Position numbers and translations under genes: made by a program
Shown: piece after piece, positions 1-64,000 of the stretch
How the letters are laid out: the number at the start of each line of letters is the position of its first letter
Position numbering within the stretch: the first letter of the stretch is position 1
The notes under the pieces: model-generated
Database searches by the model: none
The model's input: only the letters and a program-made list of their open reading frames with translations
What the model was told of the DNA's origin: nothing
Assembly (NCBI RefSeq): GCF_008001035.1
Contig: NZ_CP042856.1
Location: forward strand, 682,001-746,000
Origin: Salinibacterium sp. dk2585
GTDB lineage: Bacteria; Actinomycetota; Actinomycetes; Actinomycetales; Microbacteriaceae
Length of the DNA stretch: 64,000 nucleotides
Direction of reading: 5' to 3'

Positions 1-414
1 GAGGGCCGCGACGAGCAGGCCGTTCCACGCCCCGAGCAGCAGGGAGAAGCCGAGGGCGACGGCGACGGCGGTCACGACCGTCGCGACGCTGCCGGGGTCT
101 GGCGAGTCGGCGATGATCGTGCAGGCGAGGGCACCCGCGATCGCCACGACCGCGCCGACCGAGAGATCGATGCCGCGCGTCGCGATCACGACCGTCATGC
201 CGAGCGCGACGAGCAGCGTGGGCGCGCCATTGCGAAGGATGTCTATGAGGCTGCCGAAGAGGTGGCCATCGTGCACGCGGATGGCGAGGAATGACGGCGA
301 CACGATCACGTTGAGGGCGAAGAGGGCGAGCAGGGTCACGATCGGCCAGAAGAGGCGGCTGTGCAGTGCTCGGCTCGCGAGGCCCTGGCGGCCACCGAGC
401 TGCGCGCTGCTCAT
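1..414 (-). CDS. Sugar ABC transporter permease, RbsC/YtfT family (3' part cut by window edge)
   Basis: Inner-membrane permease of a CUT2-type sugar importer. The visible N-terminal 138 residues start MSSAQLGGRQGLASR, have a first membrane helix near residues 23-42, and then a hydrophobic block containing LVALGMTVVIATRGIDLSVG. That block is the conserved signature of RbsC, XylH and YtfT permeases. Its ATG overlaps the stop codon of the upstream ATPase gene (ATGA), so the two are translationally coupled. The order on the minus strand is binding protein, ATPase, permease. A second permease (YtfT and YjfF occur as a pair) may lie beyond the window. The family is clear; substrate is inferred from the binding protein. 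Confidence 0.9.
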   Translation of the reverse strand, partial: MSSAQLGGRQGLASRALHSRLFWPIVTLLALFALNVIVSPSFLAIRVHDGHLFGSLIDILRNGAPTLLVALGMTVVIATRGIDLSVGAVVAIAGALACTIIADSPDPGSVATVVTAVAVALGFSLLLGAWNGLLVAAL

Positions 415-1994
415 GCCCCGGCTCCCACGGTCGTGGCGACGGCATCCGTGTCGTCCTCGGAGCCGCTCGCAATGAGGGTCATGATCTCGCCGACCGTCAC
501 GTCTTCATTCACGAAATCGGCGACCTTGCGGCGGTCGCGCATGACGGCGATGCGGTGGCTCAGGCGCAGCACCTCTTCGAGTTCCGCCGAGATAAAGACG
601 ACCGACATGCCCTCCTCCGCGAGGTTGGCGACGAGTCGCTGGATCTCCGCTTTCGCGCCGACATCGATTCCTCGCGTCGGCTCGTCGAGGATCAGGAGCC
701 GCGGCGCGACCGCGAGCCATCTCGCGAGGAGCACCTTCTGCTGGTTGCCGCCGCTCAGGTTGCGCACGAGCGCGTTGGGGTCGGCCGGGCGGATGCCGAG
801 GGCGGAGATGTAGCTCGTCGCCAGTTCGTCTCGCCTGCGCTTCGGGATCGGGCGAAACCAGCCGCGGTCGCTCTGCAGCGCCAGCACGATGTTGTCGCGC
901 ACCGTCAGGTCGTCGACGATGCCCTCACGCTTGCGGTCCTCGCTCGAATACGCGATGCGCCTCTTGAGGGCCGCTCGCGGGGAGCGGAAGCGGCGCTGGC
1001 TTCCGGCGACCGTCAGGGTTCCCGTCTCGGCGCGGTCGGCGCCCGAGAGGAGCCGTGCAAGTTCCGTGCGGCCCGAGCCGAGGAGGCCAGCGAGGCCGAC
1101 GACCTCTCCCTGGTGGATGGTGAGCGAGGTTGGCTCGACGGAGCCCTTGCGGCCAATCTCGTGCGCAGTGAGGTACGGCGCACTTCCCGCGGAGTCAGTG
1201 CTGTCGAGCGACTTCGAACGGGTTTCGAGCCGCTCGAGCAGCTCGATGTCCTTGCCAATCATCTTGTGCACGAGCTCGATGCGGAGGATCTCCTCGGTGC
1301 GGTACTCGCCGACGAGCGCTCCATTGCGCAGCACCGTGAGCCGGTCGGCGATCTCGTAGACCTGGTCGAGGAAGTGGCTCACGAAGAGGATTGCAACCCC
1401 GTCGTCCTTGAGCCGGCGGATGACGCGGAAGAGCTCGGCCACCTCATCCGCATCGAGGCTCGAGGTCGGCTCATCGAGGATCAGTACCTTGGCGCGAATG
1501 TCAATGGCTCGAGCGATGGCGACGAGCTGCTGCACCGCGAGCGAGTGCGAGCTGAGGGGGGAGGCGGGGTCGATGTCGAGGTTGAGGCCCGCGAGCACCT
1601 CCGCCGCACGACGCCGCGTTGACGCCCAGTCGATCAGGCCGAAGCGACGGGGTTCCCGCCCGAGCATGATGTTCTCGGCGACCGAGAGGTTGGAAAGCAG
1701 GTTGACCTCCTGGTAGACCGTGCTGATTCCCGCATCCTGCGCCTGCGCCGGGCCGTTCACGCTGAGCGGCTCGCCCGCGAGCATGATGGCGCCGGAATCG
1801 ATGGGGTAGACGCCGGTCAGCGCCTTGATGAGGGTGGACTTGCCCGCCCCGTTCTCGCCCATGAGTGAATGGACCTCGCCAGGGAACATGCGAAAGCTCA
1901 CCGAATCGAGCGCCTTGACGCCGGGGAAGCTGATCGAGATGTCTCGCATCTCCACGACGGGGGCAGGGCTGGTCTCGCTCATGTCTCTCCTCAT
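411..1994 (-). CDS. Sugar ABC transporter ATP-binding protein, two-domain (YtfR/RbsA-like)
   Basis: Energy-coupling subunit of the furanose importer, 527 aa, with two fused ABC domains as in RbsA, XylG and YtfR. Domain 1 has a perfect Walker A (GENGAGKST, about residues 46-54) and Walker B VLILDEPTSSLD. Domain 2 has a degenerate Walker A (GLLGSGRTEL) but an intact signature (NLSGGNQQK) and Walker B LLILDEPTRGID. This asymmetry is normal for the family. Start ATG at 1994 gives MRRDMSET; a second ATG at 1982 (MSETSPAP) is equally plausible. It is separated from the binding-protein gene by a 20-bp hairpin, which probably lowers its expression relative to the binding protein. Confidence 0.95.
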   Translation of the reverse strand: MRRDMSETSPAPVVEMRDISISFPGVKALDSVSFRMFPGEVHSLMGENGAGKSTLIKALTGVYPIDSGAIMLAGEPLSVNGPAQAQDAGISTVYQEVNLLSNLSVAENIMLGREPRRFGLIDWASTRRRAAEVLAGLNLDIDPASPLSSHSLAVQQLVAIARAIDIRAKVLILDEPTSSLDADEVAELFRVIRRLKDDGVAILFVSHFLDQVYEIADRLTVLRNGALVGEYRTEEILRIELVHKMIGKDIELLERLETRSKSLDSTDSAGSAPYLTAHEIGRKGSVEPTSLTIHQGEVVGLAGLLGSGRTELARLLSGADRAETGTLTVAGSQRRFRSPRAALKRRIAYSSEDRKREGIVDDLTVRDNIVLALQSDRGWFRPIPKRRRDELATSYISALGIRPADPNALVRNLSGGNQQKVLLARWLAVAPRLLILDEPTRGIDVGAKAEIQRLVANLAEEGMSVVFISAELEEVLRLSHRIAVMRDRRKVADFVNEDVTVGEIMTLIASGSEDDTDAVATTVGAGA

Positions 1995-2011
1995 TGAGAA
2001 AACTCGGGTGC

Positions 2012-2055
2012 CCTTTCAGAATTCAGGAAGGCAGGCCTTCCTGAATTCTGAAAGG
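2012..2055 (-). terminator. Perfect intercistronic hairpin between binding-protein and ATPase genes
   Basis: Two exactly complementary 20-nt arms (2012-2031 and 2036-2055) flank a 4-nt loop. The hairpin starts 8 nt after the binding-protein stop codon and ends before the ATPase start. There is no T-run. It most likely acts as a processing or 3' stabilising stem-loop, or as a partial attenuator, giving excess binding protein over ATPase and permease as known for other ABC operons. Confidence 0.85.
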
Positions 2056-2062
2056 TTCGCGC

Positions 2063-3043
2063 TTAGTACTGCCGGTTGGGCAGGGCCTCGACGGCCTGCT
2101 CCTGCGTGAACGTCGTCTCCTCCGTCACGATGCGCTTCTCGACATCCTCGCCCGCGACGACCTTCTGCACGATCTCGACCAGCTGGTCGCCGAGGAGCGG
2201 CGAGCACTCCACGATGAAGTTGATCTTGCCATCGGCGAGGGCCTGCATGCCGTCCTTGACCGCGTCGACCGTGACGATCGTGATGTCCTCGCCCGGAACC
2301 AACCCGGCCGCCTCGATCGCCTCGATCGCGCCGAGGCCCATGTCATCGTTGTGGGCGTAGACGAGGTCGATGTCGGGGTTCGACTTGAGGAAGGCCTCCA
2401 TGACCTGCTTGCCGCCGGCCCTCGTGAAGTCGCCCGTCTGCGAGGCGACGACCTCGAACTTCGGGTCGGTCACGACGTTGCGGAAGCCTTCGGCGCGGTC
2501 GTTGGCGGGAGCCGCACCCGTCGTGCCCTGCAGCTCGACGATGTTGACCTGGTCGGCGTCGGCGAACTCGCTGTTGACCCACTCGCCGGCCCGCTCGCCC
2601 TCAAGGATAAAGTCCGAGCCGAGGAACGAGACATAGAGCGACTCATCCTCCGAGTCGACCGCGCGGTCGGTCAGCACGACGGGGATGCCAGCGTCCTTGG
2701 CCTCCTTGAGCACCGTGTCCCAGCCGGACTCGACGACGGGGGAGAACGCGATCACGTCGACCTGCTGCTGGATGTAGCTGCGGAGCGCCTTGATCTGGTT
2801 CTCCTGCTTCTGCTGGGCGTCGGAAAACTTGAGCTCGATGCCCGCCTCCTCGAAGGCACGCTTGATGTCGGTCGTGTTGGCGGTGCGCCATCCGCTCTCG
2901 GCGCCGACCTGTGCGAAGCCGACGACGATGTCTTCGTTGCCGCCCTCTCCGCCCTGTGCCCCAGAGTCGCCGCCTCCGGCGCAGCCGGTGAGTGCAATGA
3001 GCATGGCGGCAGTGGCGGCCACACCCGTGAATTTCTTGATCAA
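2063..3043 (-). CDS. Sugar ABC transporter substrate-binding lipoprotein (YtfQ-like, furanose type)
   Basis: Membrane-anchored periplasmic-binding-protein homologue, 326 aa, that captures the sugar for the importer downstream. A lipoprotein signal (MIKKFTGVAATAAMLIALTGC) ends in the lipobox LTGC with Cys21. The mature part carries hallmarks of the galactofuranose binder YtfQ: VGFAQVGAESGWR, DAQQKQENQIKALRS, ELQGTTGA, SQTGDFTRAGGKQVMEAF and VYAHNDDMGLGAIEAI. A GH51 arabinofuranosidase lies about 1.4 kb away, so arabinofuranose or galactofuranose is a reasonable substrate guess. A LacI-type operator sits 84 bp upstream of the start. Confidence 0.93.
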   Translation of the reverse strand: MIKKFTGVAATAAMLIALTGCAGGGDSGAQGGEGGNEDIVVGFAQVGAESGWRTANTTDIKRAFEEAGIELKFSDAQQKQENQIKALRSYIQQQVDVIAFSPVVESGWDTVLKEAKDAGIPVVLTDRAVDSEDESLYVSFLGSDFILEGERAGEWVNSEFADADQVNIVELQGTTGAAPANDRAEGFRNVVTDPKFEVVASQTGDFTRAGGKQVMEAFLKSNPDIDLVYAHNDDMGLGAIEAIEAAGLVPGEDITIVTVDAVKDGMQALADGKINFIVECSPLLGDQLVEIVQKVVAGEDVEKRIVTEETTFTQEQAVEALPNRQY

Positions 3044-3124
3044 CCCAAACTCCCTTGTTCAGTGATCCCGCGGTGTCGTGTGGTGCGGGCGACATCCGGG
3101 TGTCCAGCTCGTTCTGGATGACAG

Positions 3125-3142
3125 AATGTTAGCGCTCACATT
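3125..3142 (-). promoter_or_regulatory. LacI-family operator upstream of the furanose importer
   Basis: The 18-mer AATGTTAGCGCTCACATT is palindromic at 16 of 18 positions around the central AGCGCT, the classic core of actinobacterial LacI/GalR-family operators (TGTGAGCGCTCACA type). It lies 82-99 bp upstream of the importer start codon. The cognate repressor is not obvious in the window; the LacI gene at 10551 is one candidate. The rest of 3044-3349 contains no other gene that I can support. Confidence 0.7.
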
Positions 3143-3349
3143 CAGCTCTGGCAACGATGACTTGTCACGGATCGATAACAGCCACAAAGGGCCATAAGTG
3201 GTACGGCCGGGACGCATCCTTGCCCGATGTGAGGGTTCTCATTGCGGTCGGTAATGCGGCTTCGCGCGCTGCTCGCAGTCGTAGCTGACAAGCCGTGCGT
3301 CAACGCGGTTACCCGAGCGGCGGGGCGAGGTTTCCTGTTGACTGTCGGC

Positions 3350-4066
3350 ATGAGCATCCCTCGCGAGCACTCACTCGACTATCCGCGCCTCGGAGGCACG
3401 CTCATCCTGAGCGCGGGCGTCGCGCTCTTCGGATGCTGGTTCACCGGCATGTACGCCATCACGGGTATCGCGTGGCTCGGCGCGGTGGTCGCGATCGTCG
3501 CGCTCGTTGCGGCGGTCGTCGGGGTGGTGCTGCTCTTCAGCCGGCGCCGCACCGCCGAACCGCACACGGGTGAGCGGATGCTCGGGCGCGGGCAGCGCGT
3601 CGTGCTCGGTGTCGCGGCATCCGCTGCCCTCCTCGTGGTGGTCGCCCTCGGATTCCTGGACGGCTACGTGTGGATGCCCGAAGCACTCATGCCGGGGATG
3701 ACGGCCGCTGAGATCCGAGCGCGCATGGACGACGCGGGCGAGCTCGGCTCTTCGCTCACGATGCTGGGAATCTGGACGGTGTGCTGGGGCCTCGCGGCGC
3801 TTGCCCCGTGTGTGCTCGGCGTCATCGGGCCGGCATGGCTCAGCGCCCGGCGGATGCTCCTGCTCACGTTGGGAATCGTCGCTGCTGCGATCTTCTTCCA
3901 GTGGATGGGCACCTTCTCGATGGGCATGGGCGTCGCAGACACCTTCGGTACGAGTGGCGGCCAGTCGTCGTTCTGGGTGTTCTACTCGATGCTCGGCCAG
4001 GCATCGCTCATCGCGGTCATAGCGCTGTGGCTGCGACCCTGGACCGGCGGCCCGAGGGCCGCGTAG
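3350..4066 (+). CDS. Predicted multi-pass membrane protein, function unknown
   Basis: A 238-aa protein not recognised as a named family. Starting at ATG 3350 (MSIPREHSLDYPRLG) it has about six hydrophobic segments: roughly residues 15-37, 41-62, 84-103, 135-160, 168-186 and 210-228. The segment after helix 2 contains an arginine-rich cytoplasmic turn (SRRRTAEP). A longer frame upstream (from 3242) is possible, but its added residues are polar and look non-coding. It is monocistronic and diverges from the importer. Two hairpins follow it. Function cannot be stated. Confidence 0.6.
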   Translation: MSIPREHSLDYPRLGGTLILSAGVALFGCWFTGMYAITGIAWLGAVVAIVALVAAVVGVVLLFSRRRTAEPHTGERMLGRGQRVVLGVAASAALLVVVALGFLDGYVWMPEALMPGMTAAEIRARMDDAGELGSSLTMLGIWTVCWGLAALAPCVLGVIGPAWLSARRMLLLTLGIVAAAIFFQWMGTFSMGMGVADTFGTSGGQSSFWVFYSMLGQASLIAVIALWLRPWTGGPRAA

Positions 4067-4104
4067 CGCGGCGGCGTCAGCCGGCCGATTGCGAGAACGC
4101 GACC

Positions 4105-4149
4105 GTCTCATCGACCGGCTGAGACTCGAGCGACACTTCGTCGCTCGAG
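4105..4149 (+). terminator. Pair of hairpins downstream of the membrane protein gene
   Basis: First stem GTCTCA/TGAGAC (4105-4110 with 4120-4125), then a 9-bp perfect stem CTCGAGCGA/TCGCTCGAG (4125-4133 with 4141-4149). No T-run. It is a plausible transcription end for the gene ending at 4066. Confidence 0.45.
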
Positions 4150-4230
4150 GTCCAGCGCATAGCGTGTTCGGCTCGAGCGGTTCATCCGTTCCCCCTTCTG
4201 CCGACACGTCATGTTTGCACGGATGCCGCG

Positions 4231-4304
4231 CAACGTCGGAGATTCGGCGACACGCCGCTTGAGGTATCCGCTCGTCGCGGTGTGTCGCCGAATCTCCGAC
4301 GTTG
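4231..4304. repeat. Palindromic repeat, copy A of a three-copy family
   Basis: Two perfect 23-nt complementary arms (4231-4253 and 4282-4304) around a 28-nt loop. Each arm contains the core CGGAGATTCGGCGACAC. Related imperfect copies occur at 30731-30805 and 31800-31863. It lies between the membrane-protein gene and the arabinofuranosidase gene, so it may also stop transcription. The remaining intergenic DNA (4067-4414) holds no other gene. Confidence 0.85.
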
Positions 4305-4414
4305 CAGCGGGTCCCGGCGGGAAGCGCCATGTGGATCGCGACTCGCCTGAAGTGCACCGCGGCAGCGGGGACGTGGGACACAACACTGGGTACAGGAGAC
4401 AGAGGGAGCGGATA

Positions 4415-5920
4415 TTGGCTAAGGCAACACTTGTCATCGACCGGTCGGCGATCGTCACCCGCATCAACCGGCGTATCTTCGGCTCCTTCGTCGAGCACCT
4501 CGGCCGCTGCGTCTACGACGGCATCTATGAGCCGAACCACGCGACCGCGAACGAAGACGGCTTCCGCACCGACGTCATCGAGCTGGTCAAGGAGCTCGGC
4601 ACCACGACCATTCGCTATCCCGGCGGCAATTTCGTCTCGGGGTACCGCTGGGAAGACGGCATCGGGCCGCGCGATCAGCGCCCCGTGCGGCGGGACCTCG
4701 CTTGGCACTCGCTTGAGACCAACCAGGTGGGCGTCGACGAGTTCGCCCGGTGGGCCAAGCTCACGGGCAGCGAGATCATGATGGCCGTCAACCTCGGCAC
4801 GCGGGGCGTCCTTGAGGCGCTCGACCTGCTCGAGTACGCGAACCACCCCTCCGGCACCCGGCTGAGCGACCTGCGCATCGCCAACGGTGCCGCGGAGCCC
4901 TACGACATCCGGATGTGGTGCCTCGGAAACGAGATGGATGGCCCCTGGCAGGTGGGCGCGATGAGCGCCGACGACTACGGCAAGCTCGCCGCCCGCACGG
5001 CCGCCGCCATGAAGATGACCCAGAAGGACCTCGAGCTCGTCGTGTGCGGCAGCTCCAGCTCATCCATGCCGACCTTCGGCGAGTGGGAGCGGGTCGTGCT
5101 CGAGCACGCCTACGGCCACGTCGACTACGTCTCCTGCCACGCCTACTACCAGGAGCGAGGCGGCGACCTCGGCAGCTACCTCGCCAGCTCGCTCGACATG
5201 GAGTACTTCATCTCGACCGTCGTCGCGACCGCCGATCACGTCAAGCACAAGAAGCGCTCCGACAAGACCATGCAGCTCAGCTTCGACGAGTGGAACATCT
5301 GGTACCTCGACGAGCACAAGGAGAGCGACGAGGTGAGCGAGACCGAGTGGCCCATCGCGCCACGCCAACTGGAAGACGTCTACTCCGTCGCCGATGCCGT
5401 CGTGCTCGGCAACCTGCTCATCACCCTGCTGAAGCACCACGACCGCGTCACGAGCGCATCCCTCGCCCAGCTCGTCAACGTGATCGCACCCATCATGACC
5501 GAGCCCGGCGGTGACGTCTGGCGCCAGACGACCTTTTTCCCCTTCTCCGTGACGTCTCGGATGGCGCGGGGCAGCGTCATCCGCCCCGTCATCGCCTCCG
5601 ACCGCTACGAGACAGCCCTCTACGGCGAAGCGGATGTCGTCGACTCCGTGGCGACCGTCGATGACGATGGTGCGGCATCCGTCTTCCTCGTCAACCGCAG
5701 CACGAGCGAGCCCGCCACCATCACGATCGACGTGCGCGACCTCGGCGTGAACCGGGTGACCGAAGCCCAGGTGCTCCACGACGACGACGTCTACGCCAAG
5801 AACACGCTCGCGCAGCAGGACCGCGTCGGGCTGCGGGCGCTCGAGGAGGTCTTCCTCGATGGCGACACCCTCACCGTGACCCTTCCGCCCGTGTCGTGGG
5901 CCGCCATCGGCGTCGCGTGA
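4415..5920 (+). CDS. Alpha-L-arabinofuranosidase, GH51
   Basis: Retaining glycosidase that removes terminal alpha-L-arabinofuranose from arabinoxylan, arabinan or their oligosaccharides; no signal peptide, so intracellular. I chose the TTG at 4415 (MAKATLVIDRSAIVTRINRR): it has an SD (GAGGGAG, 4402-4408) and gives 501 aa, the usual length. With it the acid/base Glu173 (CLGNEMDG) and nucleophile Glu292 (SFDEWNIWY) fall almost exactly where they lie in Geobacillus AbfA (175 and 294). The upstream frame extension is low-complexity and overlaps palindrome A. Its position beside a furanose importer suggests arabinofuranosides are imported and cleaved inside the cell. Confidence 0.96.
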   Translation: MAKATLVIDRSAIVTRINRRIFGSFVEHLGRCVYDGIYEPNHATANEDGFRTDVIELVKELGTTTIRYPGGNFVSGYRWEDGIGPRDQRPVRRDLAWHSLETNQVGVDEFARWAKLTGSEIMMAVNLGTRGVLEALDLLEYANHPSGTRLSDLRIANGAAEPYDIRMWCLGNEMDGPWQVGAMSADDYGKLAARTAAAMKMTQKDLELVVCGSSSSSMPTFGEWERVVLEHAYGHVDYVSCHAYYQERGGDLGSYLASSLDMEYFISTVVATADHVKHKKRSDKTMQLSFDEWNIWYLDEHKESDEVSETEWPIAPRQLEDVYSVADAVVLGNLLITLLKHHDRVTSASLAQLVNVIAPIMTEPGGDVWRQTTFFPFSVTSRMARGSVIRPVIASDRYETALYGEADVVDSVATVDDDGAASVFLVNRSTSEPATITIDVRDLGVNRVTEAQVLHDDDVYAKNTLAQQDRVGLRALEEVFLDGDTLTVTLPPVSWAAIGVA

Positions 5921-6004
5921 TTCAGCGCGCAGCCATCGCGTGATTGATGGCTGGCCGAGCGTTCGCTGAACACCCGAGAGGCGCGGGCGGTGAAGACTGG
6001 GGGC

Positions 6005-6493
6005 ATGTCTATGGACCACGATGACGAGATCAAGAGCCTGGTGAAGCGTGTGGGCGACGCGGTGGACGACCGTGTCGTGGCGTGCGCCGAGTCACTGACG
6101 TCGGGTCAGATCGCGACAGCACTCGGTGCAGGGGAGTCGTCGTCCGAGTGGTTCCGCGGCGGCGTCGTCGCCTACCAGCGTGAGACCAAGTACCGCGTGC
6201 TGGGCGTGACGCCGGGGCCCGTCGTCAGCGAGAGCGCGGCGGCCGAGATGGCGCGCGGAGTGGCCGAGGCGACCGGCGCCGACCTGGCGGTCGCCGTGAC
6301 GGGTGTGGGCGGTCCAGACGAGCAGGACGGGCAGCCCGTCGGCACCGTCTTCATCGGCATCTTCGGGCCGAACGGGGAGCGCGTCGAGCACTACCGCTTC
6401 GAGGGTGAGCCCGTCGAGATCGTGCGAGCGACCGTCGTGCAGGCACTCCTGCTGCTGGCGGAGACGATCGAGGCAGACGCACGAGCCGTATGA
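6005..6493 (+). CDS. pncC: CinA C-terminal domain protein, nicotinamide-nucleotide amidohydrolase
   Basis: Stand-alone CinA C-terminal domain, 162 aa, expected to deamidate NMN to nicotinic acid mononucleotide in pyridine nucleotide recycling. Family motifs are present: VACAESLTSGQIATAL (N-terminal catalytic Ser region), GGVVAYQRETKYRVLGV, and VAVTGVGGPDEQDGQPVGTV. Start ATG 6005 (MSMDHDDE); a GTG at 5990 would add five residues. Its stop overlaps the next start by 4 nt (ATGA at 6490-6493), coupling it to an alditol oxidase, an odd functional pairing. Confidence 0.92.
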   Translation: MSMDHDDEIKSLVKRVGDAVDDRVVACAESLTSGQIATALGAGESSSEWFRGGVVAYQRETKYRVLGVTPGPVVSESAAAEMARGVAEATGADLAVAVTGVGGPDEQDGQPVGTVFIGIFGPNGERVEHYRFEGEPVEIVRATVVQALLLLAETIEADARAV

Positions 6494-7731
6494 CCGGCCA
6501 CAACTGGGCGGGCAACCTGCGCTACTCGGCGACCCGGCTGCACGAACCCTCGACCGTCGACGAGGTGAGGCGCATCGTCGACGCGGCCGAGCGCATCCGT
6601 GCCCTCGGCACACGCCACTCCTTCAACACCGTGGCCGACACGCGGCACGAACTCCTCTCCACGGCATCACTCGCGGGCACTGTCACGATCGATGCCGACG
6701 CGCGCACCGTCACGGCGCCCGCCGGCATGCGCTACGGCGATCTCGCCCAGACGCTCGAAGCGGAAGGGTGGGCGCTCGGCAATCTCGCCTCCCTCCCACA
6801 CATCTCCCTCGGCGGGGCCATCGCGACCGGCACTCACGGCTCGGGTGACCGCACCGGCAACCTCGCCTCCGCCGTGGCCGCGCTCGACCTCGTGACGGCC
6901 GACGGCTCGCTCCTCACACTTCGCCGCGGTGACCCCGACTTCGACGGCGCCGTCGTCTCGCTCGGCGCGCTCGGCATCGTGACCGCCGTCGCCCTCGACA
7001 TCGAACCGAGCTACGAGATCGAGCAGCACGTCATCGAGCGGATGCCACTGGCCGCCGCCCTCGATGGCCTCGAGGCCGTGACCTCCGCCGCCTACAGCGT
7101 GAGCCTCTTCACAACCTGGCAGGACCCAGAGGCGATCGGCCAAGCCTGGTTCAAGCGCAGGCCCGACCGTGACGCGCCCCTGCCCACCTTCGGTGGCGTG
7201 CTGGCCGATGGGGAGCGGCATCCGCTGCCCGGCGTCTCGCCCGTCAACTGCACCCCGCAACTCGGCACGCCGGGACGCTGGCTCGACCGGCTGCCGCACT
7301 TCAGGCTCGCGTTCACGCCCTCCAATGGGGACGAGCTGCAGAGCGAATACCTCGTGCCCCGCGCGCACGCCGCCGACGCGATCCGCGCCGTCCGTTCGCT
7401 CGCCGACCGCATCGCGCCCCTCCTGCTGGTCGCCGAGATGCGCACGGTCGCGGCGGACGCACTGTGGCTGAGCCCGGCCTACGGATGCGACGTGCTCGGC
7501 CTGCACTTCACCTGGCAGCCGCGCCAGCCCGAGGTCGAGGCGCTGCTGCCGACGCTCGAGGATGCGCTCGCCCCCTTCGCGCCGCGGCCGCACTGGGGCA
7601 AGCTCTTCGCGGCGGGCGACGTGTCGGGCCGTTACCCCCGCGCGGCCGCCTTCGCGGCGCTGCGCGCGCGGCTCGACCCCTCAGGCAAGTTCGGCAACGA
7701 GTTCCTCGAACGGCACCTGCCCCGCGACTGA
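6490..7731 (+). CDS. Alditol (xylitol) oxidase, FAD-linked
   Basis: Flavoprotein oxidase of the VAO family, 413 aa, that oxidises polyols such as xylitol or sorbitol with O2, yielding H2O2. It closely follows Streptomyces AldO: start region NWAGNLRYSA, covalent-FAD histidine in GTRHSFN (His43; His46 in AldO), LASLPHISLGGAIATGTHGSG in the FAD-binding domain, and active-site Glu and Arg in AEMRTVAADALWLSPAYG with Lys in HWGKLF. D-arabinono-lactone oxidase is the alternative name for this family, but the active-site match favours alditol oxidase. It is the last gene of a two-gene unit and is followed by a strong hairpin. Confidence 0.9.
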   Translation: MTGHNWAGNLRYSATRLHEPSTVDEVRRIVDAAERIRALGTRHSFNTVADTRHELLSTASLAGTVTIDADARTVTAPAGMRYGDLAQTLEAEGWALGNLASLPHISLGGAIATGTHGSGDRTGNLASAVAALDLVTADGSLLTLRRGDPDFDGAVVSLGALGIVTAVALDIEPSYEIEQHVIERMPLAAALDGLEAVTSAAYSVSLFTTWQDPEAIGQAWFKRRPDRDAPLPTFGGVLADGERHPLPGVSPVNCTPQLGTPGRWLDRLPHFRLAFTPSNGDELQSEYLVPRAHAADAIRAVRSLADRIAPLLLVAEMRTVAADALWLSPAYGCDVLGLHFTWQPRQPEVEALLPTLEDALAPFAPRPHWGKLFAAGDVSGRYPRAAAFAALRARLDPSGKFGNEFLERHLPRD

Positions 7732-7748
7732 CCCCGCCCCAACCCGAT

Positions 7749-7802
7749 GAGTGGCCAAACTTTCGGCTTCCCGGGGCGCGTTGGCCGAAAGTTTGGCCAC
7801 TC
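7749..7802. terminator. Symmetric hairpin between convergent genes
   Basis: Perfect 18-nt arms (7749-7766, GAGTGGCCAAACTTTCGG, and 7785-7802) with an 18-nt loop. It lies between the ends of the alditol oxidase (plus) and xylulokinase (minus) genes, so it can serve as a bidirectional terminator. Its design (long arms, long GC loop, no T-run) matches the other intergenic palindromes, but the sequence is unrelated. Confidence 0.7.
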
Positions 7803-7822
7803 GGGGCCGGGATGCTCGTGCC

Positions 7823-9244
7823 TCAGACCGTCTGGGCCGCCGCATCCCGCGCCCGGGCGTAGCGCTCGCGGATCTCAGGCCGGTGGTCGACCGCGAGTTC
7901 GCTCGCCAACGCGACGGGCCACTCGGGGCGTACCCCCGTGAGCGCCCACGCTGCCTGGCGCGCCATACCGTCGGCGACGTACTCGCCCGCGACGGGCACC
8001 GTGACCGGCACACCGAAGACCTGCGCCGCAATCGCCTGCACGGCCGGGTTGCCGGCCGCCCCGCCGATGAGCAGCACGCGCTCCGCCGTGACCCCCTGCG
8101 CGAGCACGGCATCGAGCCCGTCGGCGAGGCCGCAGAGCATGCCCTCGACCGCGGCACGCGCGAGCGCGGGTCGGGTCGTCGTGCCGAGCGTGAGCCCGCT
8201 CAGGGTCGCCGTCGCGTTGGGCAGATTCGGGGTGCGTTCGCCCTCGAACCAGGGCACGAGCACGGGGCCGGATGCCGCATCCGCCTGCAGCGCGAGGGCC
8301 CCGAGTTCCGCGTGGTCGACGCCGAGGAGCCCCGCGATCGCGTCGAGCACGCGCGCGGCGTTGAGGGTGGCGACGAGGGGAAGGAACTCGCCCGTGGCAT
8401 CCGCGAAGCCTGCCACCGTGCCGGTCTCGTCGGCGACGGCCGTGGGAGAGACCGCGAAGACCGTGCCGCTCGTGCCGAGCGAGACGACGACGTCACCGGG
8501 TCGCGCGTCGAGGCCGAGCGCGGCGGCGGCGTTGTCGCCAGCGCCGGCACCCACGATGAGCGACTCGGGCAACGGAAATTCAGGAATCTGCGCTGCCACC
8601 TGCCTCGAATCATGCGCGGCAAGCACCGAGGGAAGCGTGATTCCTGAGTTTCCGAGGGCGACGGCCAGCAGCTCGCGGTCATAGTCGCCGCGCGCGGGGT
8701 CGAAGTAGCCCGTCCCACTCGCGTCGGAGCGGTCGGTCACGAGTTCGTCGAGCTGCGGGTTCTCGGGCCCGAAGCCGCGCAGGCGCCACGTCAGCCAGTC
8801 GTGGGGGAGCGCGACGGCCGCGACCCGCGCCGCATTCTCGGGCTCGGCATCCCGCAGCCAGCGCAGCTTGGTCGACGTGAAGGAGGCGACGGGCACACTC
8901 CCCGTGCGGGCCGCGAGTTCGGCATCGCCGAGCTCCGAGCGCAGCGCGAGGGCCGCGTCGGCGCTTCGGGTGTCGTTCCAGAGCAGGGCAGGGCGGATGA
9001 CGCGGCCCCCGGCGTCGAGCGCCACGAGACCGTGCTGCTGGCCGCCGATCGAGATCGCCGCGACATCCGCGAGTCCACCGGCCGCCGTGATGGCCTGCCG
9101 CAGGGCGAGCCACCAGGCTTCGGGGTCGACCTCCGTGCCGTCCGGGTGGGGTGCCCGGCCGTAGCGTTTCAGCGCGCCCGTCTTGGCGTCACGGATGACG
9201 ACTTTGCAGCTCTGGGTCGACGAGTCGACTCCTGCGACGAGCAT
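7823..9244 (-). CDS. xylB: Xylulokinase
   Basis: FGGY-family sugar kinase, 473 aa, phosphorylating D-xylulose to xylulose 5-phosphate. The N-terminus [17 protein letters not shown] is the first phosphate-binding loop of the family. [11 protein letters not shown] and [12 protein letters not shown] are xylulokinase-type signatures, and [29 protein letters not shown] is the second actin-fold motif. [24 protein letters not shown] near the C-terminus closes the ATP site. It follows xylA by 2 nt, so they form a xylA-xylB operon read leftward. Confidence 0.96.
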
Positions 9245-9246
9245 CC

Positions 9247-10437
9247 CTAGTGCGCTCCAAGGAGGTGCTCGGTCGCGAGCTGCTGCAGGCGCACGAAGCC
9301 GAAGCCCTTGCCGTTGAAGTAGGCGTCGGCGTCGAAGTCCTCGAAGGCGCTGCGGTCGGCGATGAGGTCGTCGTAGCTCTCCCCGGAACCGAGCGTCGGC
9401 TGCGCGAGCTCGGTCACCCGCGCGGCCTCGAGCGCTTCCTGCACCTCGGGGTCGGCGCGGAAGGCCGCGGCGCGCTCCTTGAGCAGGAGGTAGGTGCGCA
9501 TGTTGGCCGCGGCGGACTCCCAGACGCCCGTCTCGTCTTCGGTGCGGGAGGGCTTGTAGTCGAAGTGGCGCGGGCCGTCATAGGCGGGGCCGCCGCCGGG
9601 GCCACCGTTCTCGAGCAGGTCGACGAGGGCGAAGGCGTTATGCAGGTCGCCGTGGCCGAAGACGAGGTCCTGGTCGTACTTGATGCCGCGCTGCCCGTTG
9701 AGGTCGATGTGGAAGAGCTTGCCGCAGTCGAGCGCCTGGGCGATGCCGGCCGCGAAGTTGAGGCCGGCCATCTGCTCGTGCCCGACTTCAGGGTTGACGC
9801 CGACGAGCTCTGGCCGCTCGAGCGTGTTGATGAACGCGATCGCGTGCCCGACCGTGGGCAGCAGGATGTCGCCACGGGGCTCGTTGGGCTTCGGCTCGAT
9901 CGCGAAGCGGATGTCGTAGCCCTTGTCGGTCACGTAGTCACCAAGCAGGTTGACGGCTTCGCGGTAGCGCTCGAGCGCGGCACGGATGTCCTTGGCCGAG
10001 TCGTATTCGGCTCCTTCGCGTCCACCCCACATGACGAAGGTCTTGGCGCCGAGCTCGGCGGCGAGGTCGACGTTGCGCAGCACCTTGCGGAGGGCGAAGC
10101 GGCGCACGGCGCGGTCGTTGGAGGTGAAGCCGCCGTCCTTGAAGACGGGGGCAGAGAAGAGGTTGGTCGTGACCATGGGCACGATGATCCCCGTGTCGGC
10201 GAGCACCTGCTTCAGGCGGTCGATCTGGTTCTGGCGCTCGGCATCCGTCGATCCGAAAGCGAAGAGGTCGTCGTCGTGGAAGGTGAGCCCGTATGCGCCG
10301 AGTTCCTTGAGTTTTTCGACGACGTGCACGACGTCGAGCGCGGCCCGGGTGGGGCCGCCGAAGGGGTCTGCCCCGTTGTAGCCGACGGTCCAGAGGCCGA
10401 AGGAGAACTTGTCCGCGGGGGTGGGCGTCGTTGCCAT
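9247..10437 (-). CDS. xylA: Xylose isomerase
   Basis: Converts D-xylose to D-xylulose in the cytoplasm, 396 aa, the typical actinobacterial length. Catalytic His54 and Asp57 lie in LTFHDDDLF, exactly as in Streptomyces enzymes. Other motifs are [13 protein letters not shown], the metal ligand region [11 protein letters not shown], and [10 protein letters not shown]. Start ATG has an SD GAGGAG on the minus strand (near 10441-10447). First gene of xylA-xylB, divergent from a LacI-family regulator that probably controls it. Confidence 0.98.
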
Positions 10438-10512
10438 TGCTGCTCCTCAGTCGAGAATTGTTGTGGTTCCAAACTTATCGCACGGCGCGCGGACTTTCCA
10501 GCCGTTCGAGAC

Positions 10513-10532
10513 TTTCGAAGAATCTGCCGAAA
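10513..10532. promoter_or_regulatory. Candidate operator between xylA and the LacI regulator
   Basis: Inverted repeat TTTCG-N10-CGAAA lies in the divergent intergenic region, just upstream of the -10 box (TATCGT, 10539-10544) of the regulator gene. Binding there could autoregulate the regulator and repress xylA. Evidence is positional and the arms are short. Confidence 0.4.
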
Positions 10533-10550
10533 CTCCAGTATCGTGTCGAC

Positions 10551-11570
10551 ATGTCAACACCCTCCGCGGCGCGCGTCACGCTCGCCGAGCTCGCGGCCGA
10601 GGCCGGGGTCTCCATCGCGACCGCCTCGAAAGTGCTCAACGGACGAGCGGATGTCGCGGCCTCCACCAGGCGCCGCGTCGAGACGCTCCTCGACCAGCAC
10701 GGCTACCAACGCCGCCAGGGGGCGCAGGCGTCTTCGCGGCTCGTCGAGCTCGTCTTCCACGAGCTCGAGTCCGCCTGGTCGATGGAGGTCATCCGCGGGG
10801 TGGAGGACGTCGCGGGCGAACACGGCATGAGCGTCGTGCTGACCGAGAGCGGCACCCGTCACGCGCCCGGCGATGACTGGCTGGAGGGTGTGCTGAGTCG
10901 GCGCCCCGTCGCGGTCGTGCTCGTGTTCTCCGACCTGCCTGCGCCGATGCGGGCCGCGCTGCGCACCCGCTCGATCCCCTTCGTGATCGTCGACCCGGCC
11001 GGCGATCCCTCGCCCGAGGTCCCCGCGGTCGGCAGCGCGAATTGGGCTGGTGGCCTTGCCGCGGTGCGTCACCTGATCGACCTGGGGCACACGAGGATCG
11101 CGGCGATCACGGGCCCAGAAGACATGATGTGTTCGCTCGCCCGCATCGATGGCTACCGCTCGGCCATGAACGCGGCCGGCCTGCCGGTGAAGGAGGAGTG
11201 GATCCGCTTCGGCGACTTCCACCGCTCAGGGGGCGCCCGCCACGCGGCCGACCTCCTCGCCCTGCCGGAGCCGCCGACGGCGATCTTCGCCGGGAGCGAC
11301 CTGCAGGCGCTCGGCGTGCTCGAGACGGCCAGGTCGCTGGGCCTCAGGGTGCCCGACGACCTCTCCCTCGTCGGCTACGACGACATCCCGCTCGCCAACT
11401 GGGTGAGCCCACGCCTCACGACCGTGCATCAACCGCTCCGCCAGATGGGCAGCGAGGCGACGCGGCTCGCGATCAGGCTCTCCCAGGGGGAGATCGTCGG
11501 TGGCACGCCACGAATGGACCTGGCGACGAGCCTCGTCGTGCGCGAGAGCACTGCCGCCCTCGTCGCCTGA
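10551..11570 (+). CDS. LacI-family transcriptional regulator (likely xylose/oligosaccharide repressor)
   Basis: DNA-binding repressor, 339 aa. The N-terminal helix-turn-helix and hinge region read VTLAELAAEAGVSIATASKVLNGRADVAASTRRRV. The rest is a periplasmic-binding-like effector domain (AAVRHLIDLGHTRIAAITGP, PTAIFAGSDLQALGVLE, LSLVGYDDIPLANWVSPRLTTV). ATG 10551 is chosen because a -10 box TATCGT lies exactly 6 nt before it, the leaderless pattern seen across the window. Divergent from xylA; the likely ligand is xylose or a xylo-oligosaccharide, by position only. Confidence 0.93.
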   Translation: MSTPSAARVTLAELAAEAGVSIATASKVLNGRADVAASTRRRVETLLDQHGYQRRQGAQASSRLVELVFHELESAWSMEVIRGVEDVAGEHGMSVVLTESGTRHAPGDDWLEGVLSRRPVAVVLVFSDLPAPMRAALRTRSIPFVIVDPAGDPSPEVPAVGSANWAGGLAAVRHLIDLGHTRIAAITGPEDMMCSLARIDGYRSAMNAAGLPVKEEWIRFGDFHRSGGARHAADLLALPEPPTAIFAGSDLQALGVLETARSLGLRVPDDLSLVGYDDIPLANWVSPRLTTVHQPLRQMGSEATRLAIRLSQGEIVGGTPRMDLATSLVVRESTAALVA

Positions 11571-11582
11571 GCCAACGGTGCT

Positions 11583-11639
11583 GTGCGGGTCCGGCAGCGC
11601 CCGTGTGCTCTCGGGTGCACACCGCTACCGGACCCGCAC
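11583..11639. terminator. Long hairpin between convergent LacI and GH3 genes
   Basis: Outer arms GTGCGGGTCCGG (11583-11594) and CCGGACCCGCAC (11628-11639) pair perfectly, and an inner GTGTGC/GCACAC stem continues the helix. It lies between two converging genes and probably terminates both. Confidence 0.65.
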
Positions 11640-11653
11640 GTGCCCGCCCGCCG

Positions 11654-14008
11654 TCATCGGGGGTCGAGCGGGCTCACCTCCACCCGCGGGTGGAGAGCGC
11701 GGGTGTGATCGACGACCCGCACGGCGCCCGTGAGGGTCACGCGCTGGGTCAGGGGGATCTCGCCGGCCGAGTGCCCGAAGCCGAGCTCGATCACCCCCGG
11801 CTCGACGATGCGTGCGCCGTCCCGTCCGGGGAAGGAGGCGAGGTCGGCCGGCACAGTGAAGGCGACGCGAGCGCTCTCGCCCGCATCCAGCTCGACCCGC
11901 GCGTAGCCGATGAGACGCTGCACGGGCCGCACGACGGTCGCGACGGGGTCGTGCAGGTACAGCTGCACGACGTCGGCACCGGCTCGCGCCCCCGTGTTCT
12001 CAACGATGATCGAGACTGTGACGTCGCCGTCGCTCGTCATCTGCGCGTCGGATGCCTCGAGCGAGGTCCACTCGAAGTTCGAGTAGCCGAGGCCGTGCCC
12101 GAACCAGAACGCCGGGGTCGGGTCGATGTTGGAGACCCCGCTGGGCCGGGCGAGGGGCGAGGCAAGGTAGGTCGTCGGCTGCGCGCCGGGCTGGGCGGGC
12201 ACGCTGACGGGGAGGCGCCCGCTGGGGTTGATGCGTCCGCTGAGCACGCCGGCGATGGCCGGGGTGCCCTCCTCGCCAGGGAAGAACGACTGCACGATCG
12301 CGGCCGCGCGCGACACGGCTGAGCCGAGCGCATAGGGGCGCCCCGCGAGCAGCGTCACGACGGTCGGAGTGCCGCTGTCGAGCACGGCGTCGACGAGCAC
12401 CTGCTGTGCTCCCGGCAGCTCGAGCGAGGGGGCGTCGCATCCCTCGCCGCTCGTGCCGCGGCCGAAGAGCCCGGCCCGGTCGCCGAGGGCAAGGATCACG
12501 ACGTCGGCGTTCCGCGCGGCCTCGACCGCGGCGGCGATGCCGTCGGTCTCGCCACCGTCGACACTGGTGCCCTCCGCATGCTCGATCTCGGCATCCGGGA
12601 ACTCTGCCCGAAGGGAATCGAGCAGGGTCGGCAACTCGATGCCGATGGGGAACTCCGGATGCCGCACGCCCACATGGCTCGGGAAGGAATAGCAGCCGAG
12701 CACCGCGTAGGGGTCGTGCGCGTTCGGCCCGATGACGGCGATGCGCTTCGGCGCGGTGAGCGGCAACACGCCGTCGTTGCGAAGGAGCACGATGGCCCGC
12801 TCCGCGAGGTCCCGCGCGAGCGCGCGGTTCTCGCTCGAGTCGAGGTTGACGCTGCCGCGCTGCACCCCGTCGGATGCCCGCAGCGCGGGAGGAACGGGGT
12901 TCCAGTCGGCGTCGAGCATGCCGAGTTCGAGCTTCTGCAGCAGCACGCGACGCAGTGCGCGATCGATGAGCGCCTCGGGCACGGTGCCCTCACGCACGGC
13001 CTCGACGAGCGGTGCACCGAAGGTCTTGACGGTCGGGAGCTCGACATCGATGCCGGCCTCGAGCGCGAGCGCCGCGGCATCCGCCCAGCCCTCCGCATGG
13101 CCGTGCAGGGTCGCGAGGAACGCGATCGCGAAGTAGTCGGCGACGACGGTGCCCTCGAAGCCCCAGGTGTCGCGCAGGAGCTCCGTGAGCAGGCGGCGGT
13201 CTGCAGCCGACGCGACACCGTCGATGTCGGTGTACGCGTTCATGACGCTGCGCACCCCGCTCTCGCGGATCGCCATCTCGAAGGGCGGCAGGAGCACTTC
13301 CGCAAGCTCGCGCTGCCCCACCGAGACGGGGGCGAGGTTGCGGCCTGCGCGCGACGCCGAGTAGCCGACGAAGTGCTTGAGCGTCGCGATGACGCCGGTC
13401 GACTCGATGCCCTGCACATAGGCGGTCGCGATCGTGCCGACGAGGTAGGGGTCCTCGCCGATCGTCTCCTCGACGCGGCCCCAGCGGGCGTCGCGCACGA
13501 CATCGAGCACGGGGGCGAGGCCCTGGTGGATGCCGACCGATCGCATGTCGCCACCGATGCGCGCGGCCATGCGACGCACGAGTTCGGGGTCGAAGCTCGC
13601 ACCCCACGACAGCGGCACGGGATAGGCGGTCGCGCCCCACGCCGCGAAGCCCGCGAGGCACTCCTCGTGTGCGAGGGCCGGGATGCCGAGGCGGCTCGCG
13701 GAGACGATGCGCTCCTGCGTGCGCTGCAGTGAGAGGGCCCCCAGCGCCGGGTCGACGGGGGCCGTGCCGAAGGGGCGCGTGAGCTGGCCGAGTCCGAGTG
13801 GGAGCAGTACATCCAGGTCGACGTCACCGTCGGACATGTCGTGCTGGTGCGGGGCGACTTCGCCGCCCTCATCCGAGGCGCCCACCCACACGCCATAGAG
13901 CTGCGCGATCTTCTCCTCGAGCGTCATCTCGGCCATGAGTGCTGCGACGCGCTCGGCGGGCCGGGCAGCGGTGTCGCGCCACAGGGGCACAGTCGTGGTG
14001 TCAGTCAT
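11654..14008 (-). CDS. Glycoside hydrolase family 3 (beta-glucosidase or beta-xylosidase)
   Basis: Large cytoplasmic exo-glycosidase, 784 aa. The N-terminal barrel (about residues 20-340) contains PVLDVVRDARWGRVEETIGEDP and VIATLKHFVGYS, both GH3 hallmarks. The nucleophile Asp291 is in TVVADYFAI, a slight variant of the usual SD-W/Y. A GH3 C-terminal sandwich (VIGPNAHDPYAVLG, GEEGTPAIAGVLSG) and a fibronectin III-like domain (ENTGARAGADVVQLYLHDP) follow. No signal peptide. The gene is last in an ABC importer operon, so it probably cleaves the oligosaccharide that the importer brings in. Substrate cannot be settled from sequence. Confidence 0.93.
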   Translation of the reverse strand: MTDTTTVPLWRDTAARPAERVAALMAEMTLEEKIAQLYGVWVGASDEGGEVAPHQHDMSDGDVDLDVLLPLGLGQLTRPFGTAPVDPALGALSLQRTQERIVSASRLGIPALAHEECLAGFAAWGATAYPVPLSWGASFDPELVRRMAARIGGDMRSVGIHQGLAPVLDVVRDARWGRVEETIGEDPYLVGTIATAYVQGIESTGVIATLKHFVGYSASRAGRNLAPVSVGQRELAEVLLPPFEMAIRESGVRSVMNAYTDIDGVASAADRRLLTELLRDTWGFEGTVVADYFAIAFLATLHGHAEGWADAAALALEAGIDVELPTVKTFGAPLVEAVREGTVPEALIDRALRRVLLQKLELGMLDADWNPVPPALRASDGVQRGSVNLDSSENRALARDLAERAIVLLRNDGVLPLTAPKRIAVIGPNAHDPYAVLGCYSFPSHVGVRHPEFPIGIELPTLLDSLRAEFPDAEIEHAEGTSVDGGETDGIAAAVEAARNADVVILALGDRAGLFGRGTSGEGCDAPSLELPGAQQVLVDAVLDSGTPTVVTLLAGRPYALGSAVSRAAAIVQSFFPGEEGTPAIAGVLSGRINPSGRLPVSVPAQPGAQPTTYLASPLARPSGVSNIDPTPAFWFGHGLGYSNFEWTSLEASDAQMTSDGDVTVSIIVENTGARAGADVVQLYLHDPVATVVRPVQRLIGYARVELDAGESARVAFTVPADLASFPGRDGARIVEPGVIELGFGHSAGEIPLTQRVTLTGAVRVVDHTRALHPRVEVSPLDPR

Positions 14009-14021
14009 TGCGGTGGTTCCT

Positions 14022-14921
14022 TTATCCCTTGACAGCGCCCGAGAGGCCGCCGACGATGCGCTTCTCTGCGAAGAGGAAGAACGCGAGTGCCGGCAACATC
14101 GAGAGCGAGGTGTATGCGAGCACGGCTCCCGTGTCGGCCGAGTACTGGGTCGAGTACTGCTGCACGCCGAGTGGCAGCGTCCAGAGGTCCTGCGGCATGC
14201 CGCCCGCAGCCATGAGGAGGAGCGGCAGCAGGTAGGCGTTCCAGCTGTTCACGAAGGCAAGCACGCCGACTGTGATGAGTCCGGGGCCGGAGAGGGGCAG
14301 CATGATGCGCCAGAAGAAGCCGATGCGGCTCGCCCCGTCGATGGCCGCCGCCTCTTCCAGCTCGTTCGGGATGGCCCGCAGGAAGGGCACGAGGATGATG
14401 ATCGTCGTCGGCAGGGCGAAGGCGACCTGCGGAATGATCAGGCCGGGGAAGGTGCCGTGCAACCCGATGTCGCGCAGCATGATGCTGAGCGGCAGCGCGG
14501 CGACCGTGACGGGGAACATCAGGCCGGCCGCGAAGAGGGCGTAGAGGCCCCCGCGACCGCGGAAGGTGTAGCGGGCGATCACGAACGCCGCCATGACGCC
14601 GAGGATCACGACGCCCGCGGTCGTGCCGATGGCGACCATGCTCGACGAGAACACGGATCCCCAGAACCGGTTCGAGGTCAGCACGTTGAGATAGCTCTCG
14701 GCGGTCCAGGGATTTGGCCACCCTGCCGGGTTCGCGTTGATGTCGGCCGTGCGGCGGAAGCCGCCGATCCACACGTAGGCGACGGGACCGACGGATGCTG
14801 CAATCGCCGTGAGCGCGACGACGTAGACCCACACCTGCCCGAGGTTGAAGGGCTTCTTCTTGGCGGGAATCTGCCGCGGCGGTGTGCCTGTCTGCATGCT
14901 CGTCTGCGTGAGGGTTGTCAT
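14022..14921 (-). CDS. Carbohydrate ABC transporter permease, MalG family
   Basis: Membrane permease, 299 aa, six predicted helices (first near residues 32-52). The ATPase-contact loop (EAA motif) reads ELEEAAAIDGASRIGFFWRIMLPLSGPGL, typical of the MalG group (CUT1). Start ATG 14921 is 2 nt after the stop of the partner permease. It forms a heterodimer with the MalF-type protein encoded upstream. No ATPase gene is in this operon; a shared MsiK-type ATPase elsewhere is expected, as is usual for actinobacterial CUT1 systems. Confidence 0.94.
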   Translation of the reverse strand: MTTLTQTSMQTGTPPRQIPAKKKPFNLGQVWVYVVALTAIAASVGPVAYVWIGGFRRTADINANPAGWPNPWTAESYLNVLTSNRFWGSVFSSSMVAIGTTAGVVILGVMAAFVIARYTFRGRGGLYALFAAGLMFPVTVAALPLSIMLRDIGLHGTFPGLIIPQVAFALPTTIIILVPFLRAIPNELEEAAAIDGASRIGFFWRIMLPLSGPGLITVGVLAFVNSWNAYLLPLLLMAAGGMPQDLWTLPLGVQQYSTQYSADTGAVLAYTSLSMLPALAFFLFAEKRIVGGLSGAVKG

Positions 14922-14922
14922 G

Positions 14923-15906
14923 TCAGCGCACTCCGCTCGTGATGGCGCCGGCGAGGTCGCGGCGCATGGCGAATCGTTGGTAGACGAGGGCGACGATGAG
15001 TGAAATCACGAAGAGGATCACGGCGATCGCGCTGCCGTAGCCGTATTGCCCCTGGCCGTACTGGATCATGTAGACGGCCATCGTGTTGGTCGCGCCGATG
15101 GGGCCTCCCTTGGTCGTGACCCAGACCATGTCGAAGAGCTGGAGCGAGCCGATCATCGACAGGAAGATCCAGATGCGGATCGTGGGCCCGAGCAGGGGGA
15201 GTGTGATGCGCCACTGCGTCTGCCACCAGCTGGCGCCGTCGATCGCTGCGGCTTCTTGCAGCTCCTCTGGCACGCCCTGGAGCCCCGCGAGCATGAGCAG
15301 GATTGCGAAGCCCAGGTACTTCCAGGTCAGGATGCCGAACATCACCCAGAGGGCCGTGTCGGGGTCGGCGAGCCAGGGCTTGGCGAGGTGGCCGAGGCCG
15401 ATGCCCTCGAGCACGGCGTTGACGCCGCCGCGGGGCGAGAGGAGGAGCTTCCACGAGAGACCCGCGATGACCTCCGCGAGCACGTAGGGAACGAAGATGA
15501 GGGCGCGGATGAGCCCGCGGCCGCGCATGCGGCGGTTGAGGAGCAGGGCGACCGCGATCGCGAGCGGCCCCTGCACGAGGATCGAGGCGACGACGATCGT
15601 CGCGTTGTTGCCGATCGCCTTGACGAAGAGGGGGTCGGAGAAGGCACGCACGTAGTTGTCGAGCCCGATGAAGCGGTCGAGCGGCCCGAGGCCGTTCCAG
15701 TTGTAGAGGCTGTAGACCGCCGCGAGCGCGACGGGCACGATCACGAAGGAGATGAAGACGAGGAGCGCCGGGCCGGCGAAGATCGCGATCTCGAGCCACT
15801 TGCGGCCGTTGCTCCCGCCCGGCCTGCGGCGTGGTGCCCGAGTCTGGGTGTTGGTGGGCCCCGTGTCGCTCGCGACGGGCGGGGGAGCAGCTTGCGTTAC
15901 GGTCAT
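14923..15906 (-). CDS. Carbohydrate ABC transporter permease, MalF family
   Basis: Partner permease, 327 aa. A polar, arginine-rich N-terminus of about 35 residues leads to the first helix (IAIFAGPALLVFISFVIVPV). The EAA loop is EELQEAAAIDGASWWQTQWRITLPLLGP. Six helices predicted. It is separated from the binding-protein gene by a hairpin (15928-15963), similar to the arrangement in the first importer operon. Confidence 0.94.
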   Translation of the reverse strand: MTVTQAAPPPVASDTGPTNTQTRAPRRRPGGSNGRKWLEIAIFAGPALLVFISFVIVPVALAAVYSLYNWNGLGPLDRFIGLDNYVRAFSDPLFVKAIGNNATIVVASILVQGPLAIAVALLLNRRMRGRGLIRALIFVPYVLAEVIAGLSWKLLLSPRGGVNAVLEGIGLGHLAKPWLADPDTALWVMFGILTWKYLGFAILLMLAGLQGVPEELQEAAAIDGASWWQTQWRITLPLLGPTIRIWIFLSMIGSLQLFDMVWVTTKGGPIGATNTMAVYMIQYGQGQYGYGSAIAVILFVISLIVALVYQRFAMRRDLAGAITSGVR

Positions 15907-15927
15907 CTCTCACTCCGTTGGGAGAAA

Positions 15928-15963
15928 CGGCGGGGCCTGCCGGAGGACTGGCAGACCCCGCCG
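15928..15963 (-). terminator. Intercistronic hairpin after the binding-protein gene
   Basis: Arms CGGCGGGGCCTGCC (15928-15941) and GGCAGACCCCGCCG (15950-15963) form 14 pairs with one G-U, 8-nt loop. It lies between the binding-protein stop (16009) and the permease start (15906). No T-run, so partial termination or mRNA stabilisation is likely. Confidence 0.75.
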
Positions 15964-16008
15964 AGGTGGGTTTCGGCGTGGACGCGCGGCTCGCCGCGCG
16001 GGGCCGAG

Positions 16009-17304
16009 TTACTGCGAGGCGGCCGTCTGCTCCAGCGCGGCCACCACGTCTTGCGGGGTGCCTGAGCCGGCGAAGATGTTCACGACTGCCTGGTTGAGCG
16101 GTGCGCCGAAGGCCGGGCCGAGCGCGCTGTCAATCCACAGCTGCACGTAGGTGGCTTCACTGAGCGCGGCCGCGCTGGCCTGGAGGTTCGGGTCGGTCAG
16201 CGCGTCAGCAGCGGCAGGGTGCGTGGGAACGCCGGCCCCGGACTCCGCGAAGCGACGCTGCACGTCCTCGCTCACGATGTACTTCAGCAGCTCAACGGCC
16301 TCGTCGGGTGCGTCGGCGCTCACGCCGAAGCCGTCGCCGCCGCCCATGATGGCGCCAGGGTCGCCGCTTGCTCCGTCAACGCTGGGGAAGGGGAACCAGC
16401 CGAGCCACTCGGGCACTTCGCCGTCTTCCGTAAGGTTGCCGATCGTTCCGGCGTTCCAGGGGCCCATGAACTCCATCGCCGCGGTGCGGTTGGCGATGAG
16501 GCCGTTGGAGCTGTCGGCACCGGTCTGGGCCGGCGTCGCGAGGAAGCCGTTGTTGAACGGCTCGTTTGCGATCCAGTCCTGGAGGCGCTCGCCGGCCTCG
16601 ATCCAGCACGGGTCGGTGAAGTCGTGCTCCGGAATCGCGGTCTCGAGCACGTCGGTGGGGCACGACGCGACGGCGAACTGGTACCACCAGTGGCCAGCGG
16701 GCCACAGGTCACCGGCGCCGACCGCGATGGGCTCGACGTCGATCGCCTTGAGTGCCTCGACGGCGTCCTCAAGCTCCGCGAGGGTCTCGGGGGTGCCCTC
16801 GATGCCGGCCTCGTCGAAGAGTTCCTGGTTGTACCAGATTCCCGCTGCGCCGAAGGCGTAGGGGACCGCGTACACCTTGCCTTCGACGGTCCAGGGGGCG
16901 ACGGATGCGCCCATCGCTTCGATCGACTCTGACGCGACGTCCGTGAGGTCCATGAGGTGGCCGGCCTCTGCCTGCGCTCGTACCTCGCCGCCTGGCCAGA
17001 CCATGAAGACGTCAGGCGCGTCGCCCGACTGCAGGGCGTTCGGGATGAGCGTGCGCTGCAGGTCTTCGTTCTGGTAACCGGTCACCTCGACCTTGACGCC
17101 GGGGTTCTCGGCCTCGAACTCCGCCGCGACCTCCTCGTAGATCCCCTTGAGCGGGTCGGAGGTGGCGTTGTGCCACCAGGTGATGGTGACCGAGTCACCG
17201 TTGTCGTTGTCGCCGCCGCCTTCGCTGCTGCAGGCGGCGAACCCGAGCGCAAGGGCGCTCGCGGCGCCAACCGCGGCGACCCGTGTGATGCGGGATCTGT
17301 TCAT
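16009..17304 (-). CDS. Carbohydrate ABC transporter substrate-binding lipoprotein (CUT1)
   Basis: Solute-binding lipoprotein, 431 aa. Signal MNRSRITRVAAVGAASALALGFAAC ends at lipobox Cys25, then a Ser/Gly/Asp linker and the mature domain (TITWWHNATSDPLKGIYEEVAAEFEAENPGV, typical of cluster 1 binders). Further motifs are ALQSGDAPDVFMVWPGG and MEFMGPWNAG. First gene of the operon with two permeases and a GH3 enzyme, so a beta-linked glucose or xylose oligosaccharide is the likely ligand. Preceded by a clear promoter and a palindromic operator. Confidence 0.94.
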   Translation of the reverse strand: MNRSRITRVAAVGAASALALGFAACSSEGGGDNDNGDSVTITWWHNATSDPLKGIYEEVAAEFEAENPGVKVEVTGYQNEDLQRTLIPNALQSGDAPDVFMVWPGGEVRAQAEAGHLMDLTDVASESIEAMGASVAPWTVEGKVYAVPYAFGAAGIWYNQELFDEAGIEGTPETLAELEDAVEALKAIDVEPIAVGAGDLWPAGHWWYQFAVASCPTDVLETAIPEHDFTDPCWIEAGERLQDWIANEPFNNGFLATPAQTGADSSNGLIANRTAAMEFMGPWNAGTIGNLTEDGEVPEWLGWFPFPSVDGASGDPGAIMGGGDGFGVSADAPDEAVELLKYIVSEDVQRRFAESGAGVPTHPAAADALTDPNLQASAAALSEATYVQLWIDSALGPAFGAPLNQAVVNIFAGSGTPQDVVAALEQTAASQ

Positions 17305-17324
17305 CGTTGAACACCTCTCGAAAG

Positions 17325-17344
17325 TTTCGACGGCTCCGTCGAAA
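17325..17344. promoter_or_regulatory. Perfect palindromic operator downstream of the importer promoter
   Basis: TTTCGACGG-CT-CCGTCGAAA is a perfect 9-bp inverted repeat with 2-nt spacing. A second overlapping palindrome, TCGAAAGTTTCGA (17318-17330), abuts it. Both lie between the -10 box and the start codon of the binding-protein gene, a position where a bound repressor blocks elongation. The divergent ROK regulator is the natural candidate protein. Confidence 0.75.
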
Positions 17345-17361
17345 GTGATTGGGATGTCGGC

Positions 17362-17390
17362 ATACTATGGTCTCCAGCATTTGGGGTCAA
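17362..17390 (-). promoter_or_regulatory. Promoter of the CUT1 importer operon
   Basis: On the minus strand a -35 TTGACC (17390-17385), a 17-nt spacer and a -10 TAGTAT (17367-17362) match the sigma-70 consensus well. Transcription would begin near 17355, upstream of the palindromic operator. Confidence 0.75.
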
Positions 17391-17438
17391 GGACAACAAA
17401 TCACTTCCCTCGATCACCCGGACGGATAAGGTGGGCCC

Positions 17439-18605
17439 GTGGTCACGCGTGGAGACAAGCTCGAGAGCGTACGGCGTCGAAACCTCTCGACCGTGCTGGG
17501 CCTCGTTCACCGCGGAGGAGACCTCTCCCGCGCCGAGTTGACAGTGCAGACAGGACTCAACCGCTCGACGATCGCCGCGCTCGTCGCCGAACTCGAGGGC
17601 CTCGGCCTTGTCGTGGAGGCGACGCCCTCGGCGAGCAAGCGCGTCGGGCGGCCGTCGCCGCGTGTGCTCCCCGATCCCCGTCCCGTCGCGATCGCCGTCA
17701 ATCCCGAGGTCGACGCGATCACGGTGGGCGTCGTCGGCCTCTGTGCGCGGGTCGAGCACCGCATTCGCCACGAGGTGGACCACATCGTCACGCCCGAGGA
17801 GGCGGTCGAGATCATCGCGCGGCTCGTCTCGGACATCCAGGAGCGCATCGGCGCGGAGCGGCGCATCCGTGGCATCGGCCTCGCCATCCCGGGCCTCGTA
17901 CGGGCTGCCGACGGCGTCGTGCGCTGGGCGCCCCACCTGGGCTGGCGGGAGACGCCCATCACCCGGATGATCGAGGATGCCCTCGGAATGCCTGCGAGGG
18001 CCGAGAACGACGCGACCCTCGCCGCGATCGCCGAGCGCGAGTTCGGCGTTGGCAAGGATGTCGACGACCTCGTGTACCTCAACGGCGGGGCGAGTGGCAT
18101 CGGCGGCGGCGTGATCGTGCGGGGGCTCCCGCTCGGCGGCGTCGCGGGCTACGCGGGGGAATTCGGGCAGAACCGACCGGGGCTCGCCAACCTCGACGAC
18201 AGGGCGACGGAGCACGGCACCCTCGAGGACGAGGTGAGCAGGGCGCGCCTCCTGCGGGTGTTGGGCATGTCGACGGCCGACGAGTCGACGCTCGAAGCGG
18301 CCCTCCTCGCCTCGAGCGACGAGGCGGTCTTGGCGGAGATCGCGCGCCAGCATCGCGTCCTGGCCGTGGCCCTGAGCAACGCCATCAACGTGCTCAATCC
18401 CGAACTCGTCGTGCTTGGCGGCTTCCTCGCGAGCCTCCACACCTGCGACCCCGAGCGTTTCGACTCGCTCGTCGAGCGGTCGACCGTCCCCGCCGCGTGG
18501 GAGGGTGTGCGCATCGAACGTGCCGGCCTCGCGCAGGACGGCCTCCTGATCGGTGCCGCTGAGCTGGCCCTGGCGCCGCTGCTGCAGGACCCCGCGGGCT
18601 TCTAG
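17439..18605 (+). CDS. ROK-family transcriptional regulator
   Basis: NagC/XylR-type repressor, 388 aa. N-terminal winged helix-turn-helix (RAELTVQTGLNRSTIAALVAEL, about residues 29-50) followed by a sugar-kinase-like ROK domain with the glucokinase-type segment ENDATLAAIAEREFG and VYLNGGASGIGGGVIVRG. The classic ROK zinc-binding cysteines are not obvious, as in many regulator members. GTG 17439 is chosen because TAAGGT lies 6 nt before it (leaderless). Divergent from the importer operon it presumably represses, and followed by the GH1 gene. Confidence 0.92.
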   Translation: MVTRGDKLESVRRRNLSTVLGLVHRGGDLSRAELTVQTGLNRSTIAALVAELEGLGLVVEATPSASKRVGRPSPRVLPDPRPVAIAVNPEVDAITVGVVGLCARVEHRIRHEVDHIVTPEEAVEIIARLVSDIQERIGAERRIRGIGLAIPGLVRAADGVVRWAPHLGWRETPITRMIEDALGMPARAENDATLAAIAEREFGVGKDVDDLVYLNGGASGIGGGVIVRGLPLGGVAGYAGEFGQNRPGLANLDDRATEHGTLEDEVSRARLLRVLGMSTADESTLEAALLASSDEAVLAEIARQHRVLAVALSNAINVLNPELVVLGGFLASLHTCDPERFDSLVERSTVPAAWEGVRIERAGLAQDGLLIGAAELALAPLLQDPAGF

Positions 18606-18643
18606 GCCCCGCACGGCTCGGCGAGAAGCGCCGCACGTCGCCT

Positions 18644-18657
18644 TGAGAGCGCTCCCA
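18644..18657 (+). promoter_or_regulatory. CelR-like LacI operator before the beta-glucosidase gene
   Basis: TGAGAGCGCTCCCA is one base away from the palindrome TGGGAGCGCTCCCA known as the CelR site of cellulolytic actinobacteria. It sits at the expected -35 region of a promoter with -10 TAGAGT (18677-18682), 33 nt upstream of the GH1 start, so repression by a cellobiose-responsive LacI protein is likely. Confidence 0.7.
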
Positions 18658-18689
18658 GATCGAGGGATGTCTCGGGTAGAGTCCGTCGC

Positions 18690-20129
18690 ATGATCTCTGG
18701 TTCCCCCGACTACCGCGACCACGGCCTCGAGTTCCCCGAAACCTTCCTCTTCGGCTCGGCGACGGCGTCGTACCAGATCGAGGGAGCCTACGACGAGGAT
18801 GGCCGCGGCCCCTCGATCTGGGACGCCTTCAGCCGGGAACCCGGTCGCATCGTCAACGGGGACACGGGAGACGTCGCCGACGACCACTACCACCGCCTCG
18901 ATGAGGACCTCGACCTCATGCAGCGCCTCGGCCTGGAGTCCTACCGCTTCTCCATCGCGTGGCCGCGCATCATGCCGACGGGCAGCGGCAGCATCAACGA
19001 GAAGGGCGTCGCGTTTTACTCGCGCCTCGTCGATGGACTGCTCGCCCGCGGCATCCGCCCCATCGCGACCCTCTATCACTGGGACCTGCCGCAGCCCCTC
19101 GAGGATGCCGGGGGATGGCCCCAGCGCGACACCGCCTACCGCTTCGCGGACTACGCCGAGGCGGTCGGTGCCAGGCTCGGCGATCGAGTGCACACATGGA
19201 CGACCCTCAACGAACCGTGGTGCTCCGCCTACCTCGGCTACGGTTCGGGGGCCCACGCGCCCGGCCGCACGAGCGGACGCGACGCGCTCGCCGCCGTGCA
19301 CCACCTCAACCTCGCGCACGGGCTCGGCGTGCAGGCGCTGCGGTCGGTCGCGAGCAACGACGCCCAGTACTCGGCCACGCTCAACTTCCACGTGCTGCGC
19401 CCGGGCGATGACAACGCCGATGACGCCATGCGCCGCATCGACGCCCTCGCCAACCGCGCCTTCACCGGCCCAATGCTGCGCGGTGAGTACCCGGCCGACC
19501 TGCTTGAAGACACCTCGAAAGTCACCGACTGGCAATTCGTGCGCCCCGGCGACCTCGAGCAGATCCACCAGCCGATCGACTTCCTCGGCGTCAACTACTA
19601 CTCGACCGCGACCGTGCGCACCTGGGACGGCCGTCGCCCCCGCCAGACAGCCGATGGGCACAAGGATGCCGGCGGCTCGCCGTGGCCCGGCAGCGACATG
19701 GTGGAGTTCGTGCAGCAGGCCGGCCCCTACACGGCCATGGGGTGGAACATCGCGCCCGACGGCCTCGAGGAGCTCCTCCTCTCGCTGCACGAGCAGTTCC
19801 CCGAGCTGCCGCTCATGGTCACCGAGAACGGGGCCGCCTTCGATGACCAGGTGATCGACGGTGCCGTGCACGACGTCGAGCGCACCGACTACCTGCAGCG
19901 GCACTTCACGGCAGCCCATCGGGCGATGCAGCGCGGCGTCGACCTTCGCGGCTACCAGGTGTGGTCGCTGCTCGACAACTTCGAGTGGGCCTACGGCTAC
20001 ACCAAGCGATTCGGCGTCGTGCACGTCGACTACCGCACGCTCGCGCGCACCATCAAGGACTCTGGCCACTGGTACGCGGAACTCATCCGCACGAGGGCGA
20101 TCCCACGGGGGCCCAAGAGCCAGCGATGA
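18690..20129 (+). CDS. Beta-glucosidase, GH1
   Basis: Intracellular retaining beta-glucosidase, 479 aa, releasing glucose from cellobiose and related beta-glucosides. Catalytic acid/base Glu175 is in TTLNEPW and nucleophile Glu379 in MVTENGAAF. The N-terminal family signature [20 protein letters not shown] is intact. Start ATG 18690 has TAGAGT 7 nt before it, suggesting a leaderless mRNA. It lies 84 nt after the ROK gene and has its own CelR-like operator. Confidence 0.97.
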
Positions 20130-20182
20130 AAGCTGCGGGTGCACTGGATGCCGCGGCGTCGCGCCGCGCATAATCTCAGGCC

Positions 20183-20857
20183 ATGCCATCCCGCGAAGCT
20201 CACAAGGTCACCCGTCGCTGGCCCGTCATCAGCGCCGCCGTCGCAGTGGCGCTCGCCGCCGCGCTCGGCGCGCTCATCGCATTCGCGGTCGGCAATGTCG
20301 CGCTCGAACCGGACAACGAATGGCTTGAGGACCTCGCCGAGCAGAGGACCATCTGGCTCGACGCACCCGCGCTGCTCCTCGACTGGCTCGGCGGCGGCAT
20401 CGTGGGCATCTACATCATCCCGATCGGCACGGTCGTCGTGCTTTGCCTCTTCCGCCGCTTCTGGGCGGCCCTCTACTATGCGCTCGCGTCGCTCATCAGC
20501 GTCGGAGTCGTGCAACTGCTCAAGGGCATCTTCGACCGCCCGAGGCCGGAAGACATGATGGTGCTCTCCGATGCGGGGTCCTTCCCCTCGGGGCATGTCG
20601 CGAACGCCGCGACGATTGCGGTCACGCTCGGCATCATCCTGTCGCGCACGTGGGTGTGGATCGCGGGCGCGATCTACACGATCCTCATGCTGCTGTCACG
20701 CACCTACCTCGGGGTGCACTGGCTCACCGACACAGTCGGCGGCCTGCTGATCGGCGCCGGTGTCGCCATCATCGTGTGGGCCCCCTTCGCCGTGCGGCTC
20801 GAACACGAACGAGAACGGACGCGTGCCCAAGAAGCCAGGAAACTGGCCGCACACTAG
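20183..20857 (+). CDS. PAP2-family phosphatase, membrane-bound
   Basis: Integral membrane lipid phosphatase, 224 aa, about six helices. The three-part PAP2 signature is complete: KGIFDRPRPED (C1), SFPSGHVANAA (C2, catalytic His) and SRTYLGVHWLTDTVGG (C3, nucleophile His). Likely substrates are undecaprenyl pyrophosphate or phosphatidylglycerol phosphate. TAATCT lies 6 nt before the ATG, so translation is probably leaderless. Confidence 0.94.
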   Translation: MPSREAHKVTRRWPVISAAVAVALAAALGALIAFAVGNVALEPDNEWLEDLAEQRTIWLDAPALLLDWLGGGIVGIYIIPIGTVVVLCLFRRFWAALYYALASLISVGVVQLLKGIFDRPRPEDMMVLSDAGSFPSGHVANAATIAVTLGIILSRTWVWIAGAIYTILMLLSRTYLGVHWLTDTVGGLLIGAGVAIIVWAPFAVRLEHERERTRAQEARKLAAH

Positions 20858-20866
20858 TCTGGCCGC

Positions 20867-21436
20867 ATGACCGTGGAGACCCCCGCTCCAAAGGTGTCGC
20901 GCAGGCAGCAGCTCGTGCAGGTAGCGCTCGAGGTGCTCGAACGTGACGGCTTCGCCCACCTGAGCATCGGCGAGGTCGCTCGCCGTGCCGGCATCAAGCC
21001 GCCCTCCCTCTATAAGCAGTTCGCGAGCAAGGCCGACATTGAGGACGGCGTCGTCGAACACGGCCTGCAGCTGATGGTCGCCGACTTCGAGCGTTGCCTC
21101 GAGCAGATGCCGCCCGACGCGGCACCCGCAGAACGGCTGCGACGGCTTCTCGCGACCTTCCGCGAGTTCGGCCTCGAACATCCGCAGCTCTACCTGCTCA
21201 TGAACAGCAAGCCCTTCGAGGCGCAGCAGGCAGCATCGCAGACGACGCACGCCGCAGCGCGGATGTTCGTCAGCGCCGTCTCAGACCTCCTGCGCTCCCC
21301 CGAGAGCGAGGTTGCGGTGACGGCCGTGTGGACGTGGGCACACGGCATCCTGAGCCAGGAGATTGTCGGGCGGGTGCATCGGCCGGATGCCACGTGGGAC
21401 ATGCTCGTCGAGACCGTCGCGTCGATGCGCGGCTAG
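20867..21436 (+). CDS. TetR-family transcriptional regulator
   Basis: Repressor of 189 aa. N-terminal HTH spans RQQLVQVALEVLERDGFAHL SIGEVARRAGIKPPSLYKQFASKADIEDGV (about residues 11-60); the C-terminal ligand domain ends with TAVWTWAHGILSQEIVGRV, resembling WHG-domain TetR proteins. TAGTCT lies 6 nt before ATG 20867 (leaderless). It precedes a glycosyltransferase gene by 33 nt and probably controls it. Confidence 0.92.
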   Translation: MTVETPAPKVSRRQQLVQVALEVLERDGFAHLSIGEVARRAGIKPPSLYKQFASKADIEDGVVEHGLQLMVADFERCLEQMPPDAAPAERLRRLLATFREFGLEHPQLYLLMNSKPFEAQQAASQTTHAAARMFVSAVSDLLRSPESEVAVTAVWTWAHGILSQEIVGRVHRPDATWDMLVETVASMRG

Positions 21437-21469
21437 ACTGCAGGCGCACTCGCAATGATGGGAGTACGG

Positions 21470-22669
21470 ATGCCACACATCCTCATGGTCGCGTCGACCG
21501 CGCCGAGCCACATCTACCCCTCGCTCGCGCTCATGCGAGAACTGGTCGACCGCGGGCACCGCGTGAGTTACGTCGTCGGTGAGGAATTGGTGCCGCTTGT
21601 GCAGGCGACCGGGGTGGAGGTCGTGGCCCACCCGTCGATCCTTCCCCAGGGTGACGAGGACTGGCCGGAAGACATCGGGGAGGCCATGAGGGTCTTCCTC
21701 GATGAGGGCATCGCCGTGCTGCCCATGCTCATCGAACGCTTCGACGACGACCGGCCCGATCTTGTGCTTTATGACATCGGCGGGCATCCGGGGCCCATCG
21801 TCGCCGCGCGCTACGGTGTGCCGGCCGTGCAACTCTCGCCCGCCTTCGTCGCGTGGGACACCTTCGAGCAGGACAACGGCGACTTCTACGACGCCCTCAA
21901 GGCCTCCGTCTCGGGTCGCGCCTACTTCGACACCTTCACGGCGTGGTTCCGCGAGAACGGTCTCGATTGGGATGCCGAAACGAAGCAGCCGGACCACATC
22001 CTCGCGCTCCTGCCGAAGGCCATGCAGCCCTTCGCCGACCGCGTGCCCGACACGGTGCGCTTCGTCGGCCCGTGCCTCGACCCCGCCAGGCTCGCGGATG
22101 CCTCGTGGACGCCGCCCGCCGCAGGCCGCCGTGTGCTCCTCGTCTCCTTCGGCACCGCCTACACAGACCAGCTGCACGTCTACCGCAGCGTCATCGAGGC
22201 CTTCGGTCTCGCCGGCGAGCGGGGGGAGGAAGGCGGTCCCGAGGCGGATGACGCATGGCACGTCGTCATGGCGATCGGCCGTCGGGTGAATCCCGACGAT
22301 CTCGGCCCCCTGCCCGTCAACGTCGAGGTGCATGAGCAGGTGCCGCAACTCACGGTGCTGGCATCCGCTGACGCCTTCATCACCCACGCGGGGATGGGCG
22401 GATGCACCGAGGCGCTGTGGTTCGGAGTGCCGACCGTTGCCATCCCGCAGGCCGTCGACCAGTTCGCGAACGCCGACAAGCTCGCCGAGCTCGGCATCGG
22501 CATCCACCTGCCCGCCGGCGAGGTCAGCGCCGAATCGATCCGTCTCTCGGTCGACTCGGTGGCCAACTCGCGCGAGGTGCGGGAGCGGCTCGCCGTGCTG
22601 AGCGCCGAGACGCGGGCGAACGGCGGCGTCGACAACGCGGCCGACGCAGTCGAGTCGTTCGTGAGTTGA
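21470..22669 (+). CDS. Macrolide-type glycosyltransferase (GT1)
   Basis: UDP-sugar-dependent transferase, 399 aa, GT-B fold. N-terminal ILMVASTAPSHIYPSLALMRELVDRGHRVSYV fits the MGT/OleD group, and the donor-site motif THAGMGGCTEALWFGVPTVAIPQAVDQFANA is the classic GT1 signature. Such enzymes glycosylate and inactivate macrolides or modify flavonoids and lipids. ATG 21470 is preferred over 21455 and 21458 because GGAG lies at 21461-21464. Coupled with an upstream TetR gene, a detoxification role is plausible but inferred. Confidence 0.92.
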   Translation: MPHILMVASTAPSHIYPSLALMRELVDRGHRVSYVVGEELVPLVQATGVEVVAHPSILPQGDEDWPEDIGEAMRVFLDEGIAVLPMLIERFDDDRPDLVLYDIGGHPGPIVAARYGVPAVQLSPAFVAWDTFEQDNGDFYDALKASVSGRAYFDTFTAWFRENGLDWDAETKQPDHILALLPKAMQPFADRVPDTVRFVGPCLDPARLADASWTPPAAGRRVLLVSFGTAYTDQLHVYRSVIEAFGLAGERGEEGGPEADDAWHVVMAIGRRVNPDDLGPLPVNVEVHEQVPQLTVLASADAFITHAGMGGCTEALWFGVPTVAIPQAVDQFANADKLAELGIGIHLPAGEVSAESIRLSVDSVANSREVRERLAVLSAETRANGGVDNAADAVESFVS

Positions 22670-22678
22670 GCCCGTCGC

Positions 22679-22699
22679 GGGTTGAGCCTGTCGAAACCC
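22679..22699. repeat. Short inverted repeat of a type common in Microbacteriaceae intergenic DNA
   Basis: GGGTTGAGCCTGTCGAAACCC pairs its ends GGGTT and AACCC; a partial second copy (GTTGAGCCCGTCG) precedes it. It lies just after the glycosyltransferase stop codon and may act as a terminator. The motif is familiar to me as a recurrent intergenic word in this family; copy number cannot be checked here. Confidence 0.5.
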
Positions 22700-22724
22700 C
22701 TCTCATCGGCGTACCGTGTGCGGC

Positions 22725-22892
22725 ATGTCTGACCCCAAGAACGCACAGGACCCAGCCGAGCAGGATGGCGCGGTGGAAGACGTCAACGACCCCAAGGTCG
22801 AGGCTGACACTGAGTCGGGTGGCGCGCCCGAGGATCCCGATACCGACCCGGCCGTGTATGACGGGGGAGCCTCGGACGACTCAGGGAGCTGA
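22725..22892 (+). CDS. Small acidic protein, function unknown
   Basis: A 55-aa reading frame starting MSDPKNAQDPAEQDGAVEDV, with 15-16 Asp/Glu residues, few hydrophobics and a likely disordered structure. Support for it being real: a TACCGT -10 box sits exactly 7 nt before the ATG, as at many genuine leaderless genes here, and the frame fills the gap between two genes. It has no domain I recognise. Function unknown. Confidence 0.6.
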   Translation: MSDPKNAQDPAEQDGAVEDVNDPKVEADTESGGAPEDPDTDPAVYDGGASDDSGS

Positions 22893-22917
22893 GCCGCCCC
22901 GGGCTAGCCTTGGACGT

Positions 22918-23499
22918 ATGCCCACGTCTGTTGCTGCCCACTCCCGCCTCGCCGTTTCTTCAGTGCCCCTCAGTGACGCGCACGCGGAGCGGTGGAGCAC
23001 GCGAGCCTTCGACCCCGACGCGACGGTCACAGAGCAGCAGCTGACGACCGTGCTCGAGGCTGCGCGCTGGGCGCCCTCCGCAAGCAACACGCAGCCGTGG
23101 CGCTTCATCGTCGCCCGTCGCGGCACGGCGGAGTATGACGCGATCCTCGCCGGCCTCATCGAGAGCAACCAGGTGTGGGCGCAGGCAGCGTCGGTGCTCA
23201 TGGTGAATTTCGCGAAGACGGATGCCTCGGGCTCGACCCTTCGCTGGGCCGAATACGATCTCGGGCAGTCCGTCGCTCACCTCTCGTTGCAGGCGCAGCT
23301 GCTCGGCCTCCACACGCACCAGATGGGCGGCATCTACCCCGACATGCTGCGGGAATTGTTCGGCCTCGCGCCGGAACTCGTGCCCGTCTCGGTGACGGCG
23401 CTCGGCATGCTGGGATCGGCGGATGCGCTCCCCGAGAAGCTGCAGGCCCGCGAGCTGGCGCCGCGCACACGCCTGCCCCTCAGCGAGCTGCTGCTCTGA
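22918..23499 (+). CDS. Nitroreductase-family protein
   Basis: FMN-dependent oxidoreductase fold, 193 aa. The motif STRAFDPDATVTEQQL followed by VLEAARWAPSASNTQPWRF is the FMN-phosphate binding region of the nitroreductase superfamily. SVAHLSLQAQLLGLHTHQMGG is the second conserved segment. Likely reduces nitro compounds, quinones or enones with NAD(P)H; substrate unknown. TAGCCT lies 7 nt before ATG 22918 (leaderless). Confidence 0.93.
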   Translation: MPTSVAAHSRLAVSSVPLSDAHAERWSTRAFDPDATVTEQQLTTVLEAARWAPSASNTQPWRFIVARRGTAEYDAILAGLIESNQVWAQAASVLMVNFAKTDASGSTLRWAEYDLGQSVAHLSLQAQLLGLHTHQMGGIYPDMLRELFGLAPELVPVSVTALGMLGSADALPEKLQARELAPRTRLPLSELLL

Positions 23500-23503
23500 C
23501 GCG

Positions 23504-23627
23504 CTGTGCGTTGACCCAACACGCGGCGGAGACTGTGTCGAAACTGTGGCGGCGAATGGGGGATTCGAGCTCCCATTCGGCCCTGTGCGTTGACCCAACA
23601 CGCGGCGGAGTTTGTGTCGAACCTGGC
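23504..23627. repeat. Tandem degenerate copies of the tRNA-Ser 3' half
   Basis: Two units with a 79-nt period (23504-23582 and from 23583) share CTGTGCGTTGACCCAACACG. Parts match the neighbouring tRNA-Ser: CGTTGACCCAACACGC against CGTTAACCCAACACGC of its variable arm, and GAATGGGGGATTCGA of its T-arm and acceptor end. They sit just beyond the tRNA 3' end. Duplicated tRNA 3' ends are typical leftovers of site-specific integration. Confidence 0.75.
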
Positions 23628-23711
23628 GGAGAATGGGGGATTCGAACCCCCGAGGGCGTTAACCCAACACGCTTTCCAAGCGTGCGCCATAGGCCACTAG
23701 GCGAATTCTCC
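23624..23711 (-). tRNA. tRNA-Ser (anticodon GGA)
   Basis: Minus-strand cloverleaf beginning GGAGAATTCGCC; 5' acceptor GGAGAAT pairs with ATTCTCC. Anticodon arm CGCTTGGAAAGCG gives anticodon GGA. A long variable arm (class II) identifies serine. T-arm GGGGGTTCGAATCCCCC. The discriminator G is followed by an encoded CCA (3' end at 23624). Degenerate copies of its 3' half lie immediately downstream. Confidence 0.95.
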
Positions 23712-23844
23712 TGACGGCGTTCGGCGGTTTCCCGCGTCGGCCTCCCAAGATCTTACGCGATTTCGGGAGGCGCGCTGTCCAGCCCATGTCTCGCTCAGGA
23801 TGTCGGGGCAGACTCGTGGCGGTCTTACGAACGAAGGAGCACTG

Positions 23845-25302
23845 ATGACTTTGCTGGATGACGCCAATTGGGCGGGCCGGGTCTACGTCGATGGCTGGAC
23901 GAGCGGCAGTGCCGGTTCGATTCCGGTGATGGAGCCGGCGACGGGGCGGGAGCTCAGTACTGTCGGCGCGGCGTCGCCGGATGATGTGCTGAGGGCTGCC
24001 ACCTCGGCGGCCCGTGCGCAGCGTGATTGGGCGCAGCGTCGGCCTGAGGAGCGTGCCGCGGTGCTGCGCCGTGCCGGACTGCTGTTTGAGGAGCACGGGG
24101 AGGAGATCCAGGGTTGGATCGTCCGCGAGACGGGGGCGATCCCGCCCAAGGCGCAGCTGGAGTCGCACATTGCGGCGAATGAGTGCTTCGAGGCATCCGC
24201 TCTGCCTGGCCACCCGCAGGGGGATGTGCTGACGAGCAACGAGGACCGCTGGTCGTTCGCCCGTCGGCGCCCGGCTGGCGTCGTGAGCGTGATCGCGCCG
24301 TTCAACTTTCCGCTGATCCTGTCGATCCGTTCGGTCGCTCCCGCGATCGCGCTCGGCAACAGTGTGCTGCTCAAGCCGGACCCCCGCACGGCGGTCTCGG
24401 GCGGTGTCGTGCTCATGCGCGTCTTCGAGGAGGCGGGCTTGCCGCCCGGAGTGCTGCAGTTGTTGCCGGGTGGGGCGGATGTCGGTGTTGCAGTCTGCGA
24501 GGCGCCGGAGGTGCGCGTGATCGCCTTCACGGGGTCGACGGCTGCTGGCCGCAAGGTGGGGGAGTCTGCTGCCCGCAACCTCAAGCGCGCGCATCTCGAG
24601 CTGGGCGGCAACAATGCACTCATCGTGCTGCCTGGCGCCGACCTCGAGAAGGCGGTCTCGGCTGGTGCCTTCGGCTCCTTCATGCACCAAGGGCAGATCT
24701 GCATGACGACGGGCCGCCACCTCGTGCACGAGAGCATGTATGACGAGTACGTGCGCCTGCTTTCGGAGAAGGCGGAGGGCCTGCCGGTCGGTGACCCGGC
24801 TTCTGGCCAGGTCGCGCTCGGGCCGATCATCGATGAGAAGCAGTGGGAGCGCATCGATGGCATCGTCAAGCAGTCCGTCGAGGCTGGCGCGACCGTGTCG
24901 GCGGGTGGTGGCGGCGAGGCCCTGTTCTACCGACCGACCGTGCTCTCTGGCATCGACAGCAACAACCCCGGCTGGACGGAGGAGATCTTCGGCCCAGTGG
25001 CTCCCGTCATGAAGTTCAGCACGATTGACGAGGCGGTCGAGCTTACGAATGCGAGCGAGTACGGGCTCTCGGTCGGCATCCTGGGCGACGTGGGGGAGGC
25101 AATGAAGATCGCCGACCGCATCAACTCCGGCAAGATCCACATCAACGAGCAGACTGTCTCCGATGAGGCGAACTCGCCCTTCGGTGGCGTCGGCGCCTCT
25201 GGTACCGGATCGCGCGTGGGTGGTGCGGCCGCCAACATCGAGTCTTTCACCGAGACCCAGTGGCTGACGATGCGGCCGGACATCGCGATCTACCCGTTCT
25301 GA
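23845..25302 (+). CDS. Aldehyde dehydrogenase, benzaldehyde/vanillin dehydrogenase type
   Basis: NAD(P)-dependent enzyme of 485 aa oxidising aldehydes to acids. Rossmann segment FNFPLILSIRSVAPAIALGNSVLLKPDP, FTGSTAAGRKVGE, catalytic Glu in HLELGGNNALIV and nucleophile Cys in HQGQICMTTGR are all present. Overall composition is closest in my judgement to benzaldehyde dehydrogenases. ATG 23845 follows an SD AAGGAG (23834-23839). Codon choice is less GCC/CTC-biased than that of neighbours (more CCG, GCG, GCT, CTG), and the gene stands alone beside tRNA-Ser, so horizontal acquisition is plausible. Confidence 0.92.
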   Translation: MTLLDDANWAGRVYVDGWTSGSAGSIPVMEPATGRELSTVGAASPDDVLRAATSAARAQRDWAQRRPEERAAVLRRAGLLFEEHGEEIQGWIVRETGAIPPKAQLESHIAANECFEASALPGHPQGDVLTSNEDRWSFARRRPAGVVSVIAPFNFPLILSIRSVAPAIALGNSVLLKPDPRTAVSGGVVLMRVFEEAGLPPGVLQLLPGGADVGVAVCEAPEVRVIAFTGSTAAGRKVGESAARNLKRAHLELGGNNALIVLPGADLEKAVSAGAFGSFMHQGQICMTTGRHLVHESMYDEYVRLLSEKAEGLPVGDPASGQVALGPIIDEKQWERIDGIVKQSVEAGATVSAGGGGEALFYRPTVLSGIDSNNPGWTEEIFGPVAPVMKFSTIDEAVELTNASEYGLSVGILGDVGEAMKIADRINSGKIHINEQTVSDEANSPFGGVGASGTGSRVGGAAANIESFTETQWLTMRPDIAIYPF

Positions 25303-25312
25303 CGGTCGGGCG

Positions 25313-25359
25313 GCGGATGCTCGGCCCCCCGGTTCGTGAAGGCTGGGCCGGGCATCCGC
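25313..25359 (+). terminator. Hairpin terminator after the aldehyde dehydrogenase gene
   Basis: Arms GCGGATGCTCGGCCC (25313-25327) and GGGCCGGGCATCCGC (25345-25359) form 15 pairs with one G-U, ending 1 nt before the SRP RNA -10 box (TAGACT, 25360-25365). No T-run. Confidence 0.6.
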
Positions 25360-25370
25360 TAGACTTGTTC

Positions 25371-25462
25371 ACGGCTCCTCGCGTGGCGCCATCCAGGCCA
25401 ACTCCCCCAGGGCAGAAATGCAGCAAGGGTAACCGGGCTCTGGCGGGTGCGCGAGGGGTCCT
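25371..25462 (+). ncRNA. ffs: Signal recognition particle RNA (bacterial small type)
   Basis: The conserved apical domain reads GGCAGAAATGCAGCAAGGGTA, with the symmetric and asymmetric loops that bind Ffh. Outer strands GGCTCCTCGCG and GCGCGAGGGGTCC close the hairpin. A -10 box TAGACT (25360-25365) places the 5' end at about 25371. It forms the SRP with Ffh for membrane protein targeting. A hairpin (25470-25496) follows. Confidence 0.95.
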
Positions 25463-25469
25463 TTACATT

Positions 25470-25496
25470 TTGGGGCAAGGGCTTCGCCCGCCCCAA
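25470..25496 (+). terminator. Hairpin downstream of SRP RNA
   Basis: TTGGGGC (25470-25476) pairs with GCCCCAA (25490-25496), enclosing an inner GGGC-TTC-GCCC stem. The likely transcription end of ffs. From here to 25623 I see no gene. Confidence 0.6.
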
Positions 25497-25635
25497 CACC
25501 TCGCTTTGCTCGGCTGTCTGCCCGCTTGGAGAGCGGCGGCGTCGCCATGCTGTGCGGCTCATTTCTGCCCGGAGGCATGGCGCCGAACCGACAAGAGATG
25601 TTGCGCAAGGAGTCTTGTGTAACTAGTCTGGCGGC

Positions 25636-26214
25636 ATGGAAGCGAGTTCCGAGCGCCGCGTCGTTGCCCTCACGAGTGCCAAGCAGATGCGGGCGCTCGC
25701 CCACCCGCTGCGCATGCGGCTCCTGGGGGAGTTGCGCGTCGAGGGTCCCCTCACGGTGGGGCGGCTGTGCGAGATCGTCGACGAGGCGCCGGGCAACGTC
25801 AGCTACCACATCGGCAAACTCGCCGAGTTCGGCTTTGTCGAGGAGGCTCCCGAACTCGCCACCGACCGGCGTGAACGCTGGTGGCGCGCGGCCCACGACT
25901 TCACACGCATGGTCCCTCCCTCGGAGGACGCCGCGGCCGAGGAGGTGCAGGCATCCCTCGTCATGCGCCACCAGGTCATCGACAGCTACGCGGCCACCCT
26001 GCACGCCGCCCTCGATGCAAGCGCCGGCCAGCCGCGGGAGTGGGCCGAGGTAGCCGGCACCTCCGACACGGTCGTGCACCTGACCGTCGAGGAGCTCGCG
26101 GAGGTCTCCGCCGAGCTTCACGACGTGCTGCGCCGATGGGAGGAGCGCAGTGACCGCACACGGGAGGGTGCCCATCCCGTGCAGCTCATCGTCAGTGCGG
26201 TGCGCCGTCCGTGA
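25636..26214 (+). CDS. ArsR-family winged-helix regulator
   Basis: Transcription factor of 192 aa. The wHTH covers about residues 15-80: KQMRALAHPLRMRLLGELRVEGPLTVGRLCEIVDEAPGNVSYHIGKLAEFGFVEE. The C-terminal half, rich in acidic helices, resembles other MFS-linked ArsR regulators. No cysteine metal site. ATG 25636 has TAGTCT 6 nt before it (leaderless). Its stop overlaps the GTG of the following MFS gene, so it likely regulates its own operon. Confidence 0.92.
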   Translation: MEASSERRVVALTSAKQMRALAHPLRMRLLGELRVEGPLTVGRLCEIVDEAPGNVSYHIGKLAEFGFVEEAPELATDRRERWWRAAHDFTRMVPPSEDAAAEEVQASLVMRHQVIDSYAATLHAALDASAGQPREWAEVAGTSDTVVHLTVEELAEVSAELHDVLRRWEERSDRTREGAHPVQLIVSAVRRP

Positions 26215-27461
26215 CGGACCTCGCCCAGCGGAAGGCCTCGCGCCTGCTGCCCCTGACTGCGCTCCTTGCCGCCCACGGACTCTCGCTGCTTGGCAACGCG
26301 GTGACGATGATCGTCGTTCCCCTCTATGTGCTCGAGCTGACGGGTTCGGTTGTCGCCACGGGGGTCGCGGGCGTTTTTGCGACCGTGCCGATGATCGTCG
26401 GTGGCGCGCTCGGGGGAGTGCTCGTCGACCGCATCGGCTTTCGGCGGGCCGCGATCGCAGCGGATGTCGCGAGCGGCGTCACGGTCGCTGCGATCCCGCT
26501 CTTCGCCGCGACGGTCGGGTTGCCGTTCTGGGCGCTGCTGGCGCTCGTCTTCCTGAGCGGACTCCTCGACACCCCGGGCAACACCGCGAAGTCCTCACTC
26601 GTGCCCGACCTCGCGGAGGCGGCCGGCGTCGCGCTGACCCGGGCATCCGGTGCGGCGGGTGCTGTCTCGCGCTCTGCAACAATGCTGGGTGCATCACTCG
26701 CCGCGGTCGCGGTGGTGCTGCTCGGCCCCCTCGACGCGCTGCTGCTCGACGCCGCGACCTTCGCGCTCTCGGCGCTGCTCCTCGCGCTCTTCGTGCCGTC
26801 GGGCGCCACCGGGCACACAGAGCAGCGGGGCGAGGGTTTCTGGCACGAATTCGTGAGCGGGGTGCGGCACCTCGCACGCACGCCCGTCACCCGCAATCTG
26901 GTGCTCCTCATCGTCGTGACGAACTGCCTCGACGCGGCCGGCATGCTCGTCATCCACCCCGTCTACGCCCGCGCGGTCTCGCCCGACGGCGAGTTCCTCG
27001 GCGTCATGATCGCGTTCTTCGCGGCCGGGGCACTCACGGGTTCCGCCGTGTTCGCCTGGTTCGGGCACCGCCTGCCGAGGCGCGCCACGCTCGTCGTGTG
27101 CTTCGTGCTCGCGGGTCCGCCTCCCTACCTCGCGATGGCGCTCGACCTTCCGCTCAGTGCCGTGCTCGTCGTCTTCGCGCTCTCCGGGCTCGCCGCGGGA
27201 TCCATCAATCCGCTCGTCTACACGGTGCTTTATGAGCAGGTTCCGCGGGCGATGCGCGCACGGGTGTTCGGTGCCCTCACGACGGGAGCGACGGCTGCCA
27301 TGCCGCTCGGGAGCCTCCTCGCGGGCCTCGCGGTCGATGGGGTGGGGTTCCTTGCCTCGGTGCTCCTCATCGCCGCCGTCTACCTGGGGGCCACCCTCGC
27401 GCCGCTCCTCGGTCGCTCCTGGTCTGGGCTCGAGCGGCCGAAGCATCCGATCTCTGCCTAG
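26211..27461 (+). CDS. Major facilitator superfamily transporter (MFS_3 / enterobactin-exporter type)
   Basis: Membrane transporter, 416 aa, 12 predicted helices. GGALGGVLVDRIGFRRAAI is the loop 2-3 MFS motif, and GLLDTPGNTAKSSLVPDLAEAAGVALTRASG is characteristic of the EntS-like/MFS_3 group of drug or siderophore exporters. Starts with GTG 26211 overlapping the regulator stop by 4 nt. Substrate unknown; expected to be an efflux pump controlled by the coupled ArsR protein. Confidence 0.9.
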   Translation: MTDLAQRKASRLLPLTALLAAHGLSLLGNAVTMIVVPLYVLELTGSVVATGVAGVFATVPMIVGGALGGVLVDRIGFRRAAIAADVASGVTVAAIPLFAATVGLPFWALLALVFLSGLLDTPGNTAKSSLVPDLAEAAGVALTRASGAAGAVSRSATMLGASLAAVAVVLLGPLDALLLDAATFALSALLLALFVPSGATGHTEQRGEGFWHEFVSGVRHLARTPVTRNLVLLIVVTNCLDAAGMLVIHPVYARAVSPDGEFLGVMIAFFAAGALTGSAVFAWFGHRLPRRATLVVCFVLAGPPPYLAMALDLPLSAVLVVFALSGLAAGSINPLVYTVLYEQVPRAMRARVFGALTTGATAAMPLGSLLAGLAVDGVGFLASVLLIAAVYLGATLAPLLGRSWSGLERPKHPISA

Positions 27462-27483
27462 GTACCGCGCGTAGGGTGTGATG

Positions 27484-29598
27484 GTGGCTCGAAACATCTA
27501 CATCACGTCCGTTGAAGGACACGCAGGCAAGTCGACCATTGCACTCGGACTGCTTGACACCCTCACCCACGAGGCATCGCGAGTGGGCGTGTTTCGCCCG
27601 GTGGCCCGCTCTGTCGACGAGCGCGACTACGTGCTCGAGCTGCTCCTCGGTCACGGCGGGGTCGACCTCGACTACGAGGAGTGCGTCGGCGTCACCTACG
27701 ATGACGTGCACGCCGACCCGGATGCCGCTCTCTCGAGCATCGTTGAACGCTTCAAAGCGGTCGAGGCCCAGTGTGACGTCGTCGTCGTGCTCGGCTCCGA
27801 CTACACGGATGTCGGCAGCCCCACCGAACTCTCCTACAACGCCCGCATCGCGGTGAATCTCGGTGCGCCGGTGCTCCTCGTGCTCGGCGGGCAGTCCTCC
27901 GAGACTGGCGCGCGCAGCGGCGACGAACTCGCCCAGGTGTTCGGCCTCGCGATGCAGGAGCTCGAGTCCTCCCATGCCCAGCTGCTCGGCGTCGTCGCCA
28001 ACCGTGCCGAGCCTTCGCTGCAGGAGGATATCCGCGCCGCGCTTGCCGAAGCATCCGGTGACGTGCCCGTCTGGGTCATCCCTGAAGACCCATTCCTCAT
28101 CGCGCCAACGATGGCGCACCTCCTCGAGGCAGTCGACGGAACGCTCATCAAGGGCGACCCGGCGCTGCTCCAAAGGGAAGCCCTCGGCGTCGTCATGACG
28201 GGCATGTCGATGGAGAACTGCCTCACGCGCCTCATCGAGGGCGCTGTGGTCGTTGTCGCCGGTGACCGCTCCGACGTGCTTCTCGGAATGCTCATGGCGC
28301 ACACCTCCGACACCTTCCCCTCGCTCGCAGGCATCATCCTCAACGGTGGCTTCGACCTCCTCCCGCAGATCGAGCGCCTCATCGACGGTCTTGCGCCGAC
28401 ACTTCCCATCGTCCGCACCGAGTTCGGCACCTACGAAACCGCCCAGCGTGTCACCCGCACCCGAGGACGCATGGCGGCCGATTCTCCCCGCAAGTCTGAG
28501 ACGGCGATCGCGCTCTTCGAGGAGCACGTGGACGCTGGCGAGCTCCTGACGCGCATCCAGGTCTCTCGATCCGAGACGATTACGCCTCTCATGTTCGAGT
28601 ACGACCTGCTCTCCCGGGCTCGGCACCTTGCCCGCCATATCGTGCTGCCGGAGGGGAACGACGACCGCATCCTCCAGGCGGCGGGCACCCTCCTGCGGCG
28701 TAATGTCGCCAAGCTCACGATCCTCGGCGACGAGGCAGAGGTGCGCGCGCGGGCGGCCGGCCTTGGCCTCGACCTCGCGGATGCGAGCATCCTGAGCCCC
28801 TTCGAGCCGGAGCTGCGGCAGCGCTTCGCCGAGGAGTACGCCCGCCTCCGCGCCCACAAAGGCATGACGGTCGACGTCGCGAGGGAGAGGGTGACGGATG
28901 TCTCGTACTTCGGCACCATGATGGTGCACCTCGGCCTCGCCGACGGCATGGTCTCCGGCGCCGCCCACACGACCGCGCACACCATCCGGCCGGGCCTCGA
29001 GGTCATCAAGACCAGGCCAGACACCTCGGTCGTCTCAAGCATCTTCCTCATGTGCCTCGAGGACCGTGTGTTGGCCTACGGTGACTGCGCCGTGATCCCA
29101 GACCCGGATGCAGGCCAGCTCGCCGACATCGCCATCTCCTCCGCCGAGACCGCCCAGCAGTTCGGCATCGACCCGCGCGTCGCGATGCTCTCCTACTCGA
29201 CGGGAGAATCAGGCGGCGGTGCCGACGTCGAGAAAGTGCGCGAGGCCACCGCCCTCGTCCGCGGGCGACGCCCCGACCTGCCCGTCGCCGGGCCCATCCA
29301 ATACGACGCCGCAGTGGATGCCGCCGTCGGCAGGTCCAAGATGCCCGATTCAGATGTCGCGGGGCGAGCCACCGTCTTTGTGTTCCCCGACCTCAACACC
29401 GGCAACAACACCTACAAGGCGGTGCAGCGCAGTGCCGGGGCCGTCGCGATCGGCCCCGTCCTTCAGGGCCTCAACAAACCCATCAACGACCTCTCGAGGG
29501 GGGCCCTCGTGCAAGACATCGTCAACACGGTCGCAATCACGGCCATCCAGGCGGCCTCGCCGCTTGGGCCTGTCGGCACGGAGGAGTCCCGCGCGTGA
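27484..29598 (+). CDS. pta: Phosphate acetyltransferase
   Basis: Interconverts acetyl-CoA and acetyl phosphate, 704 aa, the long three-domain form. N-terminal P-loop BioD-like domain (SVEGHAGKST), central DRTGG regulatory domain (about residues 210-330), and C-terminal catalytic PTA_PTB domain from LLSRARHLARHIVLPEGNDDRIL, with SYSTGESGGGADVEKV and FPDLNTGNNTYKAVQRS. I chose GTG 27484 because TAGGGT (27472-27477) lies 6 nt before it; ATG 27481 and GTG 27478 are in frame alternatives. Overlaps ackA by 4 nt. Confidence 0.95.
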   Translation: MARNIYITSVEGHAGKSTIALGLLDTLTHEASRVGVFRPVARSVDERDYVLELLLGHGGVDLDYEECVGVTYDDVHADPDAALSSIVERFKAVEAQCDVVVVLGSDYTDVGSPTELSYNARIAVNLGAPVLLVLGGQSSETGARSGDELAQVFGLAMQELESSHAQLLGVVANRAEPSLQEDIRAALAEASGDVPVWVIPEDPFLIAPTMAHLLEAVDGTLIKGDPALLQREALGVVMTGMSMENCLTRLIEGAVVVVAGDRSDVLLGMLMAHTSDTFPSLAGIILNGGFDLLPQIERLIDGLAPTLPIVRTEFGTYETAQRVTRTRGRMAADSPRKSETAIALFEEHVDAGELLTRIQVSRSETITPLMFEYDLLSRARHLARHIVLPEGNDDRILQAAGTLLRRNVAKLTILGDEAEVRARAAGLGLDLADASILSPFEPELRQRFAEEYARLRAHKGMTVDVARERVTDVSYFGTMMVHLGLADGMVSGAAHTTAHTIRPGLEVIKTRPDTSVVSSIFLMCLEDRVLAYGDCAVIPDPDAGQLADIAISSAETAQQFGIDPRVAMLSYSTGESGGGADVEKVREATALVRGRRPDLPVAGPIQYDAAVDAAVGRSKMPDSDVAGRATVFVFPDLNTGNNTYKAVQRSAGAVAIGPVLQGLNKPINDLSRGALVQDIVNTVAITAIQAASPLGPVGTEESRA

Positions 29599-30722
29599 GC
29601 CTTGTCTTCGTCGTCAACTCCGGTTCCTCGTCGATCAAGTACCAGCTCATCGACCTCGACTCAGATGAGTCCCTTGTCGGCGGGCTCATTGAACGCATCG
29701 GCGAGGTTGGGTCCCCCATCCCCGACCACGAGTTCGGCATGAGCATCGTGCTGGCGAAGCTCGGCGACCGCGGCGATGACATCGTCGCGGTCGGGCACCG
29801 GGTCGTGCACGGCGGGCCGAACTTCAGCTCAGCGACCCTCATCGATGACGCGGTCGAGGAGGAGATCGACCAGCTCTCGGTGCTCGCGCCGCTGCACAAC
29901 CCGGGCAGCGTGCGCGGAATCCGGGCCGCTCGTGCCGCCCTGCCGAGCGTTCCCCACGTCGCAGTCTTCGACACCGCCTTCCACTCGACGCTCCCGCCGG
30001 AGGCATACACCTACGCGATCGACACCGGCGTCGCCAGCGAGTACAAGATTCGTCGCTACGGTTTCCACGGCACGTCGCACCAGTACGTGTCGCGCCGGGC
30101 CGCCGAGTTCCTGGGGCGTTCACTCGAGTCGCTCCGCACGATCGTGCTCCACCTCGGCAATGGAGCATCCGTCACAGCGGTCAACGGTGGCCGATCGGTC
30201 GATACGTCCATGGGGCTCACCCCGCTCGAGGGCCTCGTCATGGGCACCCGCTCTGGCGACATCGACGCGGGCGTCGTCTTCCACCTCGCCCGCGAGGCCG
30301 GCCTCTCGATCGACGAGATCGACGTGCTGCTCAACCGCCGCAGCGGCCTGCTCGGCCTCACCGGCACGGGAGACATGCGCGACGTGCAGGTGGCCGCCTC
30401 GGGCGGCGACGAGGTCGCTTCGGCCGCCCTCGCAGTCTGGCGCCACCGCATCCGTCACTACATCGGCGCCTACGTGGCCGGCCTCGGTGGCCTCGATGCC
30501 CTCGTCTTCACGGCGGGAATCGGCGAGAACAACGCGCTGCTGCGCCGCCGTGCGCTCGCTGGGCTCGAGTTCCTCGGCATCCATGTCGACGACGACCGCA
30601 ATGAACTCCAGTCGCGCGCAGAGCGGTACATCTCGCCTGAGGGCGCCCCTGTCGCGGTGCTCGTGATCCCCACCAACGAGGAACTCGAGATCGCCCGCCA
30701 AGCGGCGGCACTCGTGGCCTGA
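29595..30722 (+). CDS. ackA: Acetate kinase
   Basis: Makes ATP and acetate from acetyl phosphate, 375 aa. Family signatures: VVNSGSSSIKYQLID (N-terminal phosphate-1 motif), YGFHGTSHQYVSRRAAEFLG, HLGNGASVTAVNGGRSVDTSMGLTPLEG, and FTAGIGENN. Starts with GTG 29595 inside the pta stop region, so pta-ackA are coupled and form the overflow or acetate-uptake route. A palindromic repeat follows 8 nt after the stop. Confidence 0.97.
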   Translation: MSLVFVVNSGSSSIKYQLIDLDSDESLVGGLIERIGEVGSPIPDHEFGMSIVLAKLGDRGDDIVAVGHRVVHGGPNFSSATLIDDAVEEEIDQLSVLAPLHNPGSVRGIRAARAALPSVPHVAVFDTAFHSTLPPEAYTYAIDTGVASEYKIRRYGFHGTSHQYVSRRAAEFLGRSLESLRTIVLHLGNGASVTAVNGGRSVDTSMGLTPLEGLVMGTRSGDIDAGVVFHLAREAGLSIDEIDVLLNRRSGLLGLTGTGDMRDVQVAASGGDEVASAALAVWRHRIRHYIGAYVAGLGGLDALVFTAGIGENNALLRRRALAGLEFLGIHVDDDRNELQSRAERYISPEGAPVAVLVIPTNEELEIARQAAALVA

Positions 30723-30730
30723 CGCCCACC

Positions 30731-30805
30731 GCAACTTCGGAGATTCGGCGACACGCCGTGCGAATCGCCGGTGGTCTCCCGCGTGTCGCCAAACCTCCGT
30801 ACTTC
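30731..30805. repeat. Palindromic repeat, copy B
   Basis: Arms CGGAGATTCGGCGACACGC (30738-30756) and GCGTGTCGCCAAACCTCCG (30781-30799) pair at 17 of 19 positions around a 24-nt loop; the preceding GCAACTT matches copy A's flank. It lies between the convergent ends of ackA and the DUF559 gene and may terminate both. Confidence 0.8.
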
Positions 30806-30843
30806 GGGTAGCGGATGTCGCGGCTCGCGCCACTGGCACGTCG

Positions 30844-31683
30844 TCACCGTCCCCGCATCCGTCGCAGTGCCTTCGCATCCGACACCGCGCGCTCGATCGC
30901 GGCGAGGGTGTGGGGCCAGGTCTCGAAGATGTGTGCGGCGCGCAACCGCAACACGTGCCTGCCGAGTGACTCAGACTGAATATCGCGGTCTCGGTCGAGC
31001 GCGAAGCGGTCTTCCCCGTGCCATCGGCGACCATCGATCTCGAGTCCCACACAGTCTTCGACCACAAGATCCTGGTGGCCGAGTCCGGGGACGTGCCCCT
31101 GCGGCTCAACACTGAAGCCGACGTGGTGCAGTCGCAACCGAACGACAGTCTCGTTACCTGAGCCACTTGAGAAGTGCAGTTCGTCAGTCTCGCGCTGCAC
31201 TCTCCGTGGGGCATCGCGAAAGAATTTCCTGATGGCGGCGTGCGAGAGCAAGCCCTCATGGCCTGCTGACTCCAGCGCAGCGACCGCGTTCTCGGAATCG
31301 AGACAGTGCATCGCCAGCCGAAGTGCTTCCGAGGGTCCGGCTTCCACGAGACTGGCCAATCCGAAGCGCGGTTCGACCCAGTGGAGGTGCACGTCTGGGC
31401 CGCGTTTGGCGGCACTTCCCGGCAGGACCTGGACATGAACGCGTTGGTCGTGCCCAGCCCATACCCGCGCCCGTCGCAGCACGGTGACGCAGGTGATTGC
31501 ACCGCCGAGCTCTGCGGCCCGGCGGATGTCGGAGTCAACGTGAGCGCATGCGTACAGGCCCCGACGCGGTCGAGTTACTCGTCCTTCTGCGACGCCACGG
31601 CGGAGTTGCCACGCGGTGACGCCATTCGCGTACAGGGTACTCGTCGTCGCTACGTGTCCCAGTCTGCAGAGAAGAGTCGGCAT
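30844..31683 (-). CDS. DUF559 (PD-(D/E)XK nuclease-like) protein with AbiEi-type N-terminus
   Basis: A 279-aa protein of a family that is abundant but uncharacterised in actinobacteria. The N-terminus (LCRLGHVATTSTLYANGVTAWQLRRGVAEGRVTRPRRGLYA) resembles the AbiEi antitoxin-like wHTH. The C-terminal about 100 residues carry the DUF559 fold: FSVEPQGHVPGLGHQDLVVEDCVGLEIDGRRWHG, with acidic residues fitting a Vsr-like nuclease core. ATG 31683 fits where the homologous start should be; no SD or -10 box is visible. It sits alone between ackA and dnaX, flanked on both sides by copies of the palindromic repeat. Confidence 0.8.
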   Translation of the reverse strand: MPTLLCRLGHVATTSTLYANGVTAWQLRRGVAEGRVTRPRRGLYACAHVDSDIRRAAELGGAITCVTVLRRARVWAGHDQRVHVQVLPGSAAKRGPDVHLHWVEPRFGLASLVEAGPSEALRLAMHCLDSENAVAALESAGHEGLLSHAAIRKFFRDAPRRVQRETDELHFSSGSGNETVVRLRLHHVGFSVEPQGHVPGLGHQDLVVEDCVGLEIDGRRWHGEDRFALDRDRDIQSESLGRHVLRLRAAHIFETWPHTLAAIERAVSDAKALRRMRGR

Positions 31684-31799
31684 GGTGCGATGTTCGGGAG
31701 AAGGAGGAACACGGGAGCGGAGATTCTGAACTGTCGGGCGATTCGCGCTCGGGTGTCGCTTGGGGAGGAGGGACGGGGGCCTGGCCAGCACCGCAACCT

Positions 31800-31863
31800 C
31801 GGAGATCCGGCGCCACGCCGCCGCATTCACGACGTTTTCGCGCGGCATGTCGCCAAATCTCCG
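31800..31863. repeat. Palindromic repeat, copy C
   Basis: Arms CGGAGATCCGGCGCCACGCCG (31800-31820) and CGGCATGTCGCCAAATCTCCG (31843-31863) pair at 17 of 21 positions, 22-nt loop, preceded by GCAAC as in copies A and B. It lies between the divergent DUF559 and dnaX genes. The rest of this gap (31684-31980) holds only the dnaX promoter. Confidence 0.75.
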
Positions 31864-31980
31864 CAGTTCGGGTGGCAGCATGTGCCGACGCGCGATGCGT
31901 GACGGCGGAGCGTGCGGTCGTCGCCTCGACCGCGCGACTCCCGGCGTCCGCTGTCGGTGGCCCCGACTACGATTGAGCCC

Positions 31981-34413
31981 GTGGTTACCGCCCTTTATCG
32001 CCGCTACCGGCCCGAGACCTTTGCCGAGCTCATCGGGCAGTCGCAGGTGACCGATCCGCTCGCGACCGCGTTGCGCACCGATCGGGTCAACCACGCCTAC
32101 CTCTTCAGCGGTCCGAGGGGCTGCGGCAAAACGACATCCGCCCGCATCCTGGCGCGCTGCCTCAACTGTGCCGAGGGTCCCACCGACACGCCCTGCGGCG
32201 TGTGCCCCAGCTGTGTCGAGTTGAGCCGCGACGGGGGCGGCTCCCTCGATGTCGTCGAGATCGACGCCGCCAGTCACAACGGTGTCGACGACGCGCGCGA
32301 CCTTCGCGAGCGGGCGGTCTTCGCTCCCGCGCGTGACCGCTTCAAGATCTTCATCCTCGATGAGGCCCACATGGTCACGCCGCAGGGCTTCAACGCGCTC
32401 CTCAAGATCGTCGAAGAACCGCCGGAGCACATCAAGTTCATCTTCGCGACGACCGAGCCAGACAAGGTCATCGGCACGATCCGCTCGCGCACGCACCACT
32501 ATCCGTTCCGCCTGGTGCCGCCCGCCCAGATGCTCGACTACGTGGGTCACCTCTGCGAGAGCGAGGGCGTCGCGGTCGAGGCGGGTGTGCTTCCCCTCGT
32601 CGTGCGGGCCGGTGGTGGCTCTGTGCGTGACACGCTGTCCCTGCTCGACCAGCTCATTGCCGGCTCGGAGGGCGACACGGTCGTCTACGAGCGAGCCGTC
32701 GCGCTCCTCGGCTACACCCACGGCGCACTGCTGGGCGAAGTCATCGATGCCCTCGGCGCGAAGGATGCCTCGGCGGCGTTTGAGACGGTCGATCGCGTCA
32801 TCCAGACGGGGCAAGACCCGCGCCGCTTCGTCGAAGACCTGCTCGAGAAGCTCCGCGACCTGATCGTCGTGAGCGCCTTCCCGCTCGGCAACCACCAGGG
32901 CGCCGCAGCCGTACTGCGGGGCGTGCAGCCCGACGAGCTCGACCACATGGCGCAGCAGGCGGCCCGCTTCGGCCAGGCCGAGCTGAGCCGCACGGCAGAC
33001 ATCGTCGCCTCCGCACTCACCGAGATGACGGGCGCCACCTCACCGCGACTGCACCTCGAACTCATGGTCGCGCGCGTGCTGGTGCCGGCATCCGACGACA
33101 CCGAGCGCGGAGCGCTTGCCCGCGTCGAGCGTCTCGAGCGCCGGGTCGGGGTGGCGGCGGATGTCGCGCCGGCCGCGCAGTCGCAGGCGAGCGTCTCGGC
33201 CGAGATACACTCGCGCGTCGCGCCCGCTCCCGCGTCGATCCCGGCAGCGTCCCGCGCGGCATCCGCCTCTCCCGCCGAGCCTGCGCCGACCCCGCCCGCT
33301 GCCGCCCGGCCCTCCGCCGCCCAGCCCGCCAGCGAGGAGCGCCCTGCCCCCGCAGTCGAGCCCGCCGCGACGAGAGGCCCCGCGAGTCCTGCCGCGACAG
33401 GCCCTGCCGTGACAGGCACTCCCGCCGGGCCCACGGTGGAACGCGGCGCCGAAGCCGCGCCAGCAGAGAGCGCCACGCCGTCCGAGCAGGTTCCCCCGCC
33501 CCAGCAGCCGGTCGGCCCCGTCACCGTGCAGCAGGTGCGGGATGCCTGGCCGCAGATCCTCGACGCGGTGCAGCAGGCCAAGCGCACCGCGTGGATGGTG
33601 CTGTTCACGGCGCAGGTGCGTGAGCTGCGCGACGGAGACGTGCTCGTGCTCGAGTTCCCGAGCCAGAAAGACGTCGAGTCGCTCAAGGCGCAGTCCGCGC
33701 CGGGGGAGGGCGTCGGCGACTACCTCAAGCGCGGTGTCGCATCCGTGCTCGGCATCACCCCGAAGCTCATCGCCCGCGTGGCCGCCACGGGGGCAGCCGC
33801 CGCGCCGTCCTCCGCCGCGCCCACCTCGGGAGCGCGGGCACAGGGACGCCCTCCGCAGTCCCCGTCGAGCGCACCGTCCCGGCAGGCTCCCTCGGCCAGG
33901 TCCAGCGCGCCGGCCCAGCGAAATGACGGCGGGTCTTCGGAGGTGGCACCCAGCGCGACCGTCTCCGACTGGGCGACCGTCGCGATCCCCGGTGCCGAGA
34001 CTGGTGCGCCGGTGGAGCCGTCCGCAACAGGCTCAGCACCCGCATCCCCTGGCGGCGCGCGGGTGAGCGCAGCGCCTGACAGCCGCGCTGCGGCCGATGC
34101 CAGCCGTGACGACGAGCCGCCGTTCGATGATGAGCCGCCCTTCGACCCCGACTATGACAGGGTGCCGCCGCCCGGCGAGCCCGGTGCGCCCTCCGGAGCA
34201 CGCCGCCCGTCCTCGCAGGGGGCATCCGGTGGCCAGCAGAGGCCGGCCAAAGCGCCGAACAGCGGGCGCCCGCAGGCGAGTGCGCCGGCGCGGCAGGGCG
34301 CTCCCCACAACGGCCCGCAGAAGTACGGCGAGGCCGTCGTGCGGCAGGTGCTCGGTGCGACCTTCATCGAAGAGCAGCCCCACACTCCGCGCGTGACCCC
34401 AGGGATGAACTGA
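31981..34413 (+). CDS. dnaX: DNA polymerase III subunits gamma/tau
   Basis: Clamp-loader ATPase, 810 aa. Walker [10 protein letters not shown] (about residues 44-52), a zinc module with cysteines in [19 protein letters not shown], Walker [10 protein letters not shown], and sensor 1 [10 protein letters not shown]. After residue about 390 a long Ala/Pro-rich linker interrupts, then a tau-like domain ([31 protein letters not shown]), then another disordered Ser/Pro/Ala tail with acidic repeats ([17 protein letters not shown]). GTG 31981 has TACGAT 7 nt before it. Two nt before recR. Confidence 0.96.
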
Positions 34414-34414
34414 C

Positions 34415-35014
34415 ATGTATGAGGGAATCGTCCAAGAGCTGATCGACGAGTTCGGTCGCCTGCCGGGAATCGGGCCGAAGTCCGCCCAGCGCATCGCGTT
34501 CCACATCCTCCAGACGGAGTCGTACGACGCCGGCCGCCTGGCCGAACTCCTCACGATCGTGCGCGAGAAGGTGCGCTTCTGCGACATCTGCGGCAATGTG
34601 ACGGAGCACGAGACGTGCAGCATCTGCCGTGACCCGCGCCGCTCCCAGGCCACCATCTGCGTCGTCGAGGAGGCGAAGGATGTCGTGGCGATCGAGCGCA
34701 CGCGCGAGTTCCGCGGCCTCTACCACGTGCTTGGCGGTGCGATCAGCCCGATCGACGGCGTCGGGCCAGACGACCTGCGCATTCGCCAGCTGATGCAGCG
34801 GCTCGCCGACGGCACCGTCACGGAGGTCATCATCGCGACCGACCCGAACCTCGAGGGCGAGGCGACGGCCACCTACCTCTCCCGGCTCCTCAACCAGCCG
34901 GGACTCTCCGTCTCGCGCCTCGCCTCGGGCCTTCCCGTCGGGGGAGACCTCGAATATGCCGACGAGGTAACCCTCGGGCGTGCCTTTGAGGGGCGCCGCC
35001 TGGTCGAGAACTAG
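34415..35014 (+). CDS. recR: Recombination protein RecR
   Basis: Forms the RecFOR DNA-repair complex, 199 aa, standard length. Helix-hairpin-helix in [33 protein letters not shown]4 zinc finger [16 protein letters not shown], Toprim domain starting [17 protein letters not shown] and ending near [13 protein letters not shown]. Co-transcribed with dnaX, a widely conserved pairing. Confidence 0.97.
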
Positions 35015-35098
35015 GCGTCGGAGCAACCACTACACTTGGGTGCTTGGTGCTTCACCCCGATTGCACCCACCCCCCTCACGACCCCGGGAGATTTTCGC

Positions 35099-37422
<2,324 letters not shown>

Positions 37423-37478
37423 GCACGGGCGGTGGTGGTGGAGATTTGACGTCCTCAGCGAGTCGTAAACTGGAGGGT

Positions 37479-38969
37479 GTGAGTGCCTCCGCAGATTCCG
37501 CCACCCAGCCCTTAGACGTCGCCCTGATCGGCGGTGGCATCATGAGCGCCACCCTCGGTGCGCTGATCAAGCAGCTCCAGCCGGACTGGTCGATCGAGAT
37601 CTTCGAGAGCCTCTCCGAGACGGCGCTCGAGAGCTCCAACCCGTGGAACAACGCTGGCACGGGCCACGCGGCCTTCTGCGAGCTGAACTACGGCAAGGAG
37701 CAGGCTGACGGCACCTTCGAGATCCAAACGGCCGTCACGGTCAACGAGCAGTTCCAGGTGTCGCGCCAGTTCTGGTCGTTCATGGTGCGGGAGGGTTCGC
37801 TGCCTGACCCGAAGTCGTTCATCAACCCCGTGCCACACATCAGCTTCGTGTGGGGCGAGGAGAACGTCGACTACCTGCGCCGCCGCTTCGACGCACTCAA
37901 GGCCAACCCCCTTTTCGGCGACATGGAGTTCACGGATGACCCTGCCGTCATCCGCTCCTGGGCGCCGCTCCTCCTTCCGGGCCGGGCGAAGTCGCAGCCG
38001 ATCGCGGCGACTCGTGTCGTCGGCGGTACGGATGTCGACTTCGGCGCCCTGACTCGCGCGCTGCTCTCCTACCTGACCGACAACGGCGCGAAGCTGACCC
38101 TGGAACGCAAGGTCACGGGCCTCAAGCGCGGTCGCGATGGCTCGTGGACCATTCGTTCGCGCCACACGGTCGGCGGCACTCCCGCCGTGACCCGTGCGCG
38201 TTTCGTCTTCGTCGGTGCCGGCGGTGGCGCACTCTCGCTCCTGCAGAAGTCGGGCATCAAGGAGATCAAGGGCTACGGTGGTTTCCCCATCAGCGGCCAG
38301 TTCCTCCGCACTGACAACCCAGCCCTCGTCGCCCGCCATACGGCGAAGGTCTACGGCAAGGCGGCGGTGGGCGCACCTCCCATGTCGGTTCCCCACCTCG
38401 ACACGCGTGTTGTCGACGGCAAGGGCAGCCTGATGTTCGGCCCCTACGCCGGCTTCTCGCCCAAGTTCCTGAAGACGGGCTCGTGGTTCGATCTTCCCTT
38501 CTCGCTGCGCCCGAGCAACATCATCCCCATGCTCGCGGTCGCGAAAGACAACTTCGACCTCGTGAAGTACCTCGTGACGGAGCTGCTCGCATCCCGGGCC
38601 AAGAAGCTCGATTCGCTCCGCCAGTTCATGCCGGAGGCGAAGGACGGGGACTGGGAACTCATCACGGCCGGCCAGCGCGTCCAAGTCATGAAGAAGGATG
38701 CCAAGAAGGGCGGCGTGCTCCAGTTCGGCACCGAGGTCGTGGCGGCGGAAGATGGCTCGATCGCGGGGCTCCTGGGCGCTTCCCCCGGCGCGTCGACGGC
38801 CGTGCCGATCATGATCTCGCTGCTCGAGCGCTGCTTCCCCGACCGTTTTGAGGCATGGAAGCCGTCGATCGCCCAGATGGTGCCGAGCCTCGGGCGTCGT
38901 CTCTCGGAGGACCCGGAACTCGCGCAGCAGATGATCGAGTCGACCTCGCGCGATTTGTCGCTCACCTAA
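37479..38969 (+). CDS. mqo: Malate:quinone oxidoreductase
   Basis: Membrane-associated FAD enzyme of the TCA cycle, 496 aa, passing electrons from malate to menaquinone. N-terminal FAD motif VALIGGGIMSATLGALI; GHAAFCELNYG and GASPGASTAVPIM are Mqo signatures. An upstream GTG at 37419 overlaps asd, but GTG 37479 is preferred: TAAACT (37466-37471) lies exactly 7 nt before it, predicting a leaderless mRNA independent of asd. A hairpin with a C13 loop follows. Confidence 0.96.
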   Translation: MSASADSATQPLDVALIGGGIMSATLGALIKQLQPDWSIEIFESLSETALESSNPWNNAGTGHAAFCELNYGKEQADGTFEIQTAVTVNEQFQVSRQFWSFMVREGSLPDPKSFINPVPHISFVWGEENVDYLRRRFDALKANPLFGDMEFTDDPAVIRSWAPLLLPGRAKSQPIAATRVVGGTDVDFGALTRALLSYLTDNGAKLTLERKVTGLKRGRDGSWTIRSRHTVGGTPAVTRARFVFVGAGGGALSLLQKSGIKEIKGYGGFPISGQFLRTDNPALVARHTAKVYGKAAVGAPPMSVPHLDTRVVDGKGSLMFGPYAGFSPKFLKTGSWFDLPFSLRPSNIIPMLAVAKDNFDLVKYLVTELLASRAKKLDSLRQFMPEAKDGDWELITAGQRVQVMKKDAKKGGVLQFGTEVVAAEDGSIAGLLGASPGASTAVPIMISLLERCFPDRFEAWKPSIAQMVPSLGRRLSEDPELAQQMIESTSRDLSLT

Positions 38970-39024
38970 CACTGAGCGGGCTTCGAAACGACCGGGGCAC
39001 AGGGGTCGCGACAACACAATGGAG

Positions 39025-39059
39025 ACCCCGTTCTCCCCCCCCCCCCCGCTAAACGGGGT
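39025..39059 (+). terminator. Hairpin after mqo with a 13-C homopolymer in the loop
   Basis: ACCCCGTT (39025-39032) pairs with AACGGGGT (39052-39059). The loop includes an uninterrupted run of 13 C (39035-39047). Likely mqo terminator; the run is a slippage hotspot and also a place where sequencing length errors occur. Confidence 0.65.
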
Positions 39060-39120
39060 ACAGCGCAGGTGGCGTATGCTGCCATACTCGGACCACTGAG
39101 CAGTGGGAGGGATGATCGCT

Positions 39121-40404
39121 GTGACCATGGGCTTACCTGCGCACGTGGCGCCTCGCGCCATGAGCCTTGCCCTGTCACGCGCGGCCCACGGCATGTCGCT
39201 CGCGGTGCTCTGCTGCGGTCTCGTTGTCGCCCTCGGCTTCGCTGCCGCCTATCCCGACCGCGTCCTGTGGCCCGCCCTCCTCGCGCTCGCGGTGATGTTC
39301 CCCATGGTCTGGTTCGTGCAGCGTCACCACACCCTGCGTGCGGGCGTTGCCTACCTCGCGATCGGTGCCGGGGCCACCTATGTGCACACGATCACCTACG
39401 CCCTCGCGGTGCCGCACGTGCTCGACGAGGTCACCCTCTGGCTTGCCCCGCCAAAGATCGTGCTCGTGCTGGTCGCGGCCGGAGGCGTCGGGCTCGGGCG
39501 CGCGGTCGCCTGGCTGCTCGCCGGCTACGTTGTCGCGGAGGTTTCGGCGTCCCTTGCCCTCGTGCTCGCGGGCGTGCGCTACGTCTTCGACCTCTTGACC
39601 CTCGCCCTCCTGCTGGAGGCGATCGGCGTGTGCCTGCTTGCCTTCCTCTCGGTGCGGGGCGCAGTCCGCGCGCATCCACGCCTGCAGCACGCCGCCCGCG
39701 AGGAGTTGCTTGGTGACCTGCGGTCACGCATGGAGGTGCGCGCCGCCGCACTCATGCACGACACCATCCTGAGCCACCTCGCCGCGATCGCCTCCTCCTC
39801 CGGTGACGAGCTCGATGACAAACAGAAGGAGCAGATCGAACGCGACCTGCAGATCCTTTCCGGCCAGGAGTGGGTCAATTCGGCCCCGGATGCCGCGGCC
39901 GCGGCGGACTCGCTGGACCGAGCATCTCCTCTGCGTGATGCCATCGCGCAGGTGCGGGACGAGGGGCTCGAGGTGACCGGCACGGGCGACTTCGGCTCCG
40001 TGCTGCGCCTGAGTCCGGATCAGGCGCAGGCGCTCGGTCTCGCCGCCAAGCAGTGCCTCGTTAACGTCATCAAGCACTCCGGGGTCACGACGGCGGAGGT
40101 GGCCGTGTACTCCTCGGACGAGGAGGTGTCGGTCATGATCATCGACGCGGGGCGTGGCTTCTCCGAGGCATCCGTCGGCTCTGACCGGCTTGGACTGCGG
40201 GCCTCTGTCCAGAGCCGCATCGAGTCGGTGGGCGGCCTCGTGCAGGTGTGGTCGACGCCCGGCGCAGGCACCTCGGTACTGATCCAGTTCCCCGTGGGGG
40301 AGACGACCCGGACGCCGCCCCAGACGGGTGCCGGCCGACTCGTGTCCGGCCCACTTCCCACCATCACCCTGGACGACCGAGGCGACACTGGACCGGCGTC
40401 GTGA
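39121..40404 (+). CDS. Two-component sensor histidine kinase, membrane-bound
   Basis: Sensor of 427 aa. Six or seven hydrophobic segments fill about residues 15-185. A dimerisation/phosphoacceptor helix follows, with His213 in LMHDTILSHLAAIAS, then an HATPase domain: N-box Asn315 in LVNVIKHSG, G1 DAGRGF and G2 DRLGLRASV (degenerate Bergerat set as in NarL-type kinases). GTG 39121 has SD GGGAGGGA 8 nt upstream; ATG 39112 is possible. It is the first gene of a three-gene cluster with a kinase-like membrane protein and a LuxR-type regulator. Signal unknown. Confidence 0.88.
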   Translation: MTMGLPAHVAPRAMSLALSRAAHGMSLAVLCCGLVVALGFAAAYPDRVLWPALLALAVMFPMVWFVQRHHTLRAGVAYLAIGAGATYVHTITYALAVPHVLDEVTLWLAPPKIVLVLVAAGGVGLGRAVAWLLAGYVVAEVSASLALVLAGVRYVFDLLTLALLLEAIGVCLLAFLSVRGAVRAHPRLQHAAREELLGDLRSRMEVRAAALMHDTILSHLAAIASSSGDELDDKQKEQIERDLQILSGQEWVNSAPDAAAAADSLDRASPLRDAIAQVRDEGLEVTGTGDFGSVLRLSPDQAQALGLAAKQCLVNVIKHSGVTTAEVAVYSSDEEVSVMIIDAGRGFSEASVGSDRLGLRASVQSRIESVGGLVQVWSTPGAGTSVLIQFPVGETTRTPPQTGAGRLVSGPLPTITLDDRGDTGPAS

Positions 40405-41573
40405 GGCCCCCGGAGCGCACGCGGCAGGAACTCGACCCGGTCGGCGCGTTTGCGTCGAGGGCGATCACGATCGGGAGCGCCCTCGTCGCCTTCGCCTTCG
40501 CCGCAGCCATGGTCGTCAGCTACATCGACTGGATCAAGAACCCTGCGCTCGCCCTCATGGGCCTCCTGGCGCTTGGCGTCGCGAGCATCATCGTCACGTC
40601 GGCGACCGACCCCTACCGCGGCCCATTCCACCGCGGGCTGCATGGCTGGGTCGTTACCCTGTCGGTCCTCGCGGGCGCACTGATCACGGCCGGGGCCTGG
40701 GACACGAATGCGCTCTTCGCGCTCGGCTGGGTCGGCCCGGCCAGCCTTGGCCTCTATTCGATCGGCATGGCCGCCTACCGCCCCGTACGGGAGATCGTGG
40801 CCTACGGGGCACTCGCGAGCGTCTTCATGGGCTTCACCTCGATGCTGCAGGTGCAGGCGAACCCGCTGCCGGACGTTCCCGATGCGGCGGTGGTCGGCAT
40901 CCACCTGCTCCCCTCGCTCGCGCTCAACTTCAGTGCGGCGGCGTTCACGCACAGCATCATCCAGTCGATCGAGCGGATGCGCGCCGAGGCCCGGATGGCC
41001 GAGCGACTCTCGGCAGAGCAGGAGACCGGGGTCGCCCGCTCCGTGCAGCAGGACCGGGTCACGATCCTCAATCGTGAGGTGGTGCCCTTCTTCACCGAGG
41101 TGCTCGGCGGCAGGGAGATCACGCCAGACGTGCGCGAGCATGCGCGCTCGATCGCTGATGCCATCCGGGCGGTCATGGTGGCAGAGGTGGATCGCACCTG
41201 GCTGGAGAACCTCGTCGAACACCTGCGGGCGCGGGCACGCAGGCATGGCGAGGCGCCCGATGGCACTCGTGTCGTGTTCGACGACGATAATGTCGCGAAC
41301 CTCATGACGTACGACCAGCGCACCGCCCTGCGGGCCCTCCTCGTGGCGATCTTCGACCTGACGGATGACCGCCCGCAGAACCTCGAGATCGTCCTCGCTC
41401 GCGTGGGGGAGCGCTGCCAGGGTTTCGTCGCCGTCGACATCGACATGGTGGATCCGCTCGTGAAATCCAAGTTCGGGCCGTACCTCGCCGTCATGCGGGT
41501 CGTGTTCCGACGCCTGCGCGCCGAGCACCTGCAATCGGTGCTGACAGTAAGATTCTCCTATGACCAGCGATAG
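40401..41573 (+). CDS. Membrane protein resembling a degenerate sensor kinase
   Basis: A 390-aa protein not assigned to a named family. About six hydrophobic segments lie between residues 15 and 185, then a coiled helix (RMRAEARMAERLSAEQETG). The layout parallels the upstream kinase. Where that has the His box, this one has VQQDRVTILNREVVPFF without His; where it has the N-box, this one has LRALLVAIFDLTDDR; no G-boxes are visible. I infer a decayed kinase paralogue that may pair with the active kinase. GTG 40401 overlaps the upstream stop by 4 nt, and the next gene starts inside its last 14 nt. Confidence 0.75.
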   Translation: MRPPERTRQELDPVGAFASRAITIGSALVAFAFAAAMVVSYIDWIKNPALALMGLLALGVASIIVTSATDPYRGPFHRGLHGWVVTLSVLAGALITAGAWDTNALFALGWVGPASLGLYSIGMAAYRPVREIVAYGALASVFMGFTSMLQVQANPLPDVPDAAVVGIHLLPSLALNFSAAAFTHSIIQSIERMRAEARMAERLSAEQETGVARSVQQDRVTILNREVVPFFTEVLGGREITPDVREHARSIADAIRAVMVAEVDRTWLENLVEHLRARARRHGEAPDGTRVVFDDDNVANLMTYDQRTALRALLVAIFDLTDDRPQNLEIVLARVGERCQGFVAVDIDMVDPLVKSKFGPYLAVMRVVFRRLRAEHLQSVLTVRFSYDQR

Positions 41574-42267
41574 CCAAGGGGGGTCGGACGTCGCGGGCGA
41601 GGTTGCCCCACGTCCGCAGGCAGACGGGCGACGCATCCGACTCGCGTTGCTCGACGACCATGAGGTGCTGCTCGACAGCCTGTCGAGCTGGATCAGCACG
41701 AACGCGACGGACTTCGAACTCGTCCTCAGCGCGCACACGTGGCTTGAGCTCGTGCACAGCGAGAACTTTCCCACCGACCTTGTCTTCCTCGACTTCCAGC
41801 TGAAGGAGTCGGTGTCGATCGAGGCCCGCGTGCGCACCTGCCGTGCGGCGGGCGCGAAGGTGATCGTGCTCACGAGCCTTGACACCCGTGATGCCCGCGA
41901 TCGCGCCCTCAGCGCGGGAGCTGCGGCGTTCCTCTCGAAGTCACTGCCCATGAACGAGGTGATGGATGTCGCGCGCCGCGTCATGGGTCTCGACCGCGGT
42001 GTCGTGCAGCAGCAGAGTTGGCGACCGCTCCCGACGGGCGCGATCAACCAGGCACGGCCCAAGCTGAGCCAGGGCGAGATCGACGCACTCAAGCTCTATG
42101 TGACGGGCCACAGCACGACCGAGGTCGCCCGCCAGATGAACGTGCAGTACGAGACGGCTAAGACCTACCTGCGGCGCGTGCGTGAGAAGTACGCCAAGGT
42201 CAACCGGCCGGCGAGCAAGAAGGCGGAACTCATCCGCCGCGCAGCAGAGGACGGGTTCCTGCAGTAA
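41560..42267 (+). CDS. Response regulator with LuxR-type HTH
   Basis: DNA-binding regulator of 235 aa. Receiver domain about residues 26-150 with acidic pair in LALLDDHEVL, phosphoacceptor Asp78 in LVFLDFQLKE, Thr/Ser in VIVLTSLD and Lys in FLSKSLP. HTH about 172-225 (LSQGEIDALKLYVTGHSTTEVARQMNVQYETAKTYLRRV). Overlaps the upstream gene by 14 nt, yet TAAGAT (41548-41553) lies 6 nt before its ATG, so it probably also has a leaderless promoter of its own. It shares 1 nt with tdk (TAATG). Confidence 0.92.
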   Translation: MTSDSQGGSDVAGEVAPRPQADGRRIRLALLDDHEVLLDSLSSWISTNATDFELVLSAHTWLELVHSENFPTDLVFLDFQLKESVSIEARVRTCRAAGAKVIVLTSLDTRDARDRALSAGAAAFLSKSLPMNEVMDVARRVMGLDRGVVQQQSWRPLPTGAINQARPKLSQGEIDALKLYVTGHSTTEVARQMNVQYETAKTYLRRVREKYAKVNRPASKKAELIRRAAEDGFLQ

Positions 42268-42986
42268 TGGCCAAGCTCTATTTCCGGTATGGCGCCATGA
42301 ACAGTGGCAAGAGCACGGCCCTCCTCCAGGCCGCCTACAACTATGAGGAGCGCGGGCAGGAGGTGCTGCTCGCGAAGCCCCAGGTCGACACGAAGGGCGA
42401 CGACCAGATCGTCTCGCGCCTCGGGGTAACGCGCACAGTCGACTTCGTCATCGAGCCTCGCGACGATGCCTACAGCGTCTTCGAGGAGGAGCGCGCGAAG
42501 GTACGCTCGCGCACTGGCGTCGACGTGAGCTGCCTGCTGGTCGACGAGGCCCAGTTCCTCACCGAGCGACAGGTCGACGACCTCCTGCGCATCGCGATCC
42601 TGGAGAACGTGCCTGTGCTGGCCTACGGCATCCGCACCGACTTCCAGACGGTTGCCTTCCCGGGCAGCCGTCGCCTGCTCGAGGTTGCGCATTCCCTGGA
42701 GGAACTCAAGACCATCTGCCGCTGCGGCCGCAAGGCGGTCTTCAACGCGCGCAAGGTCGGCGACACCTTCACCTTCGCCGGAGACCAGGTCGCGATCGAT
42801 CAGTCGATGGATGCTGCGAGCCCAGGCGCTGGCAGCACGCTCGGTGCGACGGGGCGCTTCAACGTCAGCTACGAGTCCCTCTGCGGCGAGTGCTACCTGC
42901 AGGAGAGCGGCGGCACCCTCAGCAGCGGACGCGAACCCCTCGTGGACTTCGTCTACGACTCCGCGCCAGACCCGGACTTCACCTAG
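42267..42986 (+). CDS. tdk: Thymidine kinase
   Basis: Type II TK of the salvage pathway, 239 aa. P-loop FRYGAMNSGKSTALLQ, DEAQFL Walker B, zinc-finger cysteines in ICRCGRKAVF and CGECYLQ. ATG 42267 shares an A with the regulator stop codon, so it is translationally coupled to the two-component cluster. Followed by a strong terminator. Confidence 0.96.
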   Translation: MAKLYFRYGAMNSGKSTALLQAAYNYEERGQEVLLAKPQVDTKGDDQIVSRLGVTRTVDFVIEPRDDAYSVFEEERAKVRSRTGVDVSCLLVDEAQFLTERQVDDLLRIAILENVPVLAYGIRTDFQTVAFPGSRRLLEVAHSLEELKTICRCGRKAVFNARKVGDTFTFAGDQVAIDQSMDAASPGAGSTLGATGRFNVSYESLCGECYLQESGGTLSSGREPLVDFVYDSAPDPDFT

Positions 42987-43003
42987 GCCACGGACGCAGA
43001 AAC

Positions 43004-43037
43004 AGAAGACCCCCTCGCATGCGCGAGGGGGTCTTCT
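43004..43037. terminator. Strong hairpin terminator between tdk and tRNA-Pro
   Basis: Perfect 15-nt arms AGAAGACCCCCTCGC (43004-43018) and 43023-43037 with a 4-nt loop ATGC. Suitable in both directions: for tdk on plus and for the minus-strand tRNA-Pro. Confidence 0.9.
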
Positions 43038-43042
43038 CTATG

Positions 43043-43116
<74 letters not shown>

Positions 43117-43152
43117 ATCCGTCACCGCGAGCATCCGCTCACGGGCAACTCA

Positions 43153-44121
43153 TCAAGAATAGCCGATATCTGAGCCGACGAGTGTCACGAGCACGGCCTC
43201 CGGTGGGCACGCGAAGCGCACGGGGGCGAAGATCGAGGTGCCGAGCCCGGCCGAGACCTCGAGGAAGGCCGTACCGAGGGCGTGGTGCCACAAGCTGACG
43301 CCGCTCGCCTTGTCGCGTGGCAGGTCGCAGTTGGTCACGAGGGCACCGACGCCCGGCACACAGACCTGGCCGCCGTGCGTGTGGCCCGCGAAGATGACCT
43401 CGGCCCCGTGGGTCACGAAGGAGTCGAGCACCCGCTGGTAGGGGGCGTGCGTGACGCCGATCATGACGGCCTGGCGGTCGGCGGGGCCGTCGTCGGGCTC
43501 CACCTGTTCGCGCAGTTCGTCGATCGCGCCGGGGAGCACGTCGAGCCGGTCCCAGTTGCGGTGCGCATCCGCCGTGCCGATGAGCTCGAGCGGCGAGGAG
43601 CGCACGGTCATCAAGTGGGCGGCGTTGTTGAGGTCGACCCAGCCGAGTGACGCGAAGAACTCCTCGAGGGCACCCGTGTCGAGCCGCTCCGCGGCGACCG
43701 ACTTGCCCGAGGGGCCCGTGAGGTAGCTCAGCGGATTCTTGCCCGTCGGGCCGAAGTAGTCGTTGGAGCCGTGCACGAAAACGCCCGGGACATCCTTGAA
43801 CGGAGCAAGGGCGTAGCGCACGCCCTCGATGCCGTCACGGTGTCCCAGGTTGTCACCCGTGTTGATCACGAGGTCGGGTGCGAGGTCCGCGAGGCTCCGC
43901 ACCCATTCCTGCTTCTCGCGCTGCCAGGGCGCCATGTGCAGGTCGCTGATGTGCAGCACGCGGATCGGGTCGGCGCCCGCGTCGAGCACGGGCAGCGTCT
44001 CGCGGCGCACGCGATAGTTGCGGCGTTCGACGAGCGAGCCCCACGCGAGGGCGCCCGCCCCGAGAGCGGTCGCTGTCGCCAGTGCGGCACCGATCGCGCG
44101 CCCGGGGGAGCGGGACATCAT
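43153..44121 (-). CDS. Membrane-anchored metallophosphoesterase
   Basis: Calcineurin-like phosphoesterase, 322 aa. One N-terminal hydrophobic anchor (about residues 10-30) precedes the catalytic domain with the metal-binding motifs HISDLHM (D-x-H), GDNLG, GSNDYF (GN[HD] variant GSND), and GHTHGGQ. Such proteins often act on cell-wall or lipid phosphoesters. The ATG at 44121 shares a base with the penicillin-binding protein stop (TGATG), so the two are coupled, a common pairing in actinobacteria. Confidence 0.93.
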   Translation of the reverse strand: MMSRSPGRAIGAALATATALGAGALAWGSLVERRNYRVRRETLPVLDAGADPIRVLHISDLHMAPWQREKQEWVRSLADLAPDLVINTGDNLGHRDGIEGVRYALAPFKDVPGVFVHGSNDYFGPTGKNPLSYLTGPSGKSVAAERLDTGALEEFFASLGWVDLNNAAHLMTVRSSPLELIGTADAHRNWDRLDVLPGAIDELREQVEPDDGPADRQAVMIGVTHAPYQRVLDSFVTHGAEVIFAGHTHGGQVCVPGVGALVTNCDLPRDKASGVSLWHHALGTAFLEVSAGLGTSIFAPVRFACPPEAVLVTLVGSDIGYS

Positions 44122-46652
44122 CAGCACTTCAAGCGTGAGACGGACAGCGTGATGGTGGCCCCGGGGAAGATCTCCCCGCCGGCGGCAGGATCGGATGCCG
44201 TCACCTTGCCGATGGCATCGCTGTCAGGGTCCGCGTTCTCGGGGAGCACCTTGCAGTCCTCGACCAGAGTGTATCCGCGGCCGATCTCCGATTTGGCGTC
44301 GCCGAGTGACTTGCCGATCACGTTCGGCATCTCCGCGGCGTTGTCGAGGCTGCCGTAGACGGTCACGGTCGTACCTCGGGGCACGGTCGCGCCCGATGCC
44401 GGTTCGACGGATGCGATGCGTCCGGCCTCGACCGAGGAGCTCACCTCGCCGCCGTAGGCGTAGGTGAAGCCGAGGCTCTCGATGAGCGCCTTGGCCTGCT
44501 CCTGCGTCTGGCCGACCACGTTGGGCACGACGGCGCCACGGCCGTTGAGCAGCGTGGCGGGCGGATCCGCCAACGCTCCGCCCCCGAATTGGCCGTTGAG
44601 TGCTGCCATGACGGGGCGGAAGATGCGGTGTCGTGCCTGCGCGCCGTTGCCGCCGGGCAGGTAGATGCGGTTCATGTTGGTCGAGCCGTTGATGTTGCCC
44701 ACCCACACCGCGAGCGCGTTGGTCGTGCTCGTGCCGATCATCCAGGTGTCTTCCGAGTTGTCGGTCGTTCCCGTCTTACCAGCGATCTCGATGCCGTCGC
44801 GGGTGTTCGAGGCGGTGCCGGTGCCGCTCGTGAGGACGCGCTTGAGGGCGTATGCCATGGCAGCCGAGACCTCGGGACTCACCGCCTGCGAACACTCGCG
44901 CGCCTGGCCACCGAGCTCGGTGCCGTCCGCTGCGACGATGTTGTCGATCGCGGTGGGCTTGCAGTACAGGCCGCCCGCGCCGACGGCAGCGATTGCCGCG
45001 GCCATCGTGAGCGGCGCCATCTCATTGGTGCCGAGTACCGTCGCGGGGTTGTACTGCAGGTCGGTGCCGTCGGCGCGGTGGGCGCCGAGCGCCGCCGCGG
45101 TGTCGCGGATGGAGCAGAGGTCGAGCTTCTGCGCCATCGTGACGTAGGAAATGTTGTAGGAGTTGATGGTCGACTGCAGCACCGTCGTGGACGAGGAGCC
45201 GCCCGCACCGCCGTAGTTCGGCGGGGTCCACGGGGGGCCGCCGAGACCGGCGTCGCCACAGGAGTCAGTGAACGAACCCATGGGGAACGGACGCTTCGCG
45301 CCGTTGACGACCTCGTTGAGGCCGTGGCCGGCGTTAAGCCAGGCTGCGAGCGTGAAGATCTTGTAGGTCGATCCGGTCTGGAAGCCGCTCGAGCCGCCGT
45401 AGGGGCGGTCGGTGCTGAAGTTCACGGCTGTGAAGGCGGGGCCTTGCCCCGCCTCAGTGTTGTCGAAGTACTTGTTCTGCACCATGACGCGGATGCGGCC
45501 GGTGCCCGGTTCGACCACATTGGCGACCGCGCCGAGCTCCATCCTGGCCTCCTCAGCGGGGGCCTCGGCCGCCACGACGGCCTGCGCGTGGTTCTGCTGG
45601 TTCAGCTGGAGTGAGGTGTAGACGGAGTAGCCGCCGCGGTCCCAGTTCGCTTGACGCTCCTCGGCGCTCGCGCCCAGCATCTCGAGCTCTGGCACGAGCT
45701 TGGTGATGTAGTCGCAGAAGTAGGGCGCGCTGGTCGCGTACATGCAGCCGTTCTGCGGCGCGCTGTAGGCAACCTCGACCGGTGTCGCGAGAGCCGCGTC
45801 GTGCTCTTCTTGCGTGATCGAGCCGAGTTCGAGCATGTTGCCGAGGATGAAGTCTCGACGCTGCTTGTTCGCCTCGAGGTTGTCCTCCCAAATGAGGCTG
45901 TGCGAAGCCGGAGTCTGCACGATCGCGATCAGGCTGGCCGCCTGCGCAAGCGTCACGTCCGAGGCCGGCACCGAGAAGAACTGCTTGGCTGCGGACTGCA
46001 CACCGTAGGTGCTGCCACCGAAACCCGCGATGTTGAGGTAGGCGAGCATGATCTCGTCTTTGCTGTACTTCTTCTCGAGGCCGATCGCGAGCTTCGCCTC
46101 CTGCAGCTTGCGCTCGATCGTCTGCTCTTCTGCCTCGGCACGCTTCGCCTTCTGCAGGGCCTCCGAGGGCTCTTCGAGGGCGGCCTGGATGCGGATGTTC
46201 TTGACCAGCTGCATCGTCAGGGTCGAAGCGCCACTGCCGATCTCACCGCCTGCCACGTTCCCGACGGCCGCACGCACGACGGATGCCACGTCGACGCCAC
46301 CGTGCTCATAGAAGCGGCGGTCCTCACCAGCGACCACCGCATCCTTCAGGTACTGCGAAACCTGGTCCCACTCGACCTCTTCGCGGTTCTGCTTGTAGAT
46401 CTGCGCTACCGGCACGGGGGTGACCCCGTCGTCGCCAAGGCCATAGATGGTGTTCTTGGTCGCGAGCTGATTGATCTCGAGATATTCGGGAAGACTATTG
46501 AAGATGTCGATGGAGGCCTTCGCTGTCATACCGGTGACCGCGAGGGCCGGCGTGACGAGGGCCGTGACGAGCACTCCGGCAAGGGCACCGAGGCCGACGA
46601 GCCCGGCGAGGGCGCCGAGGACGCCGGTGGGCTTCGAATTTTGGGCAGACAT
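44121..46652 (-). CDS. Bifunctional penicillin-binding protein with PASTA domains (class A)
   Basis: Peptidoglycan synthase of 843 aa. After an N-terminal transmembrane helix, the GT51 domain carries its catalytic Glu in VVAGEDRRFYEHGGVD. The transpeptidase domain has SxxK (TGSTYKIF), SxN (INSYNISY) and KTG (AGKTGTTDN) motifs. Two PASTA domains close the protein (VPNVVGQTQEQAKALIESLGF and MPNVIGKSLGDAKSEIG). ATG 46652 is chosen: TACTCT on the minus strand lies 7 nt upstream. Divergent from a DUF4177 gene. Confidence 0.95.
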   Translation of the reverse strand: MSAQNSKPTGVLGALAGLVGLGALAGVLVTALVTPALAVTGMTAKASIDIFNSLPEYLEINQLATKNTIYGLGDDGVTPVPVAQIYKQNREEVEWDQVSQYLKDAVVAGEDRRFYEHGGVDVASVVRAAVGNVAGGEIGSGASTLTMQLVKNIRIQAALEEPSEALQKAKRAEAEEQTIERKLQEAKLAIGLEKKYSKDEIMLAYLNIAGFGGSTYGVQSAAKQFFSVPASDVTLAQAASLIAIVQTPASHSLIWEDNLEANKQRRDFILGNMLELGSITQEEHDAALATPVEVAYSAPQNGCMYATSAPYFCDYITKLVPELEMLGASAEERQANWDRGGYSVYTSLQLNQQNHAQAVVAAEAPAEEARMELGAVANVVEPGTGRIRVMVQNKYFDNTEAGQGPAFTAVNFSTDRPYGGSSGFQTGSTYKIFTLAAWLNAGHGLNEVVNGAKRPFPMGSFTDSCGDAGLGGPPWTPPNYGGAGGSSSTTVLQSTINSYNISYVTMAQKLDLCSIRDTAAALGAHRADGTDLQYNPATVLGTNEMAPLTMAAAIAAVGAGGLYCKPTAIDNIVAADGTELGGQARECSQAVSPEVSAAMAYALKRVLTSGTGTASNTRDGIEIAGKTGTTDNSEDTWMIGTSTTNALAVWVGNINGSTNMNRIYLPGGNGAQARHRIFRPVMAALNGQFGGGALADPPATLLNGRGAVVPNVVGQTQEQAKALIESLGFTYAYGGEVSSSVEAGRIASVEPASGATVPRGTTVTVYGSLDNAAEMPNVIGKSLGDAKSEIGRGYTLVEDCKVLPENADPDSDAIGKVTASDPAAGGEIFPGATITLSVSRLKC

Positions 46653-46703
46653 ACGCCCTAGAGTAAAGGATCGGAACACCGACGAAGCTGAATGGACGGC
46701 GAC

Positions 46704-46865
46704 ATGCAAACGTGGGAGTACATGACCACGCCCCTGATGATCCACACGACGGCCGCGATCCTCAATAACTGGGGCTCAGAGGGATGGGAACTCGTGCAGG
46801 TCGTCACGGGCCCCGAGGGCGGCCTCGTCGCCTACCTCAAGCGCCCCGTGGCGTCGGAGGCATGA
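46704..46865 (+). CDS. DUF4177 small protein
   Basis: A 53-aa protein starting MQTWEYMTTPLMIHTTAAIL and ending GGLVAYLKRPVASEA. The WEY...NNWGSEGWELVQV pattern is the DUF4177 signature; function unknown. An ATG at 46692 would add four residues. Its promoter -10 (TAGAGT, 46659-46664) overlaps that of the divergent penicillin-binding protein. It overlaps the RidA gene by 4 nt (ATGA). Confidence 0.85.
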   Translation: MQTWEYMTTPLMIHTTAAILNNWGSEGWELVQVVTGPEGGLVAYLKRPVASEA

Positions 46866-47326
46866 GCATGAGCATCGAGAAGCGCATGGCTGAGCTCGGC
46901 CTCGAACTGCCCGCTGTCGCCAAGCCCGTCGCGGCCTACGTGCCCGCGGTCGTCACCGGCAACCACGTCTACACCTCCGGCCAGCTGCCCTTCGTCGACG
47001 GCGCACTCCCCGCGACCGGCAAGGTCGGAGACTCCGTGACCGCCGAGGAGGCCGCAGGGTATGCGCGGCAGTGCGCCCTCAATGCGCTCGCGGCCGCGGC
47101 ATCCGTCATCGGCTCGCTCGACCGCGTCACGCGCGTCGTCAAGGTCGTCGGATTCGTCGCATCGGATGCCTCGTTCACGGGCCAGCCCGCGGTCATCAAC
47201 GGCGCCAGCGAACTGCTCGGCGAGGTCTTCGGCGAGATCGGCCAGCACGCGCGCAGCGCGGTCGGCGTGGCGGTCCTGCCCCTCGACTCGCCCGTCGAGG
47301 TCGAGCTCGTCCTCGAGTTCGCCTAG
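46862..47326 (+). CDS. RidA-family protein
   Basis: Likely enamine/imine deaminase, 154 aa. The family shows as YTSGQLPFVDGALPATGKVG, CALNALAAAASVIGSLDRVTRVVKVVGFVAS and ASELLGEVFGEIGQHARSAVGVAVLP. The catalytic Arg of classical RidA falls at the ARSAVGVAVLP segment. ATG 46862 overlaps the DUF4177 stop; ATG 46868 is an alternative. Confidence 0.93.
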   Translation: MSMSIEKRMAELGLELPAVAKPVAAYVPAVVTGNHVYTSGQLPFVDGALPATGKVGDSVTAEEAAGYARQCALNALAAAASVIGSLDRVTRVVKVVGFVASDASFTGQPAVINGASELLGEVFGEIGQHARSAVGVAVLPLDSPVEVELVLEFA

Positions 47327-47350
47327 GCCGCGAGGCACGAGGGCCCAGCC

Positions 47351-47418
47351 GGGTTGAGTAGCGCGGTTCGCGCAATCGCTGGCGCGATCGCCAACGAGCG
47401 AACCGCGCTACTCAACCC
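47351..47418. terminator. Long palindrome between convergent RidA and acs genes
   Basis: Perfect 21-nt arms (47351-47371 and 47398-47418; core GGGTTGAGTAGCGCGG) around a 26-nt loop that itself folds (GCGATTGCGCG-like). No T-run. Probable bidirectional terminator; it shares the GGGTTGAG start with the repeat at 22679. Confidence 0.75.
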
Positions 47419-47427
47419 ACGGCAGTA

Positions 47428-49422
47428 CTACTTCTTCGTAGCGCCGCTCAGCCGGTCGCTGATCGCCTGCATGACGTGCGTGTCGGCGAGTGTTGTCGTG
47501 TCGCCCACCTGACGACCTTCGGCCACGTCGCGCAGCAGCCGCCGCATGATCTTGCCGGAGCGGGTCTTTGGCAGCTCTGTGACGACGAAGATCTCCCGAG
47601 GGCGGGCGATCGCCCCGATCTGCTCGGCGACGTGGGCTCGAAGGATCGCGCTCGCCTCATCGGCGGTCTGGGCATCCTCCTGGTCTGAGCGCAGGATCAC
47701 GAACGCCACGATCGCCTGACCGGTCGTCTCGTCGGACGCGCCGACGACCGCGGACTCCGCGACGATCGGATGTGACACGAGGGCCGACTCAATCTCCGCC
47801 GTCGAGAGCCGGTGGCCCGAGACATTCATGACATCGTCGACGCGGCCGAGCAGCCAGATGTCGCCGTCCTCGTCGAGGCGGGCGCCGTCGCCGGCGAAGT
47901 ACATGCGGCGGTTCTCGGCACCCGGCACGTCGAACTTCTCCCAGTAGGTCTCGATGAAGCGCTCGGGATCACCCCAGATGCCGCGGAGCATCGACGGCCA
48001 CGGCTTGGTCACGACGAGGAGCCCGCCGTTGCCGTTGCCGACGTGCTTACCCGCGTCGTTGAGTACGTCGACGCTGATGCCGGGCATGGGCACCTGCGCC
48101 GAGCCGGGCTTGGCCTCCGTGATGCCGGGGAGGGCGGAGATCATGATCGCGCCCGTCTCGGTCTGCCACCACGTGTCGACGATGGGGGCGCTGCCGCCGC
48201 CGATGACGTCTCGATACCAGATCCAGGCCTCGGGGTTGATCGGTTCGCCGACGGAACCGAGCAGGCGGATGCTCGAGAGGTCGTGCTTGTCGGGCACGCG
48301 CCGCCCGATCTTCATGAAGGAGCGGATGGCCGTGGGTGCCGTGTAGAAGATGCTCACCTTGTACTTCTCGATGAGCTCCCACCAGCGGCCCGGGTGCGGG
48401 GTGTCAGGCGTGCCCTCGTAGAGCACCTGCGTGGCGCCGTTGGCGAGTGGCCCGTAGACGACGTAGCTGTGGCCCGTGACCCAGCCGATGTCTGCCGTGC
48501 ACCAGTAGACATCCGTCTCGGGCTTGAAATCGAAGACGTACTTGTGGGTGAAAGCGGCCTGCGTCAGGTAGCCGCCGCTCGTGTGCAGGATGCCTTTGGG
48601 CTTCCCCGTCGTTCCTGAGGTGTAGAGGATGTAGAGCGGATGCTCGGCATCGAAGGCCTCTGGCGTGTGCTCCAGCGCGGCCTTCTCGATCTGTTCATGC
48701 CACCAGAGGTCGCGGCCGTCGTTCCATTCGATTTCGTTCTCGCCGCGGCGCACCACGAGCACGTGCTTGACCGAATGTGTGCCCTCCTTGGCGAGCGCCT
48801 CGTCGACGGTCGGCTTGAGGGGCGAGACGCGCCCCTTGCGCCAGCCGCCATCGGCCGTGATGACGAGCTTGGCGTCGGCGTCGTCGACGCGGGAACGGAT
48901 GCTGTCAGCACTGAATCCGCCGAAGATGACGGAGTGCACGGCGCCGATCCGGGCGACCGCGAGCATCGAGACGACCGCCTCGGGGATCATCGGCATGTAG
49001 ATCGCGACCCGGTCACCCGAGCGGATGCCCAGCTCGGTGAGCATGTTCGCCGCCTTCTTGACCTCCGCGGTCAGCTCCGCGTAGGTGATCGTGCGGCTGT
49101 CGCCCGGCTCGCCCTCCCAGTGGAACGCGACGCGCTCGCCGAGCCCCGCCTCGACGTGGCGGTCGAGGCAGTTGTAGGCGACGTTCAGGCGGCCATCGGC
49201 GAACCAGCGGGCGAAGGGCGCGTTGTCCCAGTCGAGCGTGCGCGTGAAGTCCTTCTCCCAGTGCAGCATGGTGCGTGCCTGCTCGGCCCAGAAGGCCTCG
49301 GGATCTTCCCGGCCGGCGTCGTAGAGCGAGGGGGAGGCGACGGATGCAGCGGCAAATTCCTCGCTCGGAGGGAAGCGCCTGGTCTCGTGCTGCAGGTTGT
49401 CGATGTAGTCGCTGATGGTCAT
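47428..49422 (-). CDS. acs: Acetyl-CoA synthetase
   Basis: Activates acetate to acetyl-CoA, 664 aa. Adenylation core ILYTSGTTGKPKGILHTSGGY; hinge and C-terminal Lys acetylation motif in PKTRSGKIMRRLLRD. ATG 49422 (MTISDYIDNLQHETRRFPP) gives the standard length. It complements pta-ackA for acetate use. Divergent from a 6C RNA. Confidence 0.96.
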   Translation of the reverse strand: MTISDYIDNLQHETRRFPPSEEFAAASVASPSLYDAGREDPEAFWAEQARTMLHWEKDFTRTLDWDNAPFARWFADGRLNVAYNCLDRHVEAGLGERVAFHWEGEPGDSRTITYAELTAEVKKAANMLTELGIRSGDRVAIYMPMIPEAVVSMLAVARIGAVHSVIFGGFSADSIRSRVDDADAKLVITADGGWRKGRVSPLKPTVDEALAKEGTHSVKHVLVVRRGENEIEWNDGRDLWWHEQIEKAALEHTPEAFDAEHPLYILYTSGTTGKPKGILHTSGGYLTQAAFTHKYVFDFKPETDVYWCTADIGWVTGHSYVVYGPLANGATQVLYEGTPDTPHPGRWWELIEKYKVSIFYTAPTAIRSFMKIGRRVPDKHDLSSIRLLGSVGEPINPEAWIWYRDVIGGGSAPIVDTWWQTETGAIMISALPGITEAKPGSAQVPMPGISVDVLNDAGKHVGNGNGGLLVVTKPWPSMLRGIWGDPERFIETYWEKFDVPGAENRRMYFAGDGARLDEDGDIWLLGRVDDVMNVSGHRLSTAEIESALVSHPIVAESAVVGASDETTGQAIVAFVILRSDQEDAQTADEASAILRAHVAEQIGAIARPREIFVVTELPKTRSGKIMRRLLRDVAEGRQVGDTTTLADTHVMQAISDRLSGATKK

Positions 49423-49546
49423 TCTCGGCGCTCCTTTGCGTAAGACAGACAGGCAGTTAGCGGAGTGATTCTCGCATGCCGCTTTGAGACTAACCCGCAA
49501 TGAAAGTTCCTGTTGTGTTCCCCTGGCTCTGGGGTACACTGGGAGC

Positions 49547-49650
49547 ACCGGATGTGAATTCGGCTTGCGGCGCATTCTAGTGATTCCCCCCAATCACGCG
49601 TCGCTGTGGCGGCGCCAGTTCCCCCCAACAGGCGCCGCCCCTCTCTTTTT
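49547..49650 (+). ncRNA. 6C RNA
   Basis: Small RNA of the actinobacterial 6C class. Two stem-loops each carry a CCCCCC loop: GTGATT-CCCCCC-AATCAC (49580-49597), and GGCGGCGCC (49608-49616) pairing with GGCGCCGCC (49631-49639) with inner GTT-CCCCCC-AAC. A T-run (49645-49650) ends it as an intrinsic terminator. Promoter: TTGTGT (49513-49518), 16 nt, TACACT (49535-49540). The 5' end at about 49547 is inferred. Known 6C RNAs act as trans-acting regulators in actinobacteria. Confidence 0.9.
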
Positions 49651-50016
49651 AACGCGGCAGTTCCCGTTGCTCGGGCATGGCGCCCGCGCCTGCCTGTTGT
49701 GGGTGCGGCGGCTGGGCCTGTCATTTGAGTCGATATCTCGCGTGTCGTGACGGACGCTCAGAATGGGGTACGGGCGTGCCCCCCATTCGCGGGACGAGTG
49801 CGAGCGGCATCCCCGCCGTTCTTGGGGACCCAGCGCGGCGCTGTACCCCGAGACGTTCGCCCCTCGAATGGGCCGTGCGCGGATCGGGGGACGACCACCT
49901 TTTTCGCGCCCACCGACGGGTCGCGAGTTCCCCTCACAGCTGCATCCGTTTCGAGGCTCCCACAGTCCACTGCGCCCGCCGGTTCTCTCATGCTCATCGC
50001 CCCTTAAGGTCTCGCC
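49651..50016. other. Intergenic region upstream of tadA without recognised genes
   Basis: Contains a hairpin GAATGGGG/CCCCATTC (49761-49768 with 49781-49788) and the tadA -10 box TAAGGT (50005-50010). Open frames present on both strands look random and lack promoter or SD signals. I see nothing else. Confidence 0.5.
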
Positions 50017-51045
50017 ATGACGATGCCCAGCGCGCTTGCCACCGCCCGTTTCGTTCCCGTTCGGGAGGGGGAGGAGCCTCCCGAGGTGGCAGCACGGCGC
50101 ACTACGCCGCGGCTCAGCCCCGCGCAGCTCGACTCCTTCGGACCCCTCGCTCGTTTCGTCACCGATGACGAGGTGACCGACGTCTTCGTCAACGGATACC
50201 GCGACGTTTGGATCGACCGGGGAGCGGGGGCGAGCCATGCCGGGCCGGTCGGCATGAGTGAGCCCGAGCTGCGTGCCCTCGCGGTGGCCCTCATCTCGCA
50301 GGGAGGCCGTCATATCGATGAAGCGAGTCCCTGCGTCGACGTGCGCCTCGGTGGTGGCATCCGGGTGCATGCCGTGCTGCCACCGATCTCGACGGGCGGC
50401 TGCCTGCTCTCGATCCGCATCCCGCGACGGGGCCATGTCAGCCTCGCGGGGCTCGAATCGAGAGGATTCTTCTCGGCCGTGCCGCTCGCCCGGGTGCGGG
50501 ATCTCGTCACGGAGCGGGCCAACATCCTGCTGACGGGAGCGGGTGGGAGTGGCAAGACGACCCTCCTCGCGGCCCTCCTCGGGGCAGCGGATGCCGGCGA
50601 CCGCATCATCGCGATCGAGGACGTTGCCGAGCTGCAGGTCGAGCATCCGCACTTCGTCTCGCTCGAGGCGCGGCAGGCGAACCTTGAGGGCGCAGGCGAG
50701 GTCGGCCTGACTCGCCTGCTGAGGGAAGCGCTCCGGATGCGCCCCGACAGGCTCGTGCTTGGAGAGTGCCGCGGTGCCGAGGTGCGCGAACTGCTCGCAG
50801 CCCTGAACACGGGGCATGACGGTGGGGCGGGCACACTCCACGCGAACTCGCTCTCGGATGTTCCCGCCCGCCTCGAGGCGCTCGGCGCGCTCGCCGGCAT
50901 GGGGCCGGATGCGGTGGCGCGGCAGGCGGTGAGCGCCATCGGCAGCGTGCTCCACCTCGTGCGTGACGCCAAGGGACGCAGGCTCGAGAGCATCGGCAGG
51001 CTCGCGCTCGACGAGCGTGACCGTCTCGCGGTGGTCGAGGGATGA
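50017..51045 (+). CDS. Tad pilus / type II secretion ATPase (TadA/CpaF-like)
   Basis: Hexameric motor for pilus assembly, 342 aa. Walker A LLTGAGGSGKTTLLAAL (about residues 172-182), Asp box IIAIEDVAELQVEHPHFVSLEARQ, Walker B DRLVLGECRGAE and His box HDGGAGTLHANS. Shorter N-terminal domain than Caulobacter CpaF, as usual in actinobacteria. TAAGGT lies 6 nt before ATG 50017 (leaderless). First gene of the tad operon; it overlaps the next gene by 4 nt. Confidence 0.94.
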   Translation: MTMPSALATARFVPVREGEEPPEVAARRTTPRLSPAQLDSFGPLARFVTDDEVTDVFVNGYRDVWIDRGAGASHAGPVGMSEPELRALAVALISQGGRHIDEASPCVDVRLGGGIRVHAVLPPISTGGCLLSIRIPRRGHVSLAGLESRGFFSAVPLARVRDLVTERANILLTGAGGSGKTTLLAALLGAADAGDRIIAIEDVAELQVEHPHFVSLEARQANLEGAGEVGLTRLLREALRMRPDRLVLGECRGAEVRELLAALNTGHDGGAGTLHANSLSDVPARLEALGALAGMGPDAVARQAVSAIGSVLHLVRDAKGRRLESIGRLALDERDRLAVVEG

Positions 51046-52001
51046 GCGTGGCGGAACGGGACACCGAAGATGTCGCGGCCCTCGCTCGACGCCTCGCCGT
51101 CCTGCTGGCGGCCGGCACGGCGCCCGCCTCGGCGTGGATCCACGTCGCCGCCACCGCCGGATCGCCCGCGCGGGTCCAGCGCGTGGCGGCATCCGTCGCC
51201 GAGGGCCTCACGGTTCCCGACGCGATCCTCGCGAGCGTGCGCGCCGTCGAGAGGGAGCCGCCGGCGCGGCAACGCGGAGCCTCTCGCCACACGGATGCCG
51301 CGTGGCTCGCGATCGCCGCAGCGTGGCAGGTCGCGTCCGACGCGGGTGCCCCGCTCGCCGGCACGCTCGAGTCAGTCGCGGATGCACTGCGCGACGTCGA
51401 GCAGACGGAGCGCGAGGTCGCTACCGCACTCGCGGGGCCCGCGTCGACCTCGAAGCTCGTCATGGTGCTCCCCGGCATCGGGCTGCTCTTCGGCGCTGCG
51501 CTGGGGTTCGATACGCTCACCGTGCTCGCGACGACCCCGGCCGGGTGGGCGTGCATCGTGCTCGGCTCCGCGCTCCTCCTGGCAGGTCGTGCCTGGACCC
51601 GTCGCCTGCTCGGGGCGGCAGGACGGCGCAGCACGACACCCGGTCTCGAGCTCGACCTGCTCGCGATCGCGGTCGGTGGCGGGGCATCCGTCGAGCGTGC
51701 CCGCGAGGCGGTCCGGGGCGCGCTCGAACGATGCCAACTGCCCGTGGGTGAGCTCGCGCTCGCTGAGGAGACGCTCGACCTCAGCCAGCGTGCCGGCGTG
51801 CCCGCAGCGGGCCTCCTCAGGGCCGAGGCGTCGCAGCAGCGATCCAGGGCGCGCGGGGATGGTGCGCGGGCGGCCGCGAAGCTTGGGGTCACGCTCATGC
51901 TCCCGCTCGGCGCCTGCATCCTCCCCGCCTTTGTCGCGGTGGGGGTCGTGCCGCTCATGATCGCGGTCATCTCGTCGAGCCTCGGCACGCTGCCGACGTG
52001 A
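51042..52001 (+). CDS. Type II secretion F-family protein (TadB/TadC-like)
   Basis: Membrane platform of the pilus, 319 aa. Hydrophobic helices near residues 140-155 and 165-185, and a C-terminal one near 285-310 (LMLPLGACILPAFVAVGVVPLMIAV). The F-domain helices carry paired amphipathic segments (WLAIAAAWQVASDAGAPLAGTLESVADALRDVEQTEREV). Only one F protein is present; TadB and TadC are usually separate genes. It overlaps tadA by 4 nt. Confidence 0.88.
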   Translation: MSVAERDTEDVAALARRLAVLLAAGTAPASAWIHVAATAGSPARVQRVAASVAEGLTVPDAILASVRAVEREPPARQRGASRHTDAAWLAIAAAWQVASDAGAPLAGTLESVADALRDVEQTEREVATALAGPASTSKLVMVLPGIGLLFGAALGFDTLTVLATTPAGWACIVLGSALLLAGRAWTRRLLGAAGRRSTTPGLELDLLAIAVGGGASVERAREAVRGALERCQLPVGELALAEETLDLSQRAGVPAAGLLRAEASQQRSRARGDGARAAAKLGVTLMLPLGACILPAFVAVGVVPLMIAVISSSLGTLPT

Positions 52002-52114
52002 CCGTCACGCCCACTCACAGGGCTCGGCATCCGTGTTCTCCACCGTTCCCGTCGGGAGGGCAACGACGTCGCGGCAGACACCGAACTCTGGAATCCCATA
52101 TAGAAAGGACACCC

Positions 52115-52348
52115 ATGCACGACACGATCACTTCCTTCCGACCGGGCCCGCTGCGCCGGGCCCGTGTGCGGCTCGCCCGCATCGGCACCGCCCTTCGACG
52201 GGAGCGAGGTGCAGCGACGGCGGAGTACGCGATCGTCATCATGGCGGCCGTCGGTTTCGCGGGGCTGCTCGTCGTCATCATGCGCAGCGAAGCGGTGCGC
52301 ACGATCCTGACGGACCTCGTGCAGAGCGCGCTCACGTCCGGCGGATGA
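52115..52348 (+). CDS. Flp-pilin-like DUF4244 protein
   Basis: Small predicted pilin, 77 aa. Short basic leader, then GAATAEYAIVIMAAVGFAGLLVVIM: a class III signal with Glu at the +5 position of the hydrophobic stretch, as in Flp pilins. ATG 52115 follows SD AAAGGA (52104-52109). Overlaps the TadE-like gene (GATGA). Confidence 0.87.
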   Translation: MHDTITSFRPGPLRRARVRLARIGTALRRERGAATAEYAIVIMAAVGFAGLLVVIMRSEAVRTILTDLVQSALTSGG

Positions 52349-52677
52349 CACGTTCAGGCGAGAGGGGCAGCGTCACGGCGGAACTCGTCGTGGCGTTGCC
52401 CGCCGTCGCCCTCGTGCTGGCGCTCTGCCTGGCAGGAATGAACCTCGGCATGGCGGCGATGGCGGTGCAAGATGCCGCGGCCGCCGCGGCGCGGTCACTC
52501 GCGCGCGGCGAAGCCGAGCCCGCCGCCGCCGCACGGGTCGCCGCTGCGGCCCCCGGCTCCGCGATCACCAGCATCAGTCGCGGCGAGCTCGTGTGCGTCA
52601 CGGTGACGCGACACGGATTCCCGGCGCTCCCGATGTCGGTCAGTGGCACCGCGTGCTCCCTGGCGGGTGGCGCGTGA
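52345..52677 (+). CDS. TadE-like pseudopilin
   Basis: A 110-aa protein with the TadE N-terminus: GSVTAELVVALPAVALVLALCLAGMNL, one membrane helix, then a soluble Ala-rich domain with two cysteines (LVCVTV, TACSLAG). It overlaps the pilin and the next gene by 4 nt each. Confidence 0.87.
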   Translation: MTRSGERGSVTAELVVALPAVALVLALCLAGMNLGMAAMAVQDAAAAAARSLARGEAEPAAAARVAAAAPGSAITSISRGELVCVTVTRHGFPALPMSVSGTACSLAGGA

Positions 52678-53024
52678 GAGTCCTGGCTGCGGAGAACGGC
52701 GCCGGCTCCGTCCTGGTCGTCGCCCTCGTGGCCACGCTCATGGCGACCGCGCTCCTCGTCGCGCCCCTCATGGCCGCCCACATCGACAGCGCGAAGGCGG
52801 CGACTGCAGCGGATGCCGCGGCGCTCGCCGCCGCCGATACGGCCGTCGGCATCGTGCCAGGTGCCCCCTGCGCCAACGCTGCCCGCACGGCCGAGGCGAA
52901 TGGCGCGAGCCTGACCGGATGCCGGGTGGATGGACTCGTCGTGACAGTTGCCGTGAGCCGAGCATCCGGACCGTTCGCGGCGACCGCCATGGCGACCGCC
53001 GGGCCTCCCGGAACGACCCCCTGA
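52674..53024 (+). CDS. Rv3654c/TadE-G-like helicase-associated secretion protein
   Basis: A 116-aa membrane-anchored protein starting at GTG 52674 (VRVLAAENGAGSVLVVALVATLMATALL). N-terminal helix then an Ala-rich soluble part with AADAAALAAADTAVG, the TadE/TadG-like signature of the Rv3654c family of tad loci. Contains two Cys (PCANAAR, GCRVDG). It is the last tad gene. The family name helicase/secretion neighbourhood TadE-like protein is common for it; function is pilus assembly by context. Confidence 0.82.
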   Translation: MRVLAAENGAGSVLVVALVATLMATALLVAPLMAAHIDSAKAATAADAAALAAADTAVGIVPGAPCANAARTAEANGASLTGCRVDGLVVTVAVSRASGPFAATAMATAGPPGTTP

Positions 53025-53139
53025 CCGTGAGCACAGGGAATCTCTGTGTATGGTGTCGGTTGTCGGCCCACGAACGCGGCCGGGGACTGGTGCGCAGCGA
53101 GAGGCTGCCCGGTCAATGCGAAACCCCACAAGGAGTCCG

Positions 53140-55902
53140 GTGTCCGGAACCAAGAAGCTTGTCATCGTCGAGTCACCGGCGAAGGCGAAGACGATCGCCC
53201 AGTACCTCGGCGACGGTTATGAGGTGCAGGCCTCAGTCGGGCACATCCGTGACCTCATCGAGCCGCGCAACCTGCCGGCCGACAAGAAGAAGGGCTTCCT
53301 CGGCAAGTTTTCGATCGACGTCGAGAACGACTTCCTTCCCTACTACGTCGTCTCCGACCAGAAGAAGAAGACCGTCGCCGACCTCAAGCGCGCCCTCAAG
53401 GACGCCGACGAGCTCTACCTCGCCACTGATGAGGACCGCGAGGGAGAGGCCATCGCGTGGCACCTGCTCGAGGTGCTGAAGCCCAAGGTGCCCGTCAAGC
53501 GCATGGTGTTCCACGAGATCACGAAGGAGGCGATCCAGCGGGCGCAGGAGAACCCTCGCGACCTCGACACGGCCCTCGTCGACGCGCAGGAGACCCGTCG
53601 CATCCTCGACCGTCTCTACGGCTACGAGATCTCGCCCGTGCTGTGGCGCAAGGTCGGCCCCGGCCTCTCCGCCGGTCGCGTGCAGTCCGCCGCCACGCGC
53701 CTCGTGGTTGACCGCGAGCGCGAGCGCCTCGCGTTCGTCGCCGCCAGCTACTGGGATCTCACGGCGCTCCTCGCGCCGCAGGGTGATGGGCAGAACTTCG
53801 ATTCGCGCCTCGTGCGCATCAATGGCGAACGCATCGCGACGGGACGCGACTTCGACGACAAGGGCAACCTGAAGTCGGGCGTGCGCACCCTCGACGAGGC
53901 GTCCGCCAAGACGCTCGCGGATGCGCTGCGGAGCTCCGAAGCATCCGTCGTGGTCAAGTCCGTCGAGTCGAAGCCCTACACGCGGCGGCCCGCCGCACCG
54001 TTCAGCACGTCGACGCTCCAACAGGAGGCGGCGCGCAAGCTGCGCTTCTCGGCCCGCCAGACCATGAGCGTGGCGCAGTCGCTCTATGAGAACGGCTACA
54101 TCACCTACATGCGCACCGACTCGCTCAACCTGTCGCAGCAGGCGGTCGCGGCCGCCCGTGCGCAGGCGAAGGCGCTCTACGGTGCCGACACTGTGCCCGA
54201 GAAGCCGCGCGCCTATGCAAGCAAGAGCAAGAACGCGCAGGAGGCGCACGAGGCGATCCGTCCCTCTGGTGACACCTTCCGCACTCCCTCGGAGCTCGAG
54301 GGCACGCTGCGCGGGAACGAGTGGAAGCTCTACGACCTCATCTGGAAGCGCACGGTCGCTTCGCAGATGGCGGACGCGAAGGGTGTGACGGCATCCGTCG
54401 CCATCGCCGCGACCGTCGCGGACGGGACCGTCGCGGAGTTCAGCGCATCGGGTACGGTCATCACCTTCCGCGGCTTCCTGCAGGCCTATGAGGAGAGTCG
54501 CGACGAGGACCGCAACGACACGGCCGAGGCCAAGGAGGCGAAGCTCCCGCCGCTCGAGGAGGGGCAGGCACTGACGGTCGTCGAGACCGAGCCGAAGGGC
54601 CACGAGACGAGCCCGCCGCCGCGCTACACGGAGGCGAGCCTCGTCAAGACGCTCGAGGAACTCGGCATCGGGCGACCCTCGACCTACGCGGCCATCATCT
54701 CGACCATCGTCGACCGCGGGTATGTGACCCCGCGCGGCACGGCGCTCGTGCCGAGCTGGATCGCCTTCTCGGTCGTTCGCCTGCTGGAGCAGTACTTCGG
54801 CGACCTCGTCGAGTACGACTTCACGGCAGCGATGGAAAACGACCTCGACCGCATCGCCGGCGGCGACGAAGATCGCGTTGAGTGGCTCAAGGGCTTCTAC
54901 TTCGGCAGCGAGGGCCACCGCGGCCTGCGCACCGTGATCGACAACCTGGGCGAGATTGACGCGCGGGAGATCAACTCGATCGAGATCGCCGACGGCATCA
55001 CGCTGCGAATCGGCAAGTACGGCCCCTACCTCGAGGTTCCCGGCGACGACCCGGAGACCCCGCGGCGCGTCAATCTCCCGCAGGACCTCGCTCCCGACGA
55101 GCTGACGGCTGCGAAGGCGCAGGAACTCATCGACGCTCCTGTGGTTGGCGACCGCATCATCGGCGTCAACCCGGAGAACGGCAAGAACATCGTCGCGAAG
55201 GATGGCCGCTTCGGCCCCTACGTGACGGAACTCGACCCAGAGCCCGAGGAAGAGCTCGTCGTCGACTCCGCGACAGGCGAGGTGGCGGATGCCCCCGCCA
55301 AGAAGGCGCCCGCCAAGAAGAAGGCGGCGGCACCCAAGCCGCGCACGGCATCCCTCTTCAAGTCGATGGACCTCGCGACGATCGACCTCGACACGGCGCT
55401 TCGCCTGCTCGACCTGCCCCGCGTCGTGGGTGCCGACCCCGAGTCGGGCGAGGAGATCACGGCCCAGAACGGTCGCTACGGCCCCTACCTCAAGAAGGGC
55501 ACCGACACCCGCACGCTGCCGAGCGAGGACCAGATCTTCGAGATCGACCTTGCCGGCGCGGTCGAGCTGTTTGCGCAGCCCAAGTACGGCGCGCGCAAGG
55601 CATCGAGCGCCCTCAAGGAGTTCGACGCAGACCCCGAGAGCGGCAAGCCGATCAAGGTCAAGGACGGCCGCTTCGGCCCCTACGTCACCGACGGCGTGAC
55701 CAACGCCACCATCCCCCGGGGTGAGACGGTCGAGGAGATCGACTTCGAGCGCGCGGTGCAGCTGTTGGCCGACAAGCGGGCCAAGGGGCCGGCGAAGAAG
55801 CCCGCCAAGAAGGCGCCAGCGAAGAAGGCACCTGCAAAGAAAGCTACGACGGCGAAGAAGCCTGCGGCGAAGAAGCCTGCCCCCAAGAAGAAGGCAGAGT
55901 AG
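53140..55902 (+). CDS. topA: DNA topoisomerase I
   Basis: Relaxes negative supercoils, 920 aa. N-terminal Toprim VIVESPAKAKTIAQYLGDGYEV, active-site Tyr323 in YITYMRTDSLNLS. No zinc fingers; instead the C-terminus carries four GRFGPYV-type repeats (topo C-terminal domains) and a lysine/alanine tail (KAPAKK repeats) seen in actinobacterial TopA. GTG 53140 follows SD AAGGAG (53130-53135). It overlaps tmk by 1 nt. Confidence 0.96.
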   Translation: MSGTKKLVIVESPAKAKTIAQYLGDGYEVQASVGHIRDLIEPRNLPADKKKGFLGKFSIDVENDFLPYYVVSDQKKKTVADLKRALKDADELYLATDEDREGEAIAWHLLEVLKPKVPVKRMVFHEITKEAIQRAQENPRDLDTALVDAQETRRILDRLYGYEISPVLWRKVGPGLSAGRVQSAATRLVVDRERERLAFVAASYWDLTALLAPQGDGQNFDSRLVRINGERIATGRDFDDKGNLKSGVRTLDEASAKTLADALRSSEASVVVKSVESKPYTRRPAAPFSTSTLQQEAARKLRFSARQTMSVAQSLYENGYITYMRTDSLNLSQQAVAAARAQAKALYGADTVPEKPRAYASKSKNAQEAHEAIRPSGDTFRTPSELEGTLRGNEWKLYDLIWKRTVASQMADAKGVTASVAIAATVADGTVAEFSASGTVITFRGFLQAYEESRDEDRNDTAEAKEAKLPPLEEGQALTVVETEPKGHETSPPPRYTEASLVKTLEELGIGRPSTYAAIISTIVDRGYVTPRGTALVPSWIAFSVVRLLEQYFGDLVEYDFTAAMENDLDRIAGGDEDRVEWLKGFYFGSEGHRGLRTVIDNLGEIDAREINSIEIADGITLRIGKYGPYLEVPGDDPETPRRVNLPQDLAPDELTAAKAQELIDAPVVGDRIIGVNPENGKNIVAKDGRFGPYVTELDPEPEEELVVDSATGEVADAPAKKAPAKKKAAAPKPRTASLFKSMDLATIDLDTALRLLDLPRVVGADPESGEEITAQNGRYGPYLKKGTDTRTLPSEDQIFEIDLAGAVELFAQPKYGARKASSALKEFDADPESGKPIKVKDGRFGPYVTDGVTNATIPRGETVEEIDFERAVQLLADKRAKGPAKKPAKKAPAKKAPAKKATTAKKPAAKKPAPKKKAE

Positions 55903-56522
55903 TGGCGTCCGGCCTCTTCATCACCTTCGAGGGCGGCGACGGTTCGGGCAAGACGACACAGTCGGAGCTGCTTGCCGCGTGGCTGGAGGAGCAGGGACGG
56001 GAGGTCGTGCGCAGCCGCGAGCCAGGAGGCACCGACCTCGGGCTCGAGTTGCGGGAGATCGTGCTGCACCGCCGCGGGCACATCGCCCCACGCGCGGAGG
56101 CGCTCATCTACGCGGCCGATCGGGCCCACAACATCGCGACCAAGGTGCGGCCGGCCGTCGAGTCCGGTGCGGTCGTGATCCAGGATCGCTACCTCGATAG
56201 CTCGGTTGCCTATCAGGGTGCCGGGCGCGTGCTCGACGGGGGAGAGGTGCGCGACGTGTCCCTCTGGGCCACGGAGGGCTTCCTGCCCCACCTGACAATC
56301 CTGCTCGACCTCGATGAGACGGTGGGACGTGAGCGACTGGATGTCTCGCGCACCCGCTTTGACCGGCTCGAGGCGGAGAAGGCCGACTTCCACGCCCGCG
56401 TGCGGGCAGGGTACCTCGCGCTCGCCGCGGCTGAGCCCGAGCGCTTCCTCGTGCTGGATGCGACGCGTCCCGTCGACGAGCTCGCGGCGGCCATTCGCGA
56501 GCGCCTCGGCACCCTCCTTTGA
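55902..56522 (+). CDS. tmk: Thymidylate kinase
   Basis: Phosphorylates dTMP, 206 aa. P-loop FEGGDGSGKTTQSEL, DRx motif QDRYLDSSVAYQGAGR, and the lid region. GTG 55902 shares bases with the topA stop (TAGTG). It runs into holB. Confidence 0.96.
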   Translation: MASGLFITFEGGDGSGKTTQSELLAAWLEEQGREVVRSREPGGTDLGLELREIVLHRRGHIAPRAEALIYAADRAHNIATKVRPAVESGAVVIQDRYLDSSVAYQGAGRVLDGGEVRDVSLWATEGFLPHLTILLDLDETVGRERLDVSRTRFDRLEAEKADFHARVRAGYLALAAAEPERFLVLDATRPVDELAAAIRERLGTLL

Positions 56523-56548
56523 CGGTGGGCGACCCTAGGCTTGAGCGC

Positions 56549-57709
56549 GTGAGCGTGTGGGACGAACTGACCGGGCAGTCGGAGGCCATCGAGGTCTTCC
56601 GGGCGGCCGCGGCATCCGCTGCCGACCGTGACGATACGGGCAACTCCATGACGCACTCGTGGCTCATCACGGGCCCTCCCGGCAGCGGCCGCTCGAACCT
56701 CGCCTTCGCCTTCGCCACGGCGCTGCTGAGCACCGATCCCGACGGTGACGAGGCGACGCAGCGGCAGGTCGAGGCGCGGTCACATCCCGACCTCGCGGTG
56801 CTCTCGACCGAGCGGGTCATCATCACGATCGACGAGGTGCGCACCCTCGTCGCGAGCTCGCAGTTCTCGCCCTCGGTGGCGCGCTACCGCGTCATGGTGA
56901 TCGAGGATGCCGACCGCATGACGGAGCGCACCTCCAACCTGCTGCTGAAGGCCCTTGAGGAGCCGCCACCCCGCACCGTGTGGATACTCTGCGCTCCCAG
57001 CGAAGCCGACCTGATCCCAACGATCCGCTCGCGCGTGCGCTCGGTTCGGTTGCGGGTTCCCGCGGTTGCCGACGTGGCCCAGCTCATCGAGCGACGCGAC
57101 GGCGTCAGCCCCGAGATCGCGCTGCGGGCGGCTCGCGAGGCGCAGAGCCACATCGGCATGGCGCACCGGCTCGCCACCAACGACGATGCGCGGCGCAGGC
57201 GGGAACAGACGCTGCGCACGGCCCTCGGCATCCGCTCGGTTTCGGATGCCGTCATGGCGGCCGCGACCATGCTCGAGTTGGCGGGTGACGACGCCAAGGC
57301 CATCACGCTCGAGCGGGACGCCCAGGAGCGCGAGAGTGCCCTGCGGTCGCTCGGGATCGAGCCGGGCGGCACGATCCCGCCCGCCCTTCGCTCGCAGCTG
57401 AAGAACCTCGAGGAAGACCAGAAGCGCCGGGCGACGCGCTCGCTTCGCGATGGGATCGACCGCGTCATGGTCGACCTGCAGTCCCTGTTCCGCGACGTGC
57501 TGCTCGTGCAGCTCGGTGCCTCGGTCGAGCTCGTCAACCTGAGCCTCGAGACCGAACTTCGGACCGCGGCGGAGGCAAGCCGGCCGCACCAGACCCTCGC
57601 GGTGCTCGACGCGATCGCAACCGCCCGCCGCCGCATCGAGGGCAACGTCGCGCCCGCGCTCGCCCTCGAGGCCATGCTGATTGCCGCCACCCGAAAGGAC
57701 CATGCGTGA
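56549..57709 (+). CDS. holB: DNA polymerase III delta-prime subunit
   Basis: Clamp-loader subunit, 386 aa. Walker A-like ITGPPGSGRSNLAFAFA (Arg instead of Lys, typical of delta-prime), sensor region LLLKALEEPPPRTVWILCAPSEADLIPTIRSRVRSVRL. GTG 56549 (MSVWDELTGQ) is preferred, with TAGGCT (56536-56541) 7 nt before it; an upstream TTG at 56519 overlaps the tmk stop. The topA-tmk-holB order is common in this group. Confidence 0.95.
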   Translation: MSVWDELTGQSEAIEVFRAAAASAADRDDTGNSMTHSWLITGPPGSGRSNLAFAFATALLSTDPDGDEATQRQVEARSHPDLAVLSTERVIITIDEVRTLVASSQFSPSVARYRVMVIEDADRMTERTSNLLLKALEEPPPRTVWILCAPSEADLIPTIRSRVRSVRLRVPAVADVAQLIERRDGVSPEIALRAAREAQSHIGMAHRLATNDDARRRREQTLRTALGIRSVSDAVMAAATMLELAGDDAKAITLERDAQERESALRSLGIEPGGTIPPALRSQLKNLEEDQKRRATRSLRDGIDRVMVDLQSLFRDVLLVQLGASVELVNLSLETELRTAAEASRPHQTLAVLDAIATARRRIEGNVAPALALEAMLIAATRKDHA

Positions 57710-59235
57710 AGTGCATCCGCGTTGCCACCGTCGCCCTCCTCGCTGCGACGTCGCTGCTGTTGACGGCGTGCATGCCGGGTTTCTCGCGGCCAGCCCCCGA
57801 CGCTTCTGAGCCGACGGGTGAGAGCGTCGCCGCCGAACTCGAGCAGTACTACCACCAGGTCATCGAGTGGGAGTGGTGCGACGGCGAGTTCCACTGCGCG
57901 ACGGCCGAGGTTCCGCTCGACTGGAGCGAGCCGCAGGGAGCGTCGATCGAGATCGCGCTTATCCGTTCCCCCGCTGAGGGTGAGTCGATGGGCTCGCTGC
58001 TGGTGAATCCCGGGGGCCCGGGTGCCTCCGGGGTCGACCAGGTTCGCGATGGTGTCGACTACGCGGCATCCGAGAGGCTTCGTCGCCACTACGACATCGT
58101 GGGCTTCGATCCGCGGGGTGTGGGCGCGTCGGATGCCGTCAGTTGCTACGACGACCCGGACGTGCTTACGGAGTTCATCTACGAGATCGTCCCGTATGAG
58201 GCCGGCACGGTTGAGTGGCTCGACGCGGTCGAGGAGAGCAACGCGCGCTTTGGCGAGGAGTGCCTCGAGCACACGGGTGAGCTGCTCGGTCTTGTCGACA
58301 CCGTGAGCGCGGCGCGCGACATGGACGTGCTGCGGGCGGCGCTCGGCGACGAACGCCTCAACTATCTCGGCTACTCCTACGGCACCTTGCTCGGCGCGAC
58401 CTACGCCGAGCTGCACCCCGAGAAGACCGGCCGCCTGGTGCTCGACGGTGCCCTTGACCCCGCGACGAGTGACTTCGATGTCACGGCCGCACAGGCGCAG
58501 GGCTTCGAGAGCGCCATGCGCGCCTTCCTTGCCGATTGCCTCACGGGTGAGGAGTGTCCCTTCTCGGGCACTTCCGTCGACGAGGGCATGGCCGAACTGG
58601 CGGGCATCTTCGACCGCCTCGACGCGAGCCCTCTCCGGGCGGAGGATGGGCGGATGCTCGGCAGCAGCGCCATGTTCACCGCCGTCATCCTGCCGCTCTA
58701 CAGCCAGGACACCTGGGGGTACCTCTCCCAGCTCATCGCCGACGTGAAGTCAGGCAGCGCCGAGCTGGCGTTCTCGCTCGCCGACGCCTACAACGGCCGC
58801 AATCCTGACGGCACCTACGCGGACAACTCGACCGAGGCGTTCATCGCGATCAACTGCCTCGACTACTCGTCGACCAGCACCCGCGAGACGCTGTCGGCGG
58901 AGGCGGCCGAGTTGGCCCGGATCGCCCCGGTCTTCGGCCCGCTCATGTCCTATGGCGGCACGTCGTGTGACGAGTGGCCCTTCCCGCCGACGCGCGACCG
59001 GCAGCCGATTGCGGCCGCGGGTTCGGCGCCGATCCTCGTGGTCGGAACCACGAATGACCCGGCGACGCCCTACAAGTGGTCGGTCGCGCTTGCCGAGCAG
59101 CTCGAGAACGGTCACCTCGTCACCTACGAGGGTGAGGGGCACACTGCCTACAACAAGTCCAACGCGTGCGTGAACGACGCGGTCGACGGCTTCTTTATCG
59201 AAGGGATCGTCCCAGAGACCGACCCGCTCTGCTGA
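57706..59235 (+). CDS. S33-family alpha/beta hydrolase, lipoprotein (tripeptidyl aminopeptidase type)
   Basis: Secreted lipid-anchored peptidase, 509 aa. Signal MKCIRVATVALLAATSLLLTAC ends in a lipobox Cys22. Nucleophile elbow GYSYGTLLGATYAELHP, preceded by oxyanion region NPGGPGASG; the C-terminal TAP-like domain ends with GHTAYNKSNACV containing the catalytic His. Resembles SlpD/E and other S33 peptidases that release peptides from N-termini. GTG 57706 overlaps the holB stop. Confidence 0.92.
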   Translation: MKCIRVATVALLAATSLLLTACMPGFSRPAPDASEPTGESVAAELEQYYHQVIEWEWCDGEFHCATAEVPLDWSEPQGASIEIALIRSPAEGESMGSLLVNPGGPGASGVDQVRDGVDYAASERLRRHYDIVGFDPRGVGASDAVSCYDDPDVLTEFIYEIVPYEAGTVEWLDAVEESNARFGEECLEHTGELLGLVDTVSAARDMDVLRAALGDERLNYLGYSYGTLLGATYAELHPEKTGRLVLDGALDPATSDFDVTAAQAQGFESAMRAFLADCLTGEECPFSGTSVDEGMAELAGIFDRLDASPLRAEDGRMLGSSAMFTAVILPLYSQDTWGYLSQLIADVKSGSAELAFSLADAYNGRNPDGTYADNSTEAFIAINCLDYSSTSTRETLSAEAAELARIAPVFGPLMSYGGTSCDEWPFPPTRDRQPIAAAGSAPILVVGTTNDPATPYKWSVALAEQLENGHLVTYEGEGHTAYNKSNACVNDAVDGFFIEGIVPETDPLC

Positions 59236-59269
59236 TCTCTCGTGCGCGGAGAGCGGGTTTGCTGCATTT

Positions 59270-59283
59270 TTGCATTGCTGCAA
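59270..59283 (+). promoter_or_regulatory. Candidate operator upstream of the TetR gene
   Basis: Inverted repeat TTGCA-TTGC-TGCAA, within a longer GCAT-rich run (GCATTTTTGCATTGCTGCAAGAATGC), sits 11-24 nt before the TetR start. The position suits autoregulation. Not tested. Confidence 0.45.
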
Positions 59284-59293
59284 GAATGCGGAC

Positions 59294-59938
59294 ATGAGTG
59301 TTTTGCAGGCTGCGGTCGACGGCGAGCCGGGGCTCAGGGAGCGCAAGCGCCGGGCCACGGCATCGGCGATCCAGCGTGCCGCGATCGAGCTCGCACTCGA
59401 GTCGGGTCTGGGCGTCACGGTCGAGGAGATCAGCCGTCGCGCCGGGGTGTCGCCCCGCACCTTCTTCAATTATTTCCCGACGAAGGAAGACGCCTTCCTC
59501 GGCACGGTGCCGCCGCTGCCAGTAGGGATCGCGCGCGAGCGCTTCGTGACCGCAGGGCCCGGCTCCGACCTGATCAGCGACCTGACGCAGATGCTGGCCG
59601 ACATGTCGGGCGACGAGTTGGTCGACAGTGAGGTCTTCCTGCTACGTCGGCGGCTTGTCGCGAGTCATCCGGAGCTCGCGGCCCGCAGGCTCCTCACGAC
59701 CCGCACCCTCGAGAGCCAGCTCCTCGAGATCGTCGAGGAGCGGCTCCTGGCCGACGCTGCCGCGACCGGCGCGGTCACGGACGGGGTGCGCAATCAGGCG
59801 GCCGTCGTCACCTTCGCGGCCTTCGGTGTGCTCCGGAGCGCCTGGATGCGCTGGGTCGACCTCGACGGCGCGGAACCTATGGAGGAGTGCATCCGCTCGT
59901 CCTTCGCGACCGCGAGGGAACTTTTCGCACCACGCTGA
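59294..59938 (+). CDS. TetR-family transcriptional regulator
   Basis: Repressor of 214 aa. The HTH lies in IQRAAIELALESGLGVTVEEISRRAGVSPRTFFNYFPTKEDAFLG. The C-terminal helices are typical for the AcrR group (SRVATAGPGSDLISDLT region onwards). Start ATG 59294 (MSVLQAAVDGEPG). No neighbouring gene is obviously its target, since it follows the S33 peptidase gene and precedes a tRNA. Confidence 0.93.
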   Translation: MSVLQAAVDGEPGLRERKRRATASAIQRAAIELALESGLGVTVEEISRRAGVSPRTFFNYFPTKEDAFLGTVPPLPVGIARERFVTAGPGSDLISDLTQMLADMSGDELVDSEVFLLRRRLVASHPELAARRLLTTRTLESQLLEIVEERLLADAAATGAVTDGVRNQAAVVTFAAFGVLRSAWMRWVDLDGAEPMEECIRSSFATARELFAPR

Positions 59939-60013
59939 TGGCGCAAACGGTATGGAGCACCCCTCCGCATCGGGTAAGCTTTCTTGCTGTGCGCACGAGC
60001 TCGCTCGTCGCCC

Positions 60014-60086
60014 GCCGCCTTAGCTCAGTCGGTAGAGCATCTCACTCGTAATGAGAAGGTCGTCAGTTCGATTCTGACAGGCGGCT
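60014..60086 (+). tRNA. tRNA-Thr (anticodon CGT)
   Basis: GCCGCCTTAGCTCAGTCGGT at the 5' end; acceptor GCCGCCT pairs with AGGCGGC (60079-60085). Anticodon arm TCTCA-CTCGTAA-TGAGA gives CGT. T-arm CAGTTCGATTCTG. CCA not encoded. Downstream DNA to about 63.3 kb looks accessory. Confidence 0.96.
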
Positions 60087-60093
60087 CAAGTAA

Positions 60094-60131
60094 ACAAAGG
60101 GATCGGAGGCCATTGGCCCCGGTCCCTTTGT
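60094..60131 (+). terminator. Terminator after tRNA-Thr
   Basis: ACAAAGGGATCGG (60094-60106) pairs with CCGGTCCCTTTGT (60119-60131) with one G-U, and an inner GGCC-ATT-GGCC stem continues it. The following stretch to 60309 shows no gene apart from the SD of the collagen-like gene. Confidence 0.8.
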
Positions 60132-60309
60132 CGTTCATTGGGTGGGCGTAGGGAATGCTGAGCCAGCACTCCATCGCGGTCGGCCGCAATCGACGTCTCC
60201 TGCGGCCACTCGCCATAGCGACGCGGTCATAGAGGACCATAATCGTGGACGTACCCATATACTGGCTCCGTTCATCGCGCATTCCGCGCCTCGAAGAAGG
60301 AGCCGCTTC

Positions 60310-61200
60310 ATGCTCGGAACCCGCAAGGCCACTGTGCTCCTGCTCTCGCTTACGTTGGCGCTCGGCCTGGGCAGTGGAGCGGCGGGTGCGGCGATCGTGA
60401 CCGGCGCGACCAGCGCCCCCGGTGTCGCGGGGTCCCCGGGTGTGGCTGGTAGCCGGGGGGATACTGGCGAGCGGGGAGCGACCGGGGCCAGCGGGCAAGA
60501 CGGTCGCGATGGCGTGGATGGCAGAGACGGCTCGACCGGTGCCAAGGGCGATGCTGGCGAGAAAGGCGCAGACGGAGCCGCGGGCCCCGTAGGTGAAGCG
60601 GGAGCCAAGGGCGCACCCGGTGCAGCGGGCCCCGTCGGTGCGCCCGGCGCACCCGGTGCAACGGGTCCCGTCGGTGCCACCGGCGCAACGGGCCTTACCG
60701 GCGCAACCGGCCCTGCTGGTCCCGCCGGCCCTGCGGGGTCCAGCGGTGTGAATTCAGTGCCATGGGCAGCTGGAGTCACGGGTGTCCAGAGCGTCGAGGG
60801 GGGTGGTGGTCCATTGACATTCCCTGGTTTCAGCTACAACGCCACGTACTTCATGTCCACTAGCGACGGAGTCATCGTCACGCAGACCGGCTACTACGAG
60901 ATCAGCTATTCAGTGCGCCCGGTCTCGGGCCAGGTTTCGACAGCCTCCCTGGCCGCGAGCGACAATCGCTCCTTCGTCGTCCATATCGATTCGCAGCCGC
61001 TGGCCCAAAGCCGCGTGTATCTCCCCACGCTCAATGTGGATATGCCGTCCGGGCCCACCCTGAAGGTCTTCGTCGACGGTGGAACGGTCGAGTACTCCGG
61101 GGTGGTTCAGCTCTATGCCAACTCGCACATCGCGATCCAGCCGGAGGGCACCGCGCCAGCGACGGACATCACGGCGACACTTAGCCTCAAGCGCCTGTAG
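60310..61200 (+). CDS. Secreted collagen-like protein with C-terminal globular domain
   Basis: A 296-aa exported protein. Signal peptide about residues 1-27 (MLGTRKATVLLLSLTLALGL...). Residues 38-145 are 36 uninterrupted Gly-X-Y triplets (GVAGSPGVAG, GEKGADGAAG, GPAGPAGPAG), the collagen triple-helix pattern. Residues about 150-296 form a beta-rich domain (NATYFMSTSDGVIVTQTGYYEISYSV) like the C1q/TNF-like trimer domains of bacterial collagens such as BclA. ATG 60310 follows AAGGAG 8 nt upstream. No LPXTG anchor. It sits 109 codons' distance from tRNA-Thr, at the edge of an accessory block. Role in surface adhesion or spore-like coats is unproven. Confidence 0.88.
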   Translation: MLGTRKATVLLLSLTLALGLGSGAAGAAIVTGATSAPGVAGSPGVAGSRGDTGERGATGASGQDGRDGVDGRDGSTGAKGDAGEKGADGAAGPVGEAGAKGAPGAAGPVGAPGAPGATGPVGATGATGLTGATGPAGPAGPAGSSGVNSVPWAAGVTGVQSVEGGGGPLTFPGFSYNATYFMSTSDGVIVTQTGYYEISYSVRPVSGQVSTASLAASDNRSFVVHIDSQPLAQSRVYLPTLNVDMPSGPTLKVFVDGGTVEYSGVVQLYANSHIAIQPEGTAPATDITATLSLKRL

Positions 61201-61254
61201 TGGCCCGCGTCTAGTCGATAAGGGAACTGCGAGGATGACCGTCGAGCGCTAGGG

Positions 61255-61347
61255 CGCTTCTGGAGCAGCCTCTATGCCGGCCACTTCTACACAACCAGTG
61301 CGAGCGAGCGTGATCGGGTGATCGCGACCTATCCCGAGAACGTGTGG
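61255..61347 (+). pseudogene. Remnant of a DUF5648-repeat cell-surface protein
   Basis: Frame from 61255 reads RFWSSLYAGHFYTTSASERD and on to VIATYPENVW, which is one DUF5648 repeat (the ...FYTTSAAERD...W pattern). There is no start codon or signal before it and the frame is lost after 61347. The neighbouring DNA to 61511 has no intact gene. Presumably a decayed gene near the tRNA boundary. Confidence 0.6.
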
Positions 61348-61511
61348 AGTTCGTCACCGACGTCGGCGGCGACGCGGCGCTCGTTTCCGCGACCAGCCCG
61401 GACGGTCTGTCATCCTGGTCACGGTCGCGGACACCTGGCATCCGCCGATGCTGACCCTCTTCGTGCCCGACGCGCTTGCGCTCTCGGCGACGGCGACGAG
61501 CCGCAACGCCC

Positions 61512-62114
61512 TCACGTGGGGCGGTGCGGTGTGGCGCGGGCGTCGAGCCGGCGGACGGACTCCCGGATCGCGCCGTGCAGCATGATCTCGAGGGCGCCGA
61601 CGACGCGGTAGGGGTGTTCGACCATCCCGTCCGCGACCCAGCGCAGCACTACGGCGAGCACCGCCGAGGTGTAGAAGTCGACGACCAGGATGCGATCCTG
61701 CGCCTGTACCGGCCCGCCGCCGTCCTGGTCCATGACGGACTCCGTGACCGGCCGCATCTGGCGGAACAGGAAGCGCTCGACCCCGGACTGTCCCAGCCCG
61801 TCGAACACCGCGAGCACCGCCGCGCGGTTCTTGCGCATATAGAGCATCAGGCGGACCAGGCCGTCCGCCCACCCCAGCTCGGAGGCGAACGCGCGGACCT
61901 GGCCGGCGATCTCGGTCTCGAACACCCACACCGCGAGGTGGCGGACGTCGGGGAAGTGGTAGTAGAAGGCCTGTCGGGTCAGCCCGCAGTCGCGCGTCAG
62001 CTCGGTGACGGTGACCTTGTCGAACGGCTCCGTCCGCAGCCGGACCTTGAGCGCGGCAGCCAGCGCGTCGCGCGCACCGGCGCGCCGCTGCGCGACGGAC
62101 CTCTCATCGGCCAT
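61512..62114 (-). CDS. TetR-family regulator (DhaS-like C-terminal domain)
   Basis: Regulator of 200 aa, starting MADERSVAQRRAGARDALAA. HTH in FDKVTVTELTRDCGLTRQAFYYHFPDVRHLAVWVF. The C-terminal half resembles the TetR_C_8 domain found in DhaS-type activators (MLYMRKNRAAVLAVFDGLGQSGVERFLFRQMRPV). Divergent from a DUF5692 gene 132 bp away, so it likely controls it. Confidence 0.88.
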   Translation of the reverse strand: MADERSVAQRRAGARDALAAALKVRLRTEPFDKVTVTELTRDCGLTRQAFYYHFPDVRHLAVWVFETEIAGQVRAFASELGWADGLVRLMLYMRKNRAAVLAVFDGLGQSGVERFLFRQMRPVTESVMDQDGGGPVQAQDRILVVDFYTSAVLAVVLRWVADGMVEHPYRVVGALEIMLHGAIRESVRRLDARATPHRPT

Positions 62115-62141
62115 GCCTGACGGTACCGCCGGACGCTCCTG

Positions 62142-62177
62142 GACACCTAGGCCCAGATGTCTAATGACTGGCCAGAC
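62142..62177. promoter_or_regulatory. Possible operator between TetR and DUF5692 genes
   Basis: Contains the 8-bp palindrome CTGGCCAG (62168-62175) inside GTCT-N11-AGAC, and nearby GACA...TGTC (62142-62161). Short and therefore weak evidence; the placement in a divergent promoter region is suggestive. Confidence 0.3.
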
Positions 62178-62246
62178 CGGATTTTCTACCGTAGATGCCA
62201 GGACGGCACGCGTCCGGCGGGCCGCTAGGAGGAGGTCCGAAAAACC

Positions 62247-63218
62247 ATGTTCTTGTACGAATCAATTCCCTGGTACTCCTGGGCGATGTTCGGCATCGTC
62301 CTGGTTGGCCTCATCGCGCTCAACGAGGTGACGCGACGCTGGAAGTGGGCCGGCATCGCCTTCTTCGTGGCGCTGCCACTGCTGCTCACGATCTTCGTGT
62401 GGCCGATCACCGCCGGTGAAGGATCATCCACCGGCACGTGGTTCCACTGGGTGAAGGTCTACTCCGCTCTCGCAGGATGCTTGGGCTTCATGCTCATCCG
62501 CTACATCCCCCGGTTGGCGGCGAACAAGTGGGCACTCATGTTCCCAGCGCTCATCCTCGCGATCAACATCGGCGAGGCCGTCATCCGCGACTTCGAGGTC
62601 GCGAACCTGCAGGGCATGCACGACGGTGTCTTCATGGTCGGTGGACCGTGGAACTACATGAACGCCATCGCCGGCATCCTGAACCTTCTCACCATCTGCG
62701 GCTGGGCTGGCATCATCATCTCCCGCGACAAGACGAAGGACATGATTTGGCCCGACATGATGTGGTTCTGGATCATCGCGTACGACCTGTGGAACTTCGC
62801 CTACGTGTACAACTGCGTCGGTGACCACTCGTTCTACGCCGGTGCCGCGCTGCTCATCTCCTGCACCATCCCCGCCTTCTTCATCAAGAAGGGCGCGTGG
62901 CTGCAGCATCGTGCGCACACGCTGGCGCTCTGGATGATGTTCACGATGGCGGTTCCGACGTTCGTCTCGACGTCGCCGTTCGCCGTGGAGTCCTCGCACA
63001 ACCCGACCGCCCTGTTCGTCGTGTCGGCCCTGTCGCTCGCGGCCAACATCGCCGTCGCGGCCTACCAGGCGTACACGATCGTCAAGCGGCGCCGGAACCC
63101 GCTCCGCGACGAGCTCTACACCGACCTGCCCCAGTACAAGGAGGTGCGCGACGCGAACCTCCCCGTCGAGTCCCCGGCCGCTCAGCCGGCTCCTCGGGGG
63201 CGACTGGTCACGGTCTGA
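62247..63218 (+). CDS. DUF5692 integral membrane protein
   Basis: A 323-aa membrane protein of unknown function, about eight helices, with conserved-looking loops rich in Trp and Asn (FMVGGPWNYMNAIAGILN, WPDMMWFWIIAYDLWNFAYVYNCVG). ATG 62247 follows an extended SD (AGGAGGAGG, 62227-62235) with an A-rich spacer. Hairpins follow at 63226-63293. It is probably regulated by the divergent TetR protein. I recognise the family but know no function. Confidence 0.82.
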   Translation: MFLYESIPWYSWAMFGIVLVGLIALNEVTRRWKWAGIAFFVALPLLLTIFVWPITAGEGSSTGTWFHWVKVYSALAGCLGFMLIRYIPRLAANKWALMFPALILAINIGEAVIRDFEVANLQGMHDGVFMVGGPWNYMNAIAGILNLLTICGWAGIIISRDKTKDMIWPDMMWFWIIAYDLWNFAYVYNCVGDHSFYAGAALLISCTIPAFFIKKGAWLQHRAHTLALWMMFTMAVPTFVSTSPFAVESSHNPTALFVVSALSLAANIAVAAYQAYTIVKRRRNPLRDELYTDLPQYKEVRDANLPVESPAAQPAPRGRLVTV

Positions 63219-63225
63219 CCGTTGA

Positions 63226-63293
63226 GCCCGGATCTCCGGGCGAGCAGTGGACATCACGCGCCGTGGTCGAGCATGATGGCTCGGCCACGGCGC
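63226..63293 (+). terminator. Two hairpins after the DUF5692 gene
   Basis: GCCCGG-ATCT-CCGGGC (63226-63241), then GCGCCGTGG (63258-63266) with CCACGGCGC (63285-63293) and an inner CGAGC/GCTCG stem. Together they end the DUF5692 transcript. The remaining gap to 63433 has only a promoter for the next gene. Confidence 0.7.
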
Positions 63294-63433
63294 TTCGTCG
63301 TACTCGGGTGTGGACAGCTTCCTCGCCCCAGGTGGCTTTTGCGAGGATGCCCGCGTGAGCCTGCCGAGTTCGGCGGCTGACGACCGCACGCGGCCAGTTA
63401 CCGGCGGCAGCGCCCTGGGGTATCGTCACGGGC

Positions 63434-64000
63434 ATGGTGACCGCATCGACGCAGATCCGCAAACGTGAGGCGTTCGGCTCGCGTAACGTGTTCATCCTCT
63501 CGGCCATCGGCTCGGCCGTTGGGCTCGGCAACATTTGGCGCTTCCCCTATGTGGCGTATGAGGGCGGCGGCGGGGCCTTCCTCATCCCGTACCTGTGCGC
63601 ACTGCTGACGGCCGGCATCCCGCTGCTATTCCTCGACTACTCGATCGGGCACCGCTTCCGCGGTTCCGCGCCGCTCGCCTTCCGGCGGATGCATCGTGCC
63701 GCCGAGCCACTCGGGTGGTGGCAGGTGCTCATCTGCGTCGTGATCGCCGTGTACTACGCCGTCATCGTCGCGTGGGCCGCGATGTATACGTGGTTCTCGG
63801 CGCGCCTCACATGGGGTGAGGGCAACGAGGAGGGCTTCTTCTTCACGGACTTCCTGCAGTCGGCGGATGTCGCAGAGGCGGGCGTCTCGACCGACTTCGT
63901 GCCTGGCGTCGGAGTGCCGCTCCTGGTCGTCTGGCTCGCCGTCATCGTCATCATGGCGCTCGGCGTCAAGCGCGGCATCGGCATGGCGAACCTCGTGCTC
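63434..64000 (+). CDS. Neurotransmitter:sodium symporter family protein (3' part cut by window edge)
   Basis: Sodium-coupled amino-acid or amine transporter of the NSS/SNF family; 189 codons visible. N-terminal signature SAIGSAVGLGNIWRFPYVAYEGGGGAFLIPY is the unwound helix 1 sodium/substrate site known from LeuT. Helix 2 TAGIPLLFLDYSIGHRFRG, further helices to the edge. ATG 63434 has TATCGT 7 nt before it (leaderless). Confidence 0.94.
   Translation, partial: MVTASTQIRKREAFGSRNVFILSAIGSAVGLGNIWRFPYVAYEGGGGAFLIPYLCALLTAGIPLLFLDYSIGHRFRGSAPLAFRRMHRAAEPLGWWQVLICVVIAVYYAVIVAWAAMYTWFSARLTWGEGNEEGFFFTDFLQSADVAEAGVSTDFVPGVGVPLLVVWLAVIVIMALGVKRGIGMANLVL

Follow-up and report, generated by a model that had tools for sequence, protein, structure and literature searches.

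The window analyzed here, a 64,000-nucleotide stretch of the Salinibacterium sp. dk2585 genome (G000), carries a gene for a protein designated P0001 that lies between ackA and dnaX and is bracketed by two palindromes, with a third palindrome elsewhere in the window (Table 1). The gene and the three palindromes were located where an earlier, sequence-only reading of the window had placed them. With up to three mismatches allowed, the palindrome arm CGGAGATTCGGCGACACG matched seven times in the window, namely, at the six arms of palindromes A, B, and C and, with three mismatches, at positions 632 to 649. This is far above the number obtained in shuffled windows (mean, 0.27 matches; maximum, 2).

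Table 1. Genes and palindromes of the locus, in window coordinates
Feature	Position	Strand	Description
Palindrome A	4230..4305		Dispersed copy of the same type as B and C; 29-nt arms, 97% complementary
ackA	29595..30722	+	Left neighbor; Pfam Acetate_kinase, E = 8.5e-139
Palindrome B	30731..30806		Stop side of the gene, between the gene and ackA; two inverted half-sites, 20-nt spacer
P0001 gene	30844..31683	-	279 aa; AbiEi-like module (residues ~1-171) fused to a predicted Vsr/EDxHD-type PD-(D/E)XK nuclease (residues ~174-272)
Palindrome C	31793..31870		Start side of the gene, between the gene and dnaX; half-sites of the B type, 22-nt spacer
dnaX	31981..34413	+	Right neighbor, DNA polymerase III gamma/tau; Pfam DNA_pol3_delta2 and DNA_pol3_gamma3

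Architecture and copies of the palindromes

Each of the three palindromes consists of two inverted half-sites with the consensus GCAACTTCGGAGATTCGGCGACACGCCG, separated by spacers of 20 to 22 nt that have no common sequence; the paired 18-mers start 44, 44, and 46 bp apart. DNA folding was very strong for A (z = -10.6), moderate for B (z = -2.7), and weak for C (z = -1.6, a value equaled by 18 of 200 shuffles). B and C are thus regarded as imperfect palindromes with common half-sites. Because strict ungapped inverted-repeat detection misses both of them, a core-plus-arm scan and a sequence-agnostic arm test were used for the comparisons described below. B occupies the convergent end of ackA and the gene, and C lies in the divergent gap between the gene and dnaX. 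Rfam returned a single match up to an E value of 1, far below its gathering score. Further perfect inverted repeats with 19- to 21-nt arms are present at window positions 2012 to 2055, 7749 to 7802, and 47351 to 47418; their sequence is not of the A/B/C family.

A covariance model built from the copies, with which 150 of 2,882 first-look candidates were scored, identified six copies in the 2.84-Mb genome, at 49, 131, 335, 686 (A), 712.7 (B), and 713.8 (C) kb. A seventh, diverged variant at positions 1,118,919 to 1,118,956 (L174) has the exact CGACACGCCG core and different outer arms. With six copies and this one variant, the copy number in the genome is low. The equivalent site in G001, where the flanking gene is 91% identical, has no counterpart of the 131-kb copy; the intergenic sequences have diverged too far for a clean insertion or a target duplication to be recognizable, and neither was seen.

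Domain composition of P0001

P0001 matched the Pfam families AbiEi_4 (E = 6e-4) and MTES_1575 REase (E = 7e-5), both below the Pfam cutoffs. Among 40 relatives of P0001, 34 matched MTES_1575, 27 matched DUF559, and 21 matched AbiEi_4 at an E value of 0.01. By sequence, the C-terminal domain belongs to the DUF559/MTES_1575 Vsr-like REases, and MTES_1575_REase has been described as a Vsr-fold REase (PMC3710099).

In the AlphaFold2 model of P0001 (pLDDT, 94.5; pTM, 0.89), residues 1 to 171 matched the AbiEi antitoxin structure 6y8q by Foldseek (E = 1.7e-5) and, with a middling score, by VIA-align (Z = 6.0; rmsd, 4.5; 161 aligned). Residues 175 to 272 aligned with the catalytic domain of the homing endonuclease I-Bth0305I (Z = 11.7; rmsd, 2.3; 95 aligned), which is the closest nuclease fold to the C-terminal part, and with Vsr (1cw0; Z = 9.8; rmsd, 2.6; 100 aligned). 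At the level of the predicted fold, this agrees with the Vsr-like C-terminal domain that had been proposed from the sequence. Across 40 relatives that are 23 to 53% identical to P0001, E178, Q195, D205, and D230 are invariant, while E215, D217, and H222 are near-invariant (at least 90% conserved). Such conservation is as expected for a working nuclease, and the conserved acidic and histidine residues may be read as an EDxHD motif.

No AbiEii toxin gene was found beside the gene at the window locus, where the neighbors are ackA and dnaX. A gene caller based on codon usage and trained on the long open reading frames of the regions missed the P0001 gene, the codon use of which seems unlike that of the host, a feature also of genes that were acquired recently or are expressed weakly. 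Relatives of P0001 were also retrieved from four plasmid records and one phage record; the three plasmid loci that were read had no matching palindrome pair.

Matching palindromes beside the homologs

Two sets of homologs were used. Set 1 comprised 61 of the 73 homologous genes in 59 regions, picked by protein similarity alone and regardless of palindromes; the other 12 candidates were left out because of short contigs or weak hits. Set 2 was made up of 70 places taken from those listed for 45 further genomes (profile A2), with 67 remaining after removal of three places that repeated set 1 (L193, L219, and L236). Set 2 is biased toward palindromes, as the 40 places selected by us come nearly all from genomes with exact-core palindromes; set 1 is free of this bias. 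All 128 homolog rows match profile A3, with strand and frame taken from the hits. Control genes were called in the set 1 regions with a simple gene caller of our own.

The sequence-agnostic test asks whether both flanks of a gene hold inverted repeats with mutually matching arms, longer loops being allowed. At an arm match of 11, matching palindromes were present on both flanks of 60 of the 128 homologs (27/61 in set 1 and 33/67 in set 2), compared with 2 of 656 other genes. Among wide-flank controls, i.e., those with at least 80 bp of noncoding DNA on both sides, a two-sided pair occurred in 1 of 137. The outcome was similar at other arm matches: at 9, 65/128 homologs versus 15/656 controls (2/137 wide-flank controls); at 10, 62/128 versus 6 controls; and at 13, 54/128 versus 1 control. 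An earlier version of the test without the longer loops retrieved pairs at 57/128 homologs versus 2/229 controls (22/61 versus 2/137 when set 1 was compared with the wide-flank controls), and a cruder match score between left and right flanks, at a value of at least 16, was reached by 34/61 genes of set 1 versus 6/229 controls and by 41/70 of set 2. These counts bear out the REP/RAYT-like link between DUF559 proteins and the palindromes that had been suggested from the window alone.

At a score of at least 19, the core-plus-arm scan of 60 regions gave 22 matches in real sequence and 1 in shuffled sequence. Eighteen of the 22 core-type palindromes lay within 500 bp of a homolog, versus an expectation of 5.3% of the sequence (59 regions; binomial P = 8e-20). 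In the test that the sequence-only reading had proposed, the distance between palindromes and these genes is thus shorter than expected. Region L164, which has no homolog, was part of the 60-region scan and lies outside the 59-region counts. One of the 18 near-gene matches, that at L137, consists of a tandem repeat and is probably spurious.

Of the 54 homolog-bearing genomes, 32 have one or more flanked genes. For the 57 flanked genes, the median distance between the element and the end of the homology hit was 132 bp on the start side, with a narrow range, and 46 bp on the stop side. A palindrome model, with up to 74 candidates scored per genome, found matches in 14 of 59 relatives, and P0001 found matches in 30 of the same 59. 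One palindrome on each side of the gene was found in eight genomes (G000, G002, G004, G010, G012, G020, G025, and G027); one of the flanking palindromes in G025 scores 18.5.

No matching pair was detectable for 68 of the 128 homologs, including two of the four in the window's own genome; some arms among these homologs are degenerate or widely spaced. The homolog from a Glaciihabitans MAG, the sole named relative of P0001 in a database scan, has palindromes on both sides in a sensitive scan, the left copy being degenerate, and a three-mismatch search finds neither. An equal presence of the repeats in strains without DUF559 proteins, which had been named as the outcome that would tell against the link, was seen in part only. 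G001 has three window-type palindromes, its only homolog being a distant paralog with other flanks, and G005 has three exact-core palindromes with no homolog found. The association between gene and palindromes recurs well beyond the ackA-dnaX locus.

Several loci show additional repeats. In G037, from another family of the order, ~140 bp comprising the tail of the upstream gene and a near-perfect palindrome is repeated on either side of the homolog (L109:8747-10135), as if the gene had inserted with a target duplication. A long, nearly identical repeat flanks the homolog in G054 on both sides (L161). Five palindromes of another type (GCCGAAAACGAAGGAGAT-like) are found within 19.5 kb around a homolog in G004 (C1:1784000-1803500; L085/L156), and arms related to GCCGAAAACGAAGGAGAT also occur in G033 (L052).

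Arm types go with the protein

The type of palindrome arm goes with the protein. Over the 57 flanked genes, arm similarity and protein similarity gave a rank correlation of 0.18 (P = 0.001). Pairs with at least 40% identity (n = 89) had a mean arm score of 7.1, versus 5.3 when permuted (P = 2e-4), and those with at least 50% identity (n = 11) had a mean arm score of 10.5 (P = 2e-4). Joint inheritance alone could be the source of this correlation. Seven homologs from six genomes have CGGAAAYTCAGGAG arms, and all fall inside one 17-row branch of a 128-row tree built by a quick method. On this tree, the CGGAAAYTCAGGAG label requires 4 changes, versus a shuffled mean of 6.9, with none of 500 shuffles as low. 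The label for palindromes on both sides requires 38 changes versus 42.2 when shuffled (51/500 as low); its scatter over the tree argues for no single origin.

Arms that flank a given gene resemble one another and differ from those at the next paralog. In G123, the homolog at C3:563160 has GATCAGGACG arms on both sides, an outcome that had been predicted beforehand, and the paralog at C1:471998 has GCGGATCCGGAGATC arms on both sides. The exact-core copies in this genome include at least two arm types; nine sampled dispersed copies comprised four that were GATCAGGACG-like and five that were GGATCCGCAG-like or close. One G020 paralog, which has an internal stop, has GGATCCGG arms, and another has ACCGCGTGTAGGT arms. 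The window arm TCGGAGATTCGG also flanks the Glaciihabitans gene, the product of which is 55% identical to P0001. In the congeners G002 and G004, proteins encoded beside ackA are 35 to 37% identical to P0001, and the arms are GGAGGAGAT and CAGGAGAA.

Dispersed copies and half-site spacing

The exact pattern CGACACGCCG-N(8-38)-CGGCGTGTCG was found in 28 of 150 genomes of the family, and the same pattern read backwards was found in 1 of 150. Copy numbers reached 46 in G160, 40 in G123, and 12 in G020. Although spacers of 8 to 38 nt were allowed, 80 of the 87 places listed have a spacer of 18 to 20 nt. The CGGAAAYTCAGGAG arm was present in 6 of 36 genomes of the same family and, as a single match, in 1 of 23 others, with none for the backwards pattern. 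There were 38 matches in G025, 47 in G033, 19 in G027, and 13 in G026, counts that include the copies beside genes. All six of the same-family genomes have a homolog with this arm, or a slightly relaxed form of it, in both flanks; one of the four CGGAAAYTCAGGAG arms around the homolog is missing in G027 and in G033.

The distribution of CGGAAAYTCAGGAG matches differs between genomes. The matches crowd on the contig of the homolog in G033 (45/47 on C12, 308 kb) and G027 (17/19 on C6, 228 kb), which suggests local spread in some genomes; in G025, they occur all round the chromosome.

In the sampled copies, the arms are conserved and the spacers differ between nearly all copies. Whole elements have thus not simply been copied, i.e., they are not simple copy-paste units. 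The sole shared spacer that was found belongs to a tandem duplication in G160, with two palindromes 155 bp apart (L303:925-1119). Spacers in G160 share an inner inverted pattern (CRTYY...), and the half-site may accordingly be longer in this genome. A nearly fixed spacing with variable content would be a requirement of two half-sites bound by protein, whereas a hairpin loop would not need it.

We also considered conservation of a hairpin. Covariation did not support it with the six copies of the window's own genome. In four multicopy sets, most deviations were one-sided, and compensatory changes were not clearly above independence. The covariation found in G123 was reached in 29 of 500 shuffles, in a set that mixes arm types. 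Copies from G160, G123, and G020 in these sets were mostly picked by their core, which biases the conservation of the core but not that of the outer arms. Conservation does not seem to lie in base pairing as such.

Presence and absence at the ackA-dnaX site

The neighbor of ackA is a palindrome-flanked homolog in G002, G004, G012, and the Glaciihabitans MAG, the last of which also has the ackA-X-dnaX order. In G010, a palindrome-flanked homolog lies beside dnaX, with ackA ~9 kb away. The ackA-dnaX gap of the congener G003 measures ~87 bp, with no gene and no palindrome found. The corresponding interval in another congener, G001, holds ~5 kb of other, unrelated genes and no repeat (L296:1885-7016); by eye, these genes include a signal peptidase-like gene and a LuxR-type regulator-like gene. 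Both genomes bear on a question raised in the sequence-only reading: where the gene is missing from this locus, the repeats are missing too. From this pattern of presence and absence, the gene and its repeats appear and disappear jointly at this site, and the ackA-dnaX interval seems to be a recurrent insertion site.

Comparison with known systems

The layout most closely resembling this one among the systems compared is that of REP/REPIN-RAYT. In the published descriptions consulted, every RAYT gene has an inverted REP pair at its flanks, and a REPIN is made of a spacer between conserved ends in inverted orientation (PMC2817692 and PMC3116915). As in those accounts, repeats bracket a single gene and have further copies scattered through intergenic DNA; inverted conserved half-sites surround a less conserved spacer of set length; and the repeat type is specific to the gene, with several gene/repeat types in some genomes. 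Unlike RAYTs, which are HUH/Y1 transposases, the enzyme here is a predicted AbiEi-Vsr/EDxHD nuclease. RAYT (Y1_Tnp, PF01797) was found in none of 17 genomes, in a search that was positive in 5 of 14 known genomes used as a control. The VIA-align matches of the P0001 model likewise name no RAYT, a point that does not count as evidence of absence. The consensus arm of the window type also lacks the GTAG head of REPs, while the G020 type ACCGCGTGTAGGT happens to contain GTAG, and the host lineage here is Actinomycetota, unlike that of the REP/RAYT cases compared. Because the layout is the same and the defining enzyme feature fails, we describe the system as working like REP/RAYT rather than as a member; counted by layout instead of enzyme, it would be a REP/RAYT variant.

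The N-terminal module shares the predicted two-domain AbiEi fold with the antitoxin of the type IV toxin-antitoxin system AbiE, which is reported to bind inverted repeats (PMC7319586). Unlike AbiE, P0001 has a C-terminal nuclease fused to this module and, in the window, no AbiEii partner beside it, and its palindromes lie to either side of the gene as well as at other genomic sites. The predicted nuclease fold and the conserved acidic and histidine set are like those of the EDxHD homing endonuclease I-Bth0305I and of Vsr. Unlike these enzymes, P0001 is not encoded in an intron, has an AbiEi-type DNA-binding module, and is tied to dispersed palindromes. VsrA, a DUF559 protein, has been tied to DNA damage in Caulobacter without a methyltransferase (PMC12907096); in such descriptions of DUF559 proteins, as far as they were covered, no repeat partnership like the present one was found. 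More generally, no link between DUF559 or AbiEi-Vsr proteins and palindromic repeats was found in searches confined to the open PMC literature or in a term search of the RepRanger survey (PMC12306157). The novelty of the partnership is therefore provisional.

Proposed mechanism and alternatives

We favor, with moderate confidence, a nuclease-repeat partnership that works like REP/RAYT with an unrelated enzyme. In its wider form, which we hold with a similar, modest preference, this would be a widespread actinobacterial system in which AbiEi-Vsr/DUF559 fusions each act on a private REPIN-like family and spread or maintain it, making it an independent, non-HUH counterpart of REP/RAYT with coevolution of protein and repeat and coexisting paralogous pairs. 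AbiEi antitoxins are reported to autoregulate through inverted repeats in their own promoter (PMC7319586), and I-Bth0305I is described as dimerizing on a DNA target that spans nearly 60 bp (PMC3943268). With modules of these two types fused in one protein, and a ~76-bp palindrome of set spacing next to its gene, the arrangement points to a dimer seated on the half-sites and cutting or nicking the DNA in between. The AbiEi-like part would bind the half-sites of its own palindrome type, and the Vsr/EDxHD nuclease, probably a dimer on the two inverted half-sites, may cut or nick the element, with the variable spacer as a possible site. Repair could then copy, maintain, or lose palindromes in trans. 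The gene would stay between two copies, which may double as its operator and act as donors.

The AbiEi resemblance also raises the possibility of autoregulation only, in which the AbiEi-like module represses its own gene at the palindromes, the nuclease has a separate defense or toxin activity, and the dispersed copies are extra operators. The match of residues 1 to 171 to AbiEi, the binding of promoter inverted repeats reported for AbiEi antitoxins (PMC7319586), and the narrow range of start-side distances are all consistent with such a role. However, a palindrome is equally present on the stop side of the 57 flanked genes, B itself sits at a convergent gene end, some genomes have dozens of copies, and the window gene has ackA and dnaX rather than a toxin gene as its neighbors. 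As the stop-side palindromes are as constant as those on the start side, autoregulation alone does not explain the layout, and we consider it unlikely.

Equally improbable in our estimation is a selfish gene of the homing type. Here, the nuclease would cleave an allelic or ectopic palindrome, and repair would copy the gene between two palindromes, such that the palindrome is both target and flank and the dispersed copies are relics or targets. The proximity of the predicted fold to I-Bth0305I, a dimer on a target of nearly 60 bp in the published account (PMC3943268), would fit this scheme, as would the presence or absence of the unit at ackA-dnaX among congeners and the repeat on either side of the L109 gene. 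Paralogs within one genome have different palindrome types, however; no palindrome was found at the empty G003 site; and there are far more dispersed copies than genes in G123, G160, and G025. Finally, co-residence, in which the palindromes would be host repeats or bidirectional terminators and would collect, as foreign genes do, where intergenic DNA is permissive, is disfavored and very improbable: an intergenic position is indeed common to gene and palindromes, and B sits at a convergent end, but pairs are nearly absent from the wide-flank controls (1/137, versus 60/128 homologs), arms are alike around one gene and different at the next paralog, and C lies in a divergent gap, so that the chance coexistence at convergent gene ends allowed for by the sequence-only reading does not describe C.

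Implications

Many bacteria have short palindromic repeats. In the literature covered, the enzymes tied to these repeats belong to the HUH RAYT family, and a large group of the repeats reportedly has no transposase dedicated to it (PMC3733652). If the partnership of nuclease and palindromes proposed here is correct, a second, unrelated enzyme would be tied to such repeats, and the arrangement of a nuclease plus palindromes would have arisen more than once. It would also provide a likely substrate for the large and little-studied AbiEi/DUF559 group. Since each gene would name its own palindrome, specificity could be swapped and measured, and the origin and spread of the repeats would become testable.
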